Of a stretch of 64,000 bases of DNA, positions 1-64,000 are shown in pieces. The stretch comes from Bacteroidia bacterium. Lineage in GTDB: Bacteria; Bacteroidota; Bacteroidia; Flavobacteriales; Flavobacteriaceae. The notes beneath the pieces were generated by a model that saw only the letters and a list, made by a program, of their open reading frames with translations, did not search any database and had not been told where the DNA came from. The position numbers were made by a program, and so were the translations under genes. Position 1 is the first letter of the stretch, and each line of letters starts with the position of its first letter. The DNA is taken from contig JAUIBP010000008.1 in NCBI GenBank assembly GCA_030427735.1, forward strand, positions 1-64,000, in the 5' to 3' direction.

Positions 1-86
1 GGGCTCACCTCTTACCATTCCGAACAGAGAAGTTAAGCCCATTAGCGCCGATGGTACTGCATTTGTGGGAGAGTAGGTCGTCGCCT
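1..86 (+). rRNA. 5S ribosomal RNA, 3' part
   Basis: This is the 3' portion of a 5S rRNA; its 5' end lies outside the window. The bacterial 5S core text around ACCATTCCGAACAG and the later GGGAGAGTAGGTCG are both readable. A strong terminator follows within a few bases, as expected for the last gene of an rRNA operon, so the 16S and 23S genes should lie just to the left. The exact 3' end is estimated to within a few bases. Confidence 0.93.
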
Positions 87-93
87 TTTTTAG

Positions 94-128
94 AAATCCC
101 CAACATGAATTTGTTGGGGATTTTTTTT
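94..128 (+). terminator. rRNA operon terminator
   Basis: An 11-bp stem (AAATCCCCAAC with GTTGGGGATTT) is followed by eight T residues. It directly follows the 5S rRNA. Confidence 0.9.
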
Positions 129-231
129 GTTTATATACGATGGGAGTATAAGCTGATTGTGGGTACTTTATTAGGAAAATTTTTTAATGATAATTTTATT
201 CTTACGGTTAGGATGCAAGTATTTTTCTACA

Positions 232-239
232 TAAATTTG
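232..239 (+). promoter_or_regulatory. candidate -7 box for the outer-membrane protein gene
   Basis: TAAATTTG matches the Bacteroidota -7 consensus TAnnTTTG and lies about 80 nt before the start codon at 320. No good TTG/TTTG -33 box sits 19 nt upstream, so this is a moderate call. Confidence 0.4.
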
Positions 240-319
240 CAACAATTTTATAAAAAAGGGAGTTGTTAAAACCAAAATAAGATATTAACTTCCTTACTTA
301 ATCAATAAATATAATAATT

Positions 320-958
320 ATGAAAACAAGAATTACTTTATTATTAGTACTGTTTGTAAGTGTTTTTACTTATGCACAACAGATTCCAGACAAGCAAATT
401 AGTCAGAGCCAGGTAGAAGATCAATTGCGTTCAGCAAAAGGTATTTCTTTTGAAAAGGGAGATTTTTTTGTTGAAGGTAGTATCTCTATAAGTACAGGCG
501 GTGATACTGATTCGTATGGTATTAATCCTAAAGTCGGTTATTTTTTATCAGATAAATTCGCTGTTGGAGGTGATATCGATTTTGGAGGTACTGAAGTGAA
601 AGGGAGTAGTGCCGAAACTGACTTTTTTGGAATTGGTGCATTTGCAAGATACTATTTCTTAGAAATAGCCGACAAACGTTTAAAAGCTTATGGAGATGTT
701 GGTTTAGGTTATGGCCACCATCGTAGTCAAGGCCCTGGCTATGATAACACTAGCAACGACATTAAAGCCAATGTTACATTAGGGGTTAATTATTTCTTTA
801 CCAAACATTTTGCTGCTACATTTGTATTAGCTGATATCTTAACGTACAACAATGCGAACCCAGAAGATGGAGATGCAACCAATACTTTTGAATTAAACAT
901 CAACTTATTCAACAATATTTTTGCACAACCACAATTTGGTTTATTGTATAAATTTTAA
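320..958 (+). CDS. small outer-membrane beta-barrel protein
   Basis: The 212-aa product starts with a clear signal peptide (MKTRITLLLVLFVSVFTYAQ, probable cleavage after YA-Q). After a short acidic linker come alternating hydrophobic/polar strands rich in Gly and aromatic residues. It ends in Phe (LLYKF), the usual C-terminus of outer-membrane barrels. Size and pattern fit the OmpW/OprF-like eight-stranded family (PF13505 type) common in Flavobacteriaceae; substrate and role cannot be read from the sequence. It is monocistronic: it has its own upstream region after the rRNA terminator, and a hairpin follows 50 nt after its stop codon. Confidence 0.75.
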   Translation: MKTRITLLLVLFVSVFTYAQQIPDKQISQSQVEDQLRSAKGISFEKGDFFVEGSISISTGGDTDSYGINPKVGYFLSDKFAVGGDIDFGGTEVKGSSAETDFFGIGAFARYYFLEIADKRLKAYGDVGLGYGHHRSQGPGYDNTSNDIKANVTLGVNYFFTKHFAATFVLADILTYNNANPEDGDATNTFELNINLFNNIFAQPQFGLLYKF

Positions 959-1010
959 TTCTTTGCTTTATATCCAAAAGTAATTTTTGGTTATAGACTT
1001 TAAATTCAAA

Positions 1011-1050
1011 AAGAGAGGCTGTCTTGATTTATAGACAGCCTCTCTTTTTT
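1011..1050. repeat. short copy of the AGAGGCTGT inverted-repeat family, acting as terminator
   Basis: A perfect 14-bp inverted repeat (AAGAGAGGCTGTCT with AGACAGCCTCTCTT) has a loop of about 7 nt and is followed by T residues. It should terminate the outer-membrane protein transcript. The arm sequence matches the ends of two much longer elements at 37505-37838 and 62461-62595, so I treat it as a minimal member of that family. Confidence 0.8.
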
Positions 1051-1431
1051 ATTGAATAAGTTTTTCAGACTTAAAATTATTTGATCCTTTATTGTCCTTT
1101 ACACATTATGAACAAAGCTTTAAATTTTCGTTATATGCCACAATGTGTGTTTCTTGAAGCAGGCTATTACATGTACCTGCTGTTATGGTGTTTATTTATT
1201 TGGGTTACTTTCGTTAGATTAAGTGATTATTTTTAGTAAAGTTGTTTAGTATATAAATACAATACAATTTGATATTTCGGTTTTTAGTAGACTCATGTAT
1301 TTTCTACAGAAATAAATGACACCTTATTATAGATTTAATTTTTATAATCTACATCTGCTTTATTTATTAAGATATTTAATCTTAATAAATAATAAAATAT
1401 GTCAAGTAAAATGCTCTAAATTGATGTATAT
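1051..1431. other. intergenic region with no gene seen
   Basis: This AT-rich stretch lies between two terminators, at the convergent 3' ends of the outer-membrane protein gene and gldJ. I see no reading frame with coding character, no tRNA and no promoter that would make sense here. Confidence 0.6.
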
Positions 1432-1472
1432 AAAAAAAGGTGTTCTTTTACTATAAGAACACCCCTTTTTTA
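1432..1472 (-). terminator. gldJ terminator
   Basis: A 9-bp stem GGTGTTCTT/AAGAACACC is flanked by A and T runs. Read on the minus strand it lies about 25 nt after the gldJ stop codon. Confidence 0.8.
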
Positions 1473-1494
1473 ATTTCGTTTTAGCTACGAACTA

Positions 1495-3165
1495 TTAATG
1501 TTTCGTTTTAGCTTTTGTTTTTGTTTTCGAACCTACTCTAGACATAGCACATCTAAATCCAATGTAGTCTGTTGCCATATCTTGTGGGAAATAACGTCTT
1601 TGAGCTGGATCTAACCAATACTCTCTATCTCTCCAAGAACCACCTTTATATACACGAACTTCGTCGCTAATTAAAGATGTTTTAGAGTTAGATTTATCGT
1701 ATTCTCTAATAACATTTCCTGCAGAGTCGGTAGTGACAGTATGCTTAGGAGAATGGTACATCTTGTCGGTCTCAGACTGTGTGCCATCATCGAAAGTTTG
1801 CCCAAAATAACGAGAAGAACGTTTATCACCATCTCTAAAGTCGCGGTTATCGCTGGCATCAAAATTGGTTCTTAAATAGGTTTCTTCTTCTGTAATTGGA
1901 ACTTGTAAAATATCTCCAGGTAAGTTTCTAGCTACAACTTTACCGTTGCTTAAAGTATCGTATACAATATCATCGGTAGTAACAATTTTTACTGTACCAT
2001 CTTCATTAATTGCATTTTTGGTGTACACGTTACCACGATAGTAGTTAAAGTCGTTAAAATCATCATCTACTATTGGACGGTAAACATCGGCAACCCATTC
2101 GGCTACGTTACCAGCCATATCGTATAAACCAAAATCGTTTGGAGGATAAGATTTTACTTCGGCAGTAATATCGGCGTTATCATCAGACCAACCTGCAATT
2201 CCGCCGTAATCTCCTTTACCTTGCTTAAAGTTAGCCATTTGGTCTCCTAAAGTTCTACGTTTTCCAGAACGTGTGTATTGTCCGTCCCATGGATATTTTT
2301 TACGTCCTCTGTAAACATTGTATTCTCTTAATTCAGACAGGCCTAATGCCGCATACTCCCATTCTGTTTCGGTAGGTAGTCTATAAGAAGGAGTAATGAT
2401 ACCTGTTTCTCGGGTGGCATAAATATTGGTTTCATTTCCTTCGGCATCTGTTCTTACATTGCCTTTTCTTCCTGTTTGTTTAATTTCTTCGTTACCTGCA
2501 TAAGTTTGCGAAGGCGCATTAATGTAAGTTTCTGTAGTGAAATTAGATTCAGCAGTTACGTCGGAAATGATAGCCTTTCTGTCTACATATCCAGCATCAG
2601 CTAAGTTACGCTCGTTAACACGGTCTGTTCTCCATTTCGCATATTCTACAGCTTGTATCCAACTAACACCTACTACTGGGTATTCTGCGTAGGCAGGGTG
2701 GCGTAAGTAGTTGTCGGTCATTACTTCGTTATAACCTAATCTGTTTCTCCATACTAACGTATCTGGAAGCGCACCATTGTATATGGCTCTAAAGTTTTCT
2801 TCTTGTGGCGGAAATACACGCTTAATGTAATCTAAATATTCAAGGTACATCATATTAGTAACCTCGGTTTCGTCCATATAAAACGATTGTACGTGTTGTT
2901 GGGTTGGGGTGTTGTTCCAATCGTGCATGACATCGTCCTGAACTTTTCCTTTAGTAAAGGTTCCCCCTTCTATAAACACTAAACCTGGTGCGGTTTCTTG
3001 TTCTTTGTATTGGGTGTTGTATTGGAAACCTCCATCTTTAGAATTTATTTCCCATCCTGTGGCTTTCGAGCTGTTCTTCGAGCCTGAATTTTTACAGCTA
3101 ATAGCGGCTAAAGCGAGTGTTACTATTAAAACTCCTTTAATTGTTACTACGTTTTTCATATCCAT
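1495..3165 (-). CDS. gldJ: gliding motility lipoprotein GldJ
   Basis: GldJ is an outer-membrane-associated lipoprotein needed for gliding and type IX secretion in Bacteroidota; in Flavobacterium it stabilises other Gld proteins. The 556-aa product has a signal peptide ending in the lipobox LAAISC (Cys24, or Cys22 from the alternative ATG at 3159). A long formylglycine-generating-enzyme/sulfatase-modifying-factor fold follows, with typical motifs such as FIEGGTF, YRLPTETEWEYAA, DMAGNVAEWVAD, YKGGSWRDRE and GFRCA. Length is close to the family norm. It lies divergent from porU-porV, the usual flavobacterial gldJ-porU-porV neighbourhood. Either ATG (3165 or 3159) could be used; both keep the signal peptide. 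Confidence 0.95.
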   Translation of the reverse strand: MDMKNVVTIKGVLIVTLALAAISCKNSGSKNSSKATGWEINSKDGGFQYNTQYKEQETAPGLVFIEGGTFTKGKVQDDVMHDWNNTPTQQHVQSFYMDETEVTNMMYLEYLDYIKRVFPPQEENFRAIYNGALPDTLVWRNRLGYNEVMTDNYLRHPAYAEYPVVGVSWIQAVEYAKWRTDRVNERNLADAGYVDRKAIISDVTAESNFTTETYINAPSQTYAGNEEIKQTGRKGNVRTDAEGNETNIYATRETGIITPSYRLPTETEWEYAALGLSELREYNVYRGRKKYPWDGQYTRSGKRRTLGDQMANFKQGKGDYGGIAGWSDDNADITAEVKSYPPNDFGLYDMAGNVAEWVADVYRPIVDDDFNDFNYYRGNVYTKNAINEDGTVKIVTTDDIVYDTLSNGKVVARNLPGDILQVPITEEETYLRTNFDASDNRDFRDGDKRSSRYFGQTFDDGTQSETDKMYHSPKHTVTTDSAGNVIREYDKSNSKTSLISDEVRVYKGGSWRDREYWLDPAQRRYFPQDMATDYIGFRCAMSRVGSKTKTKAKTKH

Positions 3166-3336
3166 ACGTTTAAGTAAGCAAATGTTATTTTTGGTGACGC
3201 AATATAAGAATTATACCTTATACTACAAGCGAATTTATAAAATTTGAGTTAAAAAATGTGTATTTCATCCTATTTTTTTTACACTATACCGATGATTTTA
3301 CCGTTTTTTACCCTCTGATTGCTGTTTTATTAACGA

Positions 3337-3366
3337 CTGTTTTCATAAAATATTATTGTATTTTTG
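3337..3366 (+). promoter_or_regulatory. candidate porU promoter
   Basis: TATTTTTG at 3359-3366 matches TAnnTTTG. CTG at 3337-3339 sits 19 nt upstream, one mismatch from TTG. The predicted 5' untranslated region is about 55 nt. The 261-bp gap with divergent gldJ contains no gene. Confidence 0.45.
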
Positions 3367-3426
3367 AATCTATTTTTTAATTATTGTTCTGTATACTAAC
3401 AACCTGTATTAAACGTTATTGCATTA

Positions 3427-6400
3427 ATGAAAAAAACTACAATACTTTTAAGCTTATTATTAGCCTCATTATTAGGCTTTTCTCAGCAAAAACAATTTCA
3501 AATACAATGGGATGGCTATCACACTTTTTCTGCGGGCGACTATACTATAGAACTTCCGGCCTTTAATGAAGAATTTTATAATTTCGATACCAATAAAGGA
3601 TTGACTTTTGTAGCTCAGTGGGCAAGTAACGAAGTTGTAAATGAAGAGTCGGTAACCATAAAACAAGTTACATATGCTTCAATATCTAAATCAGAACTAA
3701 AAGGTTTAGACGTAAAATTAATACCAAACTCCTTACAGTATACCTTAAAGAACGCTAAAGCACGAGAGGATTCTTATATTTTTTTAGAATTATCTCCTAT
3801 TGTAAAAGAGAATAACACATATAAGAAGGTAACGAGTTTTGTTGTAGAATATAAAACAGGAGCACTAAACAGAATGTCTACAGCCAGAAATGCCCAAGGT
3901 TTAAGGACAGTAACGAGTTCGATATTAAAATCGGGAGAGTGGTTTCAGTTTTATGTAGATACCACGGGAGTTTACAGATTATCGAAATCGTTTATAGAAA
4001 GTTTGGGAGTGAATGTAGAAAATATAAACCCTAAACAGCTTAAAATCTATGGTAATGGTGGACGTATGATTCCGTATGCCAATAGCGCAGATCAAGCTTT
4101 CGATGTTGTAGAGAATGCTATTAAAGTTGTTGGTGAAGAAGATGGTAATTTTGATGATGACGATTATATTCTGTTTTATGCCGAAGGACCTAAGGGATTC
4201 GATAGCAAAAGCAATACGAATATTAATTGTTATACCGATAGAACATCATATTTTTTACAAGTAAGTTCTGGAGATGGCAAACGAATAGCTCCTTTTTTGC
4301 AACCTACAAACGAAGCCGATTATGTAGTAAACACCCACCAACTGTATTTGTTTCATGAATCTGACGATTATAATTTAGGGCATATTGGTAGGCGTTGGTT
4401 TGGAGATCGTTTTGATGTCGATCTTCAAAAAACATTCACCTTCGAGGTGCCAGATGTTGTTACTACTGCGTCAATTCCTTTTAAAACTATTGTAGCCTCT
4501 ACATCCGATAGTCAATCTTTATTTACCGTTAATGTAAACGGTAGCACTTTGGCAAATCTTTCGGTTAATGGTGCTAGCGATCCTAATGCAGCAAATCAAG
4601 CTACTTTAAATACCAATATAGAGAGTGCTTTAAGTACTATTAGTGTTAATATTGCTTACGACAAGCGAGGTAATCCAAGTGCTTTAGGCTATATAGATTT
4701 TATTTCGTTAGAACCTACAAGAACGTTAAGGTTTTACGGAAAACAATTTGGTTTTTATAATAAAGAGGTAGAAACAAAGCCTGGTGTTGTAGCTTACGAA
4801 TTGCAAGATGCTAGTAATGTTTCGGAAATATGGCATGTTACAGATAAATACAATGTGACTAATTTTGTAAATAGTGAGGACGCAGCAACTTTAAGATTTA
4901 AAAGAAATTCGGGCGTTTTAGAGCAGTTTATAGCCGTATCGCCATCCGATTATTTTAGCCCTTCGCGCGATAGCAATACGCGAATAACCAATCAAGATTT
5001 AAAAGGAACTATATTTTTAAACGAATCTGGTCAGTTTCAAGATGTCGATTATATTATTGTTTGTCCATCAAATTTTTACACCCAAGCGCAACGTTTAGCG
5101 GCTATTAACGAAACACAATATGGATTACATGTTAAAGTGGTTACTTTAAATGAAATTTATAAAGAATTCAGTACAGGAAATCAGGATATTGGCGCTATCA
5201 GGAATTTTGTAAAGTATGTTTACGATAACGCGAGTTCGTCAGATAATCGTTTAAAATATTTGTGTTTGTTTGGAGATGGCTCTTACGATTATAAAGATAG
5301 AATATCTAATAACACGAATATTGTACCATCTTGGTATTCGTACGACAGTTTTAGTTTAACAAGCTCTTTTGTATCTGATGATTTTTATGGTATGATGGAC
5401 GATCATGAAGGCGAAATGACGACTTCCGATAAGTTAGACATTGCTGTAGGCCGCATCTTGGCCGATTCGCCAACGCAGGCCCAAGAAATGGTCGATAAAA
5501 TAGAACGTTATTATACTGAGGCATCTTACGGAAGCTGGCGTAATAGTGTTGTTATGGTTTCGGATGATGTCGATGAGTCTTGGGAAGTGCTTTTAGAGCA
5601 AACTACAGATCAAATTGCCGATAAAATTTCTGAAAATAAGCCATTTTTAAATGTTACTAAAATACATTCAGATGCTTATCAACAAGAATCTTCAGCGGGT
5701 GGCGACCGTTATCCAGCAGTAAACGAAGCTATGGTTAACGCTATAGATAATGGTGCTTTGTTGGTTAATTATTTTGGTCATGGCGGTGAAGATGGCTTGG
5801 CACACGAACGAATTTTTATGACTACCGATGCACAAGACCTAACAAATGTGTGTAAAATGAATTGTTTTGTAACAGTAACCTGCGAGTATACACGTTTCGA
5901 CAATCCGTTAAGGCAAACTGCAGGCGAATTCACCTATTGGAATACAGATGGGGGCGCAGTAGGGCTTATAACCACAACACGACAAATTTTTGTAAGTGTA
6001 GGTATAACGTTCAATACCGTGTTGAGCGAATATTTATTTGCGTATAATAGTAGTGCAACTTCAGGCGAATACCCTTCGATGGCAGAAGCATTGCGATTAA
6101 CTAAAACGCATCCTTCAATATCAGGAACCAGTCAGCGGCATTTAGTATTTTTTATTGGCGATCCCGCCATGAAATTGACTTTTCCTAAACCTAATATCAG
6201 ATTAACAAAAATAAATGGTAGCGATATTGCAACAAATGCAGAGCAGCTTAAAGCGCTATCTAAAGTTACACTTTCGGGAGAAGTTACCGATACAGCTGGA
6301 AATATTTTACAAGATTATACAGGGGTGCTAACCTCTACCATTTACGATAAAGAAATAGAACGCACTACTTTAGGTAACGATGGCACAGTGGTTAATGGAT

Positions 6401-7311
6401 CGGTGTATACTATGGATTTTAAAACCTTAGGAGAAATAATTTTTAGAGGCCAAGCTTCGGTTACAAATGGGCAATTTGAATTCGATTTTGTGGTGCCTAA
6501 AGATATTGGAGTTCCAGTTGGCTACGGCAAAGTAAGTTTCTATGCCAAATCCGAAAATCCGCTTTTAGACCAAACAGGAGCAAGTGTAAATACAGTAAAA
6601 ATTGGCGGAATTAACGAGAATGCCGCAGAAGATAATACAGGTCCTGTAATACAATTATATATGAACGACGAAAATTTTGTTACAGGCGGTATCACAAATG
6701 AAGCACCATCTTTATTGGTGAAATTAGAAGACGAAAATGGTATTAACACTGCAAGTGGTATTGGGCACGATATTGTAGCTATAATTGATGCAGACGAAAC
6801 TAATCCTGTAATTTTAAATGATTATTACGAAACCGAATTAGATAATTATCAAAAAGGAACCGCTACGTATCCGTTTAGAGATTTAGAGCCGGGCTTACAT
6901 ACTTTATCTGTAAAAGCGTGGGATGTTTACAATAATTCTTCGGTAGCAGAGTTACAATTTGTAGTATACGATCAAGATCAGCAATTGGTAGTAAATAACG
7001 TGTTAAATTACCCAAATCCGTTTGTAAATTACACAGAATTTTGGTTTAACCACAATAGTTCGGACCCTTTAGACGTTTCTATACAAATCTTTACCGTTTC
7101 GGGTAAGCTTGTAAGAACCTTAAACGGGCAAACAAATTCGGCAGAATGTTGCAATCAAGGGGCTTCGTCGTTATCTCGAGATATAATCTGGGATGGTAGA
7201 GATGATTTTGGAGACAAAATAGGAAAAGGAGTATATGTCTATAAATTAACAGTAAAATCTAATGCCTTAAATAAAACTGTAGAAAAAATAGAGAAACTTG
7301 TCATCCTATAA
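3427..7311 (+). CDS. porU: type IX secretion sortase PorU (C25-family)
   Basis: PorU is the cell-surface sortase that removes the C-terminal signal of type IX substrates and attaches them to the surface. The 1294-aa product has a signal peptide (MKKTTILLSLLLASLLGFSQ), a long beta-rich N-terminal region, and a gingipain-like C25 peptidase domain. Its catalytic His is in YFGHGGED (His785) and its Cys in VTCEYTRFD (Cys819). Ig-like beta domains follow. The C-terminus looks like a type IX sorting domain itself, with LNYPNPF near residue 1200, GVYVYKL, and a final KLVIL. PorU of Porphyromonas is known to keep such a domain. porV follows 33 nt downstream. Confidence 0.95.
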   Translation: MKKTTILLSLLLASLLGFSQQKQFQIQWDGYHTFSAGDYTIELPAFNEEFYNFDTNKGLTFVAQWASNEVVNEESVTIKQVTYASISKSELKGLDVKLIPNSLQYTLKNAKAREDSYIFLELSPIVKENNTYKKVTSFVVEYKTGALNRMSTARNAQGLRTVTSSILKSGEWFQFYVDTTGVYRLSKSFIESLGVNVENINPKQLKIYGNGGRMIPYANSADQAFDVVENAIKVVGEEDGNFDDDDYILFYAEGPKGFDSKSNTNINCYTDRTSYFLQVSSGDGKRIAPFLQPTNEADYVVNTHQLYLFHESDDYNLGHIGRRWFGDRFDVDLQKTFTFEVPDVVTTASIPFKTIVASTSDSQSLFTVNVNGSTLANLSVNGASDPNAANQATLNTNIESALSTISVNIAYDKRGNPSALGYIDFISLEPTRTLRFYGKQFGFYNKEVETKPGVVAYELQDASNVSEIWHVTDKYNVTNFVNSEDAATLRFKRNSGVLEQFIAVSPSDYFSPSRDSNTRITNQDLKGTIFLNESGQFQDVDYIIVCPSNFYTQAQRLAAINETQYGLHVKVVTLNEIYKEFSTGNQDIGAIRNFVKYVYDNASSSDNRLKYLCLFGDGSYDYKDRISNNTNIVPSWYSYDSFSLTSSFVSDDFYGMMDDHEGEMTTSDKLDIAVGRILADSPTQAQEMVDKIERYYTEASYGSWRNSVVMVSDDVDESWEVLLEQTTDQIADKISENKPFLNVTKIHSDAYQQESSAGGDRYPAVNEAMVNAIDNGALLVNYFGHGGEDGLAHERIFMTTDAQDLTNVCKMNCFVTVTCEYTRFDNPLRQTAGEFTYWNTDGGAVGLITTTRQIFVSVGITFNTVLSEYLFAYNSSATSGEYPSMAEALRLTKTHPSISGTSQRHLVFFIGDPAMKLTFPKPNIRLTKINGSDIATNAEQLKALSKVTLSGEVTDTAGNILQDYTGVLTSTIYDKEIERTTLGNDGTVVNGSVYTMDFKTLGEIIFRGQASVTNGQFEFDFVVPKDIGVPVGYGKVSFYAKSENPLLDQTGASVNTVKIGGINENAAEDNTGPVIQLYMNDENFVTGGITNEAPSLLVKLEDENGINTASGIGHDIVAIIDADETNPVILNDYYETELDNYQKGTATYPFRDLEPGLHTLSVKAWDVYNNSSVAELQFVVYDQDQQLVVNNVLNYPNPFVNYTEFWFNHNSSDPLDVSIQIFTVSGKLVRTLNGQTNSAECCNQGASSLSRDIIWDGRDDFGDKIGKGVYVYKLTVKSNALNKTVEKIEKLVIL

Positions 7312-7327
7312 TAAAAAATTATATTTG
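7298..7327 (+). promoter_or_regulatory. internal promoter for porV
   Basis: TTG at 7298-7300, a 19-nt spacer, and TATATTTG at 7320-7327 fit the Bacteroidota promoter pattern exactly. The -33 box lies inside the last codons of porU and the -7 box between porU and porV, so porV can be made independently. Confidence 0.6.
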
Positions 7328-7344
7328 CAAAATAAACTAATTTC

Positions 7345-8592
7345 ATGAAAACAACACTTTTAGCAATTCTATTTGTATTACTCGCTATTAATATTAATGC
7401 ACAATCAACCACGATTATTCCAAACCCACAAGACTCAAGAGTAATAACAACCGGAATGCCTTTTTTGCTCATCGCTTCCGATGCTAGAGCAGCATCTATG
7501 GGAGATATGGGGGTAGCAACTTCGGTAGACGGATTTTCGCAACAGTGGAACTCTTCAAAATATGCATTCTCTACAGCTAAACAAGGTATAGCCTTAAGTT
7601 ATACACCGTATTTAAGTAGTCTGGTAAACGATATATTTTTAGGTAATGTAGGGTATTACAACAGAATTAACGAGCGTAGTGCTTTTGCAGCTAGTTTTAG
7701 ATATTTTTCGTTAGGTGATATTGCCTTTGTTGAAAACGAATTTGCAGAAGAATTAATACAACGTCCTAACGAATTGGCTTTAGATGCCTCTTATGCCTTA
7801 AAACTTAGCGATCAGTACTCAATGTCTGTAGCAATGCGTTATATGCGTTCAGATTTAAGAATTCAAGGTGTTGATGCCGATCCCGAAGCAGCTAGTACTT
7901 TTGGGGTAGATATTAGTGGATATTATCAAAGTGAAGAAGAAGCCTATAACGATTTTAATGGCCGTTGGAGAGGTGGATTTGCCATTCAAAACATAGGTCC
8001 AAAATTTAAGTACGATGAAGGTGGAGTAGAAAACTTTCAACCAACAACATTACGTTTAGGTGGAGGTTTCGATTTTATTTTCGATCAATACAATAAATTA
8101 TCGGTAACAGCCGAAGTTACAAAGCTTTTAGTACCAACCCCACCAATTTACGGAACCGAATTCGAATATGAAGATCTAAACGGTAATGGCCAATACGATG
8201 AAGATATAGATGAATTAGGAGAACAATTATCGGCAACAAACGGAATTATTTACGATGGTAAAGACCCAGATGTTAGTTTCTTATCAGGAATGTTTCAATC
8301 TTGGGGAGATGCTCCAGGAGGATTTAAAGAAGAAATGCAAGAATTTACTTGGGCTTTAGGTGCAGAGTATATGTATCAAGAATCGTTTGGATTCAGAGCA
8401 GGATATTTTCATGAAGCCGAAGATAAAGGAGCACGTCAGTTCTTTGCTTTAGGAGCAGGGTTTAAATACAATGTTATTAATATAGATTTATCGTATTTAT
8501 TCTCTACATCAAAAGTTCAAAGTCCTTTAGAAAACACATTACGTTTTTCGCTTACCTTTAATTTAGGAGAAGGAACTTACGTAGAGTATTAA
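7345..8592 (+). CDS. porV: type IX secretion outer-membrane shuttle protein PorV
   Basis: PorV (LptO) is the outer-membrane barrel that receives substrates from the SprA/Sov translocon and presents them to PorU. The 415-aa product has a signal peptide ending NINAQ. The family signature follows: PFLLIASDARAASMGDMGVAT near residues 32-52, then many amphipathic strands of the FadL-like barrel. A long acidic insertion lies around residues 270-295 (EYEDLNGNGQYDEDIDELGE). It follows porU directly and ends at a strong terminator, so porU-porV form a unit. Confidence 0.95.
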   Translation: MKTTLLAILFVLLAININAQSTTIIPNPQDSRVITTGMPFLLIASDARAASMGDMGVATSVDGFSQQWNSSKYAFSTAKQGIALSYTPYLSSLVNDIFLGNVGYYNRINERSAFAASFRYFSLGDIAFVENEFAEELIQRPNELALDASYALKLSDQYSMSVAMRYMRSDLRIQGVDADPEAASTFGVDISGYYQSEEEAYNDFNGRWRGGFAIQNIGPKFKYDEGGVENFQPTTLRLGGGFDFIFDQYNKLSVTAEVTKLLVPTPPIYGTEFEYEDLNGNGQYDEDIDELGEQLSATNGIIYDGKDPDVSFLSGMFQSWGDAPGGFKEEMQEFTWALGAEYMYQESFGFRAGYFHEAEDKGARQFFALGAGFKYNVINIDLSYLFSTSKVQSPLENTLRFSLTFNLGEGTYVEY

Positions 8593-8612
8593 TTTCTACT
8601 TTAAAATACAAT

Positions 8613-8653
8613 AAAACAAAAAACTATTGCCAAAAGCAATAGTTTTTTGTTTT
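8613..8653 (+). terminator. porU-porV terminator
   Basis: A stem of about 18 bp (AAAACAAAAAACTATTGC with GCAATAGTTTTTTGTTTT) has a 5-nt loop. It lies just after the porV stop codon, and the U-rich 3' arm makes it a good intrinsic terminator. Confidence 0.85.
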
Positions 8654-8699
8654 AATAAGTTTCTTATCTTTAATATATAAGCTATTTAAAGATGTTTTA

Positions 8700-9182
8700 A
8701 TGAAAGAGTTAAAAATAGAAACCACATTTTTTGTTTACGATACTATAGAAGCGTTGCCAGAACAAATACAAAAATTAATGCATAAAGCTGGCAAGGCTCG
8801 ACTAAAAGCCTATGCACCGTATTCTCAATTTTTAGTTGGGGCAGCATTACTCTTAGACAATGGTAAGGTGGTTACAGGCAGTAACCAAGAAAATGCGTCT
8901 TATCCTTCGGGTTTATGCGCGGAGCGCACAGCAATATATTATGCCGGAGCGCAATATCCAGATGCTAAAATTGTTAGTATGGCATTAACAGCCGGATCGC
9001 TAAAAAATACAACCAAGCAACCCATACCACCTTGCGGGGCTTGCAGACAGGCCATTTCGGAATACGAAGTAAAACAGCAACAACCCATTGAAATTTACTT
9101 TATGGGAGAAACAGGAAAAGTGATAAAATCAGAATCCTTAAAAAATTTATTGCCTTTAGTATTCGAAAAAACTGTTTTGTAA
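8700..9182 (+). CDS. cdd: cytidine deaminase
   Basis: Cytidine deaminase converts cytidine and deoxycytidine to uridine and deoxyuridine in pyrimidine salvage. The 160-aa size is that of the homotetrameric class. Zinc ligands and the catalytic Glu are present: CAERTA gives Cys73 and Glu75, and PCGACRQ gives Cys112 and Cys115. The substrate-binding stretch YSQFLVGAAL and the NQENASYPSG loop are also intact. It is a single gene between the porV terminator and pdhA. Confidence 0.94.
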   Translation: MKELKIETTFFVYDTIEALPEQIQKLMHKAGKARLKAYAPYSQFLVGAALLLDNGKVVTGSNQENASYPSGLCAERTAIYYAGAQYPDAKIVSMALTAGSLKNTTKQPIPPCGACRQAISEYEVKQQQPIEIYFMGETGKVIKSESLKNLLPLVFEKTVL

Positions 9183-9235
9183 ATTTTTTTGTTAATTTTT
9201 ACCATAATCGACTTTTTCGTTAATGTGTAAAGTGT

Positions 9236-9243
9236 TACTTTTG
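9236..9243 (+). promoter_or_regulatory. candidate pdhA -7 box
   Basis: TACTTTTG fits TAnnTTTG and ends 28 nt before the pdhA start. The region 19 nt upstream is TTTTTC, only a weak -33 match. Confidence 0.4.
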
Positions 9244-9271
9244 TTACTCGTTTTTTAAAATAGCGTTACTC

Positions 9272-10270
9272 ATGCAAAAAGTCACAAAGGAAACATACAT
9301 TAAATGGTATGAAGACATGTTATTCTGGAGAAAGTTTGAAGATAAACTAGCTGCAGTATACATTCAACAAAAAGTAAGAGGATTTCTACACTTATACAAT
9401 GGTCAAGAAGCTGTATTAGCAGGTGCTTTACACGCCATGGATTTAACAAAAGATAAAATGATTACGGCTTACCGTAATCACGTGCAACCAATAGGAATGG
9501 GTGTAGACCCACGTCGCGTTATGGCAGAACTATATGGTAAAGCTACCGGAACTTCTCAAGGTTTAGGTGGTTCTATGCACATTTTCTCTAAAGAACACCG
9601 TTTTTATGGTGGTCATGGTATTGTTGGTGGTCAAATCCCTTTAGGTGCAGGTATGGCCTTTGGAGATAAATATCATGGTAGCGATGCTGTTACATTATGT
9701 TGTTTTGGTGATGGCGCAGCCCGTCAAGGATCGTTACACGAAACGTTCAACTTAGCCATGTTATGGAAGTTGCCAGTAATTTTTGTTTGCGAAAACAACG
9801 GTTATGCTATGGGTACTTCTGTAGCACGTACAGCAAACCATACCGATGTATGGAAACTAGGTTTAGGCTACGAAATGCCATGTGGGCCAGTAGATGGAAT
9901 GAACCCTGTAAAAGTTGCAGAAGCGTTCGATGAAGCTATTCAAAGAGCACGTCGCGGTGATGGACCAACATTCTTAGAATTAAAAACATACAGATATAGA
10001 GGGCATTCCATGAGTGATGCACAGCATTATCGTACTAAAGAAGAAGTAGAAGAATACAAGAAAATAGATCCAATTACACAAGTAAAGGATATTATTCTTA
10101 AAAAGAAATACGCTACAGAAGCCGATATCAAGAAAATTGATAAACGCGTAAAAGATTTAGTAAGCGAGTGCGAAAAATTTGCAGAAGAATCTCCATTCCC
10201 AGATAAGAACGTAATGTACGACGTTGTTTACGAACAAGAAGACTATCCATTTTTACAACATAAATTATAA
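9272..10270 (+). CDS. pdhA: pyruvate dehydrogenase E1 component, alpha subunit
   Basis: This is the thiamine-diphosphate-binding alpha chain of the E1 decarboxylase of the pyruvate dehydrogenase complex. The 332-aa protein has the thiamine diphosphate motif GDGAARQGSLHE followed by VCENNGYAM, and the phosphorylation-loop region YRYRGHSMSDA found in E1-alpha proteins. The E2 gene follows after 3 nt, so the pair is an operon. The E1 beta and E3 genes are not in this window. Confidence 0.95.
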   Translation: MQKVTKETYIKWYEDMLFWRKFEDKLAAVYIQQKVRGFLHLYNGQEAVLAGALHAMDLTKDKMITAYRNHVQPIGMGVDPRRVMAELYGKATGTSQGLGGSMHIFSKEHRFYGGHGIVGGQIPLGAGMAFGDKYHGSDAVTLCCFGDGAARQGSLHETFNLAMLWKLPVIFVCENNGYAMGTSVARTANHTDVWKLGLGYEMPCGPVDGMNPVKVAEAFDEAIQRARRGDGPTFLELKTYRYRGHSMSDAQHYRTKEEVEEYKKIDPITQVKDIILKKKYATEADIKKIDKRVKDLVSECEKFAEESPFPDKNVMYDVVYEQEDYPFLQHKL

Positions 10271-10273
10271 GTT

Positions 10274-11911
10274 ATGGCCGAAATTATTACAATGCCGCGT
10301 TTAAGCGATACTATGGAAGAAGGTACCGTTGCAACGTGGTTAAAAAAAGTAGGAGATAAAGTGTCGGAAGGCGATATCCTAGCCGAAATTGAAACAGATA
10401 AAGCTACAATGGAGTTCGAATCTTTCCATGAAGGAACCTTATTACATATAGGTGTTCAAGAAGGAGAAACAACTAAAGTAGACGAGTTGTTAGCGGTTAT
10501 TGGTGAAGAAGGCGAAGACATATCTGGTATTTTAAATGGTGGAGGAGCATCAAGTGAAGCTCCAAAAGAAGAAGCTAAAGCAGAAACTGCTGATGATAAT
10601 GAAGCAGCTAAAGAAGAAGCTTCTACAGTATCGGCAGATATTCCAGAAGGTGTGGCAGTGGTAACTATGCCACGTTTAAGCGATACCATGGAAGAAGGTA
10701 CAGTGGCAACATGGTTGAAAAAAGAAGGAGATACTGTAGAGGAAGGTGATATTTTAGCCGAAATAGAAACAGATAAAGCTACAATGGAATTCGAATCTTT
10801 TAATGCGGGTACTTTATTGTATGTAGGCTTAAAAGAAGGCGAGTCGGCAAAAGTAGATTCTTTATTAGCAATTATAGGACCTGCCGGTACAGATGTATCA
10901 GGTGTGGTTAGTAATTTTGGTTCGGCTGCTCCAGCAGCTCCTAAACAAGAGGCTTCAAAATCTGAAGCACCTAAGGAAGCTCCAAAAGCAGAAGCTAAAG
11001 AGGCTCCAAAAACTACAGCAACTAAACCAGCAACGAGTACTACTGATGGTGGACGATTATTTGTATCGCCATTAGCTAAAAAGATAGCCGAAGAAAAAGG
11101 CATCAATTTATCGCAAGTTAAAGGTTCTGGCGAAAACGGACGCATCGTAAAACGCGATATAGAAAACTTTACCCCACCAGCTGCAACTACTGCAGCGCCT
11201 GCAAGTGCTTCGGTAGCTGCTCAGGGCGTTGAAGATTTTGAAGAGAAATCAAACTCGCAAATGCGTAAGGTTATCGCTAAGCGTTTGTCAGAATCTAAAT
11301 TTACAGCACCACATTATTATTTAAATGTGGAGTTTGATATGGAGAACGCTATGGCATTCCGTAAGCAAGTAAATGAGATTCCAGATACTAAAATATCATT
11401 TAACGATATCGTAGTTAAAGCATGTGCTAAAGCTTTAAAATTACACCCTCAAGTAAATTCGCAGTGGTTTGCAGATAAAATGCGTTTAAACCACCATGTT
11501 AATATTGGTGTTGCTGTAGCTGTAGAAGACGGTTTAGTGGTACCTGTGGTTAAATTTGCAGATACGTTAAGTTTACCACAAATTGGAGCTTCAGTTAAAG
11601 ATTTTGCTGGACGTGCACGTAATAAAAAGTTAACACCAGCAGAAATGGAAGGTAGTACATTTACTATTTCTAATTTAGGTATGTTCGGTATCGAAAGCTT
11701 TACGTCTATCATTAATCAACCAAACTCTGCAATTCTATCGGTTGGTGCTATTGTGCAAAAGCCTGTAGTTAAAAACGGAGAAATTGTAGTTGGTCATACC
11801 ATGAAATTATGTTTGGCTTGCGATCACAGAACTGTAGACGGTGCTACAGGAGCTGAGTTCCTTCAAACCTTAAAAGGATTTATAGAAAATCCATTATCAA
11901 TGTTAATGTAA
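10274..11911 (+). CDS. pdhC: dihydrolipoamide acetyltransferase (E2) of pyruvate dehydrogenase, two lipoyl domains
   Basis: E2 transfers the acetyl group from lipoamide to CoA and forms the core of the complex. The 545-aa chain has two near-identical lipoyl domains, each with ETDKATMEFES; the lipoylated lysines are Lys43 and Lys168. They are separated by Ala/Glu/Lys-rich linkers. A peripheral subunit-binding domain follows (FVSPLAKKIAEEKGI ... GSGENGRIVKRDI, about residues 262-300). The catalytic domain carries HRTVDGATG (His518, Asp522). The low-complexity linkers make a long antisense frame that is not a gene. A terminator follows. Confidence 0.95.
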   Translation: MAEIITMPRLSDTMEEGTVATWLKKVGDKVSEGDILAEIETDKATMEFESFHEGTLLHIGVQEGETTKVDELLAVIGEEGEDISGILNGGGASSEAPKEEAKAETADDNEAAKEEASTVSADIPEGVAVVTMPRLSDTMEEGTVATWLKKEGDTVEEGDILAEIETDKATMEFESFNAGTLLYVGLKEGESAKVDSLLAIIGPAGTDVSGVVSNFGSAAPAAPKQEASKSEAPKEAPKAEAKEAPKTTATKPATSTTDGGRLFVSPLAKKIAEEKGINLSQVKGSGENGRIVKRDIENFTPPAATTAAPASASVAAQGVEDFEEKSNSQMRKVIAKRLSESKFTAPHYYLNVEFDMENAMAFRKQVNEIPDTKISFNDIVVKACAKALKLHPQVNSQWFADKMRLNHHVNIGVAVAVEDGLVVPVVKFADTLSLPQIGASVKDFAGRARNKKLTPAEMEGSTFTISNLGMFGIESFTSIINQPNSAILSVGAIVQKPVVKNGEIVVGHTMKLCLACDHRTVDGATGAEFLQTLKGFIENPLSMLM

Positions 11912-11930
11912 GTCATTATTGAGATATATA

Positions 11931-11957
11931 AAATCCTGCTTTTACGGCAGGATTTTT
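11931..11957 (+). terminator. pdhA-pdhC terminator
   Basis: A 9-bp stem AAATCCTGC/GCAGGATTT is followed by T residues, 19 nt after the pdhC stop codon. Confidence 0.85.
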
Positions 11958-12028
11958 TGTTTTTACCATAAACTATTAATTAATGATGTTATTAGTTTTA
12001 TATGAAAATTTTCAAAATATAAAAGAGT

Positions 12029-12709
12029 ATGAAACATGTAATCATTACCGGAACTAGCCGAGGAATTGGTTTAGAACTCGTAAAGTGTTTTGCCGAACAA
12101 GGCCATAAGGTATTGGCGCTATCCAGAAATGCAAGTCCAGTTACAGCTTTAAATTTAGAAAATGTACACACGTTTTCTTTCGATTTGAATAATGATAATC
12201 ACTATAAACAGGTAGAAGAATTTATAAATGAAAACTGGCCTCAAGTAGATGTTTTAATCAATAACGCAGGTTTACTAATTAACAAACCGTTTTCAGAACT
12301 TACAACTGCCGATTTTAAAACGATTTATCAGACAAATGTTTTTGGTGTTGCCGAATTAACCCGAATAGTTTTGCCATTTATGAAACAAGGTAGTCATGTG
12401 GTTACCATCAGTTCTATGGGAGGTATTCAAGGCAGTATGAAATTTCCTGGTTTAGCGGCTTATAGTTCTAGTAAAGGAGCAGTAATTACCTTATCCGAAT
12501 TGCTTGCCGAAGAATATAAAGCTTCAGGAATAGCGTTTAATGTACTGGCTTTAGGCGCAGTGCAAACCGAAATGCTGGAAGAAGCTTTTCCTGGTTATGT
12601 AGCACCTACCACAGCACAGGCCATGGGGCAATATATATACAATTTTGCATTAACAGGACAAGCGTTTTATAATGGTAAAGTCTTACAAGTATCATCTACA
12701 ACTCCTTAA
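12029..12709 (+). CDS. short-chain dehydrogenase/reductase
   Basis: A 226-aa classical short-chain dehydrogenase. The N-terminal Rossmann motif is TGTSRGIG, the structural NNAG motif is present (LINNAGLL), the catalytic Ser is in TISSMGG and the catalytic YxxxK is in YSSSKGA. The motifs indicate an NAD(P)-dependent oxidoreductase, but the substrate cannot be inferred. Its stop codon overlaps the start of the next gene by one base (TAATG), so the two are translationally coupled. Confidence 0.85.
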   Translation: MKHVIITGTSRGIGLELVKCFAEQGHKVLALSRNASPVTALNLENVHTFSFDLNNDNHYKQVEEFINENWPQVDVLINNAGLLINKPFSELTTADFKTIYQTNVFGVAELTRIVLPFMKQGSHVVTISSMGGIQGSMKFPGLAAYSSSKGAVITLSELLAEEYKASGIAFNVLALGAVQTEMLEEAFPGYVAPTTAQAMGQYIYNFALTGQAFYNGKVLQVSSTTP

Positions 12710-13362
12710 TGATTATGGGAAAATATAAATGTGTTATTTTTGATTGCGATGGCGTTTTAGTAGATAGCGAAGCCTTGAGTAATGGTGTTTTAGCCGATTT
12801 GGCTAACGTGCATGGTGCAAATTTAAATCTCGCTTCTGCCATAAAATTATTTAAAGGTGGTTCTATAGAGGCTTGTATTACCAAAATTGAACACCGTATT
12901 GGTAAAAAACTTCCGGAGACTTTTGAAGCAGATTATAGACGTATTAGTTTTGAAAAGTTTAAAACGCAAATGCAGCCTATTGAAGGTATAAAAGCAGTTT
13001 TGGATCAATTAGAAATTCCGTTTTGTGTCGCGTCTAGCGGTCCCGAAGAAAAAATTAGATTAAATCTGGGCTTAACAGGCTTGTTGCCACTGTTTGAAGG
13101 GCGCATATTTAGTTGCTACACTATAAAAACCTGGAAGCCAGATCCGGCAGTTTTTTTGTGGGCAGCAAAAACTATGGGCTTTACCCCAGATGAATGCTTA
13201 GTTATAGAAGATAGTTTTACAGGAGTAACGGCTGCCAAAGCAGGTGGTTTTGATGTGTTTGGATTTACCCAACAAGATGTACATAACGAGTTGGAAGGTC
13301 ATGCCACTAAAGTTTTCAATGCGATGGATGAGTTATTACCTTTAATACATGCATCTAAATAG
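12709..13362 (+). CDS. HAD-superfamily phosphatase (beta-phosphoglucomutase-like)
   Basis: A 217-aa HAD hydrolase. Motif I is FDCDGVLVDSE with the nucleophilic Asp near residue 12. A helical cap of the phosphoglucomutase type follows, then motif II (VASSG), motif III (KPDPAVFLWAA) and motif IV (VIEDSFTGVTAAKAAG-like). Likely substrates are small sugar phosphates or similar metabolites; none can be chosen. The ATG at 12709 overlaps the preceding stop codon; ATG at 12715 is an alternative that loses two residues. Confidence 0.85.
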   Translation: MIMGKYKCVIFDCDGVLVDSEALSNGVLADLANVHGANLNLASAIKLFKGGSIEACITKIEHRIGKKLPETFEADYRRISFEKFKTQMQPIEGIKAVLDQLEIPFCVASSGPEEKIRLNLGLTGLLPLFEGRIFSCYTIKTWKPDPAVFLWAAKTMGFTPDECLVIEDSFTGVTAAKAGGFDVFGFTQQDVHNELEGHATKVFNAMDELLPLIHASK

Positions 13363-13374
13363 GTGTTCAATGCG

Positions 13375-13403
13375 TTGTTTTTCTATTAAATATATTAATT
13401 TCG
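13375..13403 (+). promoter_or_regulatory. candidate ctlX promoter
   Basis: TTG at 13375-13377, an 18-nt spacer, and TAATTTCG at 13396-13403 (one mismatch from TAnnTTTG) lie 19 nt before the start codon. Confidence 0.4.
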
Positions 13404-13421
13404 CAAAAAAGTAATTTTTCC

Positions 13422-14357
13422 ATGCAACAAACAACTAATGCAATTGTTATGATTCGTCCTGTTAATTTTAGGATGAACGAACAAACCGCCGTTAATAATT
13501 ATTATCAAAAAGTTATTGATGGTATTTTACCAGAAACGGTTAATGCTAAAGCCCAACAAGAATTTGATGCATATGTCGAAAAATTAAAAGCGATAGGGGT
13601 ACACGTTATTGTAGTAGAAGATACTGCGGAAACCGATACACCCGATTCTATTTTTCCTAATAATTGGATTTCGTTTCATGAAAATGGTACCGTGGCACTG
13701 TATCCGATGTTTGCTGAAAACAGACGTTTGGAACGCCGTGAGGATCTTTTAGATATCCTAGAAGAAGAAGGTTTTGTAATACATGACATAATAGATTATA
13801 CCAGTGCCGAAGACGAAGGTGTATTTTTAGAGGGTACGGGCAGTTTGTTATTAGATCGTGCAAACGGAAAAGCGTATTGTGCTTTGTCGCCAAGAGCTGA
13901 CGAAGATTTGTTCATAGAATTTTGTGAAGATTTCGATTATTTTCCTGTGTTATTTACAGCCAATCAAACGGTTAATGGAACACGTAAAGCCATATATCAT
14001 ACCAATGTTATGATGTGTTTGGCCGAAAGTTTCGCTGTAATTTGTTTAGACTGTATAGATGATAAAAAAGAACGCAAACAAGTTGTTCAGCATTTAAAAG
14101 ATAGCGGTAAAGAAATTATAGCTATTACCGAGCAGCAGGTTCAGCATTTTGCAGGTAATATGTTGCAAGTAAAAGGGCATGATAACGAGTTGTTTTTAAT
14201 CATGAGCACATCGGCATATCAGTCTTTAACAGACAAACAAATAGAAGCTATAAATAAACATTGCAAAATAGTACACAGCTCTTTAGATACTATTGAAGCC
14301 TGTGGTGGAGGAAGCGCACGTTGTATGATGGCCGAAGTATTTTTACCTAAGCAATAA
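13422..14357 (+). CDS. ctlX: amidinotransferase-fold hydrolase, CtlX type (citrulline utilisation)
   Basis: A 311-aa member of the guanidino-group-modifying superfamily (arginine deiminase/amidinotransferase fold). It matches the CtlX subfamily, whose members have been linked to citrulline use. N-terminal MIRPVNFRMNEQTAVNNYYQ is typical. The catalytic-type residues are the acidic DSIFPNNWISFH and EGTGSLLLDR, His in YHTNVMM, and Cys301 in GGGSARCMMAE. No arginine deiminase or other arginine genes lie beside it here except argS further downstream. Its stop is 9 nt from the convergent kinase gene. Confidence 0.8.
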   Translation: MQQTTNAIVMIRPVNFRMNEQTAVNNYYQKVIDGILPETVNAKAQQEFDAYVEKLKAIGVHVIVVEDTAETDTPDSIFPNNWISFHENGTVALYPMFAENRRLERREDLLDILEEEGFVIHDIIDYTSAEDEGVFLEGTGSLLLDRANGKAYCALSPRADEDLFIEFCEDFDYFPVLFTANQTVNGTRKAIYHTNVMMCLAESFAVICLDCIDDKKERKQVVQHLKDSGKEIIAITEQQVQHFAGNMLQVKGHDNELFLIMSTSAYQSLTDKQIEAINKHCKIVHSSLDTIEACGGGSARCMMAEVFLPKQ

Positions 14358-14366
14358 AACAAACAT

Positions 14367-16439
14367 TTAATCTATTTTAGTTTTTGGTAATTGCACGTAA
14401 AACGTACTGCCCACGTTTACCATACTTTCTACCCAGATTTTACCATGGTTTAAATCTACCAGTTCTTTACAGATAGAAAGGCCTAATCCAGTGCCCTTTT
14501 CGTTGTTCGTGCCTCTGGTGGTATACGTGTTGCATTTAAAGAGTTTTTCTAAATTTTCTTTAGGGATGCCTATACCAGTATCTGCTATACTTATTATCGA
14601 GTTGCCGTTACTTATTTTATTGGTAATGGTAATCGTATCGCCAGACTTACTAAATTTTATGGCATTTGTTAACAGATTTTGTATGATAATTTCTACCATA
14701 CTTTGGTCGGCATAAATAAAATCTTTTAACGTGTTATCTATTAGCGTAATGTTTTTCTCGGTGAGTTTGTGTTCTACAAGTTTTAATTTGTCTAGAAATA
14801 CTTCTCGGATATTAAAAACACTGGCGTTAGGCTCTAAAGATTCCATTTGGGATTTAGACCAGTTTAATAAATTAAATAATAATAAGGAGGCGTTATTGGC
14901 ATTTTCGCTTAATTCAGGAATTAACTTATCGAATTCTTGTCTGGAGAGCGATCCCTCTTTTAATAAATCTATAAAGCCGTTTATAGAAGTTAACGAATCT
15001 TTTAAATCGTGAGATACAATAGAAAATAACCTGTCTTTTACGTGATTTATACTTTCTAAGTGCGCAGACTGTTCTAAAATAGCTTCATTTTGAAGTTCTA
15101 TCTTTTTGTTTTTAGCTTCGAGTTCGTGGGTGTATTTTAAACGTCTATTTCTATTTAAATAAATAAGCACTAAAAAGGTAGATACTATGGCAAAAGCACC
15201 AAATAACGAATAGGTAATAATGCGTAACCGGTTAAATTCATGCTGGCTATCGCCAGACATACCTAAACCGGCATAAGAGGGTTCCACTTCGGTGCGGGCT
15301 AATGTATCTTCTTCAATATCGAAGGTGTTTAAAGATTCTATGGTATCTTTTTGTTCCAGGTTGGCTTTAGATTGTGCTAGTTGTAAGCTATCCTTCAACG
15401 AAAAATAGTTTTGTTGCCACATAAGGGCGCGCTCAAAATCACGTTGTGTAGAGTCTACAGTTTTTAATAGCCAATAGTTTTTTAAAGCTTCGGTTGTATT
15501 GTTGTTTGTTTTTAATAGGGTATAGGCCTCTAACAGTTGTTGTTCTGCAAGATTGGTTTTAAGTAGCTTTAAATTGAGTTCTCCTGTTGCGTTAAGTGTT
15601 TCTATTAAAGCGGTGGCGTTTTGGGTTTTTCGGTTTAATTTTAAACTTTGCGCAAGGTACTGTCCTGCTTTCTCGTAAGCTCTATATTGTAAGTATTGGT
15701 TGCCCAATTTAGGTAAGATATCTGCAAGTATCGTATCGTTTTCGTTATTATTTAGCTCTAGAATTTTTTCATAATAATCGATCGATTTTCGGTGCTCACG
15801 ATCTAAATCGTATAACATTGCTAAGTTTTTATAAACCGAAATACGATCTGAAGTGCTACCGAGTTCTTCTTCAATTTTTAAGCGCTTTAAATTATACTCT
15901 ATCGCTTTGTCGTATTTTTTTTTCGCTAAATAAGCATTAGCTAACCCTGTGTATGTGTCTTTAAGTTCTTTAGTAAGTTGCCTTTGTTCTAACTCTTGTA
16001 TGGCAGACAGTGTGTGTTCCAAGCCTTTGGTGTAATGCCCTCGGGAAATTTCTATTAGGCCTACATGGTTGTTTATTCTGGCTATGGCTAAAGTATCTTG
16101 TAGTAGAGTAAATCTAGACTTCGCTTCGGAAAAATGATTTATGGCATTTAAGTAATCTTCCTTTTTGGTATACATTAAGGCCTTTAAGTAGGCTATTTTT
16201 GCAAGACCGGGTTTGTAGTTTAGCTTGGTGGCTAGTTTTTCGGTTTGTCTTATGTATTTTAGGGCTAAATTATAATCTTGCTTTTCGTATAATTCATCTA
16301 CTAATTTAATAGACATGTTTACCTTAGTCGTGTCTGATTGCTGAAATGCAAGCTGCACAGATAAACTGTCTATAGCTTCGGTTTGACCGAAACTATAAGA
16401 AATTGACAAAAGAATAATTAACGTAATTATTAGTCTCAT
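14367..16439 (-). CDS. TPR-repeat sensor histidine kinase
   Basis: A 690-aa orphan kinase. It has a signal peptide (ending SYSFGQ), then tetratricopeptide repeats over about residues 25-340 that should lie in the periplasm. One transmembrane helix lies around residues 402-426, followed by a coiled coil, then the kinase core. The core comprises the H-box FSIVSHDLKDSL (His477), N-box NLLTNAIKFSK, G1 DTGIGIP and G2 GTGLGLSICKEL. No response regulator is adjacent. This architecture is common in Bacteroidota; the signal it senses is unknown. No terminator separates it from the convergent ctlX. Confidence 0.9.
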   Translation of the reverse strand: MRLIITLIILLSISYSFGQTEAIDSLSVQLAFQQSDTTKVNMSIKLVDELYEKQDYNLALKYIRQTEKLATKLNYKPGLAKIAYLKALMYTKKEDYLNAINHFSEAKSRFTLLQDTLAIARINNHVGLIEISRGHYTKGLEHTLSAIQELEQRQLTKELKDTYTGLANAYLAKKKYDKAIEYNLKRLKIEEELGSTSDRISVYKNLAMLYDLDREHRKSIDYYEKILELNNNENDTILADILPKLGNQYLQYRAYEKAGQYLAQSLKLNRKTQNATALIETLNATGELNLKLLKTNLAEQQLLEAYTLLKTNNNTTEALKNYWLLKTVDSTQRDFERALMWQQNYFSLKDSLQLAQSKANLEQKDTIESLNTFDIEEDTLARTEVEPSYAGLGMSGDSQHEFNRLRIITYSLFGAFAIVSTFLVLIYLNRNRRLKYTHELEAKNKKIELQNEAILEQSAHLESINHVKDRLFSIVSHDLKDSLTSINGFIDLLKEGSLSRQEFDKLIPELSENANNASLLLFNLLNWSKSQMESLEPNASVFNIREVFLDKLKLVEHKLTEKNITLIDNTLKDFIYADQSMVEIIIQNLLTNAIKFSKSGDTITITNKISNGNSIISIADTGIGIPKENLEKLFKCNTYTTRGTNNEKGTGLGLSICKELVDLNHGKIWVESMVNVGSTFYVQLPKTKID

Positions 16440-16830
16440 ACGGGTACGAGCAACATCTGTACAAACAAGGCTTTAAAAAAAATAAATACTTGTTTATTAC
16501 AAAATGTATTTTAGTTTGTTAGTTACGTCTTCTCCCTTACAAAGAAGATAGATTAATAGCATTTTACAACGCAAAAGTTATGAAATACTAATAAAAAATC
16601 TAATTTCTGCGTTTTAATGCTAATAAATTAGTTAAAATGTTGAATCTTAAATGCTGTCTAAAATACGCTATCGACGAACGGTAAAAAAGTAGGAAAAAGC
16701 GTAGGTTTAAGATGTTGAATTTTAAGTAGGTTGGTGTGTGAAAAGTACTGTTTTACAGGTTAGATGAGGTTTAAATGGATTGTAACAATAACGATAAGAA
16801 ATTTCAATACGGGATGTATAATCTACATGG
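16440..16830. other. upstream region between the TPR kinase and argS, no gene seen
   Basis: This 390-bp AT-rich region separates two divergent genes and must hold both promoters. I see no coding frame, tRNA or clear inverted repeat in it. Confidence 0.55.
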
Positions 16831-16860
16831 TTTAATTATACTTTAAAAATAGTATCTTTG
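16831..16860 (+). promoter_or_regulatory. candidate argS promoter
   Basis: TATCTTTG at 16853-16860 is a full match to TAnnTTTG, 23 nt before the argS ATG. TTTA at 16831-16834 is a near match to the -33 TTTG with an 18-nt spacer. Confidence 0.5.
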
Positions 16861-16883
16861 CCATCTTAAAAAATCATCGAAAA

Positions 16884-18662
16884 ATGCATTTACAAGATTC
16901 CTTAACATTACACGTAAAACAAGCGGTAAAAACAATTTATAACGCCGATTTAGAAACTGTAGAATTTCAAGCGACACGCAAAGAATTTGAAGGCGATATT
17001 ACTGTAGTTATTTTTCCGATGTTGCGTGTGGTTAAAGGAAACCCTGTACAGATTGGCCAAGCAATAGGAGAGTATTTGGTATCGGCGATAGGTGTTGTAA
17101 CCGGATTTAATGTGGTAAAAGGCTTTTTAAATATTGTCATATCAGATCAATATTATCAAGATTGGTTTAGCACTGTAAAAAATGATAGCGATTTTGGCTT
17201 TAAAACAGCCAATGCCAGCGATAAAGCCATAATGGTTGAATACTCTTCACCAAACACCAATAAACCCTTGCATTTAGGGCATATCAGAAATAATTTATTA
17301 GGTTATAGTGTTGCCGAAATTTTAAAGGCGTCAGGCAAAAAAGTGTATAAAACACAAATTATTAACGACCGAGGCATACACATTTGTAAGAGCATGTTAG
17401 CCTGGCAGCGGTTTGGAAATGGCGAAACACCAGAATCTACAGGTTTAAAAGGCGATAAACTGGTTGGGAATTATTACGTAAAATTCGATCAGGAATATAA
17501 AAAAGAAATTGAAGCACTTATTGCTCAAGGCCTATCTGAAGACGAAGCTAAAAAACAAGCGCCCCTGCTTTTAGAAGCTCAAAATATGTTGTTAAAATGG
17601 GAAGCAGGAGATGAAGAAGTCGTAACACTATGGAAAACCATGAACCAATGGGTTTACGACGGATTTGAAGTAACATATAAAAACTTAGGAGTAGATTTTG
17701 ATTGCTATTATTACGAAAGCGACACGTATTTATTAGGAAAAGAATTTGTAGCCGAAGGTTTAAAAACGGGCGTGTTCTTTAAAAAGGAAGACGGTTCTGT
17801 TTGGTGCGATTTAACCGATGAAGGTTTAGACGAAAAATTGGTATTACGTGCCGATGGAACAGCAGTTTACATGACTCAGGATATTGGGACGGCCATACAG
17901 CGTATTAAAGATTATCCAGATGTAGGTGGTTTAGTTTATACTGTAGGAAACGAGCAAGATTATCATTTTAAAGTCTTGTTTTTAATCCTGAAGAAATTAG
18001 GTTTTGAATGGGCAAAACACCTTTATCATTTAAGTTATGGAATGGTAGATTTACCAAGTGGTAAAATGAAGAGTAGAGAAGGTACCGTTGTAGATGCCGA
18101 TGATCTGGTATCGGAAATGGCACAAACAGCAGAAGATATTTCGGAAGAGTTAGGAAAACTAGACGGTTACACAGCACAAGAAAAGAAAGCACTTTATGCG
18201 ACTATTGGTTTAGGTGCTCTTAAATACTATATTTTAAAAGTAGACCCTAAAAAGCGTATTCTGTTCGATCCAAAAGAGTCGATAGACTTTCAAGGCAATA
18301 CAGGGCCATTTATTCAGTATACTTACGCCAGAATACAATCGATCATCAGAAAAGCTGATTTCGATTTTTCGCAAGCTGTAACTTCAGTACCGTTACACGA
18401 AAAAGAAAAAGCATTATTAAAACAGTTACAATTGTTTCCAGAAACCATACAATTGGCTGCAACACAATATTCTCCAGCAATTATAGCCAATTATACTTAC
18501 GATTTGGTAAAGGAATTCAATTCATTTTATCAAAACGTATCGATTTTAGGAGCTGAGGATTTACAAGAAAAAATCTTTAGAGTACAATTAGCTCAAACAG
18601 TGGCGACAACTATTAAAAATGCCTTTAGTTTGTTAGGAATAGCAGTGCCAGAGCGTATGTAA
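16884..18662 (+). CDS. argS: arginyl-tRNA synthetase
   Basis: A class I aminoacyl-tRNA synthetase that charges tRNA-Arg. The 592-aa protein has the HIGH-type motif HLGHIRNN near residue 130 after YSSPNTNKPLHLG. The KMSKS-type loop is KMKSREGT near residue 394, and the C-terminal DALR anticodon-binding domain ends in LGIAVPERM. Length and domain order are normal. It stands alone, convergent with the DUF481 gene. Confidence 0.96.
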   Translation: MHLQDSLTLHVKQAVKTIYNADLETVEFQATRKEFEGDITVVIFPMLRVVKGNPVQIGQAIGEYLVSAIGVVTGFNVVKGFLNIVISDQYYQDWFSTVKNDSDFGFKTANASDKAIMVEYSSPNTNKPLHLGHIRNNLLGYSVAEILKASGKKVYKTQIINDRGIHICKSMLAWQRFGNGETPESTGLKGDKLVGNYYVKFDQEYKKEIEALIAQGLSEDEAKKQAPLLLEAQNMLLKWEAGDEEVVTLWKTMNQWVYDGFEVTYKNLGVDFDCYYYESDTYLLGKEFVAEGLKTGVFFKKEDGSVWCDLTDEGLDEKLVLRADGTAVYMTQDIGTAIQRIKDYPDVGGLVYTVGNEQDYHFKVLFLILKKLGFEWAKHLYHLSYGMVDLPSGKMKSREGTVVDADDLVSEMAQTAEDISEELGKLDGYTAQEKKALYATIGLGALKYYILKVDPKKRILFDPKESIDFQGNTGPFIQYTYARIQSIIRKADFDFSQAVTSVPLHEKEKALLKQLQLFPETIQLAATQYSPAIIANYTYDLVKEFNSFYQNVSILGAEDLQEKIFRVQLAQTVATTIKNAFSLLGIAVPERM

Positions 18663-18713
18663 CACAGTATGCGAGTTAAAAATCGCTCCTTTTTTATGCA
18701 AGAAAACTTGGTG

Positions 18714-19763
18714 TTAATCCAATTCCCAACCAAACGTGGTTTGGAATACATAATCTGTTCTAGCAGCGCCTTCAACCGGTTTGCTGTCAAAGTTGTGCGT
18801 TAAACCTAATTGAATAAAGAAGTCTAAAGGTAAGTCGTATTTAACATTTAAGTTTAAATCGGTTCTTACACGGTCTTTTTCGGTTAAACTAGGGTAAACA
18901 ACAAATTTAGAGTATAAACTAATGTCGTCGTAATCGAACATATTAAGTTCTAACGACAAAAAGGCTTCTAAACTGTTTTGTGTATTTATTGTAGGGTCTA
19001 TATAATTTTCGTTCGTCCAAGCCAAACCAGTACCAGTTGCAAAATACACACGATTACTATGCACAAAATATTTACCAATACCACCCTGGGTCGAGGTTCT
19101 TAGTTTTAATAGTTGTTCGTCGTTAGACAAAAAGTTAACGTTCGCTAAGGTAAACCAATCGTGTTTTAAAAAATATTTACCTCCAATCCTGGCATCGGTA
19201 CGGTGCGTTTCATCTACATCGTCTTGGTTACTTCTCACCGAGTTATAACTCCCTGTAACTCCCCATTTATCAGCTGTATAACCAAGATTACTCAGTACAG
19301 AAAATTGTGTAAGATTATTGGTTTTTGCAAAATTAAAACCTACAGATAGGCTAGCATCTAACCGAGACAAAAAACCTTCTTCTAGTGCTTTTATATAAAC
19401 TACATCATTAATAGGAATAGTTATTGGTTTTTGATTATAAACAATCGAAACATTTGTAGAGTCTCCAGGTTTGGTTTCTAACGAGCTGTTAACACGGCGA
19501 CCATCAGAAAGCGTCATTAAATACATTTGCTGGCTATGAACAATTACAACATCTTTCCAAGAAATTTTAAAATCACTATCGCTATAATCGGTTTCAAAAG
19601 TTAATACACCTTTAGACATTTCTTTAATGTCTCCAATAATCTTATCATTGTTTTTTAAAACTAAAGTGTCTTTTTGGGCATAAATGCTGGAGAACGAAAT
19701 AACTGTAAAAGTACAGAAAAGTAAAAAGGTTTTCCATGATGAAATTGTAGCTGTATTTAGCAT
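18714..19763 (-). CDS. DUF481 outer-membrane protein
   Basis: A 349-aa exported protein with a signal peptide ending SIYAQ. The first part (about residues 30-130) is a small beta-rich region of the kind found before DUF481 barrels (NDKIIGDIKEMSKGVLTFET). The rest is a beta-barrel of the YdiY-like DUF481 family, ending in aromatic/hydrophobic FGWELD. The function is unknown; YdiY was described as salt-induced in Vibrio. It is transcribed alone. Confidence 0.75.
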   Translation of the reverse strand: MLNTATISSWKTFLLFCTFTVISFSSIYAQKDTLVLKNNDKIIGDIKEMSKGVLTFETDYSDSDFKISWKDVVIVHSQQMYLMTLSDGRRVNSSLETKPGDSTNVSIVYNQKPITIPINDVVYIKALEEGFLSRLDASLSVGFNFAKTNNLTQFSVLSNLGYTADKWGVTGSYNSVRSNQDDVDETHRTDARIGGKYFLKHDWFTLANVNFLSNDEQLLKLRTSTQGGIGKYFVHSNRVYFATGTGLAWTNENYIDPTINTQNSLEAFLSLELNMFDYDDISLYSKFVVYPSLTEKDRVRTDLNLNVKYDLPLDFFIQLGLTHNFDSKPVEGAARTDYVFQTTFGWELD

Positions 19764-19841
19764 AGGCTGGTTGTTTGATTATAACTCAGTTATAAAATGA
19801 TTGAAAAATATAATACGAAGATAAAAAACTTTCTTAAAAAA

Positions 19842-19882
19842 TAATAAGTCCCCTTTTATCTTGTGAATAGATTAAAAGGGGA
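19842..19882 (-). terminator. terminator of the efflux operon
   Basis: An 11-bp stem GTCCCCTTTTA/TAAAAGGGGAC has its T-rich tail on the minus strand. It lies 27 nt after the stop of the EmrB-like gene. Confidence 0.8.
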
Positions 19883-19908
19883 CAAATATTAATTTTATAA
19901 TTCATTTG

Positions 19909-21489
19909 TTAATGTACAGAGCTCATATCTACTTTTCCAGCACCTTTTTTAATTAAAAGTACAAATGGGACACATAGTAGAAAAAGTATACCTAAATATA
20001 AAAACACATCCATATACGATAATACGGTAGCTTGTTTCATTACAGACATATCTAAAAGTTCATAGGCCTTTTGTAATGCTTCGTTAAACGAAAATCCTTT
20101 ACCTATAAACATTTGTTGTAATCCATGAATACGTTCCTGCACATTAAATTTAGTAGGGTCTAAATGCGGAATTAAATCTACACGGTGTTGTTGTGTCCAT
20201 CTAGAAATCATAGTTGTTATAATAGCAATGCCAAAGGAGCCTCCTAACTGCCTTGTCATTCCTGTAAATGCAGCCCCATCACCTATATCTTTTCCTACTA
20301 GGGTAGAGAGCGATAAAGTTGTAATGGGCACAAATAGTAAACCAAGCCCAATACCGCGTACTACAAGTGGCCAGAAAAAATGCTCAACTCCTGTGTTTGG
20401 TGTCATATCTAAGTACATCCATAGGCTGTAAACAAAGAAAATGCTAAACCCCGCTGTTACTAAGTATTTTTGGGGCACACCTTTTTGAAGCATTTTACCA
20501 ATTATGGGCATCATTAAACCAGTTGTAATAGAGCTGGGTATTAGTAATAAACCAGCATCGGTAGCTGTAAATCCTAAAATAGATTGTGTGTAGATGGGTA
20601 TTATAAATGTCGAGCCATACAAACCAAACCCTAAAATGAAAGTCATAATAGTACCTATACGTAAATTCCCATCCTTTAAAACCTTTAAGTTAACTATGGG
20701 GTGTTTGTATGTTAATTCTCTCCAAATGAATAAAATTAAACCGAAAACAGAAGTTATGCTTAAGGTTGTAATTAAACCATTGTCAAACCAATCGTCCTGT
20801 TGACCATGCTCTAAGACAAATTGAAGCGAACCAATAAACGTAGCTAAAAGAATAATGCCCCACCAATCTACTTGGTTGGCTTTTAACTTTTCGCCATATT
20901 TTGGACTCTTAACAAATAGTATGGTTAAAAAGGTCGCTATTATGCCTAACGGAATATTAATGTAAAAGATATATGGCCAAGAAAAATTATCTACTAAATA
21001 ACCGCCAAGTGGTGGTCCTAAAGTAGGGCCTACAATAACCCCCATACCATAAATAGCTTGGGCCATTCCGCGCTTTTCTATGGGATAGCTTTCGGTAATA
21101 ATGGTTTGGGCTGTAACTAAAAGTGCTCCGCCACCAAGGCCCTGAATAAACCTGAATATAACCAGTTCCCAAATATTTGTGGCGTTACCACATAAAAACG
21201 AGGCTGCTGTAAAAATAATAATAGATGCCGCAAAATAATTGCGTCTGCCAAATTGTTTAGACAACCAGCTAGTCATTGGTATTACAATTACATTAGCAAT
21301 GGCATAGGCGGTAATAACCCAAGCAACATCGGTTAAGGTGGCTCCCAAACTTCCTTTCATATCGTTTAGAGCCACGTTTACTATAGTGGTATCTATTATT
21401 TCCAAAAGGGCACATAACACTGCGGTTATGGTTATAATGACCCGTCTGAATCCATATTCCACTAAATTATTTTCGTCTGATTGCTGCAT
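19909..21489 (-). CDS. DHA2-family (EmrB/QacA) multidrug efflux MFS transporter
   Basis: A 526-aa protein with about 14 hydrophobic helices. The DHA2 signatures are present: DTTIVNVAL in helix 1 and the helix-5 motif YGMGVIVGPTLGPPLGGYL. It would export hydrophobic drugs or toxic metabolites using proton-motive force, working with the membrane-fusion protein and TolC-like channel encoded immediately upstream. It starts 3 nt after the EmrA-like gene and is the last gene of the operon. The substrate is unknown. Confidence 0.92.
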   Translation of the reverse strand: MQQSDENNLVEYGFRRVIITITAVLCALLEIIDTTIVNVALNDMKGSLGATLTDVAWVITAYAIANVIVIPMTSWLSKQFGRRNYFAASIIIFTAASFLCGNATNIWELVIFRFIQGLGGGALLVTAQTIITESYPIEKRGMAQAIYGMGVIVGPTLGPPLGGYLVDNFSWPYIFYINIPLGIIATFLTILFVKSPKYGEKLKANQVDWWGIILLATFIGSLQFVLEHGQQDDWFDNGLITTLSITSVFGLILFIWRELTYKHPIVNLKVLKDGNLRIGTIMTFILGFGLYGSTFIIPIYTQSILGFTATDAGLLLIPSSITTGLMMPIIGKMLQKGVPQKYLVTAGFSIFFVYSLWMYLDMTPNTGVEHFFWPLVVRGIGLGLLFVPITTLSLSTLVGKDIGDGAAFTGMTRQLGGSFGIAIITTMISRWTQQHRVDLIPHLDPTKFNVQERIHGLQQMFIGKGFSFNEALQKAYELLDMSVMKQATVLSYMDVFLYLGILFLLCVPFVLLIKKGAGKVDMSSVH

Positions 21490-21492
21490 AAT

Positions 21493-22575
21493 TTATTTTA
21501 GATGCACATCTATTAAAACGTTCATTCCTGAACGTAACTTTTTAAATGCTTCTGAATTTTTTTGAGAAGTAAAATCTATTTTTACTGGTAAACGTTGAAT
21601 GGTTTTTACAAAGTTTCCTGTGGCATTATCTGGAGGTAACAACGAAAATTTAGAACCTGTTGCTGGCGAAAAATTACTGACTACACCTTCAAACTCTGTG
21701 TCTGGATAGGCATCAACTTTAATTCCTACTTTCTGTCCAACTTTCATTTTAGATAATTGAGTTTCTTTAAAATTAGCAATTACCCATTTGTCTTGTGTGT
21801 TTACCAAATAAAACAACGATTGCCCAGGCTGAACGAATTGTCCTGATTGAATTCTTACAGAAGATAGCTGTCCGTCTATAGGCGCCGTTACAAAAGTATA
21901 GTTTACATCTAATAAAGCTTTGTTTAATGCGGCTTGGGCTACTTTTAATTTGGCTTCGGCAACTGTAACTTGTTTTTGCGAAATTAAGGTTTGATTGGCA
22001 GCTGCATGACTTTGGCTAGTACTGGCTTGTTCTTGTTGTTGTAAAATTTCCATCTGTTTTTCGGCTTCTTGTTTGGCCGCCAAGGCCTGCTCGTATTGTT
22101 GCGTGGTTATGGAATGATTTTTATAAAGATTTTCGTATCGTTGAAAATCGTTTTGTGCACGCCATAATCTTATTTTAGCTGTTTCTATGTTCACTAAGGC
22201 CGAGTTCGCTTGGGCATTAGCGGCATTAGACGATGCTTTATAAGACCCTATACTAGCCTCCGAAACAGCTAAGCCACTTTCTGCTGCTGCAACGTTTGCT
22301 TGGGCTTGCTCTAACTGGATAATATAGTCGGAGTTATCTATAATAAACAAAGTATCTCCTTTTTTTACAGTTTGATTGTCTTCTACCAAAACCCGTTCTA
22401 TATAACCACCAACATGCGGAATAATAGGTGTCATGTTTGCTTCAATCTGTGCATCGTCTGTTTCTTCGTGCGAGAGCGAGTGTATAAACTTGTAAGTACC
22501 GTACACTAGACCTATACCTACTAAAACAGCAATTATGATGATAAATTTTGTATTGGTTTTCTTTTTCTGTTCCAT
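21493..22575 (-). CDS. EmrA/HlyD-family membrane-fusion protein
   Basis: A 360-aa periplasmic adaptor anchored by one N-terminal helix (FIIIIAVLVGIGLVYGTYKF). Then come a lipoyl-like half (PHVGGYIERVLVEDNQTVKKGD), an Ala/Gln-rich coiled-coil hairpin (about residues 90-215), and the second lipoyl half with TAPIDGQLSSVRIQSGQFV. It bridges the DHA2 transporter and the outer-membrane channel. Gaps of 3-5 nt to both neighbours indicate one operon. Confidence 0.92.
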   Translation of the reverse strand: MEQKKKTNTKFIIIIAVLVGIGLVYGTYKFIHSLSHEETDDAQIEANMTPIIPHVGGYIERVLVEDNQTVKKGDTLFIIDNSDYIIQLEQAQANVAAAESGLAVSEASIGSYKASSNAANAQANSALVNIETAKIRLWRAQNDFQRYENLYKNHSITTQQYEQALAAKQEAEKQMEILQQQEQASTSQSHAAANQTLISQKQVTVAEAKLKVAQAALNKALLDVNYTFVTAPIDGQLSSVRIQSGQFVQPGQSLFYLVNTQDKWVIANFKETQLSKMKVGQKVGIKVDAYPDTEFEGVVSNFSPATGSKFSLLPPDNATGNFVKTIQRLPVKIDFTSQKNSEAFKKLRSGMNVLIDVHLK

Positions 22576-22580
22576 CGTTT

Positions 22581-23894
22581 TTAATTGTTTAATAAGTTGG
22601 TTAATTGGCCTTGAGCCATTAATAATTCGTAATATTTTTGAGATATTTCTGCTTTGGCATAAGCTAAATTTATTTTGGCTTGTAATTGTTGTAAATCTGC
22701 TTCAAGCGTGTCGTTGGTATCTACTAAACCATTATCGAATTTATCTTTTACAATGCGATAATTTTCTGAGGCTTGTTCTTCCGTTTTTTCGTAGACCTCT
22801 AATTTCTTTAATGCCAGAAAGTAGTTTTGGTGTGCGTTTTCAATTTCAATTTTAATGTCGTCTGTGGCTTTGTCTATACTGTATTGTAGTTCTTCGGCTT
22901 TACTTTTTGCAACATTAACTTCGCTCTTGGTTTTAAAAATATCCGATAAATTGTACGATACACCTACACCTATATTTATGGCATTGGTAAGAGTAAATGC
23001 GTTTTGAACATCGGCGGCCATATAGCCACCTACAATACCAATACTCGGGTAATATTTGCTTTGTGCAATTTTAATTTGGTTTTCGGTAGCCAACTCTTGG
23101 TATTTTAGGGCTTCTAAATCGTTTCTGTAAATCGAGTCTGTTGTTATCTGCTCTGGAACGATGCCAAAAGTGTTGCTTATGGTTTTAATTTCGGTATGTT
23201 CTGGGAGTTTAAGTAATGTGCTTAATTGATAGTTTAAAACGCGATTATTTTTTTTGGCTTCCTCTAAAGATAGTTGTACAGTAGATTCCTGTAATTGTGC
23301 TTTTAGCAAATCGTTTTTAGCTAAAAGTCCGTTTTGTTCCATGGCCGTAAAATCTGTTACACGTTGCTTGGCACTTGTTAAGTTGTCTTCAAACAAAGCA
23401 ATAGATTGCTCGGTTTTGTATAAATTGATATATAGGTTTATGGTTGTTAAGGCCAGTTTTTCGTTATCGTTTTTGGCTAAATAGGTGGTGGCTGTATGTA
23501 TATTTTCGCTGGCTTCTATAGCATTTTTAATTTTGAAACCAGAAAAAACAGGCATAGAAATATCTGCTTGTCCCATTAGCAATTGGTTAACATTGGGCAA
23601 AGTTGTTGGTTCGGAAGAGTCGTTAGAATCCATTCCTAATTTATTTTCGAAACCTACTTTGGTTAAGTATCTGTATTGTCCGCCAAGACTAATATCTGGA
23701 TATTGGGAGTTTTTGGCGACGTTAACTTCGCTTTTGGAACTTGCAATTTGGGCTTCGTTTATTTTAGAAACATCGCTGTTTTTTATAGCCAAACCTACAG
23801 CTTCTTTCAAGCTTAACGTTTTACTGTCTTGGGCCTTTACTGCAAATGTGCTAAGAAACGCTAAAATGAAAATATACGATATCTTATTTTTCAT
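22581..23894 (-). CDS. TolC-family outer-membrane efflux channel
   Basis: A 437-aa outer-membrane factor with a signal peptide ending FAVKAQ. It has two repeats of the long alpha-helical TolC domain: SLKEAVGLAIKNS at the start of repeat 1, and coiled-coil helices rich in Ala/Glu/Gln throughout. It provides the exit duct for the EmrAB-like pump. Its start overlaps the end of the TetR gene by 11 nt. Confidence 0.9.
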   Translation of the reverse strand: MKNKISYIFILAFLSTFAVKAQDSKTLSLKEAVGLAIKNSDVSKINEAQIASSKSEVNVAKNSQYPDISLGGQYRYLTKVGFENKLGMDSNDSSEPTTLPNVNQLLMGQADISMPVFSGFKIKNAIEASENIHTATTYLAKNDNEKLALTTINLYINLYKTEQSIALFEDNLTSAKQRVTDFTAMEQNGLLAKNDLLKAQLQESTVQLSLEEAKKNNRVLNYQLSTLLKLPEHTEIKTISNTFGIVPEQITTDSIYRNDLEALKYQELATENQIKIAQSKYYPSIGIVGGYMAADVQNAFTLTNAINIGVGVSYNLSDIFKTKSEVNVAKSKAEELQYSIDKATDDIKIEIENAHQNYFLALKKLEVYEKTEEQASENYRIVKDKFDNGLVDTNDTLEADLQQLQAKINLAYAKAEISQKYYELLMAQGQLTNLLNN

Positions 23895-24504
23895 AAGTTA
23901 ATAATCCTTTTATTGTTTGTTGAATATGAGTTGTTAAGGTGTTGTGTATATAATGATCGACTTCGGTTTTATTTTTTAACTGAAGTAGATTTTGGTAAAA
24001 CTGTTGATTAAAATGAAAATGAAAATAGGTGCCAAGTATGGTTGGTATAATTAAATGTGTGTTTACATTAGTACTAAATATGCCTTCTTTTTGCCCATTG
24101 GATACAAAGTTTTCTACAATTTTAAAATTGTCTTTTTTGTAGTTTTCGTAAGTTTCAAAACTGATATTTCTGGCGCCGCTAGAATATTCAAAATTTACGA
24201 TTTTGTACACCTGTCTATTTTTATGAACACGTTTTATCATCATTTCAACAAAAGCATCCAGTTTTTCAAAATAATTTTTTTTTGTGTTCATGATGTTTTC
24301 TACTTGGACTTTGAAATCTTTTAACCTATAAATCATTAAGGCTTCTAAGAGTTTTTCCTTCGAGCCAAAGTAATACGATATCATTGCTACGTTTACTCGC
24401 GCTTCGTTAGAGATTTGTCTAACCGAAGTGCCATCGTAGCCAAATTCTGCAAACAGTTTTTCTGCTGTTTTTAATATTAAAAGTTGTTTGTCGTTTAGTT
24501 CCAT
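23884..24504 (-). CDS. TetR/AcrR-family repressor of the efflux operon
   Basis: The N-terminal helix-turn-helix reads LFAEFGYDGTSVRQISNEARVN ... ISYYFGSKEKLLEAL-like and is followed by a ligand-binding helical domain. I place the start at the ATG at 24504 (206 aa, MELNDKQLLIL). The frame stays open to a TTG at 24531, but that TTG lies inside the presumed -7 box and operator and so would not be transcribed. It is first in the operon and probably represses its own transcription through the palindrome just upstream. Confidence 0.88.
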   Translation of the reverse strand: MELNDKQLLILKTAEKLFAEFGYDGTSVRQISNEARVNVAMISYYFGSKEKLLEALMIYRLKDFKVQVENIMNTKKNYFEKLDAFVEMMIKRVHKNRQVYKIVNFEYSSGARNISFETYENYKKDNFKIVENFVSNGQKEGIFSTNVNTHLIIPTILGTYFHFHFNQQFYQNLLQLKNKTEVDHYIHNTLTTHIQQTIKGLLTYEK

Positions 24505-24528
24505 GTTTCCATTAGTTGTTTGTTGGGT

Positions 24529-24566
24529 CAAATTTAAACAATTGTTTAAATTAAACGTTTGTTTAA
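24529..24566 (-). promoter_or_regulatory. efflux operon promoter and TetR operator
   Basis: A perfect 22-bp palindrome spans 24531-24552 (half site AATTTAAACAA). A second, imperfect one follows at 24551-24566 (TTAAAC-GTTT-GTTTAA). On the minus strand TAAATTTG (24529-24536) matches the Bacteroidota -7 box, so the palindrome overlaps the promoter, as expected for a TetR autorepressor site. No clear -33 box is visible. Confidence 0.7.
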
Positions 24567-24587
24567 TTGTTAAAGTTTCTACTTAAA

Positions 24588-24622
24588 ATAAAAGTGCCAT
24601 AAGTATAACTTATGGCACTTTA
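24588..24622 (-). terminator. terminator of the GNAT-nitrilase gene
   Basis: A 14-bp stem AAAGTGCCATAAGT/ACTTATGGCACTTT with a 3-nt loop is flanked by A and T runs. It lies 20 nt after the stop of the minus-strand gene that ends at 24642. Confidence 0.85.
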
Positions 24623-24641
24623 AAAATGGTAAATTTATCTG

Positions 24642-26165
24642 TTATAGTTTTCTTAAGTCAAAAATATCTTTACGTCGATCTTTCAAATTTTTTACGCTAC
24701 CAAATTGGTTTAAGTTTCTTAGTAAATCGATATCTACATCGGCTATTAAAATCATTTCGGTATTGGGAGTGGCTTCAGCTTTTATTCCATTTGCAGGAAA
24801 GGCAAAATCACAAGGAGTAAACACCATAGATTGTGCAAACTGAATGTCCATGTTATGTACTTTAGGTAAATTGCCAACACTACCAGCAATGGCCACGTAA
24901 CATTCGTTTTCTATGGCTCGTGCCTGGGCACAATGGCGGACTCTGGAGTAGCCATTTTGTGTATCGGTTAAGAACGGCACGAATAGTAGGTCCATACCTT
25001 CATCGGCCAGTAAGCGACTTAGCTCTGGAAATTCGGAATCGTAGCAAATTAAAATGCCTATTTTACCACAATCGGTATCGAAGGTTTTAAGTTCGGTGCC
25101 GCCTTCCATACCCCAAACCTTGGCTTCGTCTGGAGTTACGTGCAATTTTTCGTAACGCTCTGTTGTACCGTCTCGTTTGCATAAATAACCTACATTATAT
25201 AAACGGTTGTTTTCGGCAATTTCTGGCATACTGCCAGTAATGATATTGATGTTGTACGAAATAGCCAATTGAGAAAAACGTTGTACAATTTCTGCAGTGT
25301 GCTTGGCTAAATTACGGATGGCTTCGGGTTCGGACAAGTGATTATCTATAGCCATTAACGGCGCATTAAAAAATTCTGGAAACAATGCAAAATCGCTGCG
25401 GTAGCCCGAAACAGCATCGATAAAATATTCGGCTTGTTCCATAACTTCATCCAGATTTTTATAGGGGCGCATCTGCCATTGAATCAGTCCTAAACGCACT
25501 ATTTTTTTTGTGGTTGCCGCTTTTTTTTGTTTCTTTTCATAATAAATATTATCCCATTCTAAAAGCACGGCATAATCTTCGGAATTGGTGTCGCCTTCCA
25601 AATAATTTTTTAAAACGCGGGTAGGATGAAAATCATTCGAAATTTGAAAATTTAAAACTGGGTCGTGAATTTCTTTCCGTTTTACTTTTTCTATGTATTG
25701 TTTTGGTGAGAGTTCGTTCGAGTATTTATGGTAATTTGGGATGCGTCCGCCAAAGGCAAGACCTCTTAAATTCAGGCGCTCGCATAGTTCTTTTCGGTAA
25801 TCGTATAAGCGCCTTCCTAAGCGTAAACCACGATATTCAGGTTTTACAAATACTTCAACTCCATAAATAACATCGCCATTTTTAGTGTGCGTATTAAAGG
25901 TATAATTTCCAGTGATATCTTTATAGGTATGGGCATCGTCTAACTTATTATAATCTACTATAATAGACAGCGCGCAACCTGCAATTTGATTGTTGATTTT
26001 AATAACAACTTGGCCTTCTGGAAATTGTTTTATAAGGGTTTCTATTTGATGTTCGCGCCAATACGAATCGGGCATACTGCTGTACGATTCTATCATAGCC
26101 GCTTTAAGTTCCTGATAATCGTCTAGACTTAAATAGGTTAATTCTACATTTTCGATATCTTCCAT
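24642..26165 (-). CDS. GNAT acetyltransferase-carbon-nitrogen hydrolase fusion
   Basis: A 507-aa two-domain protein. Residues about 1-190 are a GNAT acetyltransferase fold with the acetyl-CoA loop in YRGLRLGRRLYD. Residues about 220-505 are a nitrilase-superfamily amidase with the full catalytic triad: Glu in FPEFFNAP, Lys in YEKLHVTPDE and Cys in ILICYDSEFPE. This fusion is widespread in bacteria but its substrate is not established. The gene is monocistronic with its own terminator. Confidence 0.9.
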   Translation of the reverse strand: MEDIENVELTYLSLDDYQELKAAMIESYSSMPDSYWREHQIETLIKQFPEGQVVIKINNQIAGCALSIIVDYNKLDDAHTYKDITGNYTFNTHTKNGDVIYGVEVFVKPEYRGLRLGRRLYDYRKELCERLNLRGLAFGGRIPNYHKYSNELSPKQYIEKVKRKEIHDPVLNFQISNDFHPTRVLKNYLEGDTNSEDYAVLLEWDNIYYEKKQKKAATTKKIVRLGLIQWQMRPYKNLDEVMEQAEYFIDAVSGYRSDFALFPEFFNAPLMAIDNHLSEPEAIRNLAKHTAEIVQRFSQLAISYNINIITGSMPEIAENNRLYNVGYLCKRDGTTERYEKLHVTPDEAKVWGMEGGTELKTFDTDCGKIGILICYDSEFPELSRLLADEGMDLLFVPFLTDTQNGYSRVRHCAQARAIENECYVAIAGSVGNLPKVHNMDIQFAQSMVFTPCDFAFPANGIKAEATPNTEMILIADVDIDLLRNLNQFGSVKNLKDRRKDIFDLRKL

Positions 26166-26238
26166 AGCACAAAAATTTAATTGGATTTTGTTACCGAAAT
26201 GTACAAATTAAATTAAAGGGAAATTTAAAATATATAAT

Positions 26239-26691
26239 TTACCTTAAATTTCTTAATCCTTCGTAAACAACTATGCTTACAGCGTTTGCAAGATTTAAAC
26301 TTCGAACATGGTTAGAGTACAGCGGGATTTTAAAAAGCTGTTCGCTATGTTGCTCTAACAAGTGTTTGGGTAAACCAACAGACTCTTTTCCGAAAATTAA
26401 AAACATGTTGTCTGTATACGATATATCCCAATGTGCTTTCGATCCGTGGCTCGATAAAAACACCATGTCTTTATCGCTGTGCATTTCAAAAAAGGCTTCA
26501 ATAGAGTCGTAAATAGATATGTTTAAATGCTGCCAGTAATCTAATCCGGCACGTTTTAAACGTTTATCGTCTATCTCAAAACCAAAGGGTTTTACTAAAT
26601 GTAGGTGAGAGCCGGTAGCCAAACTTAAGCGTCCGATATTTCCAGTGTTGTTTGGTATTTCTGGCTCAAAAAGTACAATGTTTAACGGCAT
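26239..26691 (-). CDS. trmL: tRNA (cytidine(34)-2'-O)-methyltransferase TrmL
   Basis: A 150-aa SPOUT-class methyltransferase that methylates the wobble position of tRNA-Leu in Escherichia coli. The family start LFEPEIPNNTGNIGRL, the middle LIFGKESVGLP and the knot motif SLNLANAVSIVVYE are all present. The minimal single-domain length is normal. Confidence 0.93.
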   Translation of the reverse strand: MPLNIVLFEPEIPNNTGNIGRLSLATGSHLHLVKPFGFEIDDKRLKRAGLDYWQHLNISIYDSIEAFFEMHSDKDMVFLSSHGSKAHWDISYTDNMFLIFGKESVGLPKHLLEQHSEQLFKIPLYSNHVRSLNLANAVSIVVYEGLRNLR

Positions 26692-26707
26692 GAATTTTAT
26701 TTTAATG

Positions 26708-26737
26708 CAAAAAAAAGGCTTTTCGTTAAGAAAAGCC
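26708..26737 (-). terminator. terminator after the 47-aa gene
   Basis: An 8-bp stem GGCTTTTC/GAAAAGCC is followed on the minus strand by eight T residues. It lies between the small gene ending at 26759 and trmL. Confidence 0.8.
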
Positions 26738-26758
26738 CCCTAGATTAATAATTTAAAA

Positions 26759-26902
26759 TTATTTTTTGTTTTGTTGTTCTTTAATGGTGTCTTTATCCAA
26801 ATCAAAACTATTGGTGTCTTGGTTTACATTTCCAGTAGGGTTTGTTGGATTGGATTGTTTCTCTTTCGGTTTAAATTTCTTGTGTTCCTTAATAATTCCC
26901 AT
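26759..26902 (-). CDS. small hydrophilic protein, 47 aa, unknown
   Basis: The ATG at 26902 opens a 47-codon frame starting MGIIKEHKKFKPKEKQ and ending IKEQQNKK. The protein is very hydrophilic: Lys/Glu at the N-terminus, Asn/Thr in the middle, no signal peptide, no Cys. Support for a real gene: an A-rich AAAAAGAAAAATT stretch before the ATG as is usual for this group, codon use like its neighbours, and a strong terminator 20 nt after the stop. It lies 90 nt after trpA on the same strand, so it is either the last gene of the trp transcript or has its own promoter. I do not recognise a family. Confidence 0.6.
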   Translation of the reverse strand: MGIIKEHKKFKPKEKQSNPTNPTGNVNQDTNSFDLDKDTIKEQQNKK

Positions 26903-26991
26903 AATTTTTCTTTTTTATTGATTAGTCAATAAGATAAAAAACTATAGTTGGAACTTCTGTTTAAACTTTTATAAACCTTTGTTAACAACTG

Positions 26992-27756
26992 TTAAGCCCG
27001 AATGCCTTTTATAAATTCCGAAATTTTCGAAACCCCATGTTCGTTTAAATGCTTTATAAATGCCGAACCAATAATGGCTCCTTTGGCATAATCGGTGGCT
27101 TGCATAAAGGTTTCGTTATTATTGATGCCGAACCCGACTATTTGTGGGTTTTTTAATTGCATACAGGCAATACGTTTAAAGTATTCGGTTTGCTGGTCGC
27201 CAAATCCCGACTGACTCCCCGTAACACTTGCGCTACTTACCATATAAATAAATCCGTTGGAAATAGAATCGATAAACTGGATGCGTTCTTCTGATGTTTG
27301 TGGCGTAATTAAAAAGACATTGATTAAACCGTACTTTTCGAAAGTCGTTTTATAATGTGCGTTGTATTCGGATACAGGTAAATCAGGAATAATTAAACCG
27401 TCGATACCGATTTCTTGACAGGTTTTACAGAATTTTTCTACGCCATATTGCAATATCGGATTGAAATAGCCCATAATAATTAAAGGAATTGAAACTGTTT
27501 TCCGAATGTCCTTTAATTGCTCGAAAAGCTTGGCAGTCGTCATCCCGTTTTTTAAGGCTTGCGTGGAACTGGCTTGTATAGTAGGCCCATCCGCAAGTGG
27601 ATCACTAAACGGTAAGCCAATTTCTATCATATCGACGCCCGATTGTTCTAAAGATTCGATAATAGTAACCGTATCGTTTAAATTCGGGTAACCTGCGGTA
27701 AAATAAATAGACAATACCTTATCGGTTTTTTGTAGTTTTTTATGTATTCTGTTCAT
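26992..27756 (-). CDS. trpA: tryptophan synthase alpha subunit
   Basis: TrpA cleaves indole-3-glycerol phosphate to indole and glyceraldehyde 3-phosphate and passes indole to TrpB. The 254-aa TIM barrel has the catalytic Glu in MIEIGLPFSDP and the catalytic Asp in DPLADGPTIQ. The phosphate-binding end is also present (VGFGIN, GAIIGSAF). It starts 4 nt after the trpF-trpB reading frame and ends the biosynthetic part of the operon. Confidence 0.96.
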   Translation of the reverse strand: MNRIHKKLQKTDKVLSIYFTAGYPNLNDTVTIIESLEQSGVDMIEIGLPFSDPLADGPTIQASSTQALKNGMTTAKLFEQLKDIRKTVSIPLIIMGYFNPILQYGVEKFCKTCQEIGIDGLIIPDLPVSEYNAHYKTTFEKYGLINVFLITPQTSEERIQFIDSISNGFIYMVSSASVTGSQSGFGDQQTEYFKRIACMQLKNPQIVGFGINNNETFMQATDYAKGAIIGSAFIKHLNEHGVSKISEFIKGIRA

Positions 27757-27760
27757 CTTT

Positions 27761-29578
27761 TTATAAATCGAAATAGTTGATATAGGTGTTCAAATCCTTG
27801 TCGCCACGGCCAGATAAACTCAATACCACAACATCATCTGGTTTAAATTGTCGTTGTTTAAAAACGGCAAGTGCGTGCGAACTTTCTATAGCGGGAATAA
27901 TGCCTTCCAGTTTACATAATTCCAATCCAGCTTGCATGGCTTCGTCGTCGGTAATCGATATGAATTCGGCACGACTAGTTCTAAATAAATTGGCATGCAT
28001 AGGACCAACTCCAGGATAATCCAATCCTGCCGAAATAGAGTAGGGTTCGGTAATTTGTCCGTCGTCGGTTTGCATCAATAAGGTTTTACTACCGTGAATA
28101 ATACCTTCCTTACCCAAAGCTGAAGTGGCGGCGCTTTCGCCAGAATGTACACCTAAACCAGCCGCTTCAACAGCAATTAAATTCACATCCGTATCATTCA
28201 AAAACTGATAAAAAGCACCAGCAGCATTACTGCCACCACCCACACAAGCAATAACATGGTCGGGTTTGGTGCGGCCTTCTTTGTCTTGTAATTGCCATTC
28301 GATTTCTTCGGAAACTACTGCTTGAAAGCGCGCTACCATATTCGGATACGGGTGTGGACCAACCACGCTTCCGATGATATAATGTGTGTCTACCGGATTG
28401 TTAATCCAATCTCGAATGGCTTCGTTAGTGGCATCTTTTAAGGTGCGACTTCCCGATAATGCAGGCACAACTGTGGCTCCTAGCATTTTCATGCGGGCTA
28501 CATTTGGCGCTTGTCTGGCAATATCAATTTCGCCCATATAAACCACACATTCTATGCCCATAAGAGCACAAACCGTAGCCGTTGCAACACCGTGTTGTCC
28601 AGCGCCAGTTTCGGCAATAATGCGTTTTTTGCCCAAGCGTTTCGCCATTAAAATCTGACCAATCGTATTATTGATTTTATGCGCACCAGTATGATTTAAA
28701 TCTTCGCGTTTTAAATAAATTTTGGTGTTGTAACGTTCGCTTAAACGTTTCGCAAAATAGAGCGGCGACGGACGCCCCACATAGTCTTTTAAAAGCTGAT
28801 TGAATTCTGCTTTAAAATCGGGTTCGGCCATAATTTTAAGGTAATTTTGGCGTAATTCTTCTACGTTTGGATAGAGCATTTCGGGAATGTAGGCGCCTCC
28901 AAATTCGCCATAATAACCGTGCTCGTTTATATTGTAATTCATAGTTGAGGTGTTGCTTAGTATTTGTGTTTTAAATTGTTGTACCAGATTAAAATCTTTT
29001 AAGCCAGGTGCCGTTTCAAATTTACTGTTTACATCTAAAGCATAACAGTATTTGGACGCCGAACTTTTTAGAAATTGATGGATGTTTTTGACGTCGTCTA
29101 AACCGATTCCGCCACTTAAAAAATAGGGTTTAGTAGATGGATAAGCTTCTAGAATATTCCAATTGAAACTATAACCATTACCGCCTGGAAGTTTGCCTTT
29201 GGTGTCGAAAAGAAAATAATCGCAAACCGACTCGTAAGATTTTAGAACTTTAAAATTGAAATGGTCTTTTATAGAAAAGACTTTTATGATTTCGAGATTT
29301 GATTGTTTGCTTTGAAGTGACGAACAAAATTCAGGCGATTCATCTCCATGCAATTGCACGACTTGAAAATCGTATTTCGAAACGGTATCAATAATTTCCG
29401 ATTCCGAAGCATTCACAAAAACCCCTACTTTTTTAATCGATTTGGGTAATTCAGGAATGTCTGAAGTGATAAACCGAGCTGATTTCTCATAAAAAATAAA
29501 GCCAAGAAAATCGGGTTTCAGGCTAGCGATGGCCTGAATATTTTCTCCCGAAGTCATGCCGCAAACTTTCAATTTCAT
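27761..29578 (-). CDS. trpFB: phosphoribosylanthranilate isomerase-tryptophan synthase beta, single reading frame
   Basis: One open frame of 605 codons holds two enzymes. Residues 1-about 205 are TrpF (KVCGMTS with the catalytic Cys, VQLHGDE, and [15 protein letters not shown] with the catalytic Asp). From Met213 the protein is a complete 393-aa TrpB ([14 protein letters not shown] lysine in [23 protein letters not shown]). The join is the short polar stretch TQILSNTST. Met213 (ATG at 28942) is where a free TrpB would start, so two products from an internal start remain possible. The usual Flavobacteriaceae arrangement is two adjacent genes. Confidence 0.9.
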
Positions 29579-29579
29579 A

Positions 29580-30365
29580 CTATTGGTTTAAAGCATTTAT
29601 AAATTCGGTAGCACTCTTGCCGGCATCGTCGGTTTTCATAAAGTTTTCACCTATTAAAAAGCCTTTGTAACCATAAGGTTGCAAGGTTTTGATGGCTTCA
29701 ACCGAGCTAATACCACTTTCCGAAACTTTTACAAAATCGTCTGGAATAAGCGCGCTTAATTGCTTGCTCGTTTCTAAAGACACTTCGAAGGTTTTCAAAT
29801 TTCGATTATTTACTCCCAACATGTCTAGGCTTGGCATCACCGATTTTTGAAGTTCGTCTTCATTATGGACTTCCAATAAAACATCCAATTGTAAGCTTTT
29901 AGCCAATTCTGAAAACATTTTGATTTCGTCTCGTGTTAAAATGGCCGCGATGAGTAAAATTACATCGGCACCATAAGCCTTGGCTTCAATAATTTGATAC
30001 GGATCGATAATGAATTCTTTGCGTAGCAAGGGTAAATTACAACTGGCTCTGGCTGTTAATAAATCGTCTAAACTACCACCAAAATATTTGCCATCGGTAA
30101 GTACAGACATGCCGCAAACTCCTGCATTCTCGTAACCTTTGGCTACGTCAAACACATTCAATTTTTGATTGATAACGGCTTTAGAAGGCGAACGGCGTTT
30201 GTGTTCGGCAATAATTCCTGTATTACTTTGTTTTAAAGCCTTAGCTAAAGAATTTGTAGGTCTAGTAAACAGCACCGATTGCTCTAATTGTTTTACAGGA
30301 ATGAGCGATTTTCTTAAATCGACTTCGCGGCGTTTATCGGCTACAATATTATCTAAAATAGTCAT
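29580..30365 (-). CDS. trpC: indole-3-glycerol phosphate synthase
   Basis: A 261-aa TIM barrel that closes the indole ring in the fourth step of the pathway. Signatures are [10 protein letters not shown] near residue 53, [33 protein letters not shown] and VSESGI. It starts 3 nt after trpD and ends 1 nt before the trpF-trpB frame. Confidence 0.96.
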
Positions 30366-30368
30366 GGT

Positions 30369-31361
30369 TTAAGCGCTTAATGTTATTAATGTTTGTAATC
30401 GTTTTAGTGCTTCACCCGAAGCTAAAGAGGCTTTGGCAGCTTCAAAGCCATCTGAAATCGAGGTGCCTTTTACTGTAGCAATTGCCATGGCTGCATTGGC
30501 GCAAACCACGTTGTTTTGGGCTTTGGTGCCATTACCTTCTAAAATATTAACAAAAATATCAGCAGCTTCTTTTATTGTATTTCCTCCAAAAATATCGGAC
30601 TGTTTTATTTGTTGTACACCAAAATCTTCTGGCGAAATCATAGTTTCCATGCCATTAGAAATCACTTTAGTGTCGCAGGTTAACGAAATTTCGTCGTAAC
30701 CATCTAAAGCGTGAAGAATGGTGAAATTTTTATCGGTATTCTGATATAAATAGCCGTATAAGCGTGCTAATTCTAAGCTGAAAACACCTACCAACTGATT
30801 TTTAGGAAAGGCCGGATTCACCATAGGTCCAAGCATGTTGAAAAAGGTTTTAACTCCTAATTCACGTCTAATAGGAGCCACGTTTTTCATGGCGGGATGA
30901 AACAGCGGGGCGTGCAGGATGCAAATTCCAGCATTTTCCAAACAGCGCTCTAAAAAGCCTGAATCGTTAGTGAAAGCTACGCCTAAATGTTCTAAAACAT
31001 TACTAGACCCTGAAACGGATGACACCCCATAATTACCGTGTTTAGTAACATTAACACCTGCGCCTGCCGTAATAAAAGAGGCTAGGGTAGATATGTTAAA
31101 CGTGTCTTTACCATCGCCCCCTGTACCACATAAGTCGATGGTGTTGTACTCTGAAAAATCGACTGCTAAACAGAGTTCCAATAAGGCATCGCGAAAACCT
31201 TCCAATTCGTTGGTTGTTATGCTACGCATCATATACACAGTTAAAAAGGAAGCAATTTGACTTTGGTTATATTCGCCCATAGAGATATTAACCAATACGC
31301 GTTTGGCTTCTTCTTTTGAAATGTGCTCGTGATTGATGAGTCTGTTAAGAATATGTTTCAT
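30369..31361 (-). CDS. trpD: anthranilate phosphoribosyltransferase
   Basis: A 330-aa enzyme that joins anthranilate to phosphoribosyl pyrophosphate. It has the diagnostic glycine loop CGTGGDGKDTFNIST, the KHGNYGVSSVSGS motif and HPAMKNVAPIRRELG. It is a stand-alone TrpD, not fused to the glutaminase, and lies 2 nt after trpG. Confidence 0.96.
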   Translation of the reverse strand: MKHILNRLINHEHISKEEAKRVLVNISMGEYNQSQIASFLTVYMMRSITTNELEGFRDALLELCLAVDFSEYNTIDLCGTGGDGKDTFNISTLASFITAGAGVNVTKHGNYGVSSVSGSSNVLEHLGVAFTNDSGFLERCLENAGICILHAPLFHPAMKNVAPIRRELGVKTFFNMLGPMVNPAFPKNQLVGVFSLELARLYGYLYQNTDKNFTILHALDGYDEISLTCDTKVISNGMETMISPEDFGVQQIKQSDIFGGNTIKEAADIFVNILEGNGTKAQNNVVCANAAMAIATVKGTSISDGFEAAKASLASGEALKRLQTLITLSA

Positions 31362-31363
31362 AA

Positions 31364-31930
31364 TTAAGAATCTAACCAGTTTTTAAGCATTTGTTTTCCG
31401 TTGGGTGTTAACACCGATTCGGGATGATATTGCACACCTTTTACATCGTAAAATTTATGTCGGAGTGACATAATTTGACCGTTTTCATCAAAAGAAGTTG
31501 CTTCTAATTCGTCGGGTAAATTATTGTCGACTACCCAAGAATGGTAACGGCCAACAGGGAAACTGCTTTCGAATCCTTTAAATAAAGGCTCGTCGGTCAC
31601 CGCCAAAGTAACTTCTGTAGCTACTCCGTGATATACGTTATCTAAATTTTTTATACTTCCACCAAAAACTTCACCAATAGCTTGTTGTCCAAGACATACC
31701 CCTAAAATGCTTTTAGTAGGTGCATAAGTTTTAATGATGGTTTTTAGAAGACCAGCTTCATCTGGAATACCAGGTCCTGGAGAAAGTACAATTTTATCGA
31801 ATACAGCCACTTCTTCCAAACTTATTTTATCGTTACGTCTTACCGTAACTTGACAGCCTAAATCCTCTAAATAATGTACCAAATTGTAGGTGAAACTGTC
31901 GTAATTATCGATGACTAAAATGTGTTTCAT
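31364..31930 (-). CDS. trpG: anthranilate synthase glutamine amidotransferase subunit
   Basis: A 188-aa class I glutaminase that feeds ammonia to TrpE. The nucleophile is in GVCLGQQAIGE, the oxyanion region in LSPGPGIPDEAG, and the His-Glu pair in VQYHPESVLT. It could also serve para-aminobenzoate synthesis, as such subunits are often shared. It lies 22 nt downstream of trpE. Confidence 0.95.
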   Translation of the reverse strand: MKHILVIDNYDSFTYNLVHYLEDLGCQVTVRRNDKISLEEVAVFDKIVLSPGPGIPDEAGLLKTIIKTYAPTKSILGVCLGQQAIGEVFGGSIKNLDNVYHGVATEVTLAVTDEPLFKGFESSFPVGRYHSWVVDNNLPDELEATSFDENGQIMSLRHKFYDVKGVQYHPESVLTPNGKQMLKNWLDS

Positions 31931-31952
31931 TGTTTTAAAATGTTTAGGCTTA

Positions 31953-33356
31953 TTAAATGTTTTTTGCTAAATCGATGGCTTTGGTTAAGGCACCAAGTTT
32001 GTTGTACACTTCTTGAAGTTCGTCTTCTGGTTTCGATTTTGATACGATTCCAGCGCCTGCTTGCCAATGTAGTTTGTGGTTTTTACTCAAAAAGGTTCTA
32101 ATCATGATGGCATGGTTAAAGTTGCCATCGAAATCCATAAACCCAATAGCGCCACCGTAAAATTCGCGACTGGTTTTTTCGTATTTTTCTATCAGTTGCA
32201 TGGCCTTATGTTTTGGTGCGCCGCTTAAGGTTCCGGCAGGAAAGGTGTCGGCTACCACTTGCATGGTTGCTGTGTTGTTATGTTTTTTACCAATTACTTT
32301 GCTTACTAAATGGATAACATGCGAGAAGAACTGTACTTCGCGATAGGTTTCTACAGTAACTTGATTGCCATGTCTGCTCAAATCGTTTCTAGCAAGATCG
32401 ACTAACATGACATGTTCGGCATTTTCTTTATCGTCTTGCGCTAATTTTTTAGCTAATTCGGCATCTTTTTCGTCGTTTCCAGTTCGCTTGAATGTGCCTG
32501 CAATAGGATGAATTTCGGCTTGATTGTTTTTAACTACCAATTGAGCTTCTGGCGAGCTGCCGAAAATTTTAAACGTACCATAATCAAAATAAAATAGGTA
32601 AGGAGAAGGGTTTATGCTACGCAATGCGCGATACACATTAAACTCGTCGCCTTTAAAATGTTGAGAGAATTTTTTAGATAATACTAATTGGAACACATCG
32701 CCACGAGCACAGTGTTGTTTGGCTAGCTCGACATGTTTTTTATATTCGTTATCGGTTAAATTAGACGCGATATCTTGGTCTGTTGTAAATTGATAGCTAG
32801 CAAACTGATTGGCTTTTATAAGCTGATGAATATCGTCTATATTATTATCGGCTTCGTAACAATGCGCAAAAATATAAGCTTCGTTGTTAAAATGATTAAT
32901 GGCAATTATGTTTTGATAAACGGCATAATATAAATCTGGAATTTCTAAACCGTTATCTTTTTTAGAAATGCTAATATCTTCAAAATAACGAACCGCATCG
33001 TAGCCTATGTACCCAAAAATACCATTGTTTATAAATTTAAAAGTAGTGTTGTTGTCTACTGTAAATCGTTTAGTATAGTCGTGAATGGCTTCTGTTACAC
33101 TGACGTTTTGATCGATTAAAGTGGTGAGTGTTTCGCCGTTTGGAAAGTGCTGCGAAATGGTTTCGTTTTGAACTTTAATAGATGAAATAGGATTAAAGCA
33201 GATGTACGAAAAACTATTGTCGTTTGCATGATAATCGCTACTTTCCAGTAATATGCTATTTGGAAATTTATCTCTTATTTTTAGATATACATTAACAGGT
33301 GTAATGGTATCGGCAAGGATTTTTTTGTAATGTGTGGTTAATTTAAATGTTTTCAT
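31953..33356 (-). CDS. trpE: anthranilate synthase component I
   Basis: TrpE makes anthranilate from chorismate. I set the start at the ATG at 33356 (467 aa, MKTFKLTTHYKK). The frame is open to a TTG at 33395, but that codon lies inside the attenuator stem. The chorismate-binding domain is clear: HPIAGTFKRTG, VMLVDLARNDLSRHG, PAGTLSGAPKHKAM, GGAIGFMDFDG and QAGAGIVSKS. It is first in the structural operon, directly behind the attenuator, and probably feedback-inhibited by tryptophan. Confidence 0.95.
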   Translation of the reverse strand: MKTFKLTTHYKKILADTITPVNVYLKIRDKFPNSILLESSDYHANDNSFSYICFNPISSIKVQNETISQHFPNGETLTTLIDQNVSVTEAIHDYTKRFTVDNNTTFKFINNGIFGYIGYDAVRYFEDISISKKDNGLEIPDLYYAVYQNIIAINHFNNEAYIFAHCYEADNNIDDIHQLIKANQFASYQFTTDQDIASNLTDNEYKKHVELAKQHCARGDVFQLVLSKKFSQHFKGDEFNVYRALRSINPSPYLFYFDYGTFKIFGSSPEAQLVVKNNQAEIHPIAGTFKRTGNDEKDAELAKKLAQDDKENAEHVMLVDLARNDLSRHGNQVTVETYREVQFFSHVIHLVSKVIGKKHNNTATMQVVADTFPAGTLSGAPKHKAMQLIEKYEKTSREFYGGAIGFMDFDGNFNHAIMIRTFLSKNHKLHWQAGAGIVSKSKPEDELQEVYNKLGALTKAIDLAKNI

Positions 33357-33370
33357 GTGTTGTAAGCAAT

Positions 33371-33400
33371 AAAAAAGGCTTGTCGTGAATGACAAGCCTT
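33371..33400 (-). terminator. trp operon attenuator (leader terminator)
   Basis: A perfect 10-bp stem AAGGCTTGTC/GACAAGCCTT with a 6-nt loop is followed on the minus strand by six T residues, 15 nt before the trpE ATG. It lies inside the transcribed leader, so it is a regulatory terminator. The segment TTCACGA (33383-33389, minus) covers the loop and the start of the 3' arm and can pair instead with TCGTGAA of the leader. Confidence 0.88.
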
Positions 33401-33434
33401 GTTATTTTTTATGTTTAAAATATACGTAATAGGT

Positions 33435-33497
33435 CTAGTTCACGAAGTTTGAGTTTCGAGAATTCCACCACCAAGTATGATTTAATATTGTGTTCAA
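33435..33497 (-). CDS. trpL: trp leader peptide, 20 aa, three consecutive Trp codons
   Basis: The frame from TTG at 33497 to TAG at 33435 encodes 20 residues including NHTWWWNSRN; the three Trp codons are at 33465-33473. Straight after them come TTCTCGAA (33455-33462, minus) and TTCGTGAA (33439-33446). These two can pair with one mismatch, and the second can also pair with the attenuator. The initiator is a TTG; no in-frame ATG lies between it and the promoter. Confidence 0.8.
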   Translation of the reverse strand: MNTILNHTWWWNSRNSNFVN

Positions 33498-33515
33498 TTG
33501 TTTACTTATTTGATT

Positions 33516-33546
33516 CAAATATAGGAATGTAAAATTAGTTTTCAAA
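33516..33546 (-). promoter_or_regulatory. trp operon promoter
   Basis: On the minus strand TTTG (33543-33546), a 19-nt spacer and TATATTTG (33516-33523) match the Bacteroidota consensus fully. The leader peptide would begin about 10-15 nt after the start of transcription. Confidence 0.75.
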
Positions 33547-33565
33547 TATTTTTTCAAAAAAATGA

Positions 33566-33614
33566 AAATAAAAATTCCTGCAGTTCAAGACATTGCTTTT
33601 GAATCTGCAGGAAT
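33566..33614 (-). terminator. yceI operon terminator
   Basis: A 10-bp stem ATTCCTGCAG/CTGCAGGAAT extended by TTCAA/TTGAA is followed on the minus strand by TTTTTATTTT. It closes the marR-nitroreductase-yceI unit just before the trp promoter. Confidence 0.8.
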
Positions 33615-33659
33615 CAGGTAATCACACAAATCTACTAGTCTACTGAATTAGGGGATCCA

Positions 33660-34226
33660 CTAGTATTTTAAAGTCACATTTAAATCGAACTCGTCGTAAA
33701 TAGCTTTATCTTGTAAATCGTCGAAAAAGCTAGCCGAACCGTATTTAATGTTGTATTTAGTTCTGTCTATTTTTAAAGCAGCAGTAGCTGTACCGTTATC
33801 GGCATTCATTTTAAAAGTTATAGGTTTAGTAATACCTTTAATAGTTAAATCTCCTGTAACGGTATATTCTGGCCCTTGACTTTCAACTTTAGTGAATTTT
33901 AAGGTTGCTGTTGGGAATTTTTCAACACCAAAGAAATCATCGTTTTTTAAATGACCGTCTAATTTCGCTTTCCAGTCACCTTCAAGATCTTTTGTGTTAA
34001 TAGTGGTCATATCCATAGTAAAATCGCCACCAGCTAAAGTTTTGCCATTAAAAACTAAGGTACCTTCTTTTAAGGTAATAGTTCCGTTATGTTCGCCAGT
34101 TACTTTGTGGCCAACCCATGTAATTTGACTTTCTTTTACGTTAACTTTTTTGTCTTTTAAAGTTGTGAATGATGCAAATGCAATAGCAATTAATAGTACA
34201 AATGCTGTTTTTACTGTGTTTTTCAT
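33660..34226 (-). CDS. YceI-family periplasmic lipid-binding protein
   Basis: A 188-aa protein with a signal peptide (VLLIAIAFASFTT). The YceI lipocalin-like beta-barrel follows, with SQITWVGHKVTGEHNGTI-type start, LEGDWKAKLDGHLKNDDFF and FPTATLKFTKVE. Family members bind polyisoprenoid or similar lipids in the periplasm; many are induced by stress. It ends the operon headed by the MarR gene and lies 26 nt after the nitroreductase gene. The stop codon falls within an ACTAGT hexamer (see the polylinker-like finding). Confidence 0.9.
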   Translation of the reverse strand: MKNTVKTAFVLLIAIAFASFTTLKDKKVNVKESQITWVGHKVTGEHNGTITLKEGTLVFNGKTLAGGDFTMDMTTINTKDLEGDWKAKLDGHLKNDDFFGVEKFPTATLKFTKVESQGPEYTVTGDLTIKGITKPITFKMNADNGTATAALKIDRTKYNIKYGSASFFDDLQDKAIYDEFDLNVTLKY

Positions 34227-34252
34227 GTTTTAATTTTTAGGTGTTTATTTAA

Positions 34253-34885
34253 TTATATAGTTGAAAACAATTCGTTTTCTGGTTTTCTTACTTTTTTGTA
34301 ATGTTGTGTTTCGTCTTCTGAAGCGCGATAGCCAAGGGTAATTACAACGGCGGCATTTAAATTCTCTTTGTCAAGGCCGAGTATTGTATTGTAAGCCGCG
34401 TTGTCGAAACCTTCCATAGGACACGCATCTATTTCTAACGATGCAGCGGCAGATAAAACATTACCCAAAGCAATGTAGGCTTGTTTTGCTGTCCAAGCAT
34501 TCTTGGCTTCGTTAGGTAATGCAATAACGTTAGATTTCATCATTTGCGAATACCCCTCTAGTTGGTCTAGCGGTAAACCGCGAGTTTCGCTAACATTATT
34601 AATGTAATCATCAACCAAAGAATCGTCTGCATCTGTCATGTTGGCTAATACCATCATGTGCGAAGCATCGGTAATTTGCGACTGGTTCCAAGACGCTGCC
34701 TTAAGTTTTTCGCGCGTGTCTTTATCTTCAATAATTAAAACTTTATACGGTTGTAGACCGTAAGACGATGCCGATAATTGAATAGCTTCTTTTAAAATAT
34801 TTAAATCAGCGTCAGAAATTTTTTTGTTGGGATCGAATTGTTTAGTTGCGTATCTCCAGTTTAGGTGTTTTAAGTATGTATTCAT
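34253..34885 (-). CDS. nitroreductase-family NAD(P)H-dependent oxidoreductase
   Basis: A 210-aa flavoprotein of the NfsB/FMN-dependent nitroreductase fold. It has RYATKQFDPNKKISD at the N-terminus, SSYGLQPYKVLII for FMN binding, and the C-terminal VVITLGYRASED. It would reduce nitro-aromatics, quinones or related oxidants in the cytoplasm. A MarR-type operator lies just upstream (34908-34919), and the marR gene precedes it on the same strand. Confidence 0.9.
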   Translation of the reverse strand: MNTYLKHLNWRYATKQFDPNKKISDADLNILKEAIQLSASSYGLQPYKVLIIEDKDTREKLKAASWNQSQITDASHMMVLANMTDADDSLVDDYINNVSETRGLPLDQLEGYSQMMKSNVIALPNEAKNAWTAKQAYIALGNVLSAAASLEIDACPMEGFDNAAYNTILGLDKENLNAAVVITLGYRASEDETQHYKKVRKPENELFSTI

Positions 34886-34907
34886 AATATTGTTGTTTTT
34901 ACATTAG

Positions 34908-34919
34908 TTGTATATACAA
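34908..34919. promoter_or_regulatory. MarR operator in front of the nitroreductase
   Basis: The perfect 12-bp palindrome TTGTATATACAA lies 23 nt before the nitroreductase start. The same 12-mer is the core of the site in front of marR. Confidence 0.65.
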
Positions 34920-34940
34920 GTATTTTGATTTTAAAAAAAA

Positions 34941-35396
34941 TTACGAACGTAATTTTGTAAGTAAATAATTTAAGGTTTTTAATTCTTCGGTGTCTAAATT
35001 TGCTGTTAATTTGTTTTCGGTTTCCTCTATAATAGGGTCCATTTCTTTTAATAATTGTAAGCCTTGTTTAGTAATGTATATATCTACTTTGCGTCGGTTT
35101 TTTTCGCAAGTAAAACGTTCTACCAGACCTTTTAAAATTAACTTGTCTACAAGTCTTGTGGTATTACTCATTTTATAAACCATTCTGTCTTGTATGTCCT
35201 GTAAGTTTGCTGGACTTCCTTTTTTACCTCTTAATATACGAAGCACATTAAACTGTTCGTTAGAAAGATCGAAAGTTTTAAAAATACCGCCAATGGTTTC
35301 TTTAGCCCAAATACTAGAATAGGTTATGTTCAAAACCGTTTTCTTTTTAAGGGGGATGGGTTGCGATGATTTTAAGATGTCTTCTAACTCTTTCAT
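34941..35396 (-). CDS. MarR-family transcriptional regulator
   Basis: From the ATG at 35396 (MKELEDILKSS) the product is 151 aa. The winged helix is visible as NLQDIQDRMVYKMSNTTRLVDKL with the wing in ERFTCEKNRRKVDIYI. MarR proteins bind short palindromes and release them on contact with phenolic or oxidising compounds. The frame extends to a TTG at 35417, but that falls in the operator. It heads the unit marR-nitroreductase-yceI and should repress it. Confidence 0.88.
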   Translation of the reverse strand: MKELEDILKSSQPIPLKKKTVLNITYSSIWAKETIGGIFKTFDLSNEQFNVLRILRGKKGSPANLQDIQDRMVYKMSNTTRLVDKLILKGLVERFTCEKNRRKVDIYITKQGLQLLKEMDPIIEETENKLTANLDTEELKTLNYLLTKLRS

Positions 35397-35403
35397 ATAC
35401 AAT

Positions 35404-35422
35404 ATTTGTATATACAAATGTA
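35404..35422 (-). promoter_or_regulatory. marR promoter -7 box with overlapping operator
   Basis: A perfect 16-bp palindrome ATTTGTATATACAAAT lies at 35404-35419. On the minus strand TACATTTG (35415-35422) matches the -7 consensus and overlaps it, the geometry of an autorepressor. No clear -33 box was seen. Confidence 0.7.
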
Positions 35423-35509
35423 TAAATGATTTTTGGATTGGTCACTATAAATTCTATAATTTTTTGTTAAATAATAAAACCGCCTTTTTGTCTTCATTAT
35501 TTTTATAGC

Positions 35510-36049
35510 ATGAAACATTATTTATTATTATGCTTTTTAGTGTGCATGTCTTGTAAAGAATCCGCTAAAAAAACAGAAGCTTTAGTAGAGGAGGCACCTG
35601 TAGTAGAAACAGAAGTTGTTAAAGAAACTTCAGATTTAAAAGTTTATAATTTTACAGAAATAGAACCGCTGTTACATAAAACAGGAGATAAGATTTATGT
35701 GGTCAATTTTTGGGCAACTTGGTGTGCGCCTTGTGTTAAAGAGCTGCCATATTTCGAAAAAATTACTGAAGATTATGCCAATAAAGATGTAGAAGTGCTA
35801 TTGGTTAGTTTAGATTTTTCGAAACAATACGAGACTAAACTTATTCCGTTTATAAAAACACATCAACTAAAGTCGGAAGTTGTAGCGCTTAACGATCCAG
35901 ATTCTAATGCTTGGATCCCTAAAGTAGATCCTGAATGGTCTGGTTCTATTCCGGCCACAATTATTTATAAAGGAAACACACGCAAATTCTTCGAAAAATC
36001 GTTTACTTATGAAGAATTACAAACAGAAATTAATCAATTTTTAAATTAA
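35510..36049 (+). CDS. TlpA-like thioredoxin-fold lipoprotein
   Basis: A 179-aa lipoprotein with lipobox LVCMSC (Cys15). A Glu/Val-rich linker follows, then a thioredoxin domain with the active site NFWATWCAPCVKELP. It likely acts as a periplasmic thiol-disulfide reductase of the TlpA/ResA type. The next gene, also thioredoxin-fold, starts 5 nt downstream, so the two form an operon. Confidence 0.88.
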   Translation: MKHYLLLCFLVCMSCKESAKKTEALVEEAPVVETEVVKETSDLKVYNFTEIEPLLHKTGDKIYVVNFWATWCAPCVKELPYFEKITEDYANKDVEVLLVSLDFSKQYETKLIPFIKTHQLKSEVVALNDPDSNAWIPKVDPEWSGSIPATIIYKGNTRKFFEKSFTYEELQTEINQFLN

Positions 36050-36054
36050 TACTT

Positions 36055-36666
36055 ATGAAAACTATCAAACACATGTCGGCTTTATTAGTGCTATTGGTAC
36101 TATCGGCCTTTGCGCCTGTAAAAGATACAGGCGGTTATAAAGTTGGAGATATTGCTACCGATTTTAAATTAAAAAACGTAGATGGAAAAATGGTGTCTTT
36201 AAAAGATTATAAAGATGCTAAAGGTTATATCGTCATTTTCACCTGTAATACCTGCCCGTATGCTGTGGCTTACGAAGATCGTATTATAGATTTAGATAAA
36301 AAGTATGCGGCTAAAGGATATCCTGTTGTGGCCATCATGCCAAACAATGTTAAAGTAAAACCTGCAGATAATTTAGACGCTATGAAGGTTAGGGCGGAAG
36401 AAAAAGGATTTACGTTCCCGTATTTAATAGATGCCGATCAAACTATTTATCCGCAATACGGAGCTACAAAAACACCACATGTATTCGTGCTTCAGAAAAC
36501 TAAAAAAGGAAATGAAGTAAAATATATAGGTGCTATTGACGATAATTTTGAAGATCCATCTGCTGTAAATACAAAATATGTAGAAAATGCTGTAGATGCA
36601 CTTTTAGAAGATAAAGCCATTAAAGAAACAGAAACCAAAGCTATTGGTTGTTCTATTAAAGTGTAG
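36055..36666 (+). CDS. exported peroxiredoxin/thioredoxin-like protein
   Basis: A 203-aa protein with a signal peptide (LLVLLVLSAFAPV). An AhpC/TSA-type redoxin domain follows: GDIATDFKLKNVDGKMVSLKDYKD, then FTCNTCPYAVAYEDR with a CxxC pair in the active-site position. Members are typically annotated as thioredoxin-family proteins and are probably periplasmic. It closes the two-gene redox unit and is followed by a terminator. Confidence 0.85.
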   Translation: MKTIKHMSALLVLLVLSAFAPVKDTGGYKVGDIATDFKLKNVDGKMVSLKDYKDAKGYIVIFTCNTCPYAVAYEDRIIDLDKKYAAKGYPVVAIMPNNVKVKPADNLDAMKVRAEEKGFTFPYLIDADQTIYPQYGATKTPHVFVLQKTKKGNEVKYIGAIDDNFEDPSAVNTKYVENAVDALLEDKAIKETETKAIGCSIKV

Positions 36667-36685
36667 TTAGCACATAAGCGAACTC

Positions 36686-36725
36686 GAAAAAAATCCGAAG
36701 TTATCTATTTCGGATTTTTTTTTTT
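36686..36725 (+). terminator. terminator of the thioredoxin pair
   Basis: A stem AAAAAATCCGAA/TTCGGATTTTTT is followed by more T residues, 22 nt after the stop codon. Confidence 0.88.
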
Positions 36726-36776
36726 CGTTTATCTTTTATAAAACTTAAATTTGGATAAAAAATAAATAAACAAACT

Positions 36777-37091
36777 ATGGCAGATTTAACACAAGACGAA
36801 TGGGCAGAGCAATTAGAACAAGATGGTAATGCAGTAATTCTAGATGTAAGAACAGACGACGAAGTAGACCAAGGATACATTCCCAATGCAAAGCATATTG
36901 ATATTTATTTAGGAGACGAGTTTATTGCTCAAGTTGATGCGTTAGACAAAACTAAAAATTATTATGTGTATTGTCGTTCAGGAAAACGCAGTGCGCAAGC
37001 TTGTAGTATAATGAATCAGTTAGGCTTCGAGAATACTTATAATCTTTTGGGAGGTTTTATAGATTGGACAGGCGATATCGCCGAGCGCTAA
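36777..37091 (+). CDS. rhodanese-like sulfurtransferase, cytoplasmic
   Basis: A 104-aa single rhodanese domain without a signal peptide. ILDVRTDDEVDQGYIPNAKHI gives the CH2A region, and the catalytic Cys is in YCRSGKRSAQA. It would carry a persulfide sulfur; the acceptor is unknown. The next gene, also a rhodanese but a lipoprotein, begins 12 nt downstream. Confidence 0.88.
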   Translation: MADLTQDEWAEQLEQDGNAVILDVRTDDEVDQGYIPNAKHIDIYLGDEFIAQVDALDKTKNYYVYCRSGKRSAQACSIMNQLGFENTYNLLGGFIDWTGDIAER

Positions 37092-37103
37092 TTATAAGTA
37101 ACC

Positions 37104-37505
37104 ATGAGGAAACTAGTATATATTTGTATTACAGTAGTATTACTTTGCCAAGGATGTAAAGAATCGGAAACAGCTACAATAGAAGTTGTAACTTCCGAAG
37201 AGATGCAATCGCTATTAAGTTTAGATGAAGTACAGGTTGTAGATGTTAGAACACCCGAAGAGCGATTAACAGATGGTTACCTTAAAGCATCTCAAAACAT
37301 CGATTATAATTCTCCAACCTTTGCAGAAGATATAGCGCTTTTAGATAAAACAAAACCAGTAGTTCTGTATTGCGGAGCTGGAGGCCGAAGCACTAAATGT
37401 GCTGAAAAATTAAAAGCGGCTGGTTTTGTGAAAATATACGATTTACAAGGTGGCATTTCGGAATGGAAGCACAAAGGCTATCCTGTTGAATATACTAATA
37501 ATTAA
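37104..37505 (+). CDS. rhodanese-like lipoprotein
   Basis: A 133-aa protein with lipobox LLCQGC (Cys17) followed by one rhodanese domain: VVDVRTPEERLTDGYLKAS, with the catalytic Cys in YCGAGGRSTKC. It is the exported partner of the cytoplasmic rhodanese just upstream. The stop codon abuts a long inverted-repeat element that should end transcription. Confidence 0.86.
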   Translation: MRKLVYICITVVLLCQGCKESETATIEVVTSEEMQSLLSLDEVQVVDVRTPEERLTDGYLKASQNIDYNSPTFAEDIALLDKTKPVVLYCGAGGRSTKCAEKLKAAGFVKIYDLQGGISEWKHKGYPVEYTNN

Positions 37506-37838
37506 AAAAGAGGCTGTACAAGAAGTTTAACAGTGCGTCATTCTGTGCTTGACACAGAATCTCATTTTATTGGTCTCTGTCGTTAGTTAAAACTACGCAC
37601 TTTTAATGCAAGACTTTCAGTTTCTATAAATTTTTTCCGCCACGAATGCACGAATATTTGACATAGTTTTTATAAAGAATATTAGTGTATTTGTGGCTAA
37701 GATAAATACAAATAATTGGACTTCCAGTCTATAGTGGTTTATTTGAAATTAATAATTATGAAAATCTGAAATCGAAGATTCAACGAAGTTAAATAAATTC
37801 AGATTGACAAAAAACAATTTTTTAGACAGCCTCTTTTT
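37505..37838. repeat. MITE-like element, long copy (334 bp)
   Basis: The 13-bp terminal inverted repeats are AAAAAGAGGCTGT (37505-37517) and ACAGCCTCTTTTT (37826-37838). The interior shares blocks with the 62461-62595 copy in opposite orientation: CGTCATTCTGTG...GACACAGAATCT near 37536, and AATAATTATGA...AAATCTGAAAT plus AAATAAATTCAGATT near 37750-37805. A separate hairpin is nested inside (37639-37697). It fills the gap between two convergent genes and contains no gene. Confidence 0.8.
37639..37697. repeat. nested inverted repeat inside the MITE-like element
   Basis: Two 20-nt arms beginning GCCACGAATGCACG (37639-37658) and ending GTGTATTTGTGGC (37678-37697) pair at 17 of 20 positions around a 19-nt loop. 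This block is absent from the shorter copy near 62.5 kb, so it looks like a second repeat inserted into the first. Confidence 0.7.
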
Positions 37839-37850
37839 ACTAAAATAATC

Positions 37851-39122
37851 TTATAAAAATTTAGGTTTTAAAACAAGCATGGCCCAAGCCCAGTTTTGAG
37901 TGTCGGCAGCTGTGTTTTCGCTTACGCCTTTAAGTTCGTACATGCCATCGCTAGCAAACATTTGCGAATACCCAACAGATATAGAGAATTCTTTAAATTT
38001 GTGGGAATATACCAAATCAACTTCTGTCCCTAGGTTTTTCTCGCCACTTGGTAACGCTTCATCTCCAGAGAAGTTAAGTAAGCTTACCAGTAAATTAGAG
38101 TGCTCTCCCAAAGTAAAAATGGAATTGATATGAAAATCAACAAGGCCAATAGAGTTAGCGTGATTACCAACATAAAAGTAATCCATGAATCCATTAAATT
38201 TATGGTTGGTTCCGTATAAAGGAAAAAAGGCACTGGTTTCGTTAGCATCAGAATTCACATCGGTGCCACTTATTAATTCAAAACCAACACCTAGCTTAAT
38301 TTTAGAGGTTATTTTATAATGCGCATCAAGGCCTACTAAATAGGCACTATTTACTTTTAAATTGCCTTGTTGTTTACCGGTTTGGAAATATATGTTTCCT
38401 GCAGCATCAAATTTATTTTTTTGGTAGCTAACATGAGCTCCCATTGTTTGAAGATTACTAATTCCGTCGGCATCATCATTTTCGTCAAATTCCTGAAATC
38501 CATTATTAAGTAAGAGCACACTTAAATTAAACGTGTTCCATTGGCGATTAAAGTGAAGAAATTGCATGGTTTTGTACGAGAAAAAACCTGTAGTATGGTA
38601 TGTGTTGCCTGTATTCTGAAATCCTGAAATTTCGTCGTAATCCTGATTAAATGCCAAGCCTACATCTAAAGCTGTTTTTTCTTTACCAAATTGTAACAAC
38701 AATGCATCGTGATTTCTCCCTTGCTGTGCCCAATCTAATCCTCCTAAAATGCGCTGGTCGTCGTACGATAAAATTTGTCGGCCAGCTTTGGTATAAAAAT
38801 TTTCCGAAATTTTAAAGTTAGCCCAAGCTTCAAAAATGGCAAACGAGTTGTTAACGTCTTTTGGTAATATTTGTCGGTTTTCTCCCCAAACTAAAACATC
38901 TTGAGCGCTAAAATATAATTCGTAAGTCTCTTTTTTAAATCCGAAATTCAACCTAGCTCTGGTTGAAATGCCATAACCAGGTTCTGTCTCTTGAGGAATA
39001 ATAGAACCAAAACCATGGCGATATTCTGTTCTAGGTCTAAATTCTCCGTCTATAGTAAATTGAGCAAAACAAACGGATGTTACTAAAATAATGAAAATGG
39101 TAAGTATTGATTTCTGTTGCAT
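37851..39122 (-). CDS. alginate-export-family outer-membrane porin
   Basis: A 423-aa outer-membrane barrel with a signal peptide ending SVCFAQ. It has the alginate-export (AlgE-like) pattern: GEFRPRTEYRHGF, ARLNFGF, EAWANFKISENFYTKAGRQIL and GGLDWAQQGRNHDA. It ends ...VLKPKFL. It is divergent from nirB and shares its 250-bp upstream region with the nitrite reductase operon. A role in nitrate or nitrite entry is therefore more likely than alginate export, but that is inference from position. Confidence 0.8.
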   Translation of the reverse strand: MQQKSILTIFIILVTSVCFAQFTIDGEFRPRTEYRHGFGSIIPQETEPGYGISTRARLNFGFKKETYELYFSAQDVLVWGENRQILPKDVNNSFAIFEAWANFKISENFYTKAGRQILSYDDQRILGGLDWAQQGRNHDALLLQFGKEKTALDVGLAFNQDYDEISGFQNTGNTYHTTGFFSYKTMQFLHFNRQWNTFNLSVLLLNNGFQEFDENDDADGISNLQTMGAHVSYQKNKFDAAGNIYFQTGKQQGNLKVNSAYLVGLDAHYKITSKIKLGVGFELISGTDVNSDANETSAFFPLYGTNHKFNGFMDYFYVGNHANSIGLVDFHINSIFTLGEHSNLLVSLLNFSGDEALPSGEKNLGTEVDLVYSHKFKEFSISVGYSQMFASDGMYELKGVSENTAADTQNWAWAMLVLKPKFL

Positions 39123-39270
39123 ACCTAATGTTTTAAGGTTAGTGGTTTTTAAATTGGTTTAATAGACAATCTGCTTGATATCAGATTAATTATCCTAATA
39201 AAAATAATATTTTAAAACTAGAATCGAATCATTTCATTATTGATAATTTATATAGGCTTTGATTTCATTA

Positions 39271-39286
39271 TTACTAAAAATACGTA
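39271..39286. promoter_or_regulatory. TACGTA-type element upstream of nirB
   Basis: TTACTAAAAATACGTA matches 13 of 16 bases of the moeA element (TACGTAAAAATACGTA, minus strand) and resembles the narK element. Its centre is about 52 bp (five helical turns) from the nirB palindrome. Confidence 0.5.
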
Positions 39287-39322
39287 TTACGCTGTTTTTT
39301 TATCTACTAAATATATTTTAAT

Positions 39323-39344
39323 TAAGTATTAATACTTATTTTTG
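39323..39344 (+). promoter_or_regulatory. nirB palindromic operator and -7 box
   Basis: The perfect 16-bp palindrome TAAGTATTAATACTTA (39323-39338) runs into TATTTTTG (39337-39344), a TAnnTTTG box. The same 16-mer with the same offset to a TA-rich -7 candidate occurs in front of narK. Its centre is 42 nt before the nirB ATG. Confidence 0.65.
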
Positions 39345-39372
39345 AATTAAGTAATAGAAAATAACTACGTAT

Positions 39373-41895
39373 ATGAAAACAGTTGTTGTTGTAGGAAACG
39401 GAATGGTAGGTTATAAATTTTGCGAAAAATTTGTAGCGAAAGCGTCTAAAGAAGCGTTTAAATTAATTGTATTTGGCGAGGAGCCAAGACCAGCTTACGA
39501 TCGTGTTCATTTAAGTGAGTTTTTTCAAAATCAAGATGCTAAAGCCTTGGAGATGGCGCCTAGAGAGTGGTATGCCGAACACGGTATCGAGTTAATTACT
39601 AATGCACGTGTGTCTGATATTCACAGAAATTCAAAAACAATTACAACAACAGCCGATGCGACTTATACTTACGATTATTTAGTATTGGCAACAGGATCTC
39701 TACCTTTTGTGCCACCTATTGAAGGCGTTGAAAAGGAAGGTGTGTTTGTGTACCGTACTATAGAAGATTTAGAGCATATGATGGCTTATGCTAATAAGTT
39801 AAAAGCAGTTAATCCAGATGCGAAAGCAGCGGTTTTAGGAGGAGGACTTCTTGGTTTAGAAGCTGCAAAAGCTGTTATGGACATGGGATTAGAACCTCAT
39901 GTTGTAGAGTTTGCACAAAAATTAATGCCTAGACAATTAGATATACGTAGTAGTAAGGTGCTTCAGGTGAAGTTGGAGTCGTTAGGCATTAATATTCATT
40001 TAAATAAAGCAACCAATCAAATATTAGGAGATACAGCCATAACAGGAATGGAGTTTGGTGAAGATGATACTTTAGATGTAGATATGCTGGTAATTTCTGC
40101 AGGTATTCGTCCGCGCGACGATTTAGGTAAAACCTGTGGTTTAGATATGGGAGTGCGTGGCGGTATAACTGTTAATAATAAAATGCAAACTTCCGATCCT
40201 GAGATTTATGCCATTGGCGAAGTGGCGCTGTATAATCACATGATTTATGGGTTGGTGGCTCCGGGTTACGAAATGGCCGAAGTAGCTGTGTCTCAAATTT
40301 TAGGTGAAACAGAGGTGCTTATGAGCGAAGATATCGATATGTCTACCAAACTAAAATTAATAGGGGTAGATGTAGCTAGTTTTGGCGAACCGTTTATGCC
40401 AGTAGAAAAAGGCCATTCAATTTTATTCGAAAATAAAACCAAATACCTCTATAAACGTATAAATGTTAGTCACGACGGAAAAACACTTTTGGGAGGGATT
40501 TTGGTTGGCGATGCATCAGACTATAACATATTGCATCAAATGTATTTGAATGGTATTCCGTTGCCAGAAAATGCAGAAGATTTAATATTAGGTACGCGAG
40601 CCGATGGCGGATCGGTGTTTGGAAGCGCTATGGATTTGCCAGATACAGCACAAATTTGTTCTTGCGAAAGTGTAAGTAAAGGCGCTATATGCGAGGTTGT
40701 GAAGTCGGGAGAATGCAATTCTGTAAATGATGTAATAAGCTGTACCAAAGCAGGAACTGGCTGTGGCGGATGTAAACCTATGGTTTCCGATTTGGTAAAT
40801 GAAACTTTAAAATCGTTAGGGAAAGTTGTTAAAGAAACCATTTGCGAGCATTTTGAGTATACCCGACAAGAATTGTTTGGGATTATAAAAGTGAAAAAAC
40901 TACAAACCTTTAACGAGGTGTTAGATGCTTGTGGTGCTGGCGATGGATGCGAAACGTGTAAGCCTTTAGTGGCTTCAATATTTGCGAGTTTATATAACGA
41001 TACGGCTAATAAGGAAGATGTTATACAAGATTCCAACGATAAATTCTTAGCTAATATTCAGCGTAACGGAACTTATTCGGTTGTGCCAAGAATTCCCGGT
41101 GGCGAGATTACGCCACAAAAATTAATGGTGCTAGGGCAAGTAGGCGAAAAGTATAATTTATACACAAAAATTACAGGCGGTCAACGTATCGATTTATTTG
41201 GAGCACAGTTAAACGATTTGCCAGCTATTTGGAAAGATTTAATCGATGCAGGTTTCGAAAGTGGTCATGCCTACGGAAAATCGCTTCGAACTGTAAAAAG
41301 TTGTGTAGGTTCTACTTGGTGTCGTTATGGTATGGACGAAAGTGTGAGTTTTGCTATCGATTTGGAGAATCGTTACAAAGGGCTCCGTTCACCTCATAAA
41401 ATAAAAGGAGGCGTGTCTGGTTGTATTCGCGAATGTGCCGAAGCCCGCGGTAAAGATTTTGGTGTAATTGCGGTAGAAGGTGGTTGGAATTTATATGTAT
41501 GTGGTAACGGTGGAGCAACCCCAAAACATGCTGTTTTACTAGCAGAACAAATAGACAATGAGACCTGTATTAAATATTTAGACCGCTTTTTAATGTACTA
41601 CATACGTACAGCTGCACCATTAATGCGTACGGCAGCCTGGTTAGAAAAACTTGAAGGCGGTATAGAGCAACTTAAAGCCATTGTGATTGACGATAGTTTA
41701 AATCTGGCAGAAGAGTTAGAACACGATATGCAAGGTTTGGTTGATGCTTACGAATGTGAGTGGAAACAAGTAATAGAACGTGAAGAATTACAAAGCAGAT
41801 TTAAACACTTTATAAATTCAGAAGATAGAGACGATAACATTGTATTTGTGCCAATGCGCGACCAAATAATGCCAGAGCCTTGGTCTACTAACTAA
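39373..41895 (+). CDS. nirB: assimilatory NADH-nitrite reductase, large subunit
   Basis: NirB reduces nitrite to ammonium with siroheme. The 840-aa chain has an FAD/NAD(P) oxidoreductase part (VVVGNGMVGYKF, VLGGGLLGLEAA; residues 1-about 400). Two BFD-type [2Fe-2S] modules follow (CSCESVSKG ... GCGGCKP, and a second ending GCETCKP). Then come the ferredoxin-like half domain and the siroheme/[4Fe-4S] domain, with the Cys pattern SCVGSTWC ... GGVSGCIRECAEA. It leads an operon with nirD, a DUF4202 gene and probably the two-component pair. Confidence 0.96.
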   Translation: MKTVVVVGNGMVGYKFCEKFVAKASKEAFKLIVFGEEPRPAYDRVHLSEFFQNQDAKALEMAPREWYAEHGIELITNARVSDIHRNSKTITTTADATYTYDYLVLATGSLPFVPPIEGVEKEGVFVYRTIEDLEHMMAYANKLKAVNPDAKAAVLGGGLLGLEAAKAVMDMGLEPHVVEFAQKLMPRQLDIRSSKVLQVKLESLGINIHLNKATNQILGDTAITGMEFGEDDTLDVDMLVISAGIRPRDDLGKTCGLDMGVRGGITVNNKMQTSDPEIYAIGEVALYNHMIYGLVAPGYEMAEVAVSQILGETEVLMSEDIDMSTKLKLIGVDVASFGEPFMPVEKGHSILFENKTKYLYKRINVSHDGKTLLGGILVGDASDYNILHQMYLNGIPLPENAEDLILGTRADGGSVFGSAMDLPDTAQICSCESVSKGAICEVVKSGECNSVNDVISCTKAGTGCGGCKPMVSDLVNETLKSLGKVVKETICEHFEYTRQELFGIIKVKKLQTFNEVLDACGAGDGCETCKPLVASIFASLYNDTANKEDVIQDSNDKFLANIQRNGTYSVVPRIPGGEITPQKLMVLGQVGEKYNLYTKITGGQRIDLFGAQLNDLPAIWKDLIDAGFESGHAYGKSLRTVKSCVGSTWCRYGMDESVSFAIDLENRYKGLRSPHKIKGGVSGCIRECAEARGKDFGVIAVEGGWNLYVCGNGGATPKHAVLLAEQIDNETCIKYLDRFLMYYIRTAAPLMRTAAWLEKLEGGIEQLKAIVIDDSLNLAEELEHDMQGLVDAYECEWKQVIEREELQSRFKHFINSEDRDDNIVFVPMRDQIMPEPWSTN

Positions 41896-41908
41896 AAATT
41901 ATATAATT

Positions 41909-42289
41909 ATGGATACTATATTAACAGGGTTACAACCCGCATTTCAACCAGATCACGTAAAAGTATGGTTTAAAGCCGCAAAAGTTAGCGATTTTCCTAA
42001 AAATGGTGGCGCTTGTGTTAAGTACAAAAACAAGCAAGTTGCAGTGTATTATTTCGAGCGTAAAGACCAATGGTATGCGTGCCAAAATGCGTGTCCGCAT
42101 AAATTAGAAATGGTGTTGTCTCGGGGTATGATTGGCGACGATAAAGGCATTCCTAAAATAGCTTGCCCAATGCATAAAAAAACATTTTCGTTAGTTACAG
42201 GCGAAAATCTTAATGGCGATCTGGATGCTATTTCAATTTATCCCGTAAAAATAGAAGACAACTTTGTATATATCGGATTTTCTGAATAG
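41909..42289 (+). CDS. nirD: nitrite reductase small subunit (Rieske-type)
   Basis: A 126-aa Rieske-fold partner of NirB. The positions of the usual Rieske pairs are visible: CQNACPHKLE and ACPMHKKTF each give Cys-x-His. NirD proteins often lack the cluster, but here the Cys and His residues appear to be kept. It lies 13 nt after nirB. Confidence 0.93.
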   Translation: MDTILTGLQPAFQPDHVKVWFKAAKVSDFPKNGGACVKYKNKQVAVYYFERKDQWYACQNACPHKLEMVLSRGMIGDDKGIPKIACPMHKKTFSLVTGENLNGDLDAISIYPVKIEDNFVYIGFSE

Positions 42290-42317
42290 ATTTGATAATC
42301 TATCTAAAACCGACAAT

Positions 42318-42899
42318 TTGAATACGATATTTGATAAAGCTATAGCTGCTATAGACGAAAGAAATTCTAAAGATCCTAATCAGGAAATGGCCAACGGAAC
42401 AGCGATGCCTAAAGAATTACTTTATGCCCAACGCATGACAAATTGTTTGCTGGATTTTAAACCAGATGCGTCGGAAGCTTTACAAATAGCAGCAAGAGCC
42501 CAGCATATTTGCAGGTGGGAAATACCGCGTAAAGATTACCCGATGAACAAAGCAGGGTACATGAATTGGCGTAACGACCTAAAAAAAATGCATGCTAATC
42601 TTGCTGGAGAAATTTTAGAATCGGTAGGCTACGATGCCGAGTTTATTAATCGTGTTCAGTTTTTAATCAGTAAAAAATCATTTAAAAAAGACAACGATTC
42701 TCAAGCTTTAGAAGATGTTGTGTGTTTAGTATTTTTACAGTTTTATTTTGAAGATTTTGCAACTAAACACGACGACGACAAGTTAATAGATATTGTAAAA
42801 AAAACGTGGCATAAAATGTCTGAAGCGGGTCATAAAAAAGCTTTGGAATTGCCATACTCAGACCGTAGTCTACACCTTATTAAACAAGCCTTGGTTTAA
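42318..42899 (+). CDS. DUF4202-family protein
   Basis: A helical protein of the DUF4202 family, whose function is unknown; the family is frequent beside assimilatory nitrite reductase genes. Conserved text includes PKELLYAQRMT, ARAQHICRWEIPR, YLNWR-like GYMNWRNDLKKMHA and KTWHKMSEAGHKKAL. His in AQHICRW and the acidic residues suggest an HD-like or metal site, but this is not certain. The frame is open from TTG at 42264 inside nirD with no ATG near. I choose TTG at 42318 (193 aa), which gives the expected N-terminus. Confidence 0.75.
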   Translation: MNTIFDKAIAAIDERNSKDPNQEMANGTAMPKELLYAQRMTNCLLDFKPDASEALQIAARAQHICRWEIPRKDYPMNKAGYMNWRNDLKKMHANLAGEILESVGYDAEFINRVQFLISKKSFKKDNDSQALEDVVCLVFLQFYFEDFATKHDDDKLIDIVKKTWHKMSEAGHKKALELPYSDRSLHLIKQALV

Positions 42900-42909
42900 A
42901 ATACATTAA

Positions 42910-44721
42910 ATGAATGACAGAAGCAGTTCGTTAGATACCAGTACATTTAATAGACTTCGTCGTTTATATATAATCGCATTAAGTGCGGTAGCTTTCTCCA
43001 TAATTATTAGTCAAATAATTGTAAGAAACTTTCTTAAAGATCAACAAGACGATTCTACTGTTATTAATGTTGCCGGACGGCAGCGTATGCTAAGCCAAAA
43101 ACTAAGTAAAGAAGCTTTGTTAATAGCCAATGCAGGCAGCTTAGCAGAGCAATTGGTGTATAAAGATACCTTAAAAAATACCTTAGCACTTTGGGAGAAA
43201 TCTCATGTAGCATTGTTAAGTGGTAGCGATAGTTTAAAATTATCTGGCAGAAATAGTGTGCAGATATTGCAGAAGTTTTCGCAATTAAAATCTTCTTACA
43301 CTACAATTTTAAAAGCTTCAAAAGCTATTGTTTCTACTTTAGAGTCGCACCCAAAATCTACTATTGCAGATGTACAATCTTCGGTAGCCCGAATTATATC
43401 TAACGAAAAGTCGTTTTTAGCAACTATGGATTCTATCGTAAACCAGTACGATAGAGAAGCAAATCAAAAAGTCCGGTTATTAGAACGTTGGGAGTTGTTT
43501 TTAATGGTTTTTACTTTGGCATTATTGTTTGCTGAGTTTTTCTTCATTTTTAAACCAACGGCAAGAATGGTTAGAGCAACTATTTCTAAATTAATTAAGT
43601 CTGAACAACAAGCTGTTAATCATGCTGTTGAAGCTAATGCCTTAAGGGAAGAGAACGAAAAATCTTTGAAAGAACTAAGGGTTTTAAATGAAACAATGGA
43701 TAAAACCCTGTTGTTTGCGCGAGTAACTTCCAGCGGAAACATTATACATCTGGGGCAAAAATTTTCCAAATTATTTAAGTACCATACATTTACAGAGTAT
43801 TCTAATTTTTCTGAAGTTATCACAAATACCAAGAAAGATCAAGAATATATAGATCGCATTTTTAAAGCGAATCAAAATACGGGCTGGCAGGGCGAGGTAA
43901 AAGCTGTAAATACTTTGGGGGAGATTATTTGGTTAGAAATGTATTTAATTCCTTTACATGCTAAAGGCGAAAAATCGGAAACAATTATTATTGCTTCAGA
44001 TATTACCGAAAAGAAAGAAGCACAACTGGAAGTTGAACACTTAACGCGGGAGAGTTACGAGGAAAAGATGAATCAGCAGAAAATTATTTCCAGTAAAATC
44101 ATCGAAAATCAAGAAAAAGAACAAAACCGTATAGCTAAAGATATTCACGATGGCATTGGGCAAATGCTTACAGGTTTAAAGTATAATTTAGAGAGTGTAA
44201 ATTTAAACGATATAGAAAAGGCTAAAGTAAAGGTAGAGCATTTAAAAGCACTTACAGCCAGCATTATACAAGGGGTTAGGGCAGCAACCTTTAATTTAAC
44301 GCCACCAGAATTAAGCGATTATGGTATAGTGCCAGCATTATCTAAACTTACACAAGAACTGGCTAAGCTTACAGGAAAAAATATAATCCTCAATAATAAA
44401 ACAGGATTTGCTAAGCGCTTAGAGCCTTTAGTTGAAATTAATATTTACCGAATCACCCAAGAGGCTATTAACAATGCTATAAAATATGCAGATTCCAACT
44501 ATATTATTGTAACAGTGTCGCATAGCGAGCATATTTTAAGTGTTATTATAGATGATGATGGTAAAGGGTTTGATGTTGATAAACCCAAAAATATCAGATC
44601 GAGCGAGGGCGGTATGGGAATGACTTTTATGAAAGAACGCATTAATTATATAAACGGACGCTTATTTTTAAGTTCTACGCCAGAAATAGGAACAAGAATC
44701 ACACTAAATATCCCTATTTAA
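42910..44721 (+). CDS. NarX-like nitrate/nitrite sensor histidine kinase
   Basis: A 603-aa kinase with two transmembrane helices (about residues 18-38 and 195-215). They flank a periplasmic type-IV-pilus-MCP/NarX-like N-terminal domain with the P-box-like stretch AGRQRMLSQKLSKEALL (residues 55-71), the region that binds nitrate in NarX relatives. A PAS domain and a HisKA_3 kinase follow (DIHDGIGQMLTG, His413; G-box DDDGKGFD and GGMGMTFMKERI). It sits between the nitrite reductase genes and its response regulator, and should control the island in response to nitrate or nitrite. Confidence 0.85.
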   Translation: MNDRSSSLDTSTFNRLRRLYIIALSAVAFSIIISQIIVRNFLKDQQDDSTVINVAGRQRMLSQKLSKEALLIANAGSLAEQLVYKDTLKNTLALWEKSHVALLSGSDSLKLSGRNSVQILQKFSQLKSSYTTILKASKAIVSTLESHPKSTIADVQSSVARIISNEKSFLATMDSIVNQYDREANQKVRLLERWELFLMVFTLALLFAEFFFIFKPTARMVRATISKLIKSEQQAVNHAVEANALREENEKSLKELRVLNETMDKTLLFARVTSSGNIIHLGQKFSKLFKYHTFTEYSNFSEVITNTKKDQEYIDRIFKANQNTGWQGEVKAVNTLGEIIWLEMYLIPLHAKGEKSETIIIASDITEKKEAQLEVEHLTRESYEEKMNQQKIISSKIIENQEKEQNRIAKDIHDGIGQMLTGLKYNLESVNLNDIEKAKVKVEHLKALTASIIQGVRAATFNLTPPELSDYGIVPALSKLTQELAKLTGKNIILNNKTGFAKRLEPLVEINIYRITQEAINNAIKYADSNYIIVTVSHSEHILSVIIDDDGKGFDVDKPKNIRSSEGGMGMTFMKERINYINGRLFLSSTPEIGTRITLNIPI

Positions 44722-44784
44722 TACGTGGTTTTACTTAAATTTTAATTAATTTGTACGTAAAATAAATTAGGTAGTTATTGTATT

Positions 44785-45441
44785 ATGATAAACGTAGTTT
44801 TAGCAGACGACCATGTTTTGGTAAGAGACGGTATTAAATCGTTGTTAGAAGATCAAGAAGGAATTCATGTTATAAGTGAAGCTTCTAACGGAGTAGAAGC
44901 TCTGGAAATGATAAAATCCTGTGTGGCCGATGTGCTTATTGTAGATATTAGAATGCCAGAAATGAATGGTATAGAGGTGGTAAGAGCATTAAAAAAACAA
45001 AACAATAGCATTAAAACCCTGGTACTCTCTATGCATGATTCCGAAGAGTATGTTTTAAATGCGATTAGTGCTGGAGCAGACGGCTACTTGTTAAAGGGAT
45101 CGAGTAAAGAAGAATTTTTAAAGGCTTTACAAATGATTCATTCAGGTGGCAAGTATTTTTCTGGCGATGTATCTTCTATAATAGTAAATAATTTAAAACA
45201 CAATCCTGTGGTTGAAACCAATGAAGGACAAGAAAAGTTAGAAGATAAATTTAAACTAACAAAACGCGAAAAACAGATTTTAGCTTTGGTTTTAGAAGGA
45301 AAAAGTAATAAGGAAATAGCCGAAGATCTGGAAGTTAGTAAGCGAACAGCAGAAGTGCACCGTTTCAACTTAATGAAAAAACTAGATGTGAAGAATTTGA
45401 TAGAACTAACCAAAATAGCTTCAAAATATCAATTTGCCTAA
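44785..45441 (+). CDS. NarL/FixJ-family response regulator
   Basis: A 218-aa regulator. The receiver domain has its phosphorylation site in LIVDIRMPE (Asp54) and the KGSSKEE switch region. The C-terminal LuxR-type helix-turn-helix reads LTKREKQILALVLEGKSNKEIAEDL. It is paired with the HisKA_3 kinase 63 nt upstream. It is the natural candidate to bind the repeated motifs before nirB, narK and moeA. TACGTA also occurs in front of this gene (44754-44759). Confidence 0.92.
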   Translation: MINVVLADDHVLVRDGIKSLLEDQEGIHVISEASNGVEALEMIKSCVADVLIVDIRMPEMNGIEVVRALKKQNNSIKTLVLSMHDSEEYVLNAISAGADGYLLKGSSKEEFLKALQMIHSGGKYFSGDVSSIIVNNLKHNPVVETNEGQEKLEDKFKLTKREKQILALVLEGKSNKEIAEDLEVSKRTAEVHRFNLMKKLDVKNLIELTKIASKYQFA

Positions 45442-45548
45442 ATGGTATAAATTTATATCTGTTTACTTTTTAGGTTTTTAACTTCTCTTTTTTGAAAGAT
45501 TAGCAATTTAAATCTATTTTTTTGTCAGGTACATAATAATTGAAAAAA

Positions 45549-45593
45549 TACGTAAAAATATACGTATAAATTAAGTATTAATACTTAATTTTA
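45549..45593 (+). promoter_or_regulatory. narK regulatory region: TACGTA element, long palindrome and -7 box
   Basis: TACGTA-N6-TACGTA occupies 45549-45566. A perfect 24-bp palindrome spans 45568-45591 (core TAAGTATTAATACTTA at 45572-45587, identical to the nirB site). TAATTTTA (45586-45593) would be the -7 box, starting at the last two bases of the core exactly as at nirB. The two elements are centred 22 bp apart. Confidence 0.65.
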
Positions 45594-45619
45594 TATCGTT
45601 AACGTAAAACTCAACGATT

Positions 45620-47035
45620 ATGATTACTGCAAAAGCTACTAAATTAGATCTTTTAAATTTTAAAAGTCTACCTACACGTACATTTTGGATTACAGCAATA
45701 GCTTTTTTTCTTTGTTTTTTTTCCTGGTTTGGTATCGTACCATTTATGCCAGATGTAGTAAAGGATTTAGGGTTAACACCTTCTCAAAAATGGAATTCAA
45801 TTATACTAGCCGTTTCAGGAACTGTATTTGCCAGATTATTAATAGGTAAGTTATGCGATAAATACGGGCCGCGTTTATGTTATACCTGGTTATTAGTAAT
45901 AGGAGCAATACCTGTAATTTTACTAGGCTTTGTACAGACACCGTTACAATTTATGGTGTGTCGGTTTTTTATTGGTTTTATAGGAGCTTCGTTTGTGATT
46001 ACACAATATCATACCTCTATTATGTTTGCGCCTAATATAGTAGGTACAGCCAACGCGACGTCTGCGGGTTGGGGTAATTTAGGAGGAGGCGCCAACAGAT
46101 TGGGTATGCCTTTAATTGCAGCTGCGGTAGTAGCTTTTGGTGTCGCAGAGTCGGAAGCTTGGCGTTATGCTATGGTAATAGCAGGTGTTGTGTGTTTTTT
46201 AATGGGGTTAGTCTATTACAACTTTACACAAGATACTTTAGATGGTAATTTTAAGGAGTTAAAGGCTGCAGGTAAATTACCGAAAACTAAAAAAGATGAG
46301 GTTGGCTTTTTGGAGGCTGTTAAAGATTACCGAGTATGGATTTTATTTTTTGTATACGCAGCTTGTTTCGGAATCGAATTAACAGTTTACGGCACAATGG
46401 ATGATTATTTACAGAATACATTCAAATTGGAGCGTGTTACGGCGGGGAATATAGTATTGTCTTTTGCGCTTATGAACATTTTTGCTAGAACTCTAGGCGG
46501 ATTCTGTGGCGATAAATTCGGAAAATTAAAAGGTTTAAGAGGTCGTGTTTTATTCTTATCGGTAATACTAGCGGTAGAGGGTATTATGCTGTCTATATTT
46601 TCTACAGCAACAGGACTGGTTTTTGGTATTGTGTTTTTAATTTTATTCAGTTTATCGGTTCAAATGGCAGAAGGTGCAACATTCTCTGTAGTTCCTTTTG
46701 TTAATAAAAAGGCCATAGGTTCTATATCAGGAATCGTTGGTGCAGGAGGTAACGTTGGTGCTTTTTTAGCAGCTTTACTTTTAAAATCCAAATCGGCAGT
46801 TGCCGAAAAAGCAGCTATTGTAGCCACCGAAGGATTGGGGCAAGAAGCTATAAAAGCCGCGCAGTCCGCAGCATCATCAGCTGCAGTTTCTAGCGGCTAT
46901 TTAATAATTGGCTTTTTTGTGTTAATTATGGCTGTTGGTACTTTGGCTATTAAATTTAAAACTGCTGAAGATAAAGTTAAAGCGCCAGAGTACGATAGAG
47001 AAATAGATGCGCAATTGGCAAGTCAATCTGCTTAA
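45620..47035 (+). CDS. narK: NarK-type nitrate/nitrite MFS transporter
   Basis: A 471-aa major-facilitator protein with about 12 helices. NarK-family features are SWFGIVPFMPDVVKDLGLTPSQ, the RFFIGFIGASFV and GWGNLGGGANR glycine-rich nitrate signature in helix 5, and the second signature GIVGAGGNVGAF in helix 11. It imports nitrate (or exchanges nitrite) for the cytoplasmic reductases. An Ala-rich insert lies near residue 420. The gene has its own regulated promoter. Confidence 0.92.
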   Translation: MITAKATKLDLLNFKSLPTRTFWITAIAFFLCFFSWFGIVPFMPDVVKDLGLTPSQKWNSIILAVSGTVFARLLIGKLCDKYGPRLCYTWLLVIGAIPVILLGFVQTPLQFMVCRFFIGFIGASFVITQYHTSIMFAPNIVGTANATSAGWGNLGGGANRLGMPLIAAAVVAFGVAESEAWRYAMVIAGVVCFLMGLVYYNFTQDTLDGNFKELKAAGKLPKTKKDEVGFLEAVKDYRVWILFFVYAACFGIELTVYGTMDDYLQNTFKLERVTAGNIVLSFALMNIFARTLGGFCGDKFGKLKGLRGRVLFLSVILAVEGIMLSIFSTATGLVFGIVFLILFSLSVQMAEGATFSVVPFVNKKAIGSISGIVGAGGNVGAFLAALLLKSKSAVAEKAAIVATEGLGQEAIKAAQSAASSAAVSSGYLIIGFFVLIMAVGTLAIKFKTAEDKVKAPEYDREIDAQLASQSA

Positions 47036-47052
47036 TCTATATATGTAAAGTT

Positions 47053-47079
47053 TGTATGTATTTGTATAAATTACATACA
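47053..47079. promoter_or_regulatory. inverted repeat before the nitrate reductase gene
   Basis: TGTATGTA (47053-47060) and TACATACA (47072-47079) are perfect 8-bp arms separated by 11 nt. They lie 35 nt before the nitrate reductase start. The motif differs from those at nirB and narK; it could be an operator or an mRNA hairpin. Confidence 0.45.
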
Positions 47080-47113
47080 TTTATAAGAAACGAAAAAATG
47101 TGTTTAAATACAT

Positions 47114-50100
47114 ATGATGCCTCAAAAAGAAATTAAAACAACATGTTCGTACTGCGGTGTAGGCTGTGGTATTATCGTGAAAAAAGACGAAAGCAACAAG
47201 GTTTATGTAGAAGGCGATACAGACCATCCCGTAAACCGAGGCATGTTATGCTCTAAGGGCATGAATTTACATTACGTTGCCAACGATGTTTCCGATAGGC
47301 TATTATATCCTAATATGCGGTGGAGTAAATCGCATCCGTTAGAGCGTGTGTCTTGGGATACCGCGTTAGAACGGGCAGCGAAAGTATTTAAATCTATCAT
47401 ACAAAAACACGGGCCCGACAGTGTCGGTTTTTATGTGTCTGGACAATGTTTAACCGAAGAGTATTACATTGCTAACAAATTAACCAAAGGGTTTTTGGGT
47501 ACCAATAATATCGATACCAATTCGAGGTTATGTATGAGCTCGGCAGTTGTAGGCTATAAAAAGACTTTTGGAGAAGATTCTGTGCCTATTGCTTACGACG
47601 ATATAGAACTAGCCGATTGTTTTTTAATTGCAGGTGCAAATCCAGCTTGGTGTCATCCTATCCTGTTTAGACGAATAGAGCAGCACAAAGAAAAACACCC
47701 AAATGTTAAGATATTGGTGGTAGATCCACGAAAAACAGATTCTGCAAATTTTGCCGATTTACATCTTCAAATCTTACCAGGAACAGATGTAGTGCTCTAC
47801 AACGCTATTGGTAGACGTTTAATAGATCGCGGATTAATCGATAAACCTTTCATCAAATCCAATACAGAGAATTACGAAAAATATAAAAAACAGGTGCAGT
47901 CTACGTCTTTAAAAGAGGCTGCTAAAATCTGTGGTATCACGATAGACGATATTAAAAAGGCAGCACAAATTATTGGGCAATCCAAAGCTTTTATTAGCAT
48001 GTGGGCAATGGGTTTAAACCAGAGTGCTATAGGGGTTAATAAAAATTATGCCTTATTAAATTTATCGCTAATTACCGGGCAAGTAGGCAAGCCAGGCTCG
48101 GGGCCGTTTTCTTTAACTGGTCAACCTAATGCTATGGGTGGTCGCGAAGTTGGAGGTATGGCAAATTTGCTAGCAGTCCACAAAGATTTGTTTAATGAAA
48201 CTCACAGACAAGAGGTTGCCGATTTTTGGAAAGTTGATAAAATATCGGATAAAGCAGGGTACACTGCCACCGAAATGTTTGATGCTCTAGAATCTGGAAA
48301 GATGAAAGCCGTTTGGATTGTTTGTACCAACCCGATGGTAAGTATGCCTAATGCCAATCGGGTGGAGCAGGCTCTTAAAAATGCAAAGTTTGTGGTAGTA
48401 CAAGATATTTCTAATCGATCGGATACTTTAGAGCATGCCGATTTGGTATTGCCAGCAGCAGCTTGGTTAGAAAAGGAAGGTACCATGACCAATTCGGAGC
48501 GTCGCATATCGTATTTACCAAAAGCGATAGAAGCACCTGGTGAAGCTAGAGCCGATGTCGATATTTTGTGTGATTTCGCTCAAAAAATGGGATTTGAAGG
48601 TTTCAATTATAATTCTATTTCCGAAATTTATCAGGAGTATTCAGAAATGACCAAAGGCACAAATGTAGATGTGTCGTCGTTAAATTACGACAGGTTAAAA
48701 ACCGAAGGCACTTTTCAATGGCCAGTAACAGAAAATAATAAGGCAGGGACAGCACGGTTGTTTCAAGATAAAAAGTTTTATACACCGTCGCAAAAGGCCG
48801 TATTTAATATCCCGAGTTTCATTAAAAATGTGTCGGACGAACCTAACGCCGACTATCCCTTAATATTAACTACGGGGCGGGTGCGAGATCAATGGCACAC
48901 CATGACGAAAACAGGAAAAGTATCGCGGTTAAAAACGCATTATGCATCGCCTGTTTTAGAAATAAGTCCGGTAGATGCCTTTATACATAAAATAAAAGAT
49001 GGAGACGTTGCAGAAGTCACCAGTGCCAATGGTATTGTACGTGTACGAGCCAAGGTAACCGATAGCGTTAAAAACGGAGTGGTATTTTTACCTATGCATT
49101 GGGGAAAACAATTGCAAAGCGACTTAAACCGAGCTAATAATTTAACACACACTATTGTAGATCCAGTGTCTAAAGAGCCAGATTTTAAATATACTCGGGT
49201 TTCGGTTGCGAAATACAAAAAAGAAAAAGAAAAAATTATTGTAGTTGGTGCTGGTGCGGCAGCTTTCCGTTTTATTCAAAATTATAGAGAACACAGCGAG
49301 ACAGACGAAATTGTGGTTTTTTCTAAAGAAAACAATCCGTTTTACAATCGGGTGTTGCTTCCTGAGTATGTTACCGAAGAATTAACTTGGGAACAGCTTC
49401 TAAAAATTAAAGAAAAAGAATTGGCTAAATTAAAAATCAGTTTATTGGCCGATACTTATATAGTTGAAATAGATCGGGAAAACCGATTGGCAACTGATAA
49501 CCATGGTAATGCACACTATTACGATAAATTAATTTTAGCCACGGGCAGTCGGGCTTTTGTTCCCAACGATGTTCAATTAGATTTACCAGGACGGTTTACA
49601 CTACGATCTAAGCAAGATGCCGATCGATTTAAATCGTATTTGGATGGGACCAATCTTAAAGCCCAAGACCAGCATGTTACTATAGTAGGTGGAGGGCTTT
49701 TAGGATTGGAATTGGCTGCAGCTTTAAAACATAGAAATGTAAATACAACCATTATTCAGCGTGCTTCAAATTTAATGGAGCGTCAGTTAGATAGCATTTC
49801 AAGTAAATTGTTGGCGAGACATGTGCAGGAATTGGGCATTCAAATTTATTTTTCTAACGAAGTAAGCACAGTGTTCGATGCCGATGAAAAGCACACGCTA
49901 AGCATTACTTTAAAAAGTGGAAAAACCTTTAAATCTAACGCTATTGTTTATGCCATTGGTACACGACCAAATATAGAAATTGCTAAATCTAGTGGTATAG
50001 TTTGCGGCCGAGGTATTAAGGTTAACCATCATTTACAGTCTTCAGACCCTAATGTGTTTGCTATTGGCGAGATAGCAGAGTTTAATAATAACCTTTTAGG

Positions 50101-50638
50101 GATTACTTCTGCAGCCGAAGAACAAGCCGCCATTTTAGCAAACTTTTTAGCAGGAGATATTAGTAGTGTGTATAAAGGTTCTGTTGCGATGAATATTTTA
50201 AAGTTCAGCGATTTAGATTTATGTAGTTTAGGAAATATTACTGTTCCTGATAACGATGCTAGCTACGAAGAAATTATTTTTATGGACATGACTAAGCGAT
50301 ACTATAAAAAGTGTATCGTAAAAGACGATTTGTTGGTAGGAGCGGTTTTAATGGGCGATAAAAATGAGTTTGCAGAATTTAAAACACTCATCGAAAGTAA
50401 GGTGGAATTGTCCGATAAACGCGATAAACTGCTGCGTGGAGCGTCTAACGATAAGCCTGTAATTGGTAAACTTGTGTGTTCTTGTAGCCAAGTAGGCGAG
50501 GGTAATATTAATGAAGCCATTACTAACGGATGTACAAATTTTACCGAATTGTGTAACCAAACGGGTGCAGGATTGGGTTGTGGAAGTTGTAAAACCGAAG
50601 TACGGGAAATATTGAATAATCATAAAGTTTTAGCCTGA
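47114..50638 (+). CDS. nasA: assimilatory nitrate reductase with fused FAD/NAD and BFD modules
   Basis: An 1174-aa multidomain enzyme. Residues 1-about 700 are a NapA/NasA-type molybdopterin oxidoreductase: a [4Fe-4S] motif CSYCGVGCG ... MLCSKGM, the Mo-ligand Cys in SRLCMSSAV, and the guanine-dinucleotide domain around LTTGRVRDQWHT. From about residue 709 there is an FAD/NAD oxidoreductase (VVGAGAAAFRF, VGGGLLGLELA) like the NirB front half. From about 1118 there is a BFD [2Fe-2S] module (CSCSQVGEG ... GCGSCKTEV). The chain thus carries its own route from NADH to molybdenum. The TGATG overlap couples it to the next gene. Confidence 0.92.
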   Translation: MMPQKEIKTTCSYCGVGCGIIVKKDESNKVYVEGDTDHPVNRGMLCSKGMNLHYVANDVSDRLLYPNMRWSKSHPLERVSWDTALERAAKVFKSIIQKHGPDSVGFYVSGQCLTEEYYIANKLTKGFLGTNNIDTNSRLCMSSAVVGYKKTFGEDSVPIAYDDIELADCFLIAGANPAWCHPILFRRIEQHKEKHPNVKILVVDPRKTDSANFADLHLQILPGTDVVLYNAIGRRLIDRGLIDKPFIKSNTENYEKYKKQVQSTSLKEAAKICGITIDDIKKAAQIIGQSKAFISMWAMGLNQSAIGVNKNYALLNLSLITGQVGKPGSGPFSLTGQPNAMGGREVGGMANLLAVHKDLFNETHRQEVADFWKVDKISDKAGYTATEMFDALESGKMKAVWIVCTNPMVSMPNANRVEQALKNAKFVVVQDISNRSDTLEHADLVLPAAAWLEKEGTMTNSERRISYLPKAIEAPGEARADVDILCDFAQKMGFEGFNYNSISEIYQEYSEMTKGTNVDVSSLNYDRLKTEGTFQWPVTENNKAGTARLFQDKKFYTPSQKAVFNIPSFIKNVSDEPNADYPLILTTGRVRDQWHTMTKTGKVSRLKTHYASPVLEISPVDAFIHKIKDGDVAEVTSANGIVRVRAKVTDSVKNGVVFLPMHWGKQLQSDLNRANNLTHTIVDPVSKEPDFKYTRVSVAKYKKEKEKIIVVGAGAAAFRFIQNYREHSETDEIVVFSKENNPFYNRVLLPEYVTEELTWEQLLKIKEKELAKLKISLLADTYIVEIDRENRLATDNHGNAHYYDKLILATGSRAFVPNDVQLDLPGRFTLRSKQDADRFKSYLDGTNLKAQDQHVTIVGGGLLGLELAAALKHRNVNTTIIQRASNLMERQLDSISSKLLARHVQELGIQIYFSNEVSTVFDADEKHTLSITLKSGKTFKSNAIVYAIGTRPNIEIAKSSGIVCGRGIKVNHHLQSSDPNVFAIGEIAEFNNNLLGITSAAEEQAAILANFLAGDISSVYKGSVAMNILKFSDLDLCSLGNITVPDNDASYEEIIFMDMTKRYYKKCIVKDDLLVGAVLMGDKNEFAEFKTLIESKVELSDKRDKLLRGASNDKPVIGKLVCSCSQVGEGNINEAITNGCTNFTELCNQTGAGLGCGSCKTEVREILNNHKVLA

Positions 50639-52083
50639 TGCAAAAATTGTCGAGATTAATAATTAAAGGCGGTGTTTTATCTCCAGGAGAGTTAAAATCT
50701 ATTTGTTTAACTGCCGAAAGTTTGGGCTTAGATGCTATTTCTTTTGGATCGCGACAAGATATTTTGTTTCCAGAAGCAGTGCATTCCGAAGCCTTAGAGA
50801 AACTGGAAGATGTACAAATTATCCCGTTGCATGAAGAGGGCTCAGAAAATATTGTTTCTTCCTATGTTAGTGCAGGTATTTTTTCGAATACATCTTGGTT
50901 AACAGGCGAAAAGTATTTGTATGTTTTAGAACAGTTTAGAGCCGATACCCGCCTAAAAATTAATATTACCGATCCTAAACAACGCTTGGTGCCATTGTTT
51001 ACGGGACATCTTAATTTTATTGCATCGGAGCATGAAGATTATTGGTATTTGTATGTGCGATTACCAGAGTGGGAACAAACCGAAATGTACCCGGCTTTAA
51101 TTTACAGTTGGGACATGGCCAAAATAGAAGCCACTATAGAAAACTTGCTGCAAGAAGAGCCCGAAACGGTAGAAATGATTTTTAATTTGGTTAACGATAC
51201 CATCGATGCCAATAACAGAACAATAGACGAGCCGTTGCAAGTACCGTTTTATCCTTTTCCGTATTACGAAGGAATGAATCGTATTGGAAACGATAAATAT
51301 TGGTTGGGCCTGTATTGGCGAAATAATAAATACGATTTAAAATTTTTAAAAGCCATGTGCGATTTATGCTCCGATTGTAAAATCGGTAAAATATCAATCA
51401 CACCATGGAAATCGTTTATTATTAAAGATATTCCTAATGAAACCAAATTGGTATGGGAAAAATTTTTAGGTAAGTTTGGTATTAACGTCCGTCATTCTAT
51501 GTTAGAACTTAATTGGCATTTGCCAGTAGGAGATGAGGAAGCCTTGAAGCTAAAAAAATATTTAGTAACTAATTTCGACCAGAATGATATTAGTACCTAC
51601 GGACTTACTTTTGCGGTAACCAATTATACTCGAAAAGCCTATTATTTTACATCTATTGTGGTTGAAAAAAATACGCAGCCTAAAGGAATCTCCGATTTTA
51701 AAATACGAGACACATATAATTTGTTGTATGCTAAAAATTTCGATCCAAACACAAGGGAGTACATTACCCATGTACAAGATGTAGATCAGGTAGAATTACC
51801 TGGATTGCTTATGGAATTGAGTCAGTTGTATTTTGAACAATTAGGTAACGAAACCGATGGAGATACCTTATTAAAAGAAGAAGACGAAGTTGTGCAATAC
51901 GAAGTGTTTCAGTGCCAAGATTGTTTAACCGTTTACAATGAAGCTTACGGCGATACTACACAAAATATAGCGCCACATGTGGCTTTCGAGGATTTGCCGG
52001 AAAGCTACTGTTGTTCGCTTTGCGATGCACCTAAATCTAATTTTGTGAAGCGTAGTTTTACAAAGCACATAAACCAAGATTAA
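50638..52083 (+). CDS. cofactor-less sulfite/nitrite-reductase-fold protein with C-terminal rubredoxin
   Basis: A 481-aa protein translationally coupled to the nitrate reductase. The N-terminal part reads like a NIR/SIR ferredoxin-like half domain (KGGVLSPGELKSICLTAESLGLDAIS, SRQDILF). A region corresponding to the siroheme domain follows but lacks its cluster cysteines. A second half domain comes near residue 255 (KIGKISITPWKSFII). The end is a rubredoxin with C426xxC429 and C459xxC462. The rubredoxin suggests an electron carrier for the nitrate reductase. Domain assignment of the middle part is by eye. Confidence 0.7.
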   Translation: MQKLSRLIIKGGVLSPGELKSICLTAESLGLDAISFGSRQDILFPEAVHSEALEKLEDVQIIPLHEEGSENIVSSYVSAGIFSNTSWLTGEKYLYVLEQFRADTRLKINITDPKQRLVPLFTGHLNFIASEHEDYWYLYVRLPEWEQTEMYPALIYSWDMAKIEATIENLLQEEPETVEMIFNLVNDTIDANNRTIDEPLQVPFYPFPYYEGMNRIGNDKYWLGLYWRNNKYDLKFLKAMCDLCSDCKIGKISITPWKSFIIKDIPNETKLVWEKFLGKFGINVRHSMLELNWHLPVGDEEALKLKKYLVTNFDQNDISTYGLTFAVTNYTRKAYYFTSIVVEKNTQPKGISDFKIRDTYNLLYAKNFDPNTREYITHVQDVDQVELPGLLMELSQLYFEQLGNETDGDTLLKEEDEVVQYEVFQCQDCLTVYNEAYGDTTQNIAPHVAFEDLPESYCCSLCDAPKSNFVKRSFTKHINQD

Positions 52084-53087
52084 CCACCAATAGTAATCAT
52101 GCTGCGATTGTTGGTATGAAATTCTGGTTTGTTTAGTGTTTCAAAATCCTTCATGCCAGCTCGCACAGCATGTTTTTTCTTAATTAAATTTCCTATTAAC
52201 GGTTCTATATTTTTACCAGCTCTGTAGGGTTGTAATAAAGCTGTTTCTGTATTCGAAAATAGGCAGTTTTTAATGTTGCCATTTGCGGTTAACCTAATGC
52301 GATTACAACTATCGCAAAACGGATTACTAACCGAACTAATAATGCCAAAATTACCTTTAAACCCTTGTATTTGATAATTTCTAGCTGTAAAATTCTTCTC
52401 GTTTTTAAGTGGAATAGTGTTTTGGTAACCAAAATATGTTTCGACTTTTTGTAATATTTCGGCTTGGGTTACCAATTTATCTTTATTCCAATTATTACCA
52501 TCAAACGGCATAAATTCTATAAAACGAACACTAATGTTTAGGTGCTTGGTGAAGTTGATGAAATCTATTATTTCATCATCGTTAAAATCCTTCAGTAAAA
52601 CCACATTTAATTTTACACGAAAGCCTTCTTCAAGTAAACGAATAATATTGTTGTAAGCTTTTTTAAACTGATTTCTTCTGGTGATGTATGTAAATTTATC
52701 TGCATTCAAACTATCTAAACTTACATTAATATCGTTTAAGCCATAAGTTTTGAAATCATTAATAAAGCGATCGACTAAAACTGCGTTTGTAGTAATTGAC
52801 AACGTGGTGTTTAACGTAGATAGTTGTTTTAAAATGGAAGAGAAATCTTTTCTAACTAAAGGCTCGCCACCGGTTAATCGTATTTTTGTAACGCCATGCT
52901 TTACAAAGATTGAAGCTATTTCAAAAATTTCATCAGTCGTCATTAATTCCGATTTTGGACTTAAAGGCACCCCATTTTCGGGCATACAATAAGTGCAACG
53001 CAGATTACATTTTTCGGTTAATGAAATGCGTAAATACGAATGTGTTCGTCCAAAACTATCGGTTAATATGTTGTTGTTTGTAGTCAT
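52080..53087 (-). CDS. moaA: GTP 3',8-cyclase MoaA
   Basis: A radical-SAM enzyme that starts molybdopterin synthesis from GTP. The 335-aa chain has the N-terminal cluster motif CNLRCTYCMPENG, the C-terminal second cluster region FCDSCNRIRLTANG ... CLF, and the essential terminal Gly-Gly (ITIGG). It is the last gene of the cofactor operon. Its stop codon overlaps the stop of the convergent rubredoxin gene by 4 nt. Confidence 0.96.
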   Translation of the reverse strand: MTTNNNILTDSFGRTHSYLRISLTEKCNLRCTYCMPENGVPLSPKSELMTTDEIFEIASIFVKHGVTKIRLTGGEPLVRKDFSSILKQLSTLNTTLSITTNAVLVDRFINDFKTYGLNDINVSLDSLNADKFTYITRRNQFKKAYNNIIRLLEEGFRVKLNVVLLKDFNDDEIIDFINFTKHLNISVRFIEFMPFDGNNWNKDKLVTQAEILQKVETYFGYQNTIPLKNEKNFTARNYQIQGFKGNFGIISSVSNPFCDSCNRIRLTANGNIKNCLFSNTETALLQPYRAGKNIEPLIGNLIKKKHAVRAGMKDFETLNKPEFHTNNRSMITIGG

Positions 53088-53992
53088 TAATGCTGTTGTC
53101 CTCGTAAAATTTTAAAAATATGAAGCACGTGCGGAAAAACGGCATCCATAGATTCTTTAGCGCCATTAGTAGAGCCTGGTAAGGCCAAGATTAAGCAGTT
53201 GCCAATAGTACCGGCAACGCTACGCGAAAGCATGGCATATGGCATTCTATCTTGACCGTAACTTCTAATGGCTTCTTCAATTCCTGGAATGCGTCGTTCT
53301 AAAATAGGTTCTAGAGCTTCTGGCGTTACATCGCGAAACGAGAGTCCTGTGCCTCCTGTAAAAATGACTAAATTATTGGTTTCGCTTAATGTAATTGCTC
53401 TTTCGCGGATGCTGTCAATTTCATCGGGAATGATGCTGTATTGGTTTATTTTAACAGCATTGGCTTCTAATTTTTCGATAATCGCTTTGCCTGCAAAATC
53501 TTCTTTTTTGCCAGCAGAAATAGAATCAGAACACACCACTACACTGGCGTTAAGGTTAGAAATCCCTTTGGTTTTAAAACTGCTTTTTCCGCCATGTTTT
53601 TCTATTAATTTTATCGTGCCAATCTCTATGTTCTTGTCTATAGGTTTTAACATGTCGTACATGGTTAAAGCCACAACCGAAGCGCCGTGCATGGCTTCGA
53701 CTTCAACACCTGTTTTGTAAATGGTTTTCACGTTAAAAATAATAGTGATGGTTAAATCGTCTATACGATATTCAACCGAAGTAAACTCAATAGGTAAGGG
53801 GTGGCAATCTGGGATAACGGTATGCGTGTTTTTTACGGCAAAAAGCCCAGCGGTTTTAGCCATCTCGAACACGTTACCTTTAGGAACGCTATTGTTTTTA
53901 AGCGCTAAAATAGTTTCTGGTTTACTAACGTTTACCGTTGCTGTTGCTGTTGCCTTGCGTAAGGTTTTTATTTTGTGGGTAATGTCTACCAT
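53087..53992 (-). CDS. moaCB: MoaC-MoaB fusion, molybdopterin synthesis
   Basis: One 301-aa chain. MoaC (about residues 1-145: DITHKIKTLRKATA, KTGVEVEAMHGASVVALTMYDMLK) forms cyclic pyranopterin monophosphate. MoaB/Mog-like (about 150-300: VVCSDSISAGKKEDFAGK, FTGGTGLSFRDVTPEAL, LALPGSTNGAKESM) adenylylates molybdopterin. I set the start at the ATG at 53992 (MVDITHK), 1 nt after the moaE stop. The longer frame from TTG at 54049 would overlap moaE and adds residues foreign to MoaC. It abuts moaA with a 1-nt overlap. Confidence 0.93.
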   Translation of the reverse strand: MVDITHKIKTLRKATATATVNVSKPETILALKNNSVPKGNVFEMAKTAGLFAVKNTHTVIPDCHPLPIEFTSVEYRIDDLTITIIFNVKTIYKTGVEVEAMHGASVVALTMYDMLKPIDKNIEIGTIKLIEKHGGKSSFKTKGISNLNASVVVCSDSISAGKKEDFAGKAIIEKLEANAVKINQYSIIPDEIDSIRERAITLSETNNLVIFTGGTGLSFRDVTPEALEPILERRIPGIEEAIRSYGQDRMPYAMLSRSVAGTIGNCLILALPGSTNGAKESMDAVFPHVLHIFKILRGQQH

Positions 53993-53993
53993 G

Positions 53994-54431
53994 TTAGTTT
54001 GTGTTTGTTTTCCATTGGTGCGAGCTGTCTTCAAAAATCTCTTTACCAAAAATCGGAACTTTCTTTTTAATAATGTTTACCAAATATTCTGTAGCGGCAT
54101 AGAGCTCTTTACTGTGCTTTGCCGAAACGAATACAAAAAAACAAATGTCTCCTGCTTGTACCTTACCTAAACTGTGGTAAATGTGCATGCATGTTAAATC
54201 GAAGGTTTTAAAAGCTTTTTCCCTAATGGCTGCAATCTGCTCTAAGGCCATGTCTTCGTAAGCTGTAAATTCTATAGCCGCTACATTTTTGTGGTCTATT
54301 TCGTCTGCGCGTACCTGTCCTAAAAAAATATTATGTCCGCCAATGGTATGCTTGCTTTGGTGTTTAGCAATGGCATTGGCAATAAATTCTGGACTAATGG
54401 CTCCTTCAATAAATACACTTTGTTTTTTCAT
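53994..54431 (-). CDS. moaE: molybdopterin synthase catalytic subunit MoaE
   Basis: A 145-aa large subunit that transfers sulfur from MoaD to cyclic pyranopterin. Signatures are GGHNIFLGQVRAD, AIEFTAYEDMALEQI, HSLGKVQAGDICFFV and the C-terminal catalytic-lysine region VPIFGKEIF. It lies 64 nt after moaD with no terminator between them. Confidence 0.94.
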   Translation of the reverse strand: MKKQSVFIEGAISPEFIANAIAKHQSKHTIGGHNIFLGQVRADEIDHKNVAAIEFTAYEDMALEQIAAIREKAFKTFDLTCMHIYHSLGKVQAGDICFFVFVSAKHSKELYAATEYLVNIIKKKVPIFGKEIFEDSSHQWKTNTN

Positions 54432-54495
54432 AGGTTTTGATTTTTAACTGATTAATATTTTCTAACTAGCGCTTCCTTTTTAACAGAAACTATAT

Positions 54496-54732
54496 TTAAC
54501 CTCCAGCGAAAGGTGGTAAAAAAGCAATTTCGTCGTGAAGCTGAAGCGCTTGGTCTTCGGATTCTTGTACTAATTTTTGATTAACGGCTACGTGAAACGG
54601 CAACGTGTTCATGTTGTGTTTTTCGGTAATATCTTTAATCAATTCTTTTAATGTTAGCGATTTTAAATCTAATTGTTCTTGTTTGCATTGGGCTTGTTCT
54701 GCAAGCATGCCAAAATATTTTATGGTAATCAT
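54496..54732 (-). CDS. moaD: molybdopterin synthase sulfur carrier MoaD
   Basis: A 78-aa ubiquitin-fold sulfur carrier. It starts MITIKYFGMLAEQ and ends in the essential PPFAGG, whose terminal glycine is thiocarboxylated. It is 2 nt downstream of the siroheme dehydrogenase gene. Confidence 0.94.
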   Translation of the reverse strand: MITIKYFGMLAEQAQCKQEQLDLKSLTLKELIKDITEKHNMNTLPFHVAVNQKLVQESEDQALQLHDEIAFLPPFAGG

Positions 54733-54734
54733 AG

Positions 54735-55319
54735 CTATTTTGTTTTTTTTACTAAATCCTCGGTAATTTTATTAAGGGCATCTACTTTATCTTGAAAATC
54801 ACCTTTTATTGTGGCTCTATACTGATTTAAGTTACTTACAAAATCGGTAATGTTGTCTGGGATTACATCTTCCAAAAATTGTCGTAAACGCTTGGCTGTT
54901 GTTGGCGATTTACCGTTGGTAGAAATGGCCATTTTTACATGCCCTTTAGTTACGATACCTCCTAAGTAAAAGTCGCATTGGTCTGGTGTATCGGCAATAT
55001 TTACTAAGAGATGTTTGGCCTTGGCGTCTTGATTTATTTGTAAATTAACATCTAAATTATCTGTACAGCCTATTACAAAGTGACGTTGCTCTAAATCGGT
55101 TTTTTCGTAGGCTTTTTGGGTTAAGGTAACGTTTGGGTGCTGCGAAGCTAAGGTTTTTAACTCATCTAGAAATTCTAAAGCAATGACTTCAACGCGTGCA
55201 TTAGGGCTCGATTTTAAAAGAAAACTTAATTTTTCTAAACCTACATTTCCTCCGCCAACTATTAAAACGTCCAGTTGGTTCACTTTTAGAAAAACAGGGT
55301 ATAATTCGTTGCGTTCCAT
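54735..55319 (-). CDS. precorrin-2 dehydrogenase/ferrochelatase-type siroheme synthase
   Basis: A 194-aa NAD-binding protein like Met8 and the N-terminal half of CysG. It has LIVGGGNVGLEKLSFLL at the dinucleotide site, VIGCTDN, and the helical KSPTTAKRLRQFLED tail. It oxidises precorrin-2 to sirohydrochlorin and may insert iron. With the methyltransferase upstream (1-nt gap) it makes the siroheme needed by NirB. Confidence 0.92.
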   Translation of the reverse strand: MERNELYPVFLKVNQLDVLIVGGGNVGLEKLSFLLKSSPNARVEVIALEFLDELKTLASQHPNVTLTQKAYEKTDLEQRHFVIGCTDNLDVNLQINQDAKAKHLLVNIADTPDQCDFYLGGIVTKGHVKMAISTNGKSPTTAKRLRQFLEDVIPDNITDFVSNLNQYRATIKGDFQDKVDALNKITEDLVKKTK

Positions 55320-55320
55320 A

Positions 55321-56130
55321 TTAAGAAATTATAGGTTCTATGTCTAAGTTCTGATAAATAAAATCGTCTTCCATAAACTGTTCGTTAAAATAGGTAAGCA
55401 AGCTTTTGTGCCCGTGTACCACATCGCCAATAATAATGATTGCAGGCGATGATAATTTTTTGGCTTCAACCATGGCTTCAATAGTTTCTATAGTGCCAAT
55501 AGCTTGTTGCGCTTCTTTCTTGGTACCGTTTTGAATGATGCCTACAGGCATGGTGTGTCGGTTATTGTCTTTGTAGATTGAAACAATTTCCGAAAGCTTC
55601 GACATGCCCATTAAAATAACTACTGTTGCTGTAGATTGTGCAGCAAGCTTGATGTCGTTCGATAGGGTGCGTGCCGATGTAGTTCCTGTAATTACCCAAA
55701 AACTCTCCGACATGGTGCGTTGCGTAACCGGAATACCTACCGAAGCAGGCACTGCAATAGCAGAGGTAATACCTGGAATAATAGCAGTTTTAATACCAAA
55801 ACCTTCTAAATAATCGGTTTCTTCTTTGCCTCGACCAAACACAAAGGGATCACCTCCTTTTAATCGCACGACTTTTCCATATTTTTGGGCGTACTCAACG
55901 AGCAGGTCGTTAATTTGATCTTGGGTATGGCTGTGGTTGCCCTTACGTTTGCCAATATAAAGTTTTACGGCATTGGGTGCGTGTTCTAAAATTTCTTCGT
56001 TTACCAATGCATCGTACAATACGGCTTTGGCCTTTTTTAAAGCTTTAACCGCTTTTAAAGTGAGCAAATCAGGATCTCCAGGACCAGCGCCAACAAGCGT
56101 AACTTTAGGTTGTATTTTGGTGTTTTTCAT
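55321..56130 (-). CDS. cobA: uroporphyrinogen-III C-methyltransferase
   Basis: A 269-aa SAM-dependent enzyme that converts uroporphyrinogen III to precorrin-2. Signatures are LVGAGPGDPDLLTLKAVKAL, RLKGGDPFVFGRGKEE and GITSAIAVPASVGIP. It is stand-alone, not fused as in CysG. Its first codon overlaps the end of mobA by 4 nt. Confidence 0.95.
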   Translation of the reverse strand: MKNTKIQPKVTLVGAGPGDPDLLTLKAVKALKKAKAVLYDALVNEEILEHAPNAVKLYIGKRKGNHSHTQDQINDLLVEYAQKYGKVVRLKGGDPFVFGRGKEETDYLEGFGIKTAIIPGITSAIAVPASVGIPVTQRTMSESFWVITGTTSARTLSNDIKLAAQSTATVVILMGMSKLSEIVSIYKDNNRHTMPVGIIQNGTKKEAQQAIGTIETIEAMVEAKKLSSPAIIIIGDVVHGHKSLLTYFNEQFMEDDFIYQNLDIEPIIS

Positions 56131-56711
56131 GATTTACTGTGTATTAAAGTTTGTAATTCGTCTTTTGTGTTTATGTTGTTTAAGGCTTCGTAATCTTTCG
56201 AAGCAACTTCAATTCTGTGATAGGTTGAAGATTGAATAAGTGTCATTAATTTTAATTGATTGTCGCGTATGGCGGCTTCAAATTTAGGTAAATTGTTAAT
56301 GGTGTAAAGTCCAATTAGGGGATAATCTCTAGTGTTATCGGACACAAAACTAATGTGTGTGTTTATCACTTTAGAATTGATGAGATAGCGTTTTAAAATA
56401 TCGGTTTTAATTAAAGGAATATCACAACTCAAAATCAGGTTTTGATGCGTAGAAGTGTGCGATAAGGCTGTATGAATACCACCCACAGGTCCTTTGTTTT
56501 TATGGATATCCGATACTAGCGGATAATTGTATTTGCTGTAATCGGTATTGTCTGTTATTAAATAAATACTATTTGTTATCGGTTTTACAGCATCAATAAT
56601 CCATTCTATAAATGGCTTCTCGTTAAACACAACAAGACCCTTTTCTGTTTGCATGCGCGAACTTTTTCCGCCACATAGAATATACGCCGATATGTGTTTT
56701 TGAGTTTGCAT
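56127..56711 (-). CDS. mobA: molybdenum cofactor guanylyltransferase
   Basis: A 194-aa nucleotidyltransferase that attaches GMP to the molybdenum cofactor. The GTP-binding start is ILCGGKSSRMQTEKG, with NKGPVGGIHTALSH and the catalytic SCDIPLI. The NasA-type nitrate reductase uses the bis-guanine-dinucleotide form, so the gene fits its place in the operon. Confidence 0.92.
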   Translation of the reverse strand: MQTQKHISAYILCGGKSSRMQTEKGLVVFNEKPFIEWIIDAVKPITNSIYLITDNTDYSKYNYPLVSDIHKNKGPVGGIHTALSHTSTHQNLILSCDIPLIKTDILKRYLINSKVINTHISFVSDNTRDYPLIGLYTINNLPKFEAAIRDNQLKLMTLIQSSTYHRIEVASKDYEALNNINTKDELQTLIHSKS

Positions 56712-57457
56712 TAGAATATAAATAATTTAAACGATGCTAATAATAATACCACAGATAAAATGTAGGTCAGTTTGACATTCGAAAACTTTTCGCTACCAAA
56801 AAGTGCACCTGCGGTTCCGCCAATAAGTGCAAAAGGCACTAAATAAAAAGCTTCTGTTGGAAAATCGTGTTGGTTGATTAAGAAACCTATCATTCCCGAG
56901 ATGGAATTAACAAAAATGAATAGCGCCGAAACAGCAGCCGATTCTTTGGTGTTTCCCCAGCCTAACAATAAAATTATCGGACTCAAAATGATGCCGCCAC
57001 CAATACCTATCATTCCCGAAAATAAACCAATGCCACAACCCACACACAATGCTAAAGGGATGTTCACATCTTTTTTTACAGATTTTTCTTTTCCAAAAAC
57101 GCCTAAAATCCGCAAGACGGCTATTAATAGAAATACGCCTAGAATTTGTTTGTATAATGTTGGATTAATAGATAAGTAACCGCCAATAAATGCGGCAGGA
57201 ATAGACGCGAGAGCAAAGGGGTAAAACAGTTTCCAACTAAAATATTTATTCTTTCTAAAATACCAAAACGAAATGCCGCTTACAAAAATGTTAAGTAACA
57301 AGGCTGTTGGTTTTATAATAAACAACGGAAATGAAAACAAGGCCATTAAAGCCAAGTACCCACTAGCGCCACCATGACCAACCGAGGCATATAAAAACGA
57401 AATGCCTATAAGAATGAGTGCAAAAACTATAAATAAATTGCCGCTAATAAATTCCAT
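56711..57457 (-). CDS. TauE/SafE-family membrane transporter
   Basis: A 248-aa integral membrane protein with about eight helices. It has the family repeats VGHGGASGYLALMALF near residue 26 and GIGLFSGMIGIGGGIILSPIILLLG in the middle. The family exports sulfite, sulfonates or other small anions. Its place between modE-like and mobA suggests an anion linked to this island, possibly nitrite, sulfite or molybdate; that is inference. Confidence 0.85.
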   Translation of the reverse strand: MEFISGNLFIVFALILIGISFLYASVGHGGASGYLALMALFSFPLFIIKPTALLLNIFVSGISFWYFRKNKYFSWKLFYPFALASIPAAFIGGYLSINPTLYKQILGVFLLIAVLRILGVFGKEKSVKKDVNIPLALCVGCGIGLFSGMIGIGGGIILSPIILLLGWGNTKESAAVSALFIFVNSISGMIGFLINQHDFPTEAFYLVPFALIGGTAGALFGSEKFSNVKLTYILSVVLLLASFKLFIF

Positions 57458-57788
57458 GGGTTTCGGGTTTAAATTCTTTATTTAAAAAGGTTTCGCATTT
57501 GTTGTTAAGCGCATCAAAGGTTTTAATAAGCGCCTTTCCGTATGCAGTTAGAGTAGTGCTACCACCAGATTTTCCGCCAATATACTTAACAAGTAGTGGT
57601 TGTTCCGCTAGCAATTCCATATCGTTTAACAAGTTCCATGCTTTTTTATAAGACATGTTTAAGCGTTTGGCAGCCGCAGAAATTGAATGTTCTTCATCGA
57701 CCATTTTTAAGAGTTGAATTTTTCCAAATCCAATAAATGGTTTGCCGTCTTTTTCTATCCAGATTCTACTTTTAATTTCCATAATCAT
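57444..57788 (-). CDS. ModE-like single-domain winged-helix regulator
   Basis: A 114-aa DNA-binding protein equivalent to the N-terminal domain of ModE: KMVDEEHSISAAAKRLNMSYKKAWNLLNDME is split between helix and turn, with KYIGGKSGGSTTLTAYGK as the wing. The molybdate-binding Mop domains of full ModE are absent. It overlaps moeA by 17 nt and the transporter gene by 14 nt, so it is co-made with the cofactor genes and may regulate them. Confidence 0.85.
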   Translation of the reverse strand: MIMEIKSRIWIEKDGKPFIGFGKIQLLKMVDEEHSISAAAKRLNMSYKKAWNLLNDMELLAEQPLLVKYIGGKSGGSTTLTAYGKALIKTFDALNNKCETFLNKEFKPETHGIY

Positions 57789-58962
57789 GTAATATTAAAC
57801 ATTGTACAGCATCACCTTTGTTTACAGTCTCGACCGCTTCTGGTACAATTGCTAAAGCATTACTAGTAGCGAAGCTGTGTAGCATAGAAGACTGTTGCCC
57901 TTGTAAAAAATCAACTTTATTATTACTAACTAAAGCTTTTAAAAACAGGGTTTTTCCTGTTGTGTTCTTTAGTGTAGAGCTGCTCTTAACTTTTGTGCTT
58001 TTAAGTAATTGGGCAGTTCCTCCCGAACATTTGTTTAGCAAGGGCAACACATACACATAAAAACAGGTTAGGGCAGAAGCCGGATTTCCTGGTAAGGCAA
58101 AAACAAATTGTTCCTTTTTCTGCCCAAACCAAAGGGGTTTTCCTGGTTTTTGATTGATTTTATAAAAGAGTTCTTTAACTTTTAAATGGCTTAGTGCTTG
58201 TTTCACAAAATCGTAATCTCCCACCGAAATACCCCCGGAAATAAGCAGTACGTCTGCGAATTTCAGTCCTTTTTTAATATGCTTTTTAGTAGTTTTTAAA
58301 TTGTCTTTAGCTCGAAAAATTTTTACTTTTTTAAAACCAAAACGCTTTAATGCCATTTTTAGCATAATGGCATTGCTTTCGTAAATTTCGCCATCTTCTA
58401 AAACCGTTCCTGCGGCTTGTAATTCGTTTCCGGTTACTAAAATTGAAATCTTAGGCTTTTGGTACACGGTTATTTTCCTGATGCCTAATCCTGTTAAAAA
58501 ACCAATGGCAGCTTCGGTTATAATTAGACCTTGTTTTAAAACAACTTCTCCCTTAGTAACTTGTTCGCCAATAGGTCTTACATTGGCTCCTTTTTTGGGG
58601 TGTTGCATTATTTTGGCTTCGGCATTTAGCACCTCTACATGTTCTTGCATAACTACAGTATCGGCTGTATCTGGTACTTTTGCTCCTGTAAAAATGCGTG
58701 CAGCTTCGTTAGCTTTTAAAACAATGTGTTTCGAGTCACCTGCTTTCGATTCATCAATAACGGTATAAACCTGACTGGCATCATCGCTCCAGCGTATGGC
58801 GTAGCCATCCATTGCCGATTGCCTAAACGGCGGCATATTTATGGGGGCCGTAATATCTTCAGCTAAAACAAATCCCAAGGTTTTTTCTATACGCATAGAT
58901 TTGACACTTGTTTTTGTGTTAGCAGCATCGATAATTTGTAAGGCTTCTGTTACTGAAATCAT
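57772..58962 (-). CDS. moeA: molybdopterin molybdotransferase MoeA
   Basis: A 396-aa enzyme that inserts molybdate into adenylylated molybdopterin. Signatures are PPFRQSAMDGYAI, RIFTGAKVPDTADTVVMQE, ILVTGNEL and LISGGISVGDYDFVKQAL, followed by LPGNPASALTCFYVYV. It is first in the cofactor operon, with its own regulatory element about 60 nt upstream. Confidence 0.95.
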   Translation of the reverse strand: MISVTEALQIIDAANTKTSVKSMRIEKTLGFVLAEDITAPINMPPFRQSAMDGYAIRWSDDASQVYTVIDESKAGDSKHIVLKANEAARIFTGAKVPDTADTVVMQEHVEVLNAEAKIMQHPKKGANVRPIGEQVTKGEVVLKQGLIITEAAIGFLTGLGIRKITVYQKPKISILVTGNELQAAGTVLEDGEIYESNAIMLKMALKRFGFKKVKIFRAKDNLKTTKKHIKKGLKFADVLLISGGISVGDYDFVKQALSHLKVKELFYKINQKPGKPLWFGQKKEQFVFALPGNPASALTCFYVYVLPLLNKCSGGTAQLLKSTKVKSSSTLKNTTGKTLFLKALVSNNKVDFLQGQQSSMLHSFATSNALAIVPEAVETVNKGDAVQCLILHDYGN

Positions 58963-59019
58963 GTTTTTAGCGTTATGTCTTATCGAATATAGCGAATTAA
59001 ATCCAGTTAAAACAATCTT

Positions 59020-59037
59020 CTACGTATTTTTACGTAG
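59020..59037. promoter_or_regulatory. inverted repeat upstream of moeA
   Basis: CTACGTA-TTTT-TACGTAG is a perfect 7-bp inverted repeat with a 4-nt spacer, 58 nt before the moeA start. On the minus strand it reads TACGTAAAAATACGTA; its first 12 bases equal the start of the narK element. Confidence 0.6.
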
Positions 59038-59181
59038 TTAATAATTTAAAGATGATTTATTGATAAAATTGCAATTAGACTTCGTGTTATTTGTTAACCT
59101 TTTGTTCGCGTTAGTATTACATGTAATTGCGTTATGTAGAAAAGGTATTAAGCTGTAACTTTATGGTATTAAATTGGAAGT

Positions 59182-60396
59182 ATGAAAATTTATCCATTAT
59201 CATCAATTATTATGCTTTGTGGCGCTATTCTAATAGTTGATGTTTTGGCTTTTTATTGGTTGAAGTCGGTTTTGCAGACGGTACCCTCGGTAGGATTTAG
59301 GCAGTTTATAAATGGTGCTTTTATATTTTTTTCGATAGCCTTGGTCACAGCTATTTTAATTTTAAAAGTACGTTTAGATCATATAGATATTCGCAGAAAA
59401 CAGGTATTAATTTCCCGATTGTATGGTTTAACAGTATCGTCTTTTATCCCCAAAATTATATTTGTGGTATTTATTACGATTTTTAGTGTTACCAACAGCG
59501 TATTTACCACAGAAAAGTCTGTTTATGTGGTTCCTGTTTTAGGGGTTTTGGCTGGGGTAATTCCGTTTATAGCCATTTTGTATGCTGTCTTTAAGGCCGT
59601 GTATCATTTTAAAGTGTACCGCGTAACGGTGCATCATAAAGATTTGCCCGAGGTGTTCGATGAAGTAAAACTTGTGCATATTTCCGATTTGCATTTAGGA
59701 AGTTTAAATTACAGGTATAAGGTATTGGATAGAGCCTTTAAAATGATTAACGATTTACAACCAGACATTTTGTGTTTTACAGGTGATTTGGTAAACAATT
59801 TTGCTTGGGAATTGAAAGGGTGGCAGGATAGTTTTTTGAAGTTAAATCCTGATATAAAAAAATATGCCGTTCTCGGTAATCATGATTATGGCGATTATAG
59901 TTTGTGGAAAACAACCCAGGAAAAACAAGATAATTTAAACGCGATAAAACAATTTTATACCAATGTTAATTTTCAATTATTATTGAATTCATCGGCATTG
60001 ATTCAAAAAGAAGATGCCCACATAGCAATAGTTGGTGTCGAGAATTGGGGACTTCCGCCATTTAAACAATATGGGGATTTAAATGAAGCCTTAAACGGTA
60101 TTGATGAAAGCACGTATAAAATTTTGTTATCTCACGACCCATCGCATTGGAGCGAAGAAATAGTAAAACAAACCAATATTGCTTTAACACTGTCTGGCCA
60201 TACACACGGCATGCAGGCAGGTATTAGAATTCGTAATAAATCGTGGAGCCCTATAAAATATAAATACAAACATTGGGCAGGTTTGTATAAGCAGGCCAAT
60301 CAATATTTATATGTTACCCGTGGTTTAGGTTGGTTGGGATTTCCAGGACGTTTGGGTATGCGGCCAGAAATTACAGTAATTCGCTTAAAGCGATAA
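59182..60396 (+). CDS. membrane-anchored metallophosphoesterase
   Basis: A 404-aa protein with four N-terminal transmembrane helices (within residues 1-150) and a calcineurin-type phosphoesterase domain. The metal-binding motifs are in order: HISDLHLG, FTGDLVNN, LGNHDYGD, LLSHDPSHW and SGHTHGMQ. It resembles YaeI-like enzymes proposed to hydrolyse lipid pyrophosphates, but the substrate is not known. It is monocistronic. Confidence 0.88.
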   Translation: MKIYPLSSIIMLCGAILIVDVLAFYWLKSVLQTVPSVGFRQFINGAFIFFSIALVTAILILKVRLDHIDIRRKQVLISRLYGLTVSSFIPKIIFVVFITIFSVTNSVFTTEKSVYVVPVLGVLAGVIPFIAILYAVFKAVYHFKVYRVTVHHKDLPEVFDEVKLVHISDLHLGSLNYRYKVLDRAFKMINDLQPDILCFTGDLVNNFAWELKGWQDSFLKLNPDIKKYAVLGNHDYGDYSLWKTTQEKQDNLNAIKQFYTNVNFQLLLNSSALIQKEDAHIAIVGVENWGLPPFKQYGDLNEALNGIDESTYKILLSHDPSHWSEEIVKQTNIALTLSGHTHGMQAGIRIRNKSWSPIKYKYKHWAGLYKQANQYLYVTRGLGWLGFPGRLGMRPEITVIRLKR

Positions 60397-60476
60397 TAGC
60401 ATTAGATAAATGTTTCTGAAATTACCTAGTGGCACTTTTGTAGCTTTTTTTATTAATTTTATAACACATAAATAAT

Positions 60477-60887
60477 ATGGACATTATGGGAGTTTTAGCA
60501 GAAGATCATAAACAATTAACCTTACTGTATAGTTCGGAAACTACTGTAGGAAAGCAAACTTTAGCTTACGCCGAAGCATCTGATAAAAATGTTTTAACTA
60601 TAGATGTTTCTAAAACTAAAGTTACAGGAACGCAATGGGTTGAAATTGCCGAGCGTTTAGGAACAACAGTATCACATTTAGTAAATACTACACATCCGGA
60701 TTTTGTAAAATTATACGGGTCGGAAGCTGTTAATTTAAGTACAGACGATTGGGTTAAGGTGCTTCAAAAACAGCCAGAAGTATTAAAAGGTTGTGTCGTT
60801 TTAAACGGATTGGAGTGTTTAATCGTTGAAAATCCTTCAGATATTGTAAAATATTTAGGTGTAGAAGGCGAAGATATTAAGGAGTAA
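60477..60887 (+). CDS. ArsC/Spx-like thioredoxin-fold protein without the active-site Cys
   Basis: A 136-aa protein. The pattern LYSSETTVGKQTLAYAEAS, then the central WVEIAERLGTTVSHLVNTTHPDF, then the C-terminal strand pair VVLNGLECLIVENPSDIVKYLG resembles the ArsC/Spx fold. The N-terminal Cys expected after the first strand is replaced by Ser/Glu/Thr, so arsenate reduction is unlikely. The gene is followed by a terminator. Assignment is by pattern only. Confidence 0.6.
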   Translation: MDIMGVLAEDHKQLTLLYSSETTVGKQTLAYAEASDKNVLTIDVSKTKVTGTQWVEIAERLGTTVSHLVNTTHPDFVKLYGSEAVNLSTDDWVKVLQKQPEVLKGCVVLNGLECLIVENPSDIVKYLGVEGEDIKE

Positions 60888-60916
60888 AAAAGTAACTGTA
60901 GAATTAATTCTTATTG

Positions 60917-60966
60917 AAAAAAAGCTGTTAAAAGTGAATAAAATCAACTTTCTAACAGCTTTTTTT
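60917..60966 (+). terminator. terminator after the ArsC-like gene
   Basis: A stem AAAAAGCTGTTA/TAACAGCTTTTT, extended by AAAGT/ACTTT with a small bulge, is followed by T residues. Confidence 0.82.
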
Positions 60967-60982
60967 GTCTAGTTAAATATTC

Positions 60983-61021
60983 AAAAAAAAAGTACAAACC
61001 AGTTAAAATGTGGTTTGTACT
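60983..61021 (-). terminator. terminator of the AraC-family gene
   Basis: A perfect 11-bp stem AGTACAAACCA/TGGTTTGTACT is followed on the minus strand by eight or more T residues. It lies 13 nt after the AraC-family stop codon. Confidence 0.85.
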
Positions 61022-61033
61022 TTCTAATATATG

Positions 61034-62053
61034 TTATGCTGTGGCAGCTAACGTATTTTGACTGTCTTGGTATTGTTTAGGACTACAGTTGTATTTTTCT
61101 TTAAAAATTTTAGAGAAATAACTTCTGCTGGTAAGTCCAACCGTATACACAATTTCTGAAATGTTTAAATCGGTTGTTTTAATTAATTCTTCGGCTTTTT
61201 CTACGCGAACATTTCTAATGTAATCGGTAACTGTTCTGTCGTGCATTAACTTGAACCCTTCTTGTAATTTAGAAGGCGATAAGGCCGATTTCGTGCTTAA
61301 GTATTTTAACGTGTATTGTTTTTCTGGATAATTTTTAATGAATAGAGATACCTCCTTAATGGTTTCCATGTCTTGTAAAGACAACGATCCGAATTGGTTA
61401 CTGGCATGCTCTAAATCGTCTTTATGCTGTTGAATTTCTAAAGCTAAAATGGCTTGCACACAACTTTCTATAAGCAAACGTCTTACCACACCTTCTTGGC
61501 GAATTTGTTCTAATTGATCTATTTTTTCGGCAATCTTAAGGTTGTACGAGCCTAGATAAACATAGTTTTCGTTACCGCTATTGCTTGTAAAGGTGTCGTT
61601 TAATTTACTGTTTAACTCGTTTTTTAACGACAGACTATCTGTGTTAACCACAATAGTCGAGAATTTTAACTGCTCGTCTTGTTGAAAGTGATATACATTT
61701 GTTGCGGCTTGTTCGCTACGTAAAATAGCTGTTTGAAAGGCTTCAAGTGTATTTAATGTACCGTTTACCTTAAAGCTGTGTTGTACATTACCTTCCGAAC
61801 AATATGTGAAATAGATAGGAGCCGATTTTAAAAAGGTATTAACCAAAGTAACATGGTCTTTAAATGTTATGTTAAACGCCAAATACGAAATGCTTTTTTG
61901 CACCGTAATACCACAAATAGTACCTGTAGCTAAATCGTTATCTACATTTAAAATATATTCGTTATCAAGTTTATTAATAGTTCCTCCAATGTGTTCTTGA
62001 AGGTCTTTAATCATTTTAATTGCTGTTGTCGATTTTATTTTTATAGTTTTCAT
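61034..62053 (-). CDS. AraC-family transcriptional regulator
   Basis: A 339-aa regulator. The last 100 residues are a double helix-turn-helix of the AraC type (LKYLSTKSALSPSKLQEGFKL-like first motif; ISEIVYTVGLTSRSYFSKIFKEKYNCSP second motif). The N-terminal 230 residues are of unrecognised type with no transmembrane helix. The same layout is seen in flavobacterial regulators of unknown signal. It is monocistronic. Confidence 0.88.
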   Translation of the reverse strand: MKTIKIKSTTAIKMIKDLQEHIGGTINKLDNEYILNVDNDLATGTICGITVQKSISYLAFNITFKDHVTLVNTFLKSAPIYFTYCSEGNVQHSFKVNGTLNTLEAFQTAILRSEQAATNVYHFQQDEQLKFSTIVVNTDSLSLKNELNSKLNDTFTSNSGNENYVYLGSYNLKIAEKIDQLEQIRQEGVVRRLLIESCVQAILALEIQQHKDDLEHASNQFGSLSLQDMETIKEVSLFIKNYPEKQYTLKYLSTKSALSPSKLQEGFKLMHDRTVTDYIRNVRVEKAEELIKTTDLNISEIVYTVGLTSRSYFSKIFKEKYNCSPKQYQDSQNTLAATA

Positions 62054-62115
62054 GAGGTCGTTTTTAAGGTTAAATACTTATGAATAATACACTTTAAGTC
62101 TGTTGGTTTTAAGAC

Positions 62116-62253
62116 TTATTTTGTTTCTAGATCGCTAACAATTCTTGGTTGATTGTCGATTCTGCTAATGATATTGTTTAAATTAATTGATTTAAAAAAG
62201 GACTTCTTTCGTACTTGTCCTACACGTGCATTCTGATCTGAAGTGGGTTTCAT
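62116..62253 (-). CDS. possible small basic protein, 45 aa
   Basis: The ATG at 62253 opens a 45-codon frame, MKPTSDQNARVGQVRKK ... RIVSDLETK, rich in Arg, Lys and Asn. An AAATAAAAATAACT stretch precedes the ATG, as is common in this group. The frame continues to a TTG at 62325, but the extra residues look non-coding. It lies 62 nt upstream of the AraC-family gene on the same strand. I know no family; it may be chance. Confidence 0.4.
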   Translation of the reverse strand: MKPTSDQNARVGQVRKKSFFKSINLNNIISRIDNQPRIVSDLETK

Positions 62254-62460
62254 ATAGTTATTTTTATTTAATGGTTTTTTGATATTCCAAAATTCGAAAA
62301 ATAGAACACGTTTTGTCTTACACAATTTTTAAATAGTGTTATATAATTTTTCGATTTCTAATAAATCAGCGTGTTTACGCCCTTGTTTTATTAAAATTAT
62401 GTTAACGAAACAGCGGGGTGTTAAGATTCTTTTAAGAAGTGATGGGGTAGAAAAAAACAA

Positions 62461-62595
62461 AGAGAGGCTGTTTAAAAATTAACTTTTCGTCAATCTGAAT
62501 TTATTTCAGATTCTCATAATTATTTATTTTCAATATGATAAGATTCTGTGTCAGGAACAGAATGACGTATTTTAATTTTTAAACAGCCTCTTTTT
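62461..62595. repeat. MITE-like element, short copy (135 bp)
   Basis: Perfect 18-bp terminal inverted repeats AGAGGCTGTTTAAAAATT (62463-62480) and its complement (62574-62591). The interior contains AATCTGAATTTATTTCAGATT and AGATTCTGTGTCAGGAACAG-AATGACGTA, matching the 37.5-kb copy in opposite orientation. It lies at the 3' end of the response-regulator gene and can form a long hairpin that would terminate transcription. Confidence 0.8.
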
Positions 62596-62652
62596 CTAAA
62601 TTATTTTAAGAGGGAGTTTATGCGCTTTAAGCAGATGAAAGTTGTAACGCAG

Positions 62653-63099
62653 TTACAGACGCATAATAAAATTATCTTTATTAAGATTAGATGTGTTGTA
62701 CTGCCAATTAATTTGAAGCACTTTTTCTATTACCGATTTTAGTTTCGAAAAATCGGTAGGTTTATTGATGTAAATGTTAGCACCGTTTACAAACGTATCG
62801 TGGATGTCGGATTCTGATGATGAGGTAGAATATATGGCTACCGATAAGTCGCTTAAATGATTGCAACTTCTAATTTCCTGTAAACATTCTAAGCCGTTTT
62901 TAACAGGCATGTTTAAATCTAAAAATACCACTTGCGGTAAACTGATGTTAGGAGCGTTCAGGAAATCCATAAACTTTTGGCCATTTTCGAACAAAAATAA
63001 TTTTGTTTGAATTTCTATTTGTTCAATGGCTTCTTTAAATAGAAAACGATCGTCTTCGTCGTCGTCTACCAGGGCAATATTCAAGGCTTTTAGACTCAT
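62653..63099 (-). CDS. single-domain response regulator (CheY-like)
   Basis: A 148-aa receiver domain alone. The acidic pocket is in LVDDDEDDRFLF, the phosphorylated Asp in VVFLDLNMPVKNG (Asp61), and the Thr/Ser and Lys switch residues in IYSTSSSES and YINKPTDF. The DDDEDDRFL form is typical of Bacteroidota response regulators that pair with phytochrome-like or PAS kinases. It lies downstream of the kinase cut by the window edge, its likely partner. Confidence 0.9.
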   Translation of the reverse strand: MSLKALNIALVDDDEDDRFLFKEAIEQIEIQTKLFLFENGQKFMDFLNAPNISLPQVVFLDLNMPVKNGLECLQEIRSCNHLSDLSVAIYSTSSSESDIHDTFVNGANIYINKPTDFSKLKSVIEKVLQINWQYNTSNLNKDNFIMRL

Positions 63100-63230
63100 A
63101 AATGTGTGTAAATTTCTAATTTCAAGACTCTAGTCTTCAAAAGAAATTTTTTAATGACATTAATATTTCGTTTTGAGTAGAAAATAGCAAGTAAACTTAC
63201 GACTTTTTTACTTCTGTTTGCGAAAAATAA

Positions 63231-64000
63231 TTAATTAAAAACACTTTTGTCTGTAGGAATATAAATGTTAAAGGTTGCACCTTCGTTTTCTTGCCCATCT
63301 GCAACAATATATCCTTCGTGGTTTTCTACTATTTTTTTTACGATTGCCAGGCCAATTCCAGTACCTTCGTAAGCCGTTCGGGTGTGCAAACGTTCAAACA
63401 CTTCGAAAATTTGTTCGCCATATTTCGGATCGAACCCAATACCATTATCGCTTACAACTATATGGCAATATTCGGCCTGAGGTTTAAGTTGTTTCCTATT
63501 AAATGTAGCGCCAGAATCTATTACACTCTTTATTTTTATAACTGGAGGCACATCTTGTTTTGCAAATTTTATGGAGTTGCTTATTAAATTATTAAAAAGC
63601 TGGATGAATTGAAACGGAATGATATGCGCCGTGCATAAATTATCTACTTCTAAAGTCACGTTGTTGTCTTGAAGTAATTCCTTTAAGTCGATTTTCACTT
63701 CGTTTATAATGTCGTTTAAATCGGTTTTCTCGAAACTGCGTACCGAGGTGTTGGTTCTGGAATAGGTAAGCAAATCTTTAATTAGCGTTTGCATACGTTC
63801 TGCTGCATTGAGCATGCGATTAAAATATTGTGTGCCAGTAACAGAAAGATTGTCTTTTTCGAGATCTAAAATACGCGACGAAAAAATCTGAATTTTACGC
63901 AAAGGTTCTTGTAAATCGTGACTGGAAATATAAGCGAACGATTGTAATTCTTCATTCATGCGTTGTAGTTCTTCAACAGAATTTTCTAGTTTTATATTGG
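63231..64000 (-). CDS. sensor histidine kinase, C-terminal part (cut by window edge)
   Basis: The reading frame runs off the right edge; 256 C-terminal residues are present. A coiled-coil run (ENSVEELQRMNEELQSF) leads into the H-box AYISSHDLQEPLRKI. N-box ISNSIKFAK, G1 DNGIGFDPKYGEQIF and G2 GTGIGLAIVKKIVE follow. The ATG at 63959 is internal, since coding sequence continues before it. This kinase type often has PAS or GAF sensor domains, which would lie outside the window. The CheY-like gene follows 131 nt later. Confidence 0.9.
   Translation of the reverse strand, partial: NIKLENSVEELQRMNEELQSFAYISSHDLQEPLRKIQIFSSRILDLEKDNLSVTGTQYFNRMLNAAERMQTLIKDLLTYSRTNTSVRSFEKTDLNDIINEVKIDLKELLQDNNVTLEVDNLCTAHIIPFQFIQLFNNLISNSIKFAKQDVPPVIKIKSVIDSGATFNRKQLKPQAEYCHIVVSDNGIGFDPKYGEQIFEVFERLHTRTAYEGTGIGLAIVKKIVENHEGYIVADGQENEGATFNIYIPTDKSVFN

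Follow-up and report, generated by a model that had tools for sequence, protein, structure and literature searches.

Tandem tryptophan codons ahead of a tryptophan operon raise the question of whether the ribosome that translates them controls the operon. The trp leader of E. coli carries Trp codons, segments with the alternative pairings 1:2, 2:3 and 3:4, and a terminator, and in the enterobacterial leader the target of segment 2 is the 5′ arm of that terminator. A sequence-only reading of the 64,000-nucleotide stretch analyzed here (the window) had proposed an attenuator of this kind before trpE. We evaluated that proposal in the window itself, in close relatives, and in more distant Bacteroidia.

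The leader region and its operon

The promoter, the 20-codon frame with three TGG codons, the pairing segments, and the terminator that had been described were all recovered in place on the minus strand (Table 1). With the position of the -12 to -5 motif taken from a passage of PMC9723704, the transcription start is predicted at about 33511. Segments 1 and 2 (TTCTCGAA:TTCGTGAA) form 7 pairs around the single mismatch that had been noticed, a T-T. As also proposed, segment 2 can pair instead with the terminator loop and arm: TCGTGAA (33445-33439) forms 7 pairs with TTCACGA (33389-33383), using 5 loop bases, 2 bases of the 3′ arm, and none of the 5′ arm. The terminator is indeed a perfect hairpin of 10 pairs (33400-33375) with a T-run to 33371, and the ATG of trpE at 33356 lies 14 nt past this run. 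The leader region folded at -30.8 kcal/mol versus -17.1 kcal/mol for shuffled sequences (z, -4.6; 0 of 200 as good).

Table 1. Features of the trp leader region, in window coordinates
Feature	Position	Strand	Basis
Promoter: TTTG 33546-33543, 19-nt spacer, TATATTTG 33523-33516	33516..33546	-	sequence; Bacteroidota type
Rfam RF01692 (Bacteroid-trp) match	33391..33517	-	59.3 bits, gathering score 49
Leader peptide frame, 20 codons, TTG 33497 to TAG 33435, LNTILNHTWWWNSRNSNFVN*	33435..33497	-	sequence
Outer helix, 5′ side, ATAC; encloses Trp codons with its partner	33475..33478	-	fold and Rfam structure
Three consecutive Trp codons TGGTGGTGG (putative stall site)	33465..33473	-	sequence
Segment 1, TTCTCGAA	33455..33462	-	paired with segment 2 in fold
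Segment 2, TTCGTGAA, conserved core TCGTGA	33439..33446	-	pairs with segment 1 and with 33389-33383
Outer helix, 3′ side, GTAT; partner of ATAC 33475-33478	33422..33425	-	fold and Rfam structure
Intrinsic terminator hairpin AAGGCTTGTC-ATTCAC-GACAAGCCTT, 10 pairs	33375..33400	-	sequence, comparison
Antiterminator target TTCACGA (terminator loop and top of 3′ arm)	33389-33383	-	pairing with segment 2
Terminator T-run	33371..33376	-	sequence
trpE, first gene of the operon	31953..33356	-	frames; Pfam PF04715 and PF00425

The element is a member of Bacteroid-trp (Rfam RF01692) and, since that family is already present in Rfam, it is not a new element; the interpretation as a flavobacterial trp attenuator was largely upheld. 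At gathering scores, Rfam matches in the window were limited to RF01692 and 5S rRNA, with no T-box and no RF00513. Within the window alone, neither the Trp run, which was present in 13 of 100 shuffles of the 64 kb, nor the promoter motif TATATTTG, found 5 times versus 7.5 expected, goes beyond chance; the question is settled by their conservation in relatives, described below. We also considered a common genomic terminator as the source of the hairpin and rejected it, as GGCTTG..CAAGCC occurs at 4 sites of the genome, of which the attenuator alone carries TCACGA.

The operon order is trpE-trpG-trpD-trpC-trpFB-trpA, in which trpG, trpD, trpC, and trpA were identified by reading the translations. 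The trpF and trpB parts form one open frame (window 27761-29578, minus strand) encoding a 605-amino-acid protein that matches both PF00697 (PRAI) and PF00291 (PALP). This fused protein was matched throughout in five congeners and in genomes G011 and G021, and in G022 with one TGA. G010 and G039 have a single long frame (633 and 651 amino acids) for both parts, so that a fusion is possible there; in the remaining matching relatives the two parts look separate, or only one is listed.

The genome that contains the window gave no match to the Trp repressor family, whereas the E. coli and B. subtilis controls both matched. Elsewhere in this genome, 321 nt before a HisG domain match, a short frame with a His run (MLFIQVHHHHFHTCTQAS) is followed by what looks by eye like a terminator, a hairpin plus T-run; this is probably a his attenuator ahead of hisG. 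The missing repressor match and this His-run leader suggest that leader-peptide attenuation may be general in the organism.

Conservation and alternative pairings

The close set consisted of the best 30 trpE loci from 59 relatives and the best 80 of 131 named loci, and its sources may share species; it included the window (L001), and one locus without upstream DNA (L129) was set aside, leaving 109. By TrpE, the nearest named loci among the best 80 of 131 were Flavobacteriaceae. The Trp run and the terminator motif occurred together at 108 of the 109 loci and the 1:2, 2:3, and 3:4 pairings recurred, so the element passed the test of conservation in relatives that the sequence-only reading had set for it. 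At 104 of the 109 loci, a leader with tandem Trp codons lies no more than 330 nt from trpE. These codons are in frame in all 104 leaders, three in a row in 101 and two in L029, L030, and L087. The terminator was found in each of the 104 by a laxer rule; a stricter one missed L111 and L127.

Four loci (L082, L084, L092, and L107) carry TGGTGGTGG and the terminator motif near -490, beyond the 330-nt limit. A gene lies between attenuator and trpE at these loci: in L084 it encodes a 112-amino-acid GIY-YIG protein (Pfam PF01541), and the other three look similar by eye. L130 has no leader and retains only the 3′ half of a terminator (TTCACGACAAGCCTTTTTTT), about 100 nt upstream of trpE. By eye, this remnant adjoins a stretch resembling a tRNA 3′ end, and ARAGORN detected no tRNA in L130; an insertion may have left it behind as a scar, or the locus may be misassembled.

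The TTG start of the leader is correct for the window but is a local trait, found in 5 of the 104 leaders (the window, three of the five congeners, and L073); the other 99 start with ATG. All 104 have a TAnnTTTG motif no more than 60 nt before the start of the leader (about 4% expected by simple arithmetic). Its distance to the start is bimodal, with 4 to 9 nt in 29 leaders, 13 to 24 nt in 72, and other values in 3, and leaderless RNA may be the template for some of the leader peptides.

The position of the leader stop codon was a further constant. In all 104 leaders the stop lies between -9 and +8 nt of segment 2, as counted from the last match to the segment 2 motif (in L099 the motif matches in segment 1 too). 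The other two frames reached the same interval in 27 and 53 of the 104, and shuffled leaders with a stop at segment 2 numbered 64.6 on average and at most 75 (200 rounds). The stops fall at -6 in 27 leaders, at +3 (TCG TGA) in 44, at +8 in 27, and elsewhere in 6. A ribosome terminating at such a stop would cover segment 2, as an attenuation model requires.

In the 8-pair core of the terminator (3:4), all 792 of the 792 cells from 99 distinct sequences were paired, three pairs had changes in both strands, and none of 500 shuffles did as well. Covariation, the other test proposed, was thus found for 3:4, but not for 2:3. In the 2:3 helix (TCGTGA with TCACGA), 591 of the 594 cells from 99 distinct sequences were paired. 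It is nearly invariant in the close set, conserved rather than covarying, with one compensatory change (L030) and a score that 8 of 500 shuffles reached. This constancy is telling, because segment 2 meets the reading frame differently from group to group (one has it after the stop codon, another reads it as TCG TGA, and yet another as TTC GTG) and because TCAC lies mostly in the hairpin loop, where the terminator alone would not constrain it. In the 104 leaders the target of segment 2 was the loop plus 1 to 4 bases of the 3′ arm, a few also including one base of the 5′ arm.

Segment 2 was paired upstream (at least 4 of 6 core bases) in 102 of the 104 leaders, with a mean z of -2.0; the 1:2 hairpin of the window is modest (z, -1.4). 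Segment 1 varies by group (TTCTCGAA, CTTTCGAA, CTTACG, and others), and L025, L028, L139, and L140 show a paired change from CTTACG:CGTGAG to TTTACG:CGTGAA. RNAalifold run on the alignment predicted the terminator and no other helix; it misses 1:2 because the registers of segment 1 differ, so this pairing was judged sequence by sequence. When partners of the outer helix were swapped, 167 of 20,000 permutations did as well as the original pairing in the close set (50 distinct arms), and 0 of 20,000 did so in the distant set described below (43 leaders). This helix may explain why Asn-Thr often precedes the Trp codons.

Whole genomes were searched for Trp-Trp, TCGTGA, and TCACGAC in the expected spacing. 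This pattern was present in 205 of 298 genomes of the window's family and missing in 93, and the backward control was present in 5, as counted from its rows. Of 98 relatives, 37 had an RF01692 match above the cut-off. A sample of 198 genomes from across the phylum gave 16 with such a match, every one of them from the window's own family. In one genome (G090, family f9; locus L047), an RF01692 match with the leader MKNTVNTYWWRYLLLKKS stands before what appears by eye to be a trpB-like gene followed by a trpE-like frame.

The distant set added 52 trpE upstream regions from 29 families (12 relatives and 40 of 48 rows; families as labeled by the tool). A short leader frame in which two or three Trp codons stand nearly side by side was found before trpE at 44 of these loci in 24 of the 29 families, or at 39 of 47 loci in 23 of 28 families once the five loci of the window's own family are left out. 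A leader was not seen at the other 8 of the 52, including L184, for which 212 bases only were at hand. A terminator was found for 43 of the 44 leaders. When Rfam was run on 15 of the 52 loci, RF01692 exceeded the cut-off in L163, and matches under the cut-off on the correct strand were obtained in L164, L165, and L200; L162 scored above the cut-off in the Rfam search of relatives.

As a group, the distant leaders fit their own terminators: the best leader:terminator helix over the 43 averaged -13.66 kcal/mol for own partners versus -10.76 kcal/mol for permuted ones, and 0 of 20,000 permutations were as good (four of the 43 come from the window's own family). Taken singly, the own 2:3 helix was reached by at most 5 of 60 shuffles in 24 of the 43 and by more than 5 in the other 19. 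The targets in these 24 lie on the 5′ arm in 15 (13 with loop bases), in the loop alone or with the 3′ arm in 5, on the 3′ arm alone in 2, and across all three parts in 2. Pairings with the 5′ arm and loop are exemplified by GAACAGC with GCTGTTC in L200 and GTGGACAGC with GCTGTTCAC in L205. L163, L166, and L196, which belong to the window's own family, use the loop and the 5′ arm, showing that the antiterminator target has shifted within that family.

L164 and L165, from two genomes of one genus (family f2), carry two Trp-run leaders in series before trpE. Each leader is followed by its own terminator, giving two putative attenuators in tandem.

A working model and its alternatives

The conserved Trp codons, terminator, and alternative pairings support the earlier suggestion that stalling would free segment 2 as an antiterminator. 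We consider it very probable, on comparative grounds, that the ribosome controls transcription attenuation of the trp operon through this Bacteroid-trp RNA. From its anatomy, its conservation, and the fit between segment 2 and its own terminator, all of them observed, we infer translation, stalling, termination, and read-through as follows. When charged tRNA-Trp is ample, the ribosome would clear the three Trp codons and halt at the leader stop on segment 2; with segment 2 occupied, the terminator would form and transcription would stop near 33371. When Trp is short, the ribosome would stall on the Trp codons and cover segment 1, and the freed segment 2 (TCGTGAA) would bind TTCACGA, in the loop and upper 3′ arm, while the remainder of that arm is still to be synthesized, so that polymerase would continue into trpE. 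If the ribosome were absent, the 1:2 hairpin and the outer helix would sequester segment 2 and the terminator would form; a ribosome on the Trp codons would open the outer helix.

Energies calculated for a ribosome on the first Trp codon, with its edge 14 nt ahead and no pseudoknots allowed, favored 2:3 until only 3 to 4 nt of the 3′ arm remained to be made. Once complete, the terminator was better than 2:3 by about 7 kcal/mol (-17.6 versus -10.7 in the window). Antitermination would thus be decided in time and not by final stability.

Because 2:3 takes only 2 bp of the terminator stem in the window (1 to 4 over the 104 leaders), mutual exclusion is not evident from pairing alone, and loop capture with a pseudoknot becomes a real alternative. 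The attenuator would be the same, but segment 2, rather than dissolving the terminator, would capture its loop in a pseudoknot and so prevent the remaining stem from acting on the polymerase. The 5 loop bases among the 7 of the window's target fit this variant, as do L164 and L165, where the target is the loop only or nearly so. Yet at least one base of the 3′ arm is included in every one of the 104 close-set leaders, as expected if strand competition matters, and L163, L166, and L196 of the same family reach the 5′ arm instead. We regard the pseudoknot as a possible but rather unlikely form of the switch.

Two further explanations fared much worse. One of them takes the hairpin as an ordinary terminator, serving background transcription or transcription from upstream, behind a leader frame that is not translated. 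A Trp run that is not significant in the window alone would agree with this, but about 100 loci conserve the Trp codons, the pairings, and the position of the stop, which makes it very improbable. Equally hard to credit is a leader bound by a protein or an uncharged tRNA (TRAP-like or T-box) instead of a stalled ribosome: the very constant terminator sequence could suggest one, but this constancy is partly due to the pairing with segment 2, the window has no T-box match at gathering score, and the 104 leaders keep tandem Trp codons in frame.

Returning to attenuation by a stalled ribosome, we are evenly divided on a broader proposal: that Trp leader-peptide attenuation is class-wide in Bacteroidia beyond RF01692, that its antiterminator moved along the terminator between lineages and even within the window's family, that the window and its closer relatives capture the loop before closure, and that some lineages run two switches in series. 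Should leader-peptide attenuation operate at this locus, a flavobacterium must couple its transcription tightly to translation; flavobacteria are described in a passage of PMC9723704 as being without Shine-Dalgarno sequences. The locus would then serve as a simple reporter of this coupling.

Comparison with known systems

The Bacteroid-trp family was published in 2010, where it is named in a table row (Weinberg 2010, PMC2864571). Passages on Flavobacterium psychrophilum place it upstream of the trp operon and liken it to the E. coli leader (2019, PMC6414381) and report strong clues from the transcriptome for leader-peptide attenuation upstream of amino-acid operons (2021, PMC9723704). In these passages the element and the proposed mechanism are the same as ours, and the antiterminator anatomy is absent from them. 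Passages of PMC4833913, PMC2965389, and PMC7366714 contain nothing on a Bacteroidota trp leader, and PMC2965389 (2010) states in such a passage that, until its own case in Firmicutes, its authors were aware of leader-peptide systems in Proteobacteria and Actinobacteria only. The antiterminator partner, the stop-codon rule, and the class-wide spread are additions that literature searches covering open-licence papers did not turn up, although class-wide trp leaders may be in print.

The window element shares with RF01692 its context, before trpE of a trp operon in a Bacteroidota genome, and its position, sequence, and structure up to the 5′ arm of the terminator. The Rfam model stops at that arm (GGCUUGUC), which leaves both the terminator hairpin and the partner of segment 2 outside it, whereas the window element continues into the hairpin. 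A thinly described RNA thereby gains a testable working model that includes its antiterminator partner.

Judged as a ribosome-mediated trp attenuator, the window element has WWW in frame, a terminator, a competing antiterminator, and a 1:2 hairpin, while the exclusion between 2:3 and 3:4 is only partial by pairing. With the enterobacterial trp leader (RF00513) it has in common the Trp codons, the 1:2, 2:3, and 3:4 pairings, and the terminator. The enterobacterial logic that had been assigned to it therefore holds, but the geometry does not: segment 2 targets the loop and the top of the 3′ arm of the terminator, and not the 5′ arm as in the enterobacterial leader.
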